Virus record (IMG/VR): IMGVR_UViG_3300046467_000484
Span: 1 to 24,305 of that record
Length of the DNA: 24,305 bases
Source: a virus
Strand: one strand, 5' to 3'
The notes under the pieces were generated by a model, which had not been told where the DNA came from, searched no databases, and saw only the letters and a program-made list of their open reading frames with translations. Below, one piece after another: positions 1 through 24,305 of this stretch (positions are counted from its first letter, which is position 1; the number at the start of each line of letters is the position of its first letter). A program made the translations under genes and the position numbers.

Positions 1-86
1 CCCGCTTTATACTCTATGCGGTGGAACTCAAGAACTCCATTTGCATGGATCAGTTCTGTTTGTCCCCATATTTTACCTGCTTTCAT
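1..86 (-). CDS. Partial conserved phage protein, N-terminus only
   Basis: The first 28 codons of a gene that runs off the left edge; the protein begins MKAGKIWGQTEL. The ATG at 84-86 has a good Shine-Dalgarno sequence (GGAG, 7 bases upstream) and overlaps the end of the upstream gene by 14 bases, as usual in this operon. The pattern of a K-I-W-G-x-T-E stretch followed by E-F-H-R recalls small cupin-like phage proteins, but too little is present to assign a fold. Real gene: fairly sure. Function: unknown. Confidence 0.7.
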   Translation of the reverse strand, partial: MKAGKIWGQTELIHANGVLEFHRIEYKA

Positions 87-801
87 AATGTTTCTCCTGC
101 CAGATATCAGGGTTCCAATCAAAGAAGTGTTCTAAAAACAACTGATAGATTCCTGAAACTGTGTTTATTTCATACTGAATAGGATTATTCCTTCCAATAT
201 CGTAAAATTTTACCCCTTTATACCAACAACCAAAACCTCTATGAGACTCTTGTTTGTATTCCCACCTGTCTTTCGTACCAAAATAGTATATATTGCCTGG
301 AAGGTGACGTCCTGAAGGAGAGAGCTCATACTGATCTTCTCCGTTTGGTGTTGTTCTATGATCTACCCACCATTCCATGTTCCTATTTCCATCTTTGTCT
401 CTAGGTATCGGTTTAATATCTTCAAGTATTCCTTGATATTCGTCTCTATGATTACAATTAAAGTCTACTACCCAACCATTTAAATCATACTTCTTTTTGT
501 GGGGAGTTCTTTTTTGATCTTTAATTAAAGAATATAGAGTAAACATATTTGTACCAGGATGTATTCTCATTGTTCCTTCTTTTATATTACCCCATATTAT
601 TACTGGGTCTAGAAACCCTTGATTTAATACTGATTCTACAAACGTGAATAAGCGTAGGTGTATTCTGTCTCTATTTCGGTTTAGCCATAGAGGCACGAAT
701 TGTCCTGAGTTAAGTTCTTTAAAGTTGGCGGTAGGAAAGTTCCTCATACTAACTTCAAATATGGCTGCTCGGAATGGAATACCTGTTACATCATAAATCA
801 T
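73..801 (-). CDS. ParB/Srx-like domain protein (putative)
   Basis: 242 residues. Residues about 60-95 read GFLDPVIIW, then RIHPGTNMFTLYSLI. This fits the pattern of ParB/sulfiredoxin-like phage proteins: a G-x-x-DP-hydrophobic strand followed by a G-T/N-x-R-like helix start. The remainder is rich in Trp, Tyr and Asp and is not recognised. It starts 11 bases inside the helicase gene's 3' end, with GGAG 9 bases before the ATG, so it is co-transcribed with the helicase. A second protein of the same general type lies at 16015-16443. No catalytic activity can be read from the sequence; the ParB assignment rests on motif shape only. Confidence 0.5.
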   Translation of the reverse strand: MIYDVTGIPFRAAIFEVSMRNFPTANFKELNSGQFVPLWLNRNRDRIHLRLFTFVESVLNQGFLDPVIIWGNIKEGTMRIHPGTNMFTLYSLIKDQKRTPHKKKYDLNGWVVDFNCNHRDEYQGILEDIKPIPRDKDGNRNMEWWVDHRTTPNGEDQYELSPSGRHLPGNIYYFGTKDRWEYKQESHRGFGCWYKGVKFYDIGRNNPIQYEINTVSGIYQLFLEHFFDWNPDIWQEKHYESR

Positions 802-2152
802 CAGCAGATTCTCCAGATGACATAGCTTCCTTCATCTCCTGTTTTTCATCAGGATCTAAAGCAGTATGTGGTCCAATCTTTAGTGTCTCCCAATCGAGCT
901 CACTAACAAAGGATTTCATTTCTCCATTTCTCATTTTATCACATTTGAACTTAATACAATTCTCTTCTTTTCCCCAATGTTCAAGCGTAAAGGCAGCGTC
1001 GACTGCATCAAGAATACCTCTTGAGAATCGGGCTTCACCTTTAGGGTTGGTTTGATAGGCGGAGAGAACGAGACAATTTTGATCTTGAGCAAGCGTTTTC
1101 ATTGCTTTACTTATCTCAATTTGTTCTGTCCACTCGTACTGCCCAGAGCGACTCGGAGCGTTGTGGCGTTTCACTTGGTTTAAGTAATCAATGACTATTA
1201 AACCGAGGTCGGGATACTCTACTTTCTTCTGTCTAACCGTGCTAATAACTTTAGCCATAGTTAAGCCAGGATCGTAGAACACATCTAACTGTGCTTCCTT
1301 TTTAAATTCACAATTTTTAGTTAGATCAAAGTGGAACTTATCAAAATCATCATAGACTTCGTACTTAGATAGTACTTCATCTCCTCCGATAAATCGATCT
1401 GCCCACCACTTTCCAATTCTGTTCCACTCTTTCTCATAAAGATTTCTCTTTATAAGTCTACCAAGTGGTACACCCGTAGCCATGCTACACATGCGCTGTA
1501 GAATTGGTCTTGAATCCATTTCTATTGTAAAATAAAGAACACTTCTACCTGCTTTCTGTGCTTCAACAGCAACATTACAGCAAGTAAATGATTTCCCGTG
1601 TCCTCTTTGTGCTCCCACAACGACCAAGTCTTTGGGAGAGAATTGATAGGAAATATCGTAGTCTTGATTTAAACCAAGAGGTAGATATTTCGCTAAATCT
1701 TCTTCAGAGTCAAACAACTCAATAGTATCCATATCGTCACTATCAATTGCTGTATCAACTCTGTCTTGAACCTGAACTACAATTTCTTGTAGGTGGTCAA
1801 TATTTTCTTTTGCATCTGCTATACTTATCGTATCATCTAAATAGGTCTCCATTCTCTTTAGTATCTCACTCTGAGTGAATTGATCCTTCAGATACTCTAG
1901 TAATTCATAAGCAGGTACTTCTGTTTCGACAGCTTCTATCGCATATATTTTTTCTTGTAATTCTCTAGACCGAATCTCGAATTTTAATACTTCAAAAGTT
2001 GGGAGAGCATGGAATTTGTGGACGTGTTTGTCCACTATCTTCCATAGCTTTTGATATTCGCCTTCGGGTAGATAATGTTGCTTTAGCCGATTCCAAGTGT
2101 CGAAATCCTCTGTAACTAAAACTTGTTTTAATAATGCGCTCTCTACTGCCAT
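791..2152 (-). CDS. dnaB: DnaB-type replicative DNA helicase
   Basis: 453 residues. A RecA-like ATPase of the DnaB/gp41 superfamily, expected to unwind the phage replication fork as a hexamer. The Walker A motif GAQRGHGKS lies near residue 182 and Walker B (LGLIVIDYL) near residue 320. The downstream segment LSAYQTNPKGEARFSRGILDA fits the arginine-finger/DNA-loop region of the family. The N-terminal 170 residues are helical and acidic, matching the position of the DnaB N-terminal domain and linker. The ATG at 2150-2152 is preferred to a TTG four codons upstream because GGGAG lies 5 bases before it. A UUCG-loop hairpin lies just upstream (2171-2194). Neighbours include both ligase halves, in keeping with a replication region. 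Confidence 0.9.
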   Translation of the reverse strand: MAVESALLKQVLVTEDFDTWNRLKQHYLPEGEYQKLWKIVDKHVHKFHALPTFEVLKFEIRSRELQEKIYAIEAVETEVPAYELLEYLKDQFTQSEILKRMETYLDDTISIADAKENIDHLQEIVVQVQDRVDTAIDSDDMDTIELFDSEEDLAKYLPLGLNQDYDISYQFSPKDLVVVGAQRGHGKSFTCCNVAVEAQKAGRSVLYFTIEMDSRPILQRMCSMATGVPLGRLIKRNLYEKEWNRIGKWWADRFIGGDEVLSKYEVYDDFDKFHFDLTKNCEFKKEAQLDVFYDPGLTMAKVISTVRQKKVEYPDLGLIVIDYLNQVKRHNAPSRSGQYEWTEQIEISKAMKTLAQDQNCLVLSAYQTNPKGEARFSRGILDAVDAAFTLEHWGKEENCIKFKCDKMRNGEMKSFVSELDWETLKIGPHTALDPDEKQEMKEAMSSGESADDL

Positions 2153-2170
2153 GTTCTCTCCCAAGAGTAA

Positions 2171-2194
2171 CTAGGAGAGGCGAACCCCTCCTAG
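2171..2194 (-). promoter_or_regulatory. Intercistronic hairpin with UUCG loop
   Basis: On the minus strand a 10-bp stem (CTAGGAGGGG against CCTCTCCTAG, one G:T pair) closes a TTCG tetraloop. It sits in the 61-base gap between the HTH protein and the helicase start. No T-run follows, so it is not a classical terminator. It more likely protects or punctuates the mRNA, as T4-type intercistronic hairpins do. Confidence 0.7.
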
Positions 2195-2213
2195 TATTCC
2201 TGACAATAAAAAG

Positions 2214-2936
2214 TTAAGATTGAACTCGTTCTTTTCTTGCGCTTCCGTCGTAATCGGCACATACAAGACCACGCCTCGTGAGCATAGTTTTGACACCTCT
2301 TACAGTTTTGCCGATTTGATCAGCAATTTCTTCGACAGTTAAGCCGTCGATTTCTACGTCAGCCAATGGGTCTGCTTTACCAGATCCCTTGGTAACTTCC
2401 TGCTTAGGGATAGCGTTAATTTCGCCAGCTCTAAGTAAAGAAAGTGCTTTTCCTCTGACAGAGTTTACACTCTTGCCAAGAGTATCAGCTATAGCTTCGA
2501 TGAACGCGCCATCGTTAACCATACCAACAAAAGTTCCTTCTTCTGCATCAGTGTAAGTTTTTACACTTTCAACTTTAGGAGCAGGTTTAACGTGCTCAGT
2601 AAGTTGCATAGAAAGGATTTTTCCTTGTATTGATTTTGCACTAAAGTGCCCGCCTTCAAAATTTGCGGCTATTTCAGCGTATGTGTACTGACTAGAATTG
2701 TCAGTTACGAAAGCTGAAAGTGTTGCTTCTTGTTCGTCTGTGAAAGACTTTGTATTAGAGCTAGAAGCTAACTCTACATCATATCCCATTTTTCTAAGTT
2801 TAGAACTTACACTTCTAACAGAAGTTTCTAGTTCGCCTGCAGCAGATGCTACAGTAGCTTGGGAAACGGGGGTTTCAGCACCAACAAAAGATTCCAATGA
2901 TGCGGTTCTTTCGTCTGTCCATTTAGGTAATGCCAT
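2214..2936 (-). CDS. Four-module SANT/Myb-like HTH protein
   Basis: 240 residues built from four related helix-turn-helix modules at about 1-55, 60-115, 122-175 and 195-232. Each has an acidic W/Y/F-T-D-E/A-E start and ends in a recognition-helix pattern: TSVRSVSSKLRKMG, SAKSIQGKILSM, KSVNSVRGKALSLL and KTVRGVKTMLTRRGL. This suggests a multivalent DNA-binding protein, perhaps a transcription or genome-organising factor. The target is unknown. The ATG at 2934-2936 is chosen over a TTG four codons upstream because GGAG lies 6 bases before it. It overlaps the ligase C-terminal half by 14 bases. Related single-module proteins occur at 9283, 20147 and 21750. Confidence 0.7.
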   Translation of the reverse strand: MALPKWTDERTASLESFVGAETPVSQATVASAAGELETSVRSVSSKLRKMGYDVELASSSNTKSFTDEQEATLSAFVTDNSSQYTYAEIAANFEGGHFSAKSIQGKILSMQLTEHVKPAPKVESVKTYTDAEEGTFVGMVNDGAFIEAIADTLGKSVNSVRGKALSLLRAGEINAIPKQEVTKGSGKADPLADVEIDGLTVEEIADQIGKTVRGVKTMLTRRGLVCADYDGSARKERVQS

Positions 2937-3717
2937 TTTTTTCTCCAAATAAATCGTTAAGATTTGTTATAATAATGACTCCTCGATCTCGAGCAGTCTG
3001 CGTTTTGGCTGACTCTATTCCACTCTCGTTTATTAAGTGAGTGCAGTCTTTAGTCAGACTGGTTTTTACGGCGTAGCCGTGGTTCTCCAGAACCTTTGTA
3101 GCATGAGCTTTGCTAGGGAAACTTTTGAGTCTGCCACTAATACAGACGACTCCGATTATATCTCGTTTTACAACTCTTTTAGATTTGAAACTAAAAGGAA
3201 GTAAGTCATTGTACCTGTTTGGGTAAAACTCTGTTTCTAACCAAGCCATTAGGTTAGCTGTTGCTTTCGGACCGATACCTGCTTCAGTACAGCTTGCTTC
3301 GGTTACTTCTTCGATAGATGTAATCTTTTCGCATAATTTCTGTGAAGCTGTTCGACCAAAAAGCGGAATAGAAAAAGCGGGTAATAGCGTTTGCAGATCG
3401 GTTTTACAAGAATTTATAATTTCGATTGCCAACTTCTTCGCCATTTTCTCTGAGCCCAGTCTGACGGTAATTTCCCCGACAGTGAGCTCATACAGTTCTG
3501 GATAATCTAGGATTTCCAACTTTTTAATAGTTGCGGGGCCTAGCCCCTTTATTTTCAAAGAACTTGAAAAATGTTCCAATTTTTTGTCCCATTGAGCTGA
3601 ACACATCTTGTTAAAGCAGTAAAGTAGTTCGTTAATAAACTTCAATTCGCTTTCACAGGAAGGACAGTTCGTTGGGGCTAAAATTTGTTCCATTCGTGAT
3701 TTCTCATTCTTTTTCAT
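2923..3717 (-). CDS. NAD+-dependent DNA ligase, C-terminal half (Zn finger-HhH-BRCT)
   Basis: 264 residues matching only the C-terminal half of bacterial LigA. A Cys4 zinc finger (C18, C21, C34, C39) is followed by the LigA-like AQWDKKLEHFSS segment. Helix-hairpin-helix repeats come next (KIKGLGPATIKKL near 55, more to about 165), and a BRCT domain fills about 190-264 (VCISGRLKSF, THLI). There is no adenylation domain; that half is encoded at 7598-8548. The halves should assemble to seal nicks during replication, as two-subunit ligases of T5-like phages are thought to do. The gene begins 10 bases beyond a perfect -10 box, so its mRNA leader is very short. An internal ATG at residue 9 is an alternative start. 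Confidence 0.88.
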   Translation of the reverse strand: MKKNEKSRMEQILAPTNCPSCESELKFINELLYCFNKMCSAQWDKKLEHFSSSLKIKGLGPATIKKLEILDYPELYELTVGEITVRLGSEKMAKKLAIEIINSCKTDLQTLLPAFSIPLFGRTASQKLCEKITSIEEVTEASCTEAGIGPKATANLMAWLETEFYPNRYNDLLPFSFKSKRVVKRDIIGVVCISGRLKSFPSKAHATKVLENHGYAVKTSLTKDCTHLINESGIESAKTQTARDRGVIIITNLNDLFGEKNGIT

Positions 3718-3727
3718 TTATAAGTAT

Positions 3728-3756
3728 ATTATACTAAAAAATTCACCGCGTGTCAA
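3728..3756 (-). promoter_or_regulatory. Sigma70-type promoter, family member 1
   Basis: On the minus strand TTGACA (3751-3756), a 17-base spacer ending TTAG, and TATAAT (3728-3733): both hexamers match consensus exactly. It is preceded by AAAAAGTTC and followed by ATACTTATAAATGAA. It drives the ligase C-terminal half, HTH protein and helicase operon. Confidence 0.93.
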
Positions 3757-3763
3757 GAACTTT

Positions 3764-3904
3764 TTAAGGTAAATGTACCTTTTTAATAGGCTCAAATTTT
3801 TCTTCGTCTTCATAGACATAGGTGTCTGGTTTGTAAGTCCTTCGAAGTTTCCACTCGAAATACCATGTTCTAATTTTTTTAATTATCTTTCTTATTCGTT
3901 TCAT
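3764..3904 (-). CDS. Small basic protein (46 aa)
   Basis: Begins MKRIRKIIKKIRTWYFEWKL and ends EPIKKVHLP. The ATG lies inside the 3' end of the SGNH hydrolase gene (26-base overlap) in another frame, and the stop lies 8 bases before the -35 box of the next promoter, so the frame exactly fills the gap. The N-terminus is strongly basic, the C-terminus acidic. The ribosome binding site is weak (GAG-rich). No family is recognised. Supported by packing and composition only. Confidence 0.55.
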   Translation of the reverse strand: MKRIRKIIKKIRTWYFEWKLRRTYKPDTYVYEDEEKFEPIKKVHLP

Positions 3905-4682
3905 ATTTTTTCTCTGCATCTTTAATTATTATGTCTGCCATTAAACGATGTGCTTCCTCTAACGGATGATCTTTTTTTCCAATAGGCAGACTTGCCTTTT
4001 TAGTTATATCATAAAAACCATCTTCTATTAAAAAGGGTAATTCATTTACTATTTGTTTCTTACTAAGTTCTACTGAATCCCAGTAATTACTTGCTGCTTC
4101 CAAATAGTCCTCATCTAGCAAATACAAGAAGGGTTTATATTGCCCACTTGAAAATGTATAAAATAGATAAGGAATATCTAGTGATTCTAAAAAGTGTTTT
4201 GTTGCAAGCATGTAACTAATACTATACTTTAAATTTTGTCTTATGTTTCTTACTTCTTTCATATACCCATTTAGATAATGAAAGTGTTCATCTGTTGAGT
4301 CTTGATGTTTATATAGGTTTGTTTTTAACTTATCAACTTCTAAACTTTGATGTGCTAATACATGGTTCTGCCAATTAGTTGCTCTCCACCTCGGGCTTTT
4401 AGTTTTTGTATTGGGTAAGTACTTATTGCCAGATTTATTCTCTCCTATCTGTAAATATTCTATTCTGTTTATTCCAGACCACATTATAACTACTAAATCA
4501 TACTTATTAGTTAAACAATGATTCATAGTAGTTCTCCATATCCTATCATTGGAACCGCCTACCTTAGCATCATTATCTTCTTCCTCATTAAAGTGTGCAC
4601 AGACTAAACTAGAAAATCTATGTTTAAACTTTTGTTCTAATTCATACCCGTTAGTAAAGCTACAACCATTAAAATAAATCAA
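3879..4682 (-). CDS. SGNH/GDSL-like hydrolase
   Basis: 267 residues. Block I is GCSFT at 6-10 (nucleophile Ser8), a GGSND block lies near 42-46 (oxyanion Asn), and a C-terminal D-H-P-x4-H segment near 238-244 supplies the Asp/His pair. The family covers esterases, acyl-transferring or deacylating enzymes; the substrate is not known. Next to a carbamoyltransferase it may act on a glycan or another modified polymer (inference). The start is TTG, overlapping the carbamoyltransferase stop as TTGA. It is chosen because any later start would delete the Ser block, which sits at the extreme N-terminus. GGAG is 10 bases upstream. Confidence 0.75.
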   Translation of the reverse strand: MIYFNGCSFTNGYELEQKFKHRFSSLVCAHFNEEEDNDAKVGGSNDRIWRTTMNHCLTNKYDLVVIMWSGINRIEYLQIGENKSGNKYLPNTKTKSPRWRATNWQNHVLAHQSLEVDKLKTNLYKHQDSTDEHFHYLNGYMKEVRNIRQNLKYSISYMLATKHFLESLDIPYLFYTFSSGQYKPFLYLLDEDYLEAASNYWDSVELSKKQIVNELPFLIEDGFYDITKKASLPIGKKDHPLEEAHRLMADIIIKDAEKKYETNKKDN

Positions 4683-6052
4683 AATACTTGTACTCCATAT
4701 TTTCTCTCAAATTCTAGAGCATCCTTTCTAGTATTAACCATGGGCTTTCCCTTTATATTTAAACTTGTATTTAATAACATGGGACAACCTGTTCTATTAT
4801 AAAACTCCTCTAGAACTTTTCTCAAAATAGAGGTGCTATCTTTCTTTACGACTTGAACTCTTGCGCTATTATCTACATGGGTAACGGCTTTATAGTCATG
4901 TTTTGCTTGAGAGACGAACTGCATGTACTCGTTCTTTTCTCCTTCAAAGTAGTCATCAAAGTACTCCTCTAAAATTGCAGGAGCAAAAGGTCTAAATTTT
5001 TGCCTTCTTTTGATTTTATTAACTTTGCGTTTAATATTGTATCGTGGGTCACCAAGTAAGCTACGATTTCCTAGGGCTCTAGGTCCAAATTCTGCTCTAC
5101 CATTTGCAATTCCTACTACTTTATTTGCTATTAAACTATTAACTATCGTTTTAGGACTTACTGATCTTACTATATCATACCCCCAAAAGCAATCTTTAAA
5201 CTCTACCTTGCGGCATAGATAACCTAGTGCTGCTCCTAAACTATTTCCTCCATCGCCAGGGTTTGGAAATACCCAAATCTTATCAAAGTGTCGAGGTAAT
5301 ATTTTACTATTAGCTACACAGTTAAGTGCAACGCCTCCACCATAACAAATATTTGATCCATACTCACTAGCTTTTGCCATTATAGCATTGATTCGGTTTT
5401 CAACTTCAAATTGAGCACTAGCCGCAATATCTTCTGGAGCATAGCCTTGAAAGTCAAAAACTCCAAAACCTCTATGCCAATTTCTATCGGGCAGATCAAA
5501 ACACCATCGCATTGAAACTATAGGTTCACCAAACGCAGCCATTCCCATAGTAATATATTCATCTTCATTAGGTTTTAAACCAAGACGCTTCGTTATAGCA
5601 CTATAAAATAGTCCGATGCTGTGAGGGTATCTTTCTTCCCAAACACATTCTAGCCCATACTCTTTTGGAATCCATATACTTGAACATGCCCATTCTCCAA
5701 TAGCATCAATTACTACTATAACAGTATTATCATCAAAAGGTGCAGTATAATACGCTGCTGCTGCGTGGCTTTGGTGATGATTTAAGTGGTGCGAACATAC
5801 ATCCACATATTCTACGGGAGACATGGAATGAAACTTTCTACGCTGATTCTTTAGTTTAATGCTCTCATGAAAAACCGAGACATCTGCGCGAGTATATCGT
5901 AATTTAGGTGGTAACCATGGATCGTTCTTTCTCCCTGTATACCTTTCTGCCTGTGCTGCAAAATGAATTTTTACTTTGTCTGTGTAGGGAGAAACTTCCA
6001 CTAAAGAAGCAGAAGCGTCATGAAATCCCTCGCTAATACCTAATACTCTCAT
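4679..6052 (-). CDS. NodU/TobZ-family carbamoyltransferase
   Basis: 457 residues. Enzymes of this family transfer the carbamoyl group of carbamoyl phosphate, through a carbamoyl-adenylate, to a hydroxyl group of a small molecule, glycan or nucleoside. The Kae1-like N-terminal domain is seen in VLGISEGFHDASASL (3-17) and the metal-binding SHHLNHHQSHA (87-97). The C-terminal domain is seen in NGRAEFGPRALGNRSLLGDPR and LNTSLNIKGKPMV. It is shorter than typical NodU/TobZ enzymes (roughly 550-600 residues) but both motif sets are present. The ATG at 6050-6052 forms an ATGA overlap with the upstream gene; a GTG four codons earlier lacks a ribosome binding site. Some phage carbamoyltransferases are linked to modified cytosines; whether this one is cannot be seen here. 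Confidence 0.9.
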   Translation of the reverse strand: MRVLGISEGFHDASASLVEVSPYTDKVKIHFAAQAERYTGRKNDPWLPPKLRYTRADVSVFHESIKLKNQRRKFHSMSPVEYVDVCSHHLNHHQSHAAAAYYTAPFDDNTVIVVIDAIGEWACSSIWIPKEYGLECVWEERYPHSIGLFYSAITKRLGLKPNEDEYITMGMAAFGEPIVSMRWCFDLPDRNWHRGFGVFDFQGYAPEDIAASAQFEVENRINAIMAKASEYGSNICYGGGVALNCVANSKILPRHFDKIWVFPNPGDGGNSLGAALGYLCRKVEFKDCFWGYDIVRSVSPKTIVNSLIANKVVGIANGRAEFGPRALGNRSLLGDPRYNIKRKVNKIKRRQKFRPFAPAILEEYFDDYFEGEKNEYMQFVSQAKHDYKAVTHVDNSARVQVVKKDSTSILRKVLEEFYNRTGCPMLLNTSLNIKGKPMVNTRKDALEFERKYGVQVF

Positions 6053-6306
6053 GATGGTGTCCACCTGTATTTCTTTGGATCACCATACTTAAATGGTTTA
6101 GATATGTTAAATATAGGAGGTCGTCTACCATTACCAACCCATGTGAAGTGATGACATACCATTATTGGATCTGGATTAGTATACCAAGCTATTATTTCTT
6201 TAGCGTTTGCACAGTATTTTTCTATACCTTGTTCACTATCTGCTACTAAGTATTCTCGTTTTCCAACTGTGTCTTTGCATGATGCAAAATGATATTGTGT
6301 TGTCAT
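6049..6306 (-). CDS. Hypothetical protein (85 aa)
   Basis: Begins MTTQYHFASCKDTVGKREYL. Mixed composition with many aromatic residues (HHFTWVGNGRRPPIF, PKKYRWTPS). No known domain is recognised. It is joined to both neighbours by ATGA overlaps, so it is translated within the accessory operon that runs from the prolyl-hydroxylase-like gene to the SGNH hydrolase. Confidence 0.7.
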   Translation of the reverse strand: MTTQYHFASCKDTVGKREYLVADSEQGIEKYCANAKEIIAWYTNPDPIMVCHHFTWVGNGRRPPIFNISKPFKYGDPKKYRWTPS

Positions 6307-6482
6307 TGATCTAACTCCTGTTTAATGCTCTCCTTTCCTAGCTTTCTAAAGCGTTTATTATATTGACGTTTAATCTTCTTTACTACCTTAGAGTTATCAA
6401 GGTAACACATCATGTTACGCCATCTGGTAAATGTGTCCCACTCTGCTGCACCTTTTAATTTGATCTTGGGTCTCTTCTTCAT
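6303..6482 (-). CDS. Small basic hypothetical protein (59 aa)
   Basis: Begins MKKRPKIKLKGAAEWDTFTR and ends KESIKQELDQ. Strongly basic and helical, which suggests nucleic-acid or ribosome contact, but no family is recognised. The ATG at 6480-6482 overlaps the stop of the upstream oxygenase (ATGA), with GGAG 10 bases upstream. A GTG eight codons earlier is a less likely start. The stop also overlaps the next gene's start as ATGA. Confidence 0.65.
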   Translation of the reverse strand: MKKRPKIKLKGAAEWDTFTRWRNMMCYLDNSKVVKKIKRQYNKRFRKLGKESIKQELDQ

Positions 6483-7051
6483 TGAATTGGTACTCCGCGT
6501 GTCCACATATTAAATGAGTACTTTATCCCTTCCGTTACTAGAGTACTCCTATGCCACATATCACAGCAGAATAATAAAGCATCTCCTGTCTTTAAGTTAA
6601 AAGGTTGATGCCTGTATATTTCTGTTGCTCCTCCACTAAATTTATTATTTAGTTGGATTAGACAACTAATACGATAAGGTGCTCTTTTAGTATATAAAGT
6701 TTCTATTTCTTCATGATTATCTTTGTGCCAATTTAAATCTTCTGAAGGAGTGAGTTTATTTATGTACTGTACTGTCTCATCTTGTAGTACAAAGTTATAA
6801 CTCATTCTATTGTATTCTTTAACTAATTCATGTATATCACTAGGAACAGATTTATTTTGCACTACTGCTCTGTTAGAAGTAGCAGGATAATTGCGAGGCT
6901 GTTCTGCTGCCCCGTGAGTACCTAGCTTGGTAAAACTCATTGGCACAAACTTATCCTGATGTTCCCTAATCATCTTATTGCATTGATCTACTGTCCAGAA
7001 GCCTTTCTCAACTCCTAGTACATTAAATTTTACTCCGTGTTGTATTATCAT
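6479..7051 (-). CDS. 2OG-Fe(II) oxygenase, prolyl 4-hydroxylase-like
   Basis: 190 residues. It has the iron-binding triad H109-K-D111 (in NWHKDNH) and H167 (MWHRS), and Lys177 in GIKYSFNMW at the 2-oxoglutarate-binding position. The SGGATEIY strand before the second histidine is typical of the P4H/PKHD superfamily. It should hydroxylate a protein side chain or another small substrate using O2 and 2-oxoglutarate; the substrate is unknown. It lies upstream of the carbamoyltransferase, with gene overlaps throughout, so a hydroxyl made here could be the carbamoyl acceptor (inference). Its start overlaps the stop of the GIY-YIG-like gene. Confidence 0.85.
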   Translation of the reverse strand: MIIQHGVKFNVLGVEKGFWTVDQCNKMIREHQDKFVPMSFTKLGTHGAAEQPRNYPATSNRAVVQNKSVPSDIHELVKEYNRMSYNFVLQDETVQYINKLTPSEDLNWHKDNHEEIETLYTKRAPYRISCLIQLNNKFSGGATEIYRHQPFNLKTGDALLFCCDMWHRSTLVTEGIKYSFNMWTRGVPIQ

Positions 7052-7422
7052 CTCTTACTTTCTCTTCTTGGAAAATCATCCATAATTTTACTATCTATAT
7101 TGAAGCACTCCGTGTGTCCGCCAAATTTATGAGTTGGTTTAAACTTATCGTTTATATACTTCTCATGTAGCTGTTGCTCCATGCAGAACACTTCGTAGAG
7201 CGAACTCTTCCATGTCCTTTGAATCCGTACATCATATCCTTTAAACCCTCTCGCGCGCTTAACAACATGACGCCAGTCTGTACCTGCTGCCATGCCAACC
7301 TTAATACACTCTCGTTCAAATGTCTTTTTATTAACTAAAACGACGGCATACAGAACCCCGTCTCGTCCCCTTTCATTCGGGCGATTTTTAAAATAAGTTT
7401 CGTTATAGACACCTTTACTCAT
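7048..7422 (-). CDS. GIY-YIG-related (T5orf172/MUG113-like) protein
   Basis: 124 residues from the ATG at 7420-7422, which overlaps the stop of the small upstream gene as TAATG. An ATG 18 codons upstream (7476) is an alternative, but its AGGA lies too close. Visible features follow the T5orf172 pattern: LYAVVLV strand, IKVGMA (the YIG-like strand), a basic WRHVVKRARGFKGY segment, EQQLHEKY, and a terminal GGHTECFNI. Family members are nuclease-like or DNA-binding domains found in phages and selfish elements. The catalytic Arg and Glu can be proposed but not proven. It stands alone, with no homing-endonuclease DNA-binding domain. Confidence 0.6.
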   Translation of the reverse strand: MSKGVYNETYFKNRPNERGRDGVLYAVVLVNKKTFERECIKVGMAAGTDWRHVVKRARGFKGYDVRIQRTWKSSLYEVFCMEQQLHEKYINDKFKPTHKFGGHTECFNIDSKIMDDFPRRESKR

Positions 7423-7598
7423 TAGTGTAAAGTAAGATTTAGTTCCTTGTATTCTTCTAATAAATCTTCGAACCATTCCTCGTCATTCTCAACCATTCCT
7501 CTAAATTCTTCAATTCCAACATAGCCACTCCCGTCTGGGATCTTAGATATATAAACCTGATAAGCTTCTGCTAATTGACTCTCTAAATATAATAACAC
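7422..7598 (-). CDS. Small acidic protein (58 aa), GTG start
   Basis: From a GTG at 7596-7598 that overlaps the ligase stop codon as TAGTG, to a TAA that overlaps the next ATG as TAATG. The protein reads (M)LLYLESQLAEAYQVYISK, then DGSGYVGIEEF, and ends EYKELNLTLH. The double overlap with both neighbours is the best evidence that it is translated. The DGSGYVGIEE stretch resembles an EF-hand loop but lacks the first Asp. The function is unknown. Confidence 0.55.
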   Translation of the reverse strand: MLLYLESQLAEAYQVYISKIPDGSGYVGIEEFRGMVENDEEWFEDLLEEYKELNLTLH

Positions 7599-8548
7599 TA
7601 TACTCGTCTCACAATGCGGGGTATAATTTCTCCGCTTCTAATAACCTCTACACTACAACCGATCTCTAAATCTAACTGATTTATAAAACCTATGTTATGT
7701 AATGTAGCCCTAGAAATAGTAGCTCCCCCTATGTTAATAGGCTCGAGAATTGCAACGGGAGCTACCACTCCACTTTTTCCTGTATTCCATACTACATCTA
7801 ATAGTTCTGTAACTACTCCCTTCTCTCGAGTTTTAAGAGCATACGCTCCTCTAGGGTGATGTGCGGTGAACCCCATTTCCTTGTAATAGGCATATTTGTC
7901 CACTCTGAATACTATGCCGTCTTGGGGAAAACAGTTGTAATCTCCGATAGAAATTACGTTAAACCAGTTATCTAATAACTTCATGTCTTCCAGCCAGTAC
8001 GTACCAATATATGGTTGAATACCATATACTATGAATGTTAGTTTTCTACTCTTAAATTCTTCAGCATCTTTCAGGTTTAATGCTCCTGCCGCATAATTTC
8101 TCGCATTTTTTATTGTTTTGGGTGCTACTATTTCTCCTGTGATTTGTCTCAATCCAGAGAATAATGATTTCCCAAATTCTAATGAGCGAGGTACGATATG
8201 CTTAATTTTATCGCTTATATCTAAACCTGCTTTGCCATCCCCTCTAGTTAAGGCGTCATGAAATATTCCATTTACATAACATATAGACACAGCTGCACCG
8301 TCCATTTTTGGTGTGGCAACTACTGCGTTATTTCCATAATCGGGGGGTGTGCCTTCGTTGGCGAAGACTTTTTGAAGTGAATACATTGGAAAGGGATGGG
8401 CGAAACGGGAATCCGTGTCATGCCCAATCTTGAACTCTTGTTGTGTGTTTTCGACTAAGCGGTCATAAACCTCATCTGGAATGATGGGCAGACCTTTGTA
8501 GTACTGATCGCGACACTTGCTTAAATACGTTTCCAAATCTCTATTCAT
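7598..8548 (-). CDS. ligA: NAD+-dependent DNA ligase, N-terminal (adenylation and OB) half
   Basis: 316 residues. It starts with a shortened domain Ia (YYKGLPIIPDEVYDRL, 16-31) that binds NMN in LigA, then MYSLQKVF (55-62). The nucleotidyl-transferase motif K81-M-D-G carries the lysine that is adenylated. TRGDGKAGLDIS (101-112), a TGEI motif and DGIVFRVD follow. The OB domain (VAPVAILEPINIGG, SRATLHN) fills the end, where the protein stops. The zinc finger, HhH and BRCT domains are in a separate gene at 2923-3717. The ATG lies 6 bases after a perfect -10 box with no Shine-Dalgarno, so the mRNA is predicted leaderless; domain Ia begins right at this ATG, which supports the start. Confidence 0.92.
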   Translation of the reverse strand: MNRDLETYLSKCRDQYYKGLPIIPDEVYDRLVENTQQEFKIGHDTDSRFAHPFPMYSLQKVFANEGTPPDYGNNAVVATPKMDGAAVSICYVNGIFHDALTRGDGKAGLDISDKIKHIVPRSLEFGKSLFSGLRQITGEIVAPKTIKNARNYAAGALNLKDAEEFKSRKLTFIVYGIQPYIGTYWLEDMKLLDNWFNVISIGDYNCFPQDGIVFRVDKYAYYKEMGFTAHHPRGAYALKTREKGVVTELLDVVWNTGKSGVVAPVAILEPINIGGATISRATLHNIGFINQLDLEIGCSVEVIRSGEIIPRIVRRV

Positions 8549-8554
8549 ATGTAT

Positions 8555-8583
8555 ATTATACTAGAAACTGGAGGTAATGTCAA
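8555..8583 (-). promoter_or_regulatory. Sigma70-type promoter, family member 2
   Basis: On the minus strand TTGACA (8578-8583), a 17-base spacer ending TCTAG, and TATAAT (8555-8560). It is followed by ATACAT and then the ATG of the ligase N-terminal half, so transcription should start at or next to the start codon. Confidence 0.93.
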
Positions 8584-8595
8584 GAATTATTTTTG

Positions 8596-8901
8596 CTAAT
8601 CTAAATATATTTGGTCAAGTTTGTCTTTGAAATGGATTTCTAGTATATCCTTGACTTCAGTAAGAGAGAGGATTTCAACTAACCCATCGAAAAGGTTTCT
8701 GCTATTATCAAAGTCTAGCGGCAGAGAAACTCCTTCCCTGCTGGGCTTCCATTCTTCGTCAAAATCTAAGAAATACTTTCTGATAGAAAGATACTCTACA
8801 TTTCTAAAGGTATTGATGGTGAGATAAACACGCTCGTGCTTCTCTTCGTTATAGTGTATTAGTTTTTCAAATACGGGTGGGGCTTCATGTATTTCTATCA
8901 T
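8596..8901 (-). CDS. PC4-like ssDNA-binding protein
   Basis: 101 residues. The centre reads VEYLSIRKYFLDF, then WKPSREGVSLPLDF, then NLFDGLVEIL. This is the pattern of the PC4/YdbC domain: a strand with I-R-x-Y/F, a P-x-x-x-G-V/I-S-L turn, and a closing helix. PC4 dimers bind single-stranded DNA; a homologue is known from phage T5 and is thought to act in recombination or replication. The ATG lies 17 bases inside the upstream gene. It stands near the ligase half and the helicase, consistent with a replication role. The fold call is good; the function is inferred. Confidence 0.7.
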   Translation of the reverse strand: MIEIHEAPPVFEKLIHYNEEKHERVYLTINTFRNVEYLSIRKYFLDFDEEWKPSREGVSLPLDFDNSRNLFDGLVEILSLTEVKDILEIHFKDKLDQIYLD

Positions 8902-9157
8902 TCTTTAGTATCGCTTGTAAAGGAACAATAGAGGTAACATGTTCAGGCTGTAATAGTCTATACGAGTCTGTGTCCCAGCAAAATAACAAAACCTGCTTAT
9001 CAGTAGGCCTCGCTCTATTTCTTTTTGACTGGATATACTTATTATCAAAGTCTAGCGTACAGACGTTATACTTTAGTCTACGACTGTTTTGACTCCGATA
9101 AGTAATTATTGCATCGCCGCATTGTTCAACCTGACGGATAAATTCGTCTTTCTTCAT
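8885..9157 (-). CDS. Hypothetical protein (90 aa), small beta fold
   Basis: Begins MKKDEFIRQVEQCGDAIITY; the C-terminal part reads KQVLLFCWDTDSYRLLQPEH and ends in a hydrophobic strand. Alternating strands and the W-D-x-D-x-Y-R-L pattern recall small SH3- or WYL-like beta folds in phage proteins, but no firm family can be given. AAGGAA stands 4 bases before the ATG. It probably lies in one transcript with the PC4-like protein downstream, behind the terminator at 9239-9270. Confidence 0.65.
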   Translation of the reverse strand: MKKDEFIRQVEQCGDAIITYRSQNSRRLKYNVCTLDFDNKYIQSKRNRARPTDKQVLLFCWDTDSYRLLQPEHVTSIVPLQAILKNDRNT

Positions 9158-9238
9158 TAGGTTCCTTGTGGGTTAGTACTTATTTCTTACCGTCCCAAAC
9201 AATGGTATCCTTAAAAAAGAGGTGGTTTCTATAGATGC

Positions 9239-9270
9239 AAAAATACGCAGGGACTATTGCTAATCCCTAC
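9239..9270 (-). terminator. Probable rho-independent terminator
   Basis: On the minus strand, downstream of the HTH protein, GTAGGGATT pairs with AGTCCCTGC-type bases in a 9-bp stem (two G:T pairs, 6-base loop), followed by GTATTTTTGC. The T-run is short (5) and starts two bases after the stem, so termination may be partial. Confidence 0.55.
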
Positions 9271-9282
9271 GATTTAGGGGGT

Positions 9283-9684
9283 TTAATTGTTCATCGAGTT
9301 AATTAACTCTGCAAAATAATTAGCTGCTTTCCCTGTCAGCTTACTAATTATTGCTACATCTGGCTCTTTGCCTGCGTCTTGAATTGCATTGGTCAAAGTT
9401 GCCTGTGCATCTGCTACAGATACACGACCACCACCAGTCGATCCATTACTAGATGAGCGCGTTGCAGGAGTTTTCTTAACATATACACCAGCTCTGGTCA
9501 AGATCATTCTTACACCATTTGGGCTCTCGCCTAATTCGGAAGCAATGTCTTTAACAATTTCCATACTGTTTTCAGGAGTAGGATCTTTAGAGGTATATTT
9601 ATTGATGGCTTGTTGTTTTTTATCTTCTTCCCAAGGCATTCGTTTTCTCCGTTGTTGTTGTTGAAAGTAAAATCTGTCGCTCAT
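9283..9684 (-). CDS. Phage SANT/HTH DNA-binding protein
   Basis: 133 residues. The N-terminus MSDRFYFQQQQRRKR is followed by an acidic MPWEEDKKQQAINKY and a helix-turn-helix: TPENSMEIVKDIASELGES then PNGVRMILTRAGVYVKK. This arrangement is widespread in marine T4-like phages, where the protein is uncharacterised. A Ser/Gly linker (about 75-87) leads to a second helical domain (residues 88-133). The ATG at 9684 overlaps the TGA of a 4-codon mini-ORF (MKKS) that begins just after the promoter. An internal ATG at 9639 with GGAG 7 bases upstream could give a second start. It likely binds DNA as a regulator; the target is unknown. Confidence 0.72.
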   Translation of the reverse strand: MSDRFYFQQQQRRKRMPWEEDKKQQAINKYTSKDPTPENSMEIVKDIASELGESPNGVRMILTRAGVYVKKTPATRSSSNGSTGGGRVSVADAQATLTNAIQDAGKEPDVAIISKLTGKAANYFAELINSMNN

Positions 9685-9705
9685 GATTTTTTCATTTATA
9701 AGTAT

Positions 9706-9734
9706 ATTATACTAAAATTGAAGAGCGTTGTCAA
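9706..9734 (-). promoter_or_regulatory. Sigma70-type promoter, family member 3
   Basis: On the minus strand TTGACA (9729-9734), a 17-base spacer ending TTTTAG, and TATAAT (9706-9711). It is preceded by AAATAGTTC and followed by ATACTTATAAATGAA, nearly identical to family member 1. It drives the HTH protein at 9283-9684. Confidence 0.93.
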
Positions 9735-9744
9735 GAACTATTTT

Positions 9745-10104
9745 TTAAAATGTGTACCCGTAGGTGCTAAGGTCTGGTCTTACTAATCTGGCAGTTAACA
9801 TTAAACTCTTATTTGTAAACCACCTTCTGTAATCGTCTGAAATGGTTTGTTCCATCAAAATTGAACTATTTTTAGGTTCATCAATAGAGAGAGATATGAG
9901 GTCTTGCTCCCAGTTTTCTAATGTAATAACTACTTCACATTTCTCGTAAAGGGATGCCTGACTCTGAAGGTCATTCTTGGCTACCCAGTTATCAAAGCCT
10001 ATGTAATCCCAATCATCTCTGTACAAAGAGATGAGTCTTTCGTACGGGTTACGAATTACAGCGATAGTACCCCTATCGTATTCCAGAAATAAACTCTGAT
10101 TCAC
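9745..10104 (-). CDS. Short sulfotransferase-like protein
   Basis: 119 residues, from a GTG with GGGAG 7 bases upstream. IAVIRNPYERLISLYRDDWD (14-33) matches the 3'-phosphate-binding segment of the Sulfotransfer family (R-N-P-Y-E-R-L-x-S-x-Y), and the end DLSTYGYTF matches the C-terminal D-x-x-x-F/Y-G-Y-x-F of the same family. The N-terminal PAPS 5'-phosphosulfate loop (K-x-G-T-S/T) is absent, and family members are usually 200 residues or more. It is therefore a truncated relic, a minimal variant, or a nucleotide-binding protein without transferase activity. A membrane or glycan target is possible but not shown. Confidence 0.6.
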   Translation of the reverse strand: MNQSLFLEYDRGTIAVIRNPYERLISLYRDDWDYIGFDNWVAKNDLQSQASLYEKCEVVITLENWEQDLISLSIDEPKNSSILMEQTISDDYRRWFTNKSLMLTARLVRPDLSTYGYTF

Positions 10105-10243
10105 GTTCTAACTCCCTTCCTAATGCTTTAACATCTTCTACTTTATACTTTAGAGAGGGATCATTCTTATCTAATGAATCCAGTTTTTCTAGCAATACAA
10201 CAAGCTTCATACTACACTGTGCTATTGTATGTATGTCTGTCAT
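10073..10243 (-). CDS. Small helical protein (56 aa)
   Basis: Begins MTDIHTIAQCSMKLVVLLEK and ends RELERESEFISGIR. It is helical with leucine spacing suggesting a coiled coil. The 3' end overlaps the GTG of the sulfotransferase-like gene by 32 bases in another frame. The ribosome binding site is weak. It fills an otherwise empty 160-base gap. The function is unknown. Confidence 0.5.
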   Translation of the reverse strand: MTDIHTIAQCSMKLVVLLEKLDSLDKNDPSLKYKVEDVKALGRELERESEFISGIR

Positions 10244-10263
10244 AATTTTTTTATACTTGTGGA

Positions 10264-10464
10264 TTAAAGTTCCACATACTTATCAAGAGCCTCTAGCTTT
10301 AAATTGAGGTTCGCAATCTTTTCTATTTGAGTATCAATCGCAGCAATAATTTCTGGGTGTTCCCCTATACCTGCTGGATTCTTCAAATAGATCCATACGT
10401 TCGCCTCAGCTTCTGCTATGTCTCCTTTATACTTCATTTCTAAAGCGTTTTTAATCTTCTTCAT
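10264..10464 (-). CDS. Hypothetical helical protein (66 aa)
   Basis: Begins MKKIKNALEMKYKGDIAEAE; the centre reads VWIYLKNPAGIGEHPEIIAA, followed by a coiled-coil-like helix (IEKIANLNLKLEALDKYVEL). The N-P-A-G-I-G-E-H-P segment is a pattern shared by small phage proteins, so the gene is probably conserved, but no function is known. It overlaps the upstream membrane-protein gene by 14 bases. Confidence 0.65.
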   Translation of the reverse strand: MKKIKNALEMKYKGDIAEAEANVWIYLKNPAGIGEHPEIIAAIDTQIEKIANLNLKLEALDKYVEL

Positions 10465-10726
10465 CTTCTGTACCTATCATATTGGTAACATAATTATAAA
10501 TAAAAGCCATCCTGTACTTTTCTATTAAGGCTGCCCAAATTAGAAAAGGTACAGTAACAAATGCCATTATACTAAATAAAAGGAAGGTTGCTACCTTCCA
10601 GCGATAAATTACATGGTCAGGGCTGGCTTCGCGTATTATACGAATACTTGGCACAAAAATCTGCCAAATAATAAAAATCCAAGATGCTAACCAAAGGGGT
10701 AAAACCCACTCAAAAAGATACTCCAT
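10451..10726 (-). CDS. Two-pass membrane protein (91 aa)
   Basis: Two hydrophobic segments, about 6-31 (VLPLWLASWIFIIWQIFV) and 45-68 (VATFLLFSIMAFVTVPFLIW), separated by a polar loop and followed by an acidic tail GTEDEED. The tail and loop charges do not settle the topology. It could be a second holin-like protein or an unknown membrane factor; it is far from the endolysin. It overlaps the upstream HTH gene by 17 bases. Confidence 0.65.
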   Translation of the reverse strand: MEYLFEWVLPLWLASWIFIIWQIFVPSIRIIREASPDHVIYRWKVATFLLFSIMAFVTVPFLIWAALIEKYRMAFIYNYVTNMIGTEDEED

Positions 10727-11411
10727 ATTGTTCCAAATGTTTTAAACTGCCGATATCATAAGCTAGTGCAAAGGAATAGTGACCAGGCTGACCTGCTCCA
10801 TATACATAATAAATTTCATCAGTCATTGGTGCATTCTCGTATATGTATAATTGATATCCTTTAGCTCCGTACTTTTCTTCGTAATCAAAAACATGCAAAC
10901 CTGGCATTGATTCTTGATATGCAAGGGTATGTTCTCTAAGTACTTTAGCGGGAGCATTTTCTCTAGCCGCCCAAACCCGTTCTCCTACCTCAAACGATTC
11001 GGCAATACATTGCTCTGGAAGCAATATATCTTGATTTCTACTAAAACCTTGGGGTAATTTTTCTGGCATACCGACTCTGTCGATAATTGCTTTTATGAAC
11101 GCATTAGAGCGGTACATTTGTTTTGCAATGACTGAGATATTATCTCCGCCTAAATACAACTCTAGTACCTCTTTTATTTCAGCTCGTGTTGCGCCCTTAC
11201 CTTTGTTTTGGTTCTTACGCATCGTTTTATAACTGCGTATTTCTTCAAATTCGTCTATGATCTTCTGAAGGCGGGTCGTGTTATACCTTATATTCAAAAT
11301 CTCACAGGCTTCTTTCTTTGTAATTGGCGTGTCTGGTCTGGCAAGCAGACTAATAACCTTAAGGATATTTACATCCGTAAGCTTTTCATGGTCTTTACGT
11401 TTTAGTGCCAA
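10710..11411 (-). CDS. HTH-containing phage protein (233 aa)
   Basis: The N-terminal half holds two helix-turn-helix-like stretches: ITKKEACEILNIRYNTTRLQ (about 30-49) and a second one near 75-115 (DNISVIAKQMYRSNAFIKAI). The C-terminal half looks like a small beta domain: FEVGERVWAARENAPAKVLR, then GYQLYIYENA. The protein may bind DNA, perhaps as a regulator. It starts at TTG with GGAG 7 bases upstream, 10 bases inside the DUF3310 gene. No better start exists nearby. The family resembles conserved hypothetical proteins in marine phages. Confidence 0.65.
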   Translation of the reverse strand: MALKRKDHEKLTDVNILKVISLLARPDTPITKKEACEILNIRYNTTRLQKIIDEFEEIRSYKTMRKNQNKGKGATRAEIKEVLELYLGGDNISVIAKQMYRSNAFIKAIIDRVGMPEKLPQGFSRNQDILLPEQCIAESFEVGERVWAARENAPAKVLREHTLAYQESMPGLHVFDYEEKYGAKGYQLYIYENAPMTDEIYYVYGAGQPGHYSFALAYDIGSLKHLEQYGVSF

Positions 11412-11704
11412 TCGTAATCTCCATCTTGTGCTATTGTTTCTCCTAATAGCATTATAGCATAATGGATTATTTTTAGTAAATCAGTATCATCACGACCATT
11501 CTTTTTTCCATAGCGTTGAGCATACTTTATTATATTTCCTATGCAAAAACCTTCTCCATGTTGTGCATCGAATATGAACTCTGTCGCTTGGATATTTCCT
11601 TGAGCATAATGCTTTGCATAAGTATCGTTTATATACTGTTTTGCTACTGCAAGAGCATCTTCTTCATTAAATTTATAATCTATGTTTTTGTAGTCGTCTA
11701 CCAT
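11402..11704 (-). CDS. DUF3310-family protein
   Basis: 100 residues. The hallmark pattern of DUF3310 is present: Y-A-Q-G-x-x-Q-A-T-E-F-I, then GEGFCIGNIIKYAQRYGKKN and DLLKIIHYAIMLL. These small helical phage proteins are often labelled nucleotide kinase without good evidence; their biochemical role is unsettled. It overlaps the DUF6445 oxygenase stop by 7 bases and is likely co-translated with it. The family call is sure, the function is not. Confidence 0.85.
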   Translation of the reverse strand: MVDDYKNIDYKFNEEDALAVAKQYINDTYAKHYAQGNIQATEFIFDAQHGEGFCIGNIIKYAQRYGKKNGRDDTDLLKIIHYAIMLLGETIAQDGDYDWH

Positions 11705-12354
11705 TTTTCTGTTTCCCAGAATCCTATCTGTGTTAATCTTCCTGTTCTTTTATCATGACCAAACTTACCATTAGTAGGAGCGTGAAAATTATAAGCATCA
11801 TAGATTATACATCTATTATATTTATTTTCAACTGTTACATGGGGTTTCCATTCCTTAGTTATGCGTTTTGAATCAAGGATATTCCCGTAGAACGACGGAC
11901 CTTTGATCAATCTATCGTTTTCATACTGTCTTTTTGCCCCTGATTCTATGTGTTCCATTAGAACTGTTCCACTATTCTTAGGAGGATTGGGAGTGAGATA
12001 AATAACTGCTGCCCAATAGTCTGTTGCGCCTGGTTCACCTACATCCTGTGTATGATCTCCGTGAATCCAGTTGTAATCGTGCCCTTTAGCATACCCTAAA
12101 TTAAAAGCACCATTACTAGTATTGTTTTTATAACTTATTATATTCTTGCCTAATATATTTGTGTACCTATTACGAAGGTACATCATATTATTCCAACTTG
12201 GATTTAAGCTACGTTCACCAGTATGTCTGCGTATAACGTAGTTTACGTCATTCGGTAAAGATACTTTGTTCATACCTTCTTTAAAGTCAAGCTCTAATGC
12301 TCTTTCTCTAATTACGTCTGGGTTAGGGTAGAAATCATCTACTATGTAGATCAC
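11698..12354 (-). CDS. 2OG-Fe(II) oxygenase-like protein (DUF6445)
   Basis: 218 residues with an apparent iron site H98-G-D100 (in WIHGDH), H191 (in YNFHAPTNGKFG) and R206 (GRLTQIGFWE) as 2-oxoglutarate contact. The strand ATDYWAAVIYLTPNPPKNSG is characteristic of DUF6445 proteins in phages. Substrate unknown; a protein or sugar hydroxyl is possible. The start is GTG, overlapping the preceding stop as TAGTG, which implies translational coupling. One of at least four such oxygenases here. Confidence 0.78.
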   Translation of the reverse strand: MIYIVDDFYPNPDVIRERALELDFKEGMNKVSLPNDVNYVIRRHTGERSLNPSWNNMMYLRNRYTNILGKNIISYKNNTSNGAFNLGYAKGHDYNWIHGDHTQDVGEPGATDYWAAVIYLTPNPPKNSGTVLMEHIESGAKRQYENDRLIKGPSFYGNILDSKRITKEWKPHVTVENKYNRCIIYDAYNFHAPTNGKFGHDKRTGRLTQIGFWETEKW

Positions 12355-12557
12355 TACTCTAACTCATCGAGTACGTCCAGCCCACCTTCTACCTTTGCAA
12401 GATATTCTTTGGTCCGTGCCAATTTTCCTTCAAGTACAGTTATCTGCTCTTCAGCTTCTTTCTGTTGCTTTTGAAGGTTTATTCGTAGCATTGTTCGTTG
12501 TGTCATAGTTTGTAAATTCATATCGTCTAGTATACCAATTAGTTCAGGTTTCGCCAT
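12354..12557 (-). CDS. Coiled-coil protein (67 aa)
   Basis: Begins MAKPELIGILDDMNLQTMTQ; residues about 20-60 form a heptad-rich coiled coil (QKQQKEAEEQITVLEGKLAR). The ATG at 12555-12557 has GGGAG 5 bases upstream and lies 14 bases inside the upstream gene. An ATG 16 codons earlier (12605) has no good ribosome site. Probably an oligomerising phage protein of unknown role. Confidence 0.65.
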   Translation of the reverse strand: MAKPELIGILDDMNLQTMTQRTMLRINLQKQQKEAEEQITVLEGKLARTKEYLAKVEGGLDVLDELE

Positions 12558-12777
12558 GTCTGCTCCCATGCTCCCGCCATGCCCTAAGTACAGTTGAAAC
12601 TCCATCTTTCTTAATCATTCTCAACTGTCTGCGCTGACCAAAGTCTAGCTTAGCTTTCGTAAACCAAGCGTTTTTCTGTTCATCATTCCAATCAGGTGGA
12701 AAACATACTCTCATACCATCGAGTTCATATGCTCTAATACCCGTCTTGGGATCACTTATTAAATTATTTTTATCCAT
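12544..12777 (-). CDS. Hypothetical protein (77 aa)
   Basis: Begins MDKNNLISDPKTGIRAYELD; continues RVCFPPDWNDEQKNAWFTKA and a basic C-terminus (LRAWREHGSRHGET). No family is recognised. An AAAGAGA stretch stands a few bases before the ATG. It is the first large gene after a roughly 330-base leader region that starts at the promoter at 13114-13142. Confidence 0.6.
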   Translation of the reverse strand: MDKNNLISDPKTGIRAYELDGMRVCFPPDWNDEQKNAWFTKAKLDFGQRRQLRMIKKDGVSTVLRAWREHGSRHGET

Positions 12778-12960
12778 TGTTCTCTTTTTAATAAAGGGTT
12801 AGTCCCCCTTCCCGTATACGGGCAGTTACCGCTTCTAAAGTAGCTCCCCTTTATTTTATTGCCTGCTGCCTTAATTACTAGCTGTGCGTTCAGGACGCTG
12901 TGCTTTATATAGTTTGGGTTGCGTATCTAAAGATTAAGTTCACTTCTATAGGGGGACTCC
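12778..12960 (-). other. Untranslated leader region with GC-rich palindrome
   Basis: No convincing gene is seen between the 48-residue ORF at 12961-13107 and the gene starting at 12777. A perfect 12-base palindrome CCCGTATACGGG lies at 12811-12822, and short G- and C-tracts nearby (GGGGAGC, GGGGGAC) could pair. A 12-codon GTG ORF also occurs. This could be a regulatory leader; no riboswitch class is recognised. Confidence 0.4.
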
Positions 12961-13107
12961 CTAATAACCTTGAGTTGTATGACTGTATGCGTCTTTACAC
13001 TCTCTTAATATCTCTCCGCAAACACATCTCTGCCGACTTTTCAAACTATATTGAAGAGCGGTATCCCAAGATGTATTAGCGGAATTTAGTTTCTTCTTCA
13101 ATTTCAT
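12961..13107 (-). CDS. Leaderless small ORF (48 aa)
   Basis: Begins MKLKKKLNSANTSWDTALQY, contains a Cys cluster RCVCGEILREC, and ends HTTQGY. The ATG (13105-13107) lies 6 bases after the -10 box of a perfect promoter, so translation would be leaderless. No family is recognised. The ORF may be a real small protein or a chance frame in the leader; the cysteine cluster and the shared promoter-ATG geometry favour a real one modestly. Confidence 0.42.
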   Translation of the reverse strand: MKLKKKLNSANTSWDTALQYSLKSRQRCVCGEILRECKDAYSHTTQGY

Positions 13108-13113
13108 ATACAT

Positions 13114-13142
13114 ATTATACTAAATTTTTGAAGTCGTGTCAA
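13114..13142 (-). promoter_or_regulatory. Sigma70-type promoter, family member 4
   Basis: On the minus strand TTGACA (13137-13142), a 17-base spacer ending TTTAG, and TATAAT (13114-13119). It is preceded by AAATAGTTC and followed by ATGTATATGAA. It drives the small ORF at 12961-13107 and the operon leftward from 12777. Confidence 0.93.
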
Positions 13143-13169
13143 GAACTATTTTTCAAATCCATATAATAA

Positions 13170-13547
13170 TTACTTACTATTGATCTTATCTTTTGCTGTA
13201 CCAGCGTATAGTCCAAACCAAGCGGCTCCTGCACCTACTACAATCGAAATCAATCCCGACTGCTCAAAGGAGGGGGCTTCTAGGTCCATGAACCAAAGTG
13301 TACACTTGTACAATAGTATCATATATATACTTAAGAACGCTCTAGGGAATAGACGCCACGCGTCTATCATGTTAGAAAACCATATAACCTTTTGCCAAGG
13401 ATTATCTGGCTCTTTTTCGTTCTCCATTTCCATTATCTTTGCTTTTAGTTCCCCTATTTCAGAAACCATTGCCATAAATTTGTTAAGGTCAATTTCTACC
13501 TCGTTCCTAGACATATCGCCTGAGAACTGTTCAGATGGCTGTGCCAT
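13170..13547 (-). CDS. Putative holin, two-pass membrane protein
   Basis: 125 residues. The polar N-terminal half has a short coiled coil (about 20-48). Two transmembrane segments follow: about 70-89 (AFLSIYMILLYKCTLWFMDL) and 98-117 (GLISIVVGAGAAWFGLYAGT), with a basic C-terminus KDKINSK. The pattern W-x-x-F-P-R-A-F-L-S-I-Y-M and the glycine-rich second helix match holin candidates of marine phages. A holin would form the membrane lesion that triggers lysis. The endolysin and spanins are 3.5-5 kb upstream in the same orientation. GGGAG lies 6 bases before the ATG; the gene ends about 30 bases before the next promoter. Confidence 0.62.
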   Translation of the reverse strand: MAQPSEQFSGDMSRNEVEIDLNKFMAMVSEIGELKAKIMEMENEKEPDNPWQKVIWFSNMIDAWRLFPRAFLSIYMILLYKCTLWFMDLEAPSFEQSGLISIVVGAGAAWFGLYAGTAKDKINSK

Positions 13548-14232
13548 TTATTTCTCCCAACCAGTCTAACCATTCAACTCTTTTATGAGGTTTTTTTCGC
13601 TCCGTAAAGTGAAAAGAAATGGATATCCTTGGGCTTAGGGTATCTACCCTGTGATATAATTTTTTAGGTATATATAATAAATCTCCTTCAGATAAGTCAA
13701 TAACTGATCCAACAGTTGCCTCATCTCTAATAGGACAATCATATTCAAACTCATTATAAATATACCAACGAACATCTCCTCTTACATGAAAAAGAAAGTT
13801 GTCCGTGCTATCAGCATGGATGGGGAAGCATTTAGCTCCCTTCATATTAGAACAATAAAGGTTGGCTTGTCCCATTCCATAGTGCTTTTCAAACTCTTGA
13901 CATTGTTGCCACATTGTTTTATTTAAGAACTCGCTAAGAGTCAAAATGAAACTGCAACCATCCTGCCAATGTTTGAAAATTTCTTCTCTAGTTAGTTTAA
14001 CCTTTGCTTTTTTATGACAGTACTTCCCAGTAGGAGTTACTATCTGTAATTGTGGCATACGATCCCACCCACCCAGTTTATTACTGTTTAAGTATGCATC
14101 AAGTTCTTTCCAACTAAAGTGATCTTTAAAAATATTTTCTTTGCTTTTAGCTACAAAATACTTTTTATCTTTGAACTCTTTCTCGAATCTTGATAAGGAC
14201 ATTGGTAATAGTTGTTCAAATGGTATGCTCAT
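13531..14232 (-). CDS. JmjC/cupin-4 type 2OG oxygenase
   Basis: 233 residues. The C-terminal half shows the JmjC-like cupin fold: FPIHADSTDNFLFHVRGDVR with H139-A-D141, then VIDLSEGDLLYIPKKLYHRV with H194, and SISFHF. This layout (H-x-D, G-D-x-x-W, G-D-L-L-Y-I-P, distal His) is that of the RoxA/YcfD-MINA-NO66 group, whose known members hydroxylate ribosomal proteins. YcfD itself modifies an Arg of uL16. Whether the phage enzyme acts on ribosomes or another protein is not known. It starts by an ATGA overlap with the PKHD oxygenase upstream and overlaps the holin gene downstream. Confidence 0.75.
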   Translation of the reverse strand: MSIPFEQLLPMSLSRFEKEFKDKKYFVAKSKENIFKDHFSWKELDAYLNSNKLGGWDRMPQLQIVTPTGKYCHKKAKVKLTREEIFKHWQDGCSFILTLSEFLNKTMWQQCQEFEKHYGMGQANLYCSNMKGAKCFPIHADSTDNFLFHVRGDVRWYIYNEFEYDCPIRDEATVGSVIDLSEGDLLYIPKKLYHRVDTLSPRISISFHFTERKKPHKRVEWLDWLGEINGTAI

Positions 14233-14717
14233 TTTTCTTTAAACCAAGTTACTAAAGAATGTCTTACTCCTCGTGTTACTGGTTTTACTCTATGTCTCAA
14301 CGCTGGGTTAAAAATAATTATTGATAGAGGATTAAATGCATGGTCTGGTAATTCAATTCCGTCAATTTCTAACTCACCACCTTCATACTGGTCTCTCGGG
14401 GATAATACTGAAATAAAACTATACTTTCTATAATCATCTCTTGCTGCATCAATATGCCAATTATAGTAGTTCCCCGTTTTATAAGTTAAGACATTTGCTG
14501 GTTCTGCTTTTAGCTCCCCATAAGGTTTCATAAATTCAGCCAACCAAGGATCTATTTGATTTCTTAAAAATCTAACATCTACTTTTCTATTCTCATCCAG
14601 TGATACCTTTCCGTTCTTACCTGTTACGCCTGGTACTGCTATATGAGTTTCTAAACACTTCACACAAGCACTATATACCTCTACACTTAATGCATTTTCA
14701 AAAACTGCTACCTTCAT
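14229..14717 (-). CDS. 2OG-Fe(II) oxygenase, PKHD type
   Basis: 162 residues. The iron triad is H88-I-D90 (YNWHIDA) and H142 (LRHRV), with the conserved YEGGELEI strand and R152 in GVRHSLVTWF for 2-oxoglutarate. This matches PiuC/PKHD-like hydroxylases common in marine phages. The target is unknown. AGGAG is 5 bases before the ATG, which overlaps the glycosyltransferase stop (TAATG). The next gene is a second, unrelated oxygenase, joined by ATGA. Confidence 0.87.
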   Translation of the reverse strand: MKVAVFENALSVEVYSACVKCLETHIAVPGVTGKNGKVSLDENRKVDVRFLRNQIDPWLAEFMKPYGELKAEPANVLTYKTGNYYNWHIDAARDDYRKYSFISVLSPRDQYEGGELEIDGIELPDHAFNPLSIIIFNPALRHRVKPVTRGVRHSLVTWFKEK

Positions 14718-15508
14718 TAGAACTCCTCTGGGTTAGCTATCATCTTTACTTTTCGTGCATAGTCCCAGAGTATTGCTGCAATATCATCTCTTTGATAGGA
14801 GGCTTTACCCCAAGGTGAATAGATAGGATGCCAAGGTTGAGTACTCATACTTGTAAAGTGTATATGAAAAATCTCATCTAAATCAAACTTTGGTATTACA
14901 TCATTTGCTTGAGGGGTTCCAACTAAAGGTAGAATTTCATCCCCGTACCACGAAGTATCTCTACCATCAAAGCTATTCCATCTAGGATCTAATTCTTTAA
15001 TTATACCTTTTACGTTTTCTTTGTGTGGATTACCTATGCCTCTTATAAAATGGTGTTTATAGTTAGATGGCCATTGTTTAATGTCTTTAATCGGTTTGAT
15101 AAATTCTTTTGCTTTTTCGCAGTCAATCAACATAACACTATCACAGAACCAACCTTTCGCTTTAGGTGTTTGACCCCACTCGTCACCATTATCATGTAAT
15201 CCATCCCATGCCATTGCAAAAGTACAACCCTCTAAGTCCGTGTTATATAAAGCAGATATATCTCTAAGGTTTAACTGGTCTACATCTGTATAGATTGCTT
15301 TGCCTTTAAAATTACATAGTTCAGGTACTGCATATCGAAAACAAGTAAAAGGTGTCCCCCACCCATGCTTATTCCAATCTTTAAACATACTTGGTCTTAG
15401 GAAAGTTATATCTAATTCTTCATCTGTATTCTTAAATAAACTGTATAGATATATTTGTTCTATCCATCTATCTTCATACTCACTCGTACCTATAAATATT
15501 TTAATCAT
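14717..15508 (-). CDS. Glycosyltransferase, GT-A fold (GT8-like)
   Basis: 263 residues from the ATG at 15506-15508; an ATG five codons earlier (15523) is possible. IFIGTSEYEDRWIEQIYLYS opens the nucleotide-sugar-binding domain, and the metal-binding D-V-D lies at 75-77 (AIYTDVDQLN). Later segments such as SVMLIDCEKA and a C-terminal FHIHFTSM with a histidine match the GT8-like layout. It would transfer a sugar from a nucleotide donor to a host or phage glycan or to a modified base; nothing here fixes the acceptor. It is co-transcribed with two oxygenases. Confidence 0.75.
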   Translation of the reverse strand: MIKIFIGTSEYEDRWIEQIYLYSLFKNTDEELDITFLRPSMFKDWNKHGWGTPFTCFRYAVPELCNFKGKAIYTDVDQLNLRDISALYNTDLEGCTFAMAWDGLHDNGDEWGQTPKAKGWFCDSVMLIDCEKAKEFIKPIKDIKQWPSNYKHHFIRGIGNPHKENVKGIIKELDPRWNSFDGRDTSWYGDEILPLVGTPQANDVIPKFDLDEIFHIHFTSMSTQPWHPIYSPWGKASYQRDDIAAILWDYARKVKMIANPEEF

Positions 15509-16034
15509 CTCTATATACCGCATGAAAATACATTGTATCAGGCTCTGGGAGAATTACTACTAATTCGTTTTCGTTTCGCGTAATGTGTTGGTATTGGTGT
15601 AGCCTCTTCCACATCTTTCCACCTCTCTCATCCCAGTTTGGAACTAAGTGTGGAGAATGTATACCTATATCTTTACAAGCTGAAAGGTAAGAATTTTCTT
15701 CTGTATTTGGCGTCGCAATTATACTTCCGCCTTCTGTCATAGGAAAGTATAAGTGATCACTAACATCCTTTTGACCCGTTGGTAAATGCATACTTCTTTC
15801 ATTGTGCTTTACTAAAGCAAGATAATAGATAGTAGGGTGCCCTGCTACACTTCTTAGTTCATGAAAAATTTCTTCTCTTGCATTTCTCCAGAAAGGAGCA
15901 GAACAATTATAGGGAGGGGATTGTGATAGGGAATAGAATAGATATACGTCCGCTTTAGGATATGTCCATAACCTTTGGGGTGTCATAAATTTAAGTGCAT
16001 TATCACTTAATTTTTTAAAGGGTTCTCTTATCAC
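15501..16034 (-). CDS. Hypothetical protein (177 aa)
   Basis: Begins (GTG) IREPFKKLSDNALKFMTPQR; the central part reads SAPFWRNAREEIFHELRS and HPTIYYLALVKHNERS; the end is ILPEPDTMYFHAVYRDD. No known domain is recognised, though the R-E-P-F-K-K-L start has the look of phage adaptor or sulfotransferase-linked proteins. A TTG three codons upstream (16043) is an alternative start; GGAG stands 12 or 3 bases before the two candidates, so neither is ideal. It overlaps both the ParB-like gene and the glycosyltransferase. Confidence 0.6.
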   Translation of the reverse strand: MIREPFKKLSDNALKFMTPQRLWTYPKADVYLFYSLSQSPPYNCSAPFWRNAREEIFHELRSVAGHPTIYYLALVKHNERSMHLPTGQKDVSDHLYFPMTEGGSIIATPNTEENSYLSACKDIGIHSPHLVPNWDERGGKMWKRLHQYQHITRNENELVVILPEPDTMYFHAVYRDD

Positions 16035-16443
16035 GACAATCAACTACTCCATCTTGTAATTTTAAATGTGCCGCGTGTGCCCAATGCACATCTGGCATTT
16101 CTATTGTACTTATATGGCTAAAGTTTTTCCACTTTGCCAATGCAATTCTTTGGTTTCCTGTATATGCCAAATAGGGGCGGTTAGGATCGAAGGGTAGTAT
16201 TAAGTCTGGTGTTATATTTCTTATTGCCTGCCAATAATTATCTGTTGTGTTCTTGATAATTATAATAGGATCTCTCATTCCTTTGTAGGCTATGTCTCTC
16301 CATAGAACTTTAAAATCTATAGAGGGGTTGACTGCTTCTGCTATATCTTTGAGTGAGGTTTCTGAAACGCTTTTCTTTTTTATATGTAAGTCGTGTTCCC
16401 AGTAGATAACTTCTATATCTTTAACCTTACTCTGTAAATTCAT
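16015..16443 (-). CDS. ParB/Srx-like domain protein
   Basis: 142 residues. KGMRDPIIII (54-63) and LAYTGNQRIALAKW (92-105) give the two best ParB-nuclease-like motifs: a G-x-x-DP-hydrophobic strand and a T/S-G-N-Q/H-R turn followed by a helix. Proteins of this fold bind or hydrolyse nucleotides (CTP, ATP). It has no HTH domain, so it is not a partition protein. The start overlaps the previous stop as TAATG. It lies between an oxygenase-like gene and an unknown protein, so the substrate could be a small molecule or nucleic acid. The fold assignment is moderate. Confidence 0.6.
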   Translation of the reverse strand: MNLQSKVKDIEVIYWEHDLHIKKKSVSETSLKDIAEAVNPSIDFKVLWRDIAYKGMRDPIIIIKNTTDNYWQAIRNITPDLILPFDPNRPYLAYTGNQRIALAKWKNFSHISTIEMPDVHWAHAAHLKLQDGVVDCRDKRTL

Positions 16444-17078
16444 TAAGCAAATTTAGTAATAAAAGATTCCACTGCATCCATCTTATTCCCTAAATGTCTA
16501 GGGATTGATATATCTACTACAAATCTAGGTTTACTTCCTTGATTTTTATCTGCGAACCATGAATCTCCATCAAAATCATTTCGTATACAAGTCCAGTTAC
16601 CAGCACCAACACTTCGGTATTGATCAGGTACTTTATGAACACGTTTATTTTGCACTACAACTGAGTACCCACGACCTGCGTTGTTGATAAATCTAAGGGA
16701 GTGATGTGGTTTATTTTTATTACTATGCCAACCAGTAAACCCCTTATCAGGCGGCATTACTGTTAAGGTATCGTAATACCACTCAGGTGATTTAGCTCCT
16801 TCTATACCCGCTTTAATTGAGGTAAGAAACCAGTGTTTCATTTCTCTAAATTCTTGGCTTGTTCTATACCCATGAATACAGGGGCTAGCGTAGTCTCTAT
16901 AGTTATGTTCTTTAGGAACTCCTACAAAGTCCGCGTCTGCTTGATAAGTTCTTAACGTACTATATCTTAGATCAGGCTTTGGTAATCCTTCCCAAGTATG
17001 TGGGTACTTATATAAACTTTCAGCTAACTTATCTAGTTTTTCTAGAAATTTAATATTTTTTATTGGAATATTTTTCAT
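16443..17078 (-). CDS. Putative DSBH/oxygenase-like phage protein
   Basis: 211 residues. GFTGWHSNKNKPHHSLRFI (113-131) has H118-S-N120 in the place of the H-x-D iron motif. A distal SWFADKNQGSKPRFVVDISI stretch resembles the C-terminal strands of the 2-oxoglutarate oxygenases, with R185 at the 2OG site. Similar G-W-H-T/S-N proteins occur in marine phages and are unassigned. The Asn replacing Asp means that iron binding and activity are uncertain. It overlaps the o-spanin stop by ATGA. Confidence 0.55.
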   Translation of the reverse strand: MKNIPIKNIKFLEKLDKLAESLYKYPHTWEGLPKPDLRYSTLRTYQADADFVGVPKEHNYRDYASPCIHGYRTSQEFREMKHWFLTSIKAGIEGAKSPEWYYDTLTVMPPDKGFTGWHSNKNKPHHSLRFINNAGRGYSVVVQNKRVHKVPDQYRSVGAGNWTCIRNDFDGDSWFADKNQGSKPRFVVDISIPRHLGNKMDAVESFITKFA

Positions 17079-17602
17079 TGTTTTTCAACTTTTAGACCAA
17101 TAGCGTCTTGGTCTCCTTGAGGCGTTTTAATAGTAACATTTCTATAATATACTATTACCTCTTGTACTTCCCTAATGTATCTGCGAAGCTCCTGCATGTT
17201 GTAAGACATTAGTTCATAGTCTTCAACTGATATAGCAAAAAATACTATATCACCATTGTTCTTTTTGGCTACATCTTCTAGAAATTTATCTAAATATGTG
17301 TAGTCAGCAGGCCAATCGTTTTCTTTTCCTAAGTCGCATACCCATACATCTTCAATCTTTTGTCTTGGTCTTTTGCCTTCTTCATCTTTAACACAGGGAT
17401 TAGCTATCTTAGCTGTCGATACTACGTGCCACTGTGGATCTTTTAAATCAATGTTTCTCGGCATCGTGGGTTGAATAATGTCGATCTCAATAGGTTTAGA
17501 AGATACTTCTATCTTCTTAGTTCCAAACATGGAACAACCGCTAATTGTTAGGGTTAATATCAGTGCTGGGATCATCCAGCGAATCGAGTTCTTTACTATC
17601 AT
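17075..17602 (-). CDS. Putative outer-membrane lipoprotein (o-spanin candidate)
   Basis: 175 residues. A signal peptide (residues 1-22, hydrophobic core MIPALILTLTISG) ends in the lipobox I-S-G-C with lipidated Cys23. A proline-rich segment follows (SSKPIEIDIIQPTMPRNIDL), then a folded part with helices (VEDYELMSYNMQELRRYIRE). The gene overlaps the 3' end of the i-spanin gene by 62 bases in another frame, the classical layout of Rz/Rz1-type spanin pairs, which fuse inner and outer membranes at lysis. It is longer than most o-spanins (60-120 residues), so it may carry another function. Confidence 0.65.
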   Translation of the reverse strand: MIVKNSIRWMIPALILTLTISGCSMFGTKKIEVSSKPIEIDIIQPTMPRNIDLKDPQWHVVSTAKIANPCVKDEEGKRPRQKIEDVWVCDLGKENDWPADYTYLDKFLEDVAKKNNGDIVFFAISVEDYELMSYNMQELRRYIREVQEVIVYYRNVTIKTPQGDQDAIGLKVEKQ

Positions 17603-17936
17603 TTTCTATGCTCTCAAATACTGCCTTCGTTGCTTCGTTGGCTCTTGTTTCTATCATACCTGGCCTTGCAATTGCCAATTTATTTAGGTTATGTCTCCTA
17701 AATATGTCCAGATAACCATTCATCTCAGACTCAATCTGAGCGTTTTTACTTGCCATTTGATTCAAGGCTGCACCCTGCTTCTCATAGCTTTCTCTTATTA
17801 CTTTTATTGCTTCTTCTTGTTGAGCAACTGCTGTCTCTAACTTAGCATTATTTTCTTTAAGAGTCATGTTTTCATTATACAGAAAGAATCCTCCAAGACC
17901 TAATACTACTATAATCCCTACAAATAATTGATTCAT
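17541..17936 (-). CDS. Putative i-spanin (inner-membrane spanin)
   Basis: 131 residues. One N-terminal membrane segment (about 3-20, LFVGIIVVLGLGGFFLY) is followed by a long coiled coil (25-75) and a conserved-looking segment IARPGMIETRANEATKAVF. This type II membrane protein with periplasmic coiled coil matches i-spanins. It starts by an ATGA overlap with the small upstream gene and overlaps the lipoprotein gene downstream. Together with endolysin and lipoprotein it makes up a lysis cassette. Confidence 0.75.
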   Translation of the reverse strand: MNQLFVGIIVVLGLGGFFLYNENMTLKENNAKLETAVAQQEEAIKVIRESYEKQGAALNQMASKNAQIESEMNGYLDIFRRHNLNKLAIARPGMIETRANEATKAVFESIENDSKELDSLDDPSTDINPNN

Positions 17937-18202
17937 AATTGTTCTATCCTATAGTTTAGCCCGTCTGATCCTGATATTTCTATAACATCACCATCATCAT
18001 TTATAAACTTTAATTGTTTTTCTTTCTTCACTAAAAACTTTTTTACTATATATTCACGGTCGTCAGCGTCCCCCCAAATTTGGTTGTAACTAACTACTAC
18101 TGAATAGCGAGGGAATAGCTTGTAATATATCCATTCGTATATCCATACTAAGGCTCTCCAGATCAATCTAAAGAAACCCTTTACTTTTGCTAATTTACCC
18201 AT
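17933..18202 (-). CDS. Hypothetical protein of the lysis cassette (89 aa)
   Basis: The N-terminal 30 residues are amphipathic and aromatic (FFRLIWRALVWIYEWIYYKL), possibly membrane-associated. The rest is a small beta-rich domain: YSVVVSYNQIWGDADDREYI, KFLVKKEKQLKFINDDGDVI and SGSDGLNYRIEQL. It lies between endolysin and i-spanin with overlaps on both sides, and similar small proteins are found in marine phages without known role. It is placed where a lysis regulator could sit (inference only). AAGG stands 6 bases before the ATG. Confidence 0.68.
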   Translation of the reverse strand: MGKLAKVKGFFRLIWRALVWIYEWIYYKLFPRYSVVVSYNQIWGDADDREYIVKKFLVKKEKQLKFINDDGDVIEISGSDGLNYRIEQL

Positions 18203-18696
18203 TCCTTGCCTTCAAAATGTGCGGCTTCTGCAGCTCGTCTTTTAGTTAGTCCTGCTAACTGTTTTCCACCTGCTTTATCCCACCTTTTGATTTGGTTTGG
18301 TACGTCTTCAAAGTTACCCGTGTTTAATCTCTTCAAAAGTGTACTTGTTCTTAGGTTTGTCGGTCCGAGGTTATATACCCACACTACAAGTGCATCGAAT
18401 TGCTCTTGGTTTAGTGGTGCTTCCACTAAGTCGTCTATATATCCTTGATACTCTACTAATTCCTCAAGAAGCATACTTTCTGCTTCGGCTTGAGTAATTT
18501 GCATACCACTATGAACACCTTTTGTATGTCCATAACCTATTGTCCACACGCCTACTGAGTCTTGGTAAGCTGTCAGCCTACACCCTTCAAAATATTTCAG
18601 TATGTCGTGTCCTTTATTACTTAATTGCATATAAATGCTCCATATTAGTCCTGTTGTTAGAAGGATAATAGCTAACCATTGTAATCGGTTATTCAT
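18190..18696 (-). CDS. GH24 lysozyme-type endolysin, possibly SAR
   Basis: 168 residues. The catalytic triad E37-x8-D46-x5-T52 of T4/P22/lambdoid-R21-type lysozymes is seen in YFEGCRLTAYQDSVGVWTIG, followed by YGHTKGV. The enzyme cleaves the N-acetylmuramic acid to N-acetylglucosamine bond. An N-terminal hydrophobic helix (about 7-25, WLAIILLTTGLIWSIYMQL) should hold it in the inner membrane, so it is either a signal-anchor-release (SAR) endolysin or an exported one. The helix is more bulky than most SAR domains. The ATG at 18694-18696 is preferred (GGGAG 5 bases upstream) over two ATGs 5-9 codons earlier. Confidence 0.92.
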   Translation of the reverse strand: MNNRLQWLAIILLTTGLIWSIYMQLSNKGHDILKYFEGCRLTAYQDSVGVWTIGYGHTKGVHSGMQITQAEAESMLLEELVEYQGYIDDLVEAPLNQEQFDALVVWVYNLGPTNLRTSTLLKRLNTGNFEDVPNQIKRWDKAGGKQLAGLTKRRAAEAAHFEGKEWVN

Positions 18697-18722
18697 ATCG
18701 TCTCCCATTTTTACAGAAGGCA

Positions 18723-18748
18723 TGAGGACGCCTCGAAAGACGCCCTCA
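18723..18748 (-). promoter_or_regulatory. Intercistronic hairpin between hsp20 and endolysin
   Basis: On the minus strand a 10-bp stem (TGAGGGCGTC against GGCGTCCTCA, with G:T pairs) closes a TTTCGA loop. It has no T-run and sits in the 70-base gap between two genes. It likely blocks or reduces readthrough or protects the 3' end of hsp20 mRNA. Confidence 0.6.
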
Positions 18749-18765
18749 CTTATGTCGTTTAATTA

Positions 18766-19155
18766 CTACTTAATGTCAAACAGTTCGTCAGAACTTGCAT
18801 CTTGTGTAATAGTAATTGTGAGTAGGCCGTCTTTTAATTTGACTTCATCTACTTGTAGGTCTGAGTTAAGGATAAAGACTTTATCGAACGATTTGGTGCT
18901 TAGTCCCTGATGTAGATAAGGATCACCTCCTTTTTCTTCTCGTTGTCCCTTTATGCTAAGTTCATTATTATGCAACTTAACTTTAAGGTCTTGTTTACTC
19001 CAACCCGGCACAGCAACTTCTAATCGAAATCCCTGTTTACCTTCTACTATATTATATCTCGGATAAGACGTATGTTCCATATGGTCGAACCATGCTGGGT
19101 TATGTCCTAACCAGAAGTTTCTGAATAGCTCTCTGCTTATGTGATTTGCTACCAT
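18766..19155 (-). CDS. hsp20: Small heat-shock protein (Hsp20/alpha-crystallin)
   Basis: 129 residues. The alpha-crystallin domain spans about 32-125: YNIVEGKQGFRLEVAVPGWS, DLKVKLHNNELSIKGQRE, SFDKVFILNSDLQVDEVKLK and DGLLTITI. Small heat-shock proteins are ATP-independent holdases; phage copies are common in marine T4-like phages. The short N-terminal arm and DASSDELFDIK tail fit IbpA-like proteins. AGGAG stands just before the ATG. It has its own promoter (19245-19273) and an 80-base leader folded in three GAAA-loop hairpins, so its expression is probably regulated separately. Confidence 0.92.
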   Translation of the reverse strand: MVANHISRELFRNFWLGHNPAWFDHMEHTSYPRYNIVEGKQGFRLEVAVPGWSKQDLKVKLHNNELSIKGQREEKGGDPYLHQGLSTKSFDKVFILNSDLQVDEVKLKDGLLTITITQDASSDELFDIK

Positions 19156-19169
19156 TTTTTTCTCCTAAA

Positions 19170-19238
19170 TTTACCTTTCGGTTAAACTTTGCCCACCCTT
19201 TCGGTGTGGACGCCTAAAATTCGAATGTTTTCACATTC
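19170..19238 (-). promoter_or_regulatory. hsp20 leader with three GAAA-loop hairpins
   Basis: On the minus strand three successive stem-loops, all closed by GAAA: 19223-19238 (GAATGT/ACATTC, 6 bp), 19191-19211 (8 bp plus a bulged A), and 19170-19186 (TTTAACC/GGTAAA, 6 bp plus a bulged A). The last ends 4 bases before the AGGAG ribosome site. The array could be an RNA thermometer, a protein-binding operator or a stability element; none can be chosen from the sequence. Confidence 0.7.
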
Positions 19239-19244
19239 ATACTT

Positions 19245-19273
19245 ATTATACCAAAAATAGACCTTGTTGTCAA
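19245..19273 (-). promoter_or_regulatory. Sigma70-type promoter, family member 5
   Basis: On the minus strand TTGACA (19268-19273), a 17-base spacer ending TTTGG, and TATAAT (19245-19250). It is preceded by AAATAGTTC and followed by AAGTATGAATGTGAA. It drives hsp20 and probably the lysis cassette beyond it. Confidence 0.92.
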
Positions 19274-19282
19274 GAACTATTT

Positions 19283-19432
19283 TCAATCATCATATTCTAT
19301 AAACCCTTTTTCACGCATATAATCAAGACAATCTGCTATCCCAATATGCCTTCCTATGGTATAAAATAATCCACCACTACAGATAACTAATGTTAACCAT
19401 TGTGCTTCGTTAATTCCTATTCCTAAATCCAT
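19283..19432 (-). CDS. Small membrane-associated protein (49 aa)
   Basis: Begins MDLGIGINEAQWLTLVICSG; the hydrophobic stretch about 12-30 (WLTLVICSGGLFYTIGRHI) may be a membrane segment. It ends with the motif YMREKGFIEYDD, a pattern shared by many short proteins of marine phages. GAGGAA lies 6 bases before the ATG. The stop lies 10 bases before the -35 of the hsp20 promoter, so it is a discrete gene at the end of the tRNA transcript. The function is unknown. Confidence 0.7.
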   Translation of the reverse strand: MDLGIGINEAQWLTLVICSGGLFYTIGRHIGIADCLDYMREKGFIEYDD

Positions 19433-19454
19433 ATATTTTTCCTCATTTACTACT

Positions 19455-19529
19455 TGGCGGTCTGACGGGGAATCGAACCCCGAACTATGCCGTGACAGGG
19501 CATTATTATAGCCGTTTAACTACCAAACC
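19455..19529 (-). tRNA. trnD: tRNA-Asp (GTC)
   Basis: 75 bases including the encoded CCA. The acceptor stem GGTTTGG/TCAGACC has two G:T pairs. The anticodon loop CTGTCAC gives GTC, and the T-arm is CGGGG-TTCGATT-CCCCG with discriminator G. It is the last tRNA of the minus-strand cluster. Confidence 0.93.
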
Positions 19530-19533
19530 ATAT

Positions 19534-19608
19534 TGGTACTCTGTAGGAGAATCGAACTCCTGTTGCATGGATGAAAACCATGTGTCCTGACCACTAGACG
19601 AACAGAGC
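19534..19608 (-). tRNA. trnE: tRNA-Glu (TTC)
   Basis: 75 bases with encoded CCA. The acceptor stem GCTCTGT/ACAGAGT, anticodon stem CATGG/CCATG and loop TTTTCAT (anticodon TTC) are all present, with T-loop TTCGATT. It lies only 4 bases from tRNA-Asp. Confidence 0.93.
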
Positions 19609-19618
19609 TTTTGTTTCG

Positions 19619-19692
19619 TGGAGCGGGATAGGAGAATCGAACTCCTGTCCTCAGCTTGGAAGGCTGTGGTAATACCATTATACTAATCCCGC
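19619..19692 (-). tRNA. trnG: tRNA-Gly (TCC)
   Basis: 74 bases with encoded CCA. The acceptor stem GCGGGAT/ATCCCGC is perfect. The anticodon loop CTTCCAA gives TCC. The outermost base pair of the anticodon stem is an A:A mismatch, otherwise the cloverleaf is normal. Confidence 0.92.
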
Positions 19693-19699
19693 ACTATAC

Positions 19700-19789
19700 T
19701 GGCGGAGAGAGCAGGATTCGAACCTGCGAAGGAGTATAATCCTCTCTTACTTAGCAAGCAAGCGCTTTCAACCACTCAGCCATCTCTCC
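19700..19789 (-). tRNA. trnS: tRNA-Ser (GCT)
   Basis: 90 bases with encoded CCA and the long variable arm expected of class II tRNA-Ser. The acceptor stem is GGAGAGA/TCTCTCC; the anticodon loop TTGCTAA gives GCT. It is separated from tRNA-His by a 60-base spacer holding a large inverted repeat. Confidence 0.93.
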
Positions 19790-19802
19790 TAAATAATTGT
19801 AT

Positions 19803-19849
19803 ATTTTTGTTTCATAAAATATACATTGTAAACTTTATGAAACAAAAAT
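19803..19849 (-). repeat. Perfect 16-bp inverted repeat between tRNA genes
   Basis: On the minus strand ATTTTTGTTTCATAAA and its exact complement TTTATGAAACAAAAAT flank a 15-base AT-rich loop. The repeat begins directly after the CCA of tRNA-His and ends 13 bases before tRNA-Ser. It has no GC-rich stem with T-run of terminator type. It may be a processing site (RNase III or E) for the tRNA precursor, or the scar of a mobile element. Confidence 0.8.
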
Positions 19850-19925
19850 TGGGGTGAGCAATGGGGGTCGAACCCACAACCACTGGCTCCACAAGCCAGG
19901 GCTCTACCATTGAGCTATACTCACC
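19850..19925 (-). tRNA. trnH: tRNA-His (GTG)
   Basis: 76 bases with encoded CCA. It carries the extra 5' G(-1) facing C73, the identity element of bacterial tRNA-His. The acceptor GTGAGTA/TGCTCAC, anticodon stem CTGGC/GCCAG and loop TTGTGGA (anticodon GTG) are all present. Its 3' end abuts the inverted repeat. Confidence 0.93.
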
Positions 19926-19929
19926 ATAT

Positions 19930-20006
19930 TGGTTGCGGAAGCTGGATTTGAACCAGCGATCTTTAGTTTATGAGACTAACGAGATACCAAACTTCTCCAT
20001 TCCGCG
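19930..20006 (-). tRNA. trnfM: Initiator-type tRNA-fMet (CAT) without the GGG:CCC pairs
   Basis: 77 bases with encoded CCA, the same length as the E. coli initiator tRNA. It shows the mismatch C1 x A72 that marks initiators, the A11:T24 pair, CTCATAA anticodon loop (CAT), T-loop TTCAAAT, and the terminal CCGCAACCA. The overall sequence lines up with E. coli initiator tRNA almost base for base outside the stems. In contrast, the anticodon stem is TTAGT/ACTAA, so the three consecutive G:C pairs (29-31 with 39-41) needed for normal P-site selection are replaced. Whether it initiates, elongates, or both is open. Confidence 0.88.
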
Positions 20007-20051
20007 TTAAAATGGTGTCATGAGCAACTATTTCTCTCATTTCATATAGAT

Positions 20052-20080
20052 ATTATACATGGTTTTAAGGGCGAGGTCAA
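20052..20080 (-). promoter_or_regulatory. Sigma70-type promoter, family member 6 (tRNA operon)
   Basis: On the minus strand TTGACC (20075-20080, one mismatch), a 17-base spacer ending CATG, and TATAAT (20052-20057), followed by ATCTATATGAA. It drives the six tRNAs. It is back to back with family member 7 on the other strand, their -35 boxes about 32 bases apart. Confidence 0.88.
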
Positions 20081-20111
20081 GTACTTTTTGTAACAATACT
20101 AAAAATAGTTC

Positions 20112-20140
20112 TTGACACAGAACTTATTTTTTAGTATAAT
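20112..20140 (+). promoter_or_regulatory. Sigma70-type promoter, family member 7
   Basis: TTGACA (20112-20117), a 17-base spacer ending TTTTAG, and TATAAT (20135-20140). It is preceded by AAATAGTTC and followed by AACAATATGAA, whose ATG is the first codon of the HTH gene. It is the only strong rightward promoter of the window and serves the bS21 island. Confidence 0.94.
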
Positions 20141-20146
20141 AACAAT

Positions 20147-20317
20147 ATGAAAACTTGGAATGACAAAGAAATTCGCTTTCTCCAGAAAGCATATAACAAT
20201 GAGCCAATAGCTAAAATAGCTGCGGCTCTTCAGCGTTCCGAACAAAGTATTCGTAGTAAAGTAAATATCATGCGCCGTAAAGGACTTTCCTTTGATCGTG
20301 TGAGGGATAAAAAATAG
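20147..20317 (+). CDS. Small SANT-like HTH protein (56 aa), leaderless
   Basis: Begins MKTWNDKEIRFLQKAYNNEP and continues IAKIAAALQRSEQSIRSKVN, with IMRRKGLSFDRVRDKK at the end. It is a single helix-turn-helix module: acidic W-N-D-K-E start, IAKIAAAL turn, SEQSIRSK recognition helix and a basic tail. It is related to each module of the 2214 protein. The ATG lies 6 bases after the -10 box and no ribosome site is present, so the mRNA should be leaderless. It heads the rightward operon with bS21 and may autoregulate it or the divergent tRNA promoter. Confidence 0.78.
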   Translation: MKTWNDKEIRFLQKAYNNEPIAKIAAALQRSEQSIRSKVNIMRRKGLSFDRVRDKK

Positions 20318-20382
20318 TGGATATTCCAATGAAACTATTAGTATTATTTATTGTGCTATTAGTTATTTGGGGTTTATGGTAA
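20317..20382 (+). CDS. Membrane micropeptide (21 or 17 aa)
   Basis: From a GTG that overlaps the HTH stop (TAGTG) to a TAA that overlaps the next ATG (TAATG). The peptide reads (M)DIPMKLLVLFIVLLVIWGLW; from the internal ATG at 20329 it is 17 residues. Apart from the start it is one hydrophobic helix. The overlaps on both sides and the composition favour translation, but the size prevents proof. Confidence 0.48.
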   Translation: MDIPMKLLVLFIVLLVIWGLW

Positions 20383-20804
20383 TGTTAAAAAAAGATTTTG
20401 AGAAGAAGCTAGAGAGAAGAATGAAAAACTGGAAGCAAGAACAACATGAGAAGAAAATCTTTGGCGACCCAGAGAAAGAAGATGTCGTCTGGAAACTAGT
20501 ACCTTTAGCTGGAGGTGGCTTCATCCGAAAACCCTTCAGAAAAGAATACATGGATTACTCAGGAGCTTTCGAGACTGATGTCGTTGAAGAACTAAGTGAA
20601 TCCGAAAAAATGCAGGCTCAATTAGAACCAATTTATCATCCCACAGAGTATGATGAGAGCGATGAAATTGAAGCAGAGAAAAGGGCAGAAAAGCATTTTA
20701 AACAACCACCTCAGCCTAGCTATAGATTTCAAGAAGGCGAGAAGTGGGTATCTATTGTAGATGGTGAAATGGTATTCGAGGACATAGAGATAAAGGATGC
20801 CTAA
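20382..20804 (+). CDS. Hypothetical acidic protein (140 aa)
   Basis: Begins MLKKDFEKKLERRMKNWKQE (basic helix), then FGDPEKEDVVWKLVPLAGGG, an acidic middle (ESEKMQAQLEPIYHPTEYDE) and a terminal EGEKWVSIVDGEMVFEDIEI. No family is recognised. The ATG overlaps the micropeptide stop (TAATG); two in-frame start codons a few codons upstream are less likely. It ends 8 bases inside the bS21 gene, so the two are translationally coupled. Confidence 0.6.
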   Translation: MLKKDFEKKLERRMKNWKQEQHEKKIFGDPEKEDVVWKLVPLAGGGFIRKPFRKEYMDYSGAFETDVVEELSESEKMQAQLEPIYHPTEYDESDEIEAEKRAEKHFKQPPQPSYRFQEGEKWVSIVDGEMVFEDIEIKDA

Positions 20805-21021
20805 AGTATACTCAAAAAACATTCCCTTCGATAGAGCACTCAGGATTTTTAGAAGAAAAGTTGATAACTCAGGTATTCTACAAGAGGTACGAAAAAGAGA
20901 ATATTATGAGAAACCCGCCCAGAAGAAACAACGATTAAAGAATGCTGCCAAGCGTAGACAGGAAAAAATTGTAGAGGCGGAAAAGGATCGAATGAAGCGC
21001 AAACCTAATCACTGGTACTAA
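20797..21021 (+). CDS. rpsU: Ribosomal protein bS21 homologue
   Basis: 74 residues. The conserved bS21 core is clear: PFDRALRIFRRKVDNSGILQ, EVRKREYYEKPAQKKQRLKN, then AAKRRQEKI. The spacing matches cellular bS21 (about 70 residues), and the PFD-x-ALR and EVRxREYYEKP motifs resemble the gammaproteobacterial form more than the alphaproteobacterial one. bS21 sits at the 30S platform next to the anti-Shine-Dalgarno region and helps mRNA initiation. Phage copies are known from marine phages and are thought to enter host ribosomes. The C-terminal tail KRKPNHWY is unlike the typical end. It is the last gene of the rightward operon. Confidence 0.92.
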   Translation: MPKVYSKNIPFDRALRIFRRKVDNSGILQEVRKREYYEKPAQKKQRLKNAAKRRQEKIVEAEKDRMKRKPNHWY

Positions 21022-21463
21022 TTCTTTGGTCTATTTACTCACACAGAGACTAACAGAAGTGAGAAAGACAATCAAATTTGAAAAATAATTTATTTTTACG
21101 TTTCTAAATCTTATTCCTACCCTTCACGCAACTACCAACTCAAAAACAGAACTTGCTTTGTTTCAAAAAGTATGTTATAATAAATATAAATTAAAAAACT
21201 AACCAACACGAATCACCAACTACTCCCTCTCTCCAAATCTCAGAACTAAGAAATGGAGCATCGAAGGAGCGCCAGCGGGAGAGATGCGACTCTATATCTG
21301 TTGGCTCTGGAGAAATAATGGAGTTATTGTGTAAATCCTTTTATTCAAAAAGAATTAAACAGAGCTTCAACTAATCAAAACCCGCTAATCTAAAGAATAT
21401 CAAATTACTACCAAACCGTTTAAAATCTACTAAATTTGCCCCAATTGAAATCAAGCAACCAAT
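21022..21463. other. Non-coding convergent region, possible small RNA
   Basis: No gene of credible length is seen on either strand. It holds a weak promoter-like element on the plus strand (TTGCTT at 21153-21158, 17 bases, TATAAT at 21176-21181), and then a GC-richer segment (about 21220-21320) where TCTCTCC can pair with GGAGAGA and GCATC with GATGC. The plus strand from about 21110 to 21470 is G-poor with repeated ACCAAC- and CTAATC-like words. It could encode a small RNA or hold an origin; neither is demonstrated. Confidence 0.4.
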
Positions 21464-21486
21464 AAAAAACCCCAATAAGATTGAGG
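21464..21486 (-). terminator. Rho-independent terminator of the right-hand operon
   Basis: On the minus strand CCTCAAT pairs with ATTGGGG (7 bp, one G:T, loop CTT) followed by six T residues. It lies about 35 bases past the stop of the last leftward gene (21520) and ends that operon before it meets the rightward bS21 operon. Confidence 0.75.
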
Positions 21487-21519
21487 TAATTTATGTATGA
21501 GGGGGTAACTTCCTACTAG

Positions 21520-21753
21520 CTATTGAGTCATTCTACGCTTATATGGGTCTTTTATTAGCTTTTCCCAGTCTGATTCTTGTAGTATCTTAATAGTTTGTAC
21601 TCTTACAACTTCTCTATGGTCATCTCCAAACTTTAATCTCGCATGAAGACCCGATGGGGTTTCAGATAATCCCAACACTTCAGCATATAAACCATGTTCT
21701 TCTACTATTTTCTTAGTATCTTTATCTTCAGAAATTAACTTTGCTACTCTCAT
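21520..21753 (-). CDS. Hypothetical protein (77 aa)
   Basis: Begins MRVAKLISEDKDTKKIVEEH; the centre reads YAEVLGLSETPSGLHARLKF, then VVRVQTIKILQESDWEKLIK. It looks like a small beta barrel followed by a helix. No family is recognised. The ATG at 21751-21753 overlaps the upstream stop as ATGA, with GGGAG 5 bases before it. Last gene before the terminator. Confidence 0.65.
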   Translation of the reverse strand: MRVAKLISEDKDTKKIVEEHGLYAEVLGLSETPSGLHARLKFGDDHREVVRVQTIKILQESDWEKLIKDPYKRRMTQ

Positions 21754-22094
21754 AATGACTCCCATTCTTCAGGTGCTATTTGTAATACTAGTGTCTCAGT
21801 TAAAACCTTTAATGCTAACTTGGGACTCTTCTCAAGACCCGCTAGGGTTTGGTATTCAATTCCTAAGACACTTCCAATCTTTTCAACTAACTCTCGTTTT
21901 GTAACTGGCTTTTCACCCGTCTTGGTTAGGTACTCTGTTTTTAAGTAAATACCTTCTCTAGATAATTTTCCAATTACCGATTTTATACTCTTGTTGAGTT
22001 CTTGTGCTAACTCTTCTACTGTTTCTCTGGTCGGTTCAGCACTATATCTATCTTTCATTAGATCGACCATTTCTTGTGTATAATTTATAGCCAT
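21750..22094 (-). CDS. SANT-like HTH phage protein (114 aa)
   Basis: The N-terminal 55 residues form a helix-turn-helix: YTQEMVDLMKDRYSAEPTRE, TVEELAQELNKSIKSVIGKL and SREGIYLKTEYLTKTGEKPV. A C-terminal helical domain follows (KRELVEKIGSVLGIEYQTLA). The motif T-R-E-T-V-E-E-L-A-x-x-L-N-K-S-I-K-S-V-x-x-K-L-S-R-E-G-I-Y is common in marine T4-like phage proteins without a known role. It probably binds DNA. It overlaps both neighbours (10 and 4 bases) and is one of several paralogues here. Confidence 0.72.
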   Translation of the reverse strand: MAINYTQEMVDLMKDRYSAEPTRETVEELAQELNKSIKSVIGKLSREGIYLKTEYLTKTGEKPVTKRELVEKIGSVLGIEYQTLAGLEKSPKLALKVLTETLVLQIAPEEWESL

Positions 22095-22300
22095 GAGCTA
22101 TCTATCTCCTCTATAATTTTCTTAACATGATGTGTCGATGCACCCCACATATCAGCAAGGACATGTATAGCTTCATCTTCTCCGTACTTAGAAACTGCTT
22201 TCCAGTATTGTTCTTCCATTTCTGTATCGTAATAGGTCGTTTTCCTACTAACAGAAGGTAATTTTACACCACTCCATTTATTTGTGTATTTCCTAGGCAT
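22085..22300 (-). CDS. Hypothetical basic protein (71 aa), HTH-like
   Basis: Begins MPRKYTNKWSGVKLPSVSRK; the second half reads EEQYWKAVSKYGEDEAIHVL followed by ADMWGASTHHVKKIIEEIDS, which may be a degenerate helix-turn-helix. The start overlaps the previous stop as TAATG. No family is recognised; DNA binding is plausible from the shape only. Confidence 0.6.
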   Translation of the reverse strand: MPRKYTNKWSGVKLPSVSRKTTYYDTEMEEQYWKAVSKYGEDEAIHVLADMWGASTHHVKKIIEEIDSSWL

Positions 22301-22569
22301 TACATCCTACCTCTATCTACTTGTTCGCGTTGAAATCTATCTCGCACTTCTTTATTAGTCATGCCATGCTTTAGGATAACAATATCTCCTTCTACATGAG
22401 TACCAAAATTTCTGTGATAAATCCTTTCAACTTTCCCATTGTTATAGGCAGTCTCAATGCACCCATTTTCAGCAAGAATGTACTTAACTTGCCTACTCCA
22501 TTCTTTGACCTGTTCATCAAGTCTATATTCTTCTCTCTTAGCTTCCACTAAGTCAAAATATTCTGTCAT
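22300..22569 (-). CDS. Hypothetical protein (89 aa)
   Basis: Begins MTEYFDLVEAKREEYRLDEQ; a helical N-terminus (to about 35) is followed by IETAYNNGKVERIYHRNF and a terminal helix NKEVRDRFQREQVDRGRM. No family is recognised. AGGAG lies 7 bases before the ATG; the same AGTACAAAAATGA string occurs again 25 bases upstream. Confidence 0.62.
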   Translation of the reverse strand: MTEYFDLVEAKREEYRLDEQVKEWSRQVKYILAENGCIETAYNNGKVERIYHRNFGTHVEGDIVILKHGMTNKEVRDRFQREQVDRGRM

Positions 22570-22599
22570 TTTTGTACTCCTAGTAGCATCATTTTTGTA

Positions 22600-22809
22600 C
22601 TACTTACCAAACACTTTCTTGGTTCGATCCCAACAACGATCTATCCAGTCCGCAACTTTCATTGCGCCTCTTCGTACAGCAAATCTGTCAAACCCCATTT
22701 GATCCCCTTTAGAGAATATTAGAGATATGACATAGTACCACACTGTTATACTGAATATCCATTGAAAGAATGTCCAAGGAGCTAAAATAATATTAACCAT
22801 CGTTTCCAT
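22600..22809 (-). CDS. Small membrane protein (69 aa)
   Basis: Begins METMVNIILAPWTFFQWIFS; one or two membrane segments lie within about 5-35 (IILAPWTFFQWIFSITVWYY, ISLIF), then a basic tail DRFAVRRGAMKVADWIDRCW and TKKVFGK. The ATG at 22807-22809 follows the MazG stop by one base, with GGAG 9 bases upstream. The earlier in-frame start would overlap mazG by about 50 bases and is less likely. Confidence 0.62.
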   Translation of the reverse strand: METMVNIILAPWTFFQWIFSITVWYYVISLIFSKGDQMGFDRFAVRRGAMKVADWIDRCWDRTKKVFGK

Positions 22810-22810
22810 A

Positions 22811-23218
22811 CTATATATCTCCTTCTTCTCTTTTCTCGCTACGAAGAATCTCAAATCCATGAGGGTAGCGTTTACTTAATTTTTTAATGTTCTCCTCCAA
22901 CACTTCTTCTGGTGTGTATCCTAGAGCCATACAGCCCTGTACCCAATACCAGAGAACATCCCCTAATTCTCTCATCATGTGAAATTTATTCTCTTCATTC
23001 CATTCTTTGCCTTGAAAGATAACTTTCTTTAGCACTTCACTAAACTCACCTGACTCTGCTTGCATCCCTATAGATGCGGTTAAGAGTTGCGAGAACTGTG
23101 TATCTTCATTGGAATATTGTAATCCCATCATTCGATCCATCATTACCTCAGTTCTCAAACTCTCCCTTGATGTAGTAGATTTTACAAAATCTGCGTATTC
23201 GTTAATCTCTAACTTCAT
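22811..23218 (-). CDS. mazG: MazG-like nucleotide pyrophosphohydrolase
   Basis: 135 residues. The MazG/all-alpha NTP-PPase metal motif is present: E-S-G-E-F-S-E (in GMQAESGEFSEVL) and MMRELGDVLWYWV with E-x-x-D. These enzymes remove pyrophosphate from nucleoside triphosphates. Phage MazG proteins are proposed to tune nucleotide pools or host (p)ppGpp; which substrate is used here is unknown. The ATG at 23216-23218 overlaps the upstream small gene by 17 bases; an ATG ten codons earlier would add MMWMWRILEH and is not favoured. Confidence 0.85.
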   Translation of the reverse strand: MKLEINEYADFVKSTTSRESLRTEVMMDRMMGLQYSNEDTQFSQLLTASIGMQAESGEFSEVLKKVIFQGKEWNEENKFHMMRELGDVLWYWVQGCMALGYTPEEVLEENIKKLSKRYPHGFEILRSEKREEGDI

Positions 23219-23372
23219 ATGCTCTAATATCCTCCACATCCACATCATTATCTAATAAGCTTGCTAGTATTGCGCTTATAGCGTCTCCCTGCGTTGCCGC
23301 ATGGAATACCACTTTAAAACTACCTGTTACTTCAAACTCTTTCTTTTCACCTAACATATCTTTCTTTTCCAT
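23202..23372 (-). CDS. Small hypothetical protein (56 aa)
   Basis: Begins MEKKDMLGEKKEFEVTGSFK; continues VVFHAATQGDAISAILASLL and DNDVDVEDIRAYEVRD. It has the strand-helix-strand look of a small alpha/beta domain. AAGG lies 6 bases before the ATG. The start follows the previous stop by one base and the end overlaps mazG, so it fits exactly in the operon. The function is unknown. Confidence 0.7.
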   Translation of the reverse strand: MEKKDMLGEKKEFEVTGSFKVVFHAATQGDAISAILASLLDNDVDVEDIRAYEVRD

Positions 23373-23373
23373 T

Positions 23374-23595
23374 TTATGCCTTTCTATAAATATTAAGTCC
23401 TAAGAAAGCTAAATCTTCACTTTCATTTGTACCTAAATTGATTTTTTGATTACCACTGCTACTAGCTATTATTGTTGATTTGCCACTAGCACTGAGCCCA
23501 AAGTCGTTCTTAGTATCAACTCGGATAGTCAGAATCCCGCTATCATTGATTGAATACTCGACGCCTTTTCCTACTGCATATATGTTGTTTTCCAT
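23374..23595 (-). CDS. Conserved small beta-rich phage protein (73 aa)
   Basis: Begins MENNIYAVGKGVEYSINDSG; a strand LTIRVDTKNDFGLSASGKST follows, then IIASSSGNQKINLG. It resembles small phage proteins of unknown role with the same I-R-V-D-x-x-x-x-F-G-x-S-x-S-G-K pattern. The GLSASGKST string looks like a P-loop, but no ATPase context exists. The ATG lies one base after the upstream stop. Confidence 0.62.
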   Translation of the reverse strand: MENNIYAVGKGVEYSINDSGILTIRVDTKNDFGLSASGKSTIIASSSGNQKINLGTNESEDLAFLGLNIYRKA

Positions 23596-23596
23596 A

Positions 23597-23755
23597 TTAT
23601 CTACCTTGTCCTCTGTATTTTTTGTGCGAACGTTTTTTACTTTTATTCATAGTAGCTGTCGCTATTCGCGTTGCCCGACCTCTACCACCTTGTCCTTGAG
23701 AAGTTAATTTCTTCTGGCTGGAATGTGTTTGAAACTTACCCCACCTAGCTGCCAT
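23597..23755 (-). CDS. Small very basic protein (52 aa)
   Basis: Begins MAARWGKFQTHSSQKKLTSQ, then GQGGRGRATRIATATMNKSK and KRSHKKYRGQGR. It is Arg/Lys/Gly-rich and lacks a hydrophobic core, like an RNA- or DNA-binding tail or a ribosome-associated peptide. AGGAG stands 5-6 bases before the ATG and the stop is one base from the next ATG. No family is recognised. Confidence 0.68.
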   Translation of the reverse strand: MAARWGKFQTHSSQKKLTSQGQGGRGRATRIATATMNKSKKRSHKKYRGQGR

Positions 23756-23808
23756 TATTTCTCCTAATTATTATCATCATTTTTATACTTATTTCCATCG
23801 TTTTTATA

Positions 23809-24051
23809 CTATGTGTTAAGCTCCCAATCTGGATCGTTGGGTAGCTTAACCCCTGTTAATTCGCAGAGTCTATAAAGCATTGCTTCGTACTCTACTGTAA
23901 GCCCGACTATTTCTTCATTTAGTATCTGAAGCTCGTCTAGCCTAATTTTTATTCCGTGTTCTAATTGTCCCATGTCCTCTCGTAATGTGTCAGCTTCCTT
24001 TAATGTAGGGAACTGTATTACATTATTAAAAGGTTTTACTTCTTTTTCCAT
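23809..24051 (-). CDS. Coiled-coil phage protein (80 aa)
   Basis: Begins MEKEVKPFNNVIQFPTLKEA; residues about 18-65 form a continuous helix (LREDMGQLEHGIKIRLDELQ, YEAMLYRLCELTG). The N-terminal N-V-I-x-F-P motif occurs in similar small marine-phage proteins. The function is unknown. It overlaps the upstream gene by 16 bases. Confidence 0.66.
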   Translation of the reverse strand: MEKEVKPFNNVIQFPTLKEADTLREDMGQLEHGIKIRLDELQILNEEIVGLTVEYEAMLYRLCELTGVKLPNDPDWELNT

Positions 24052-24221
24052 CGTTTTCCCACTTCGGGTTTGGTCGTTTTCTTACTACCATCTCCCATAT
24101 AATTCCTGCTCCAATGAGTTTCTTGAACTGTTTCCGCTCTGTCAAGATTTTCTTTAGTTAAATCCTTCAAGTGCTTCCTCCATCTACTCAGTCGCTTGTT
24201 GTTACTAATTGATTTATTCAT
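24036..24221 (-). CDS. Small basic protein (61 aa)
   Basis: Begins MNKSISNNKRLSRWRKHLKD and ends KTTKPEVGKRWKKK. It is strongly basic without a recognisable fold. AAGGAAGG stands just before the ATG. It could bind nucleic acid; nothing more can be said. Confidence 0.6.
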   Translation of the reverse strand: MNKSISNNKRLSRWRKHLKDLTKENLDRAETVQETHWSRNYMGDGSKKTTKPEVGKRWKKK

Positions 24222-24229
24222 CGCCTTCC

Positions 24230-24305
24230 TTAAAATTTAGGTGTATTGTTGTTGTTGTACCAAATGTAGAGCATCAATCCAATTGCTAATATATAAATTA
24301 CTATG
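24230..24305 (-). CDS. Partial small membrane protein, C-terminus
   Basis: The last 24 codons of a gene entering from the right edge; the visible end reads VIYILAIGLMLYIWYNNNNT followed by PKF. One membrane helix with a polar tail is seen. The stop is 9 bases from the next start. Confidence 0.5.
   Translation of the reverse strand, partial: IVIYILAIGLMLYIWYNNNNTPKF

Follow-up and report, generated by a model that had tools for sequence, protein, structure and literature searches.

A tRNA-Met of initiator type in a phage tRNA array keeps the middle G:C pair of its anticodon stem, as phage initiators usually do

How much of the anticodon stem of a bacterial initiator tRNA can a phage alter and still encode an initiator? 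The question is raised by a tRNA-Met gene in a record that consists of a virus contig only, the 24,305 bases of which are the stretch of DNA analysed here (the window). The gene is transcriptionally the first in an array of six tRNA genes on the minus strand (19455-20006). The features of this region are given below in the direction of transcription, with the bases of the tRNA in standard numbering.

20052-20080, minus strand: candidate sigma-70-like promoter, TTGACC-17-TATAAT, 11/12 in a consensus scan, about 45 bases upstream of the tRNA-Met
19930-20006, minus strand: initiator-type tRNA-Met(CAU), 77 nt, CCA encoded (ARAGORN, Rfam RF00005)
20006, minus strand: C1, mismatched with A72 (19934)
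19975-19979, minus strand: 5' strand of the anticodon stem, positions 27-31, UUAGU (G30 is 19976)
19968-19974, minus strand: anticodon loop CUCAUAA (the anticodon CAU is 19970-19972)
19963-19967, minus strand: 3' strand of the anticodon stem, positions 39-43, ACUAA (C40 is 19966, A39 is 19967)
19850-19924, minus strand: tRNA-His(GTG), next in the array, in a block in common with the orthologous contigs L272 and L273
19700-19789, minus strand: tRNA-Ser(GCT) (ARAGORN)
19619-19692, minus strand: tRNA-Gly(TCC) (ARAGORN)
19534-19608, minus strand: tRNA-Glu(TTC) (ARAGORN)
19455-19529, minus strand: tRNA-Asp(GTC) (ARAGORN)

The tRNA-Met, with the full sequence CGCGGAAUGGAGAAGUUUGGUAUCUCGUUAGUCUCAUAAACUAAAGAUCGCUGGUUCAAAUCCAGCUUCCGCAACCA, matches Rfam RF00005 at 63.2 bits (E 9e-12), in concordance with the ARAGORN call. 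The contig that carries the array also encodes a helicase, a split ligase and an endolysin, so that the initiator-type tRNA lies inside a phage array. Both the gene and its determinants can be read directly from the DNA: C1xA72, G2:C71, C3:G70 and A11:U24, an anticodon loop C32-U33-CAU-A37-A38 and a T loop UUCAAAU. As expected of the fMet family, there is no Watson-Crick pair at 1:72 (the orthologue described below has AxC), the formylation helpers G2:C71, C3:G70 and A11:U24 are present, and the CAU anticodon sits within a CUCAUAA loop. All of these are shared with E. coli-type tRNA-fMet, as are the A57-A59 T loop and the length of 77 nt, and the 1:72 mismatch, G2:C71, C3:G70 and A11:U24 are the sequence determinants of formylation listed in PMC7949028. 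An earlier note on this DNA had assigned the gene these coordinates and this length, together with C1xA72, A11:U24 and the 3' end CCGCAACCA, and each of them is confirmed. The note had also predicted a formylated initiator with relaxed P-site discrimination; every readable determinant of formylation is there, and it is the relaxed discrimination that is unsupported.

In the anticodon stem all five pairs are formed: U27:A43, U28:A42, A29:U41, G30:C40 and U31:A39. E. coli fMet has three consecutive G:C pairs at 29:41, 30:40 and 31:39, of which the window tRNA-Met keeps only G30:C40, the pair that matters most in the fMet family. The description of this gene as one that has lost the three G:C pairs is wrong because the middle pair is still G:C; it holds for the outer two, which are replaced by A:U at 29:41 and U:A at 31:39, each of them a Watson-Crick pair. 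Reviews call the three G:C pairs universal or nearly so in initiator tRNAs. They do not strictly define the family, since the T5 fMet and the alphaproteobacterial initiators lack the full set too.

The middle pair has a particular standing in the P site. In structures of initiation complexes the 16S rRNA bases G1338 and A1339 make A-minor contacts with both 29:41 and 30:40, while G30 is also touched by the uS13 and uS19 tails (PMC7005279, PMC4611024). Work in E. coli, as related in PMC7005279, makes G30 the most crucial nucleotide for the fidelity of initiation, and PMC2268962 reports that C30:G40 alone lowers initiation. Loss of all three pairs abolishes or weakens initiation and is a standard probe of fidelity in E. 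coli, according to PMC7949028 and PMC10486304. The experimental '3GC mutant', as PMC10486304 gives it, is U29:A41/C30:G40/A31:U39; all three pairs are replaced and the middle one is destroyed. The window tRNA-Met retains that pair and so falls outside this class, and the step from the mutant to a relaxed discrimination in the window tRNA-Met therefore fails. The review PMC11231383 has both G29:C41 and G30:C40 as requirements for efficient synthesis in E. coli, for which reason A29:U41 could cost activity in a host with GGG:CCC.

Phage initiators offer the closest parallels. The annotated initiator in the tRNA array of T5 (tRNA-fMet, AY543070, 32428-32505) has the stem CUAGU/GCUAG, with A29:U41 and G30:C40 as in the window; 31:39 is a U.G wobble in T5 but U:A in the window, and neither is G:C. 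The T5 molecule also differs from the window tRNA-Met in having U1xU72 in place of C1xA72, another T loop and a different overall sequence. What the window shares with the T5 type is the retention of G30:C40 with 29:41 and 31:39 relaxed. A29:U41 and G30:C40 recur in the initiators of Aeromonas phage phiAS5, Agrobacterium phage Atu_ph07, Mycobacterium phage Phabba, Streptomyces phage Wakanda and Synechococcus phage S-CRM01, with C:G or U.G at 31:39 where the window has U:A. G30:C40 is present in all 18 initiator-type tRNAs from phage records and the full GGG:CCC in only two (Vibrio phage D479 and Streptomyces phage GiJojo), in a set that includes a few tRNAs that are initiator-like only in part of the molecule (Sinorhizobium phage Phosso, for example) and leaves out host-like initiators (Pseudomonas phage Y6, Acinetobacter phage MD-2021a) and an elongator (ORM_20). 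With 16 of the 18 short of the full GGG:CCC and every one in possession of G30:C40, T5 included, the stem is not the unusual hybrid for which it had been taken: the window tRNA-Met conforms to the phage norm.

The same rule can be read directly across viral contigs. In IMG/VR the pattern without G31 and C39 occurs in 106 stretches, and it accounts for about 13% of the 119-121 viral initiators listed. Host genes at prophage ends may account for some of the initiators on viral contigs, a source of error for which those with other tRNAs nearby provide a partial control; that subset comprises 34 distinct initiators, nine of them without the standard G31:C39. Among the 78 distinct viral initiators with neither G31 nor C39, 74 keep G30:C40 and 18 keep G29:C41 (Fisher p ~1e-21), and in 58 G30:C40 is the sole canonical G:C pair of the three, as it is in the window. 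Of the 157 initiator-like tRNAs on viral contigs, 149 have G30:C40, compared with 339 of the 490 other tRNAs of these contigs (p ~1e-12); both p-values overstate the evidence and are indicative only, because related viral sequences are not independent. U31:A39 is a rarer choice (11 of 105 viral H31/D39 initiators), and a search of viral contigs for the exact stem gave eight places, mostly in unrelated phages or in tRNAs whose status as initiators is doubtful. Our literature search found no description of a phage-wide G30:C40 pattern, although one may exist all the same.

Bacterial initiators were compared within the sequence frame GGTANCTCGN5CTCATAAN5ANRTCN3GGTTCAAATC, a comparison that extends to initiators inside this frame and so excludes those of Bacteroidota. 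The frame matched in 134 of 289 genomes of Alphaproteobacteria, and among the matches listed the stem was nearly always TCAGG/CCTGA, that is A29:U41, G30:C40 and G31:C39. In 114 genomes of the class of Ottowia (Gammaproteobacteria in GTDB) it was nearly always TCGGG/CCCGA. Between bacterial classes, then, 29:41 varies, and there is next to no variation at 30:40 and 31:39. Alphaproteobacterial initiators resemble the window tRNA-Met in A29:U41 but keep G31:C39, and since they have A29:U41 too, the window stem departs from every sampled bacterial norm only at 31:39. The notion of three universal G:C pairs fails for Alphaproteobacteria as a whole class, A29:U41 being almost uniform there. In 84,980 bacterial genomes just 11 stretches hold an initiator with neither G31 nor C39, and none holds the stem TTAGT/ACTAA within the initiator frame; a plasmid search returned ordinary chromosomal-type initiators only, at no more than 83% identity. 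At least five of the 11 stretches adjoin genes of phages or mobile elements: a terminase (L143), a phage tail tube or head-closure protein (L141), a major head protein (L144), a ten-tRNA cluster with a homing endonuclease (L137) and a serine recombinase (L136). At least one, beside rpoA, looks chromosomal (L139). With about half of these initiators in bacterial assemblies (L135-L145) near genes of phages or mobile elements, the stem might offer an inexpensive way to recognise a tRNA that came from a phage.

The neighbouring Hsp20 gene, used as a query, gathered 49 related contigs, and two of them, IMGVR_UViG_3300027685_000001 (L273) and 3300005969_000039 (L272), carry a syntenic orthologue of the initiator in a flanking block that is 93% identical to the window over 419 bases. 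The orthologue occupies the same place and has the same T arm, but its stem is UUAGG/CCUAA, with G:C at both 30:40 and 31:39, and it has AxC at 1:72 and C13:G22. Seven of the 77 bases differ (positions 1, 13, 17, 22, 31, 39 and 72), and six of the seven form three partner pairs, so that the compensated divergence can be read off directly (orthologue/window): C:G/A:U at 13:22, G:C/U:A at 31:39 and AxC/CxA at 1:72. Position 1 differs through a two-base indel at the edge of the gene. Pairs stay paired and the mismatch stays mismatched; therefore the gene appears to be maintained under selection, and the persistence of the 1:72 mismatch in the orthologue is evidence that this mismatch is probably among the selected features.

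The position of the gene is that of a cassette. Three contigs with a 98% identical Hsp20 are the closest relatives of the window (L261-L263), and in the two that reach the locus (L262 and L263) a tRNA-Ala replaces the tRNA-Met behind the same upstream promoter-like sequence. The block from TGACACCATTTTA through the tRNA-Met and tRNA-His and beyond is shared by the window with L272/L273 and not with L262/L263. By this pattern the window is a recombinant and the initiator tRNA an optional, exchangeable gene, one that the lineage does not need, since such close relatives carry tRNA-Ala in its place. A pattern search of 48 related contigs gave no further initiator, only matches that resemble chance sites. 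tRNA cassettes can be seen here to swap between closely related phages, tRNA-Ala for tRNA-Met or the reverse, behind a single promoter-like site.

Taken together, these observations suggest that the window probably encodes a functional, formylatable initiator tRNA of the ordinary phage type, one that obeys a rule of keeping G30:C40. Transcription and processing of the array would yield the tRNA-Met, the CAU anticodon would allow charging by the host MetRS, and C1xA72, G2:C71, C3:G70 and A11:U24 would lead to formylation by the host formylase. The 1:72 mismatch would exclude the tRNA from EF-Tu and from elongation, G30:C40 would make the contact that matters most in the P site, and the tRNA would start translation as a supplement to the host initiator pool during infection. 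The pairs 29:41 and 31:39, which hardly vary within a host lineage, would be free to change in phages as long as pairing persists. Either relaxed constraint or evasion of an anticodon nuclease may account for the change at 31:39.

Evasion is compatible with a functional phage initiator: a VapC-type toxin would cut host tRNA-fMet during infection, A39 would remove the site at A38-C39 that such a toxin recognises or cuts, and the phage tRNA would be a nuclease-resistant replacement that sustains initiation. PMC4105405 has enteric VapC cleaving tRNA-fMet between A38 and C39, and alteration of phage tRNAs at anticodon-nuclease sites has been proposed as a mechanism of evasion (PMC10264068). G31:C39 is absent from 11 of the 18 initiator-type tRNAs from phage records, and base 39 in other phage copies is G39 or U39. 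Simple drift would be expected to give transitions first, yet the commonest alternative among the 119 viral initiators listed is C31:G39 (10/119, against 1/119 for the transition product A31:U39). The surroundings of the window array held no recognisable gene for repair or for an anti-toxin, however, and evasion cannot be the whole story because seven of the 18 phage-record tRNAs and the L272/L273 orthologue keep C39. We regard this explanation of the window tRNA-Met as rather unlikely. A more inclusive proposal is unlikely: that phage initiators form one consistent class with the middle G:C pair alone retained, that G30:C40 suffices for their acceptance in the P site, and that their altered base 39 is an adaptation to VapC-type toxins.

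The model that builds on the earlier note, in which weakened IF3-dependent discrimination in the P site benefits the phage by allowing initiation on leaderless mRNAs or at unusual start codons, draws on the two pairs of the three that are not G:C. It is quite improbable given that G30:C40 is intact, that initiators with A29:U41 are standard in Alphaproteobacteria and that 33 of the 41 ORFs in the window start with ATG (starts taken mechanically from the ORF call). Finally, that the gene is a relic without function, or in truth encodes an elongator, is highly improbable: the closest relatives lack a tRNA-Met at the locus and the fold is less stable (-19.8 kcal/mol, against -30.3 for E. coli fMet), as fewer G:C pairs would make it, but the stems are complete, three pair differences are compensated, CCA is encoded, a promoter-like site lies upstream and a C1xA72 mismatch is unsuitable for EF-Tu.

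The single tRNA of the window is thus ordinary for a phage, and it is the phage-wide pattern that is worth following. Alphaproteobacteria keep two of the three G:C pairs; phages, as a rule, keep for certain only G30:C40. Given the near-invariance of that pair across many natural variants, both the minimal requirement of the P site and the anticodon-nuclease reading of the other stem changes can be tested directly on tRNAs of T5 and other phages that infect laboratory hosts.

The phage itself encodes a DnaB-like helicase, an NAD-dependent DNA ligase in two separate genes (2923-3717 and 7598-8548, minus strand), an endolysin, Hsp20, MazG, a NodU-like carbamoyltransferase and several 2OG-Fe(II) oxygenases. 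The split ligase and the helicase are T5-like. The clade with the split ligase has more than 100 relatives in IMG/VR and no close isolate: identity is about 27% for the helicase, and about 45% to T5-like phages of Aeromonas and Vibrio for the DNA polymerase of the relatives. The gene for the NodU-like carbamoyltransferase and genes of 2OG-Fe(II) oxygenase and JmjC type (4679-6064, 6479-7051 and 13531-14717, minus strand) are suggestive of DNA or glycan modification. A second sigma-70-like candidate site (20112-20140, plus strand, 12/12) stands back to back with that at 20052-20080 and is followed by a short ORF around 20148-20318 (MKTWNDKEIRFLQ...). Similar helix-turn-helix-like repeats (for example EEIADQIGKTVRGVKTMLTRRG) occur in small proteins encoded at 2214-2948, 9283-9684 and 21750-22094 on the minus strand and at 20148-20318 on the plus strand, which by eye look like a paralogous family within one phage.
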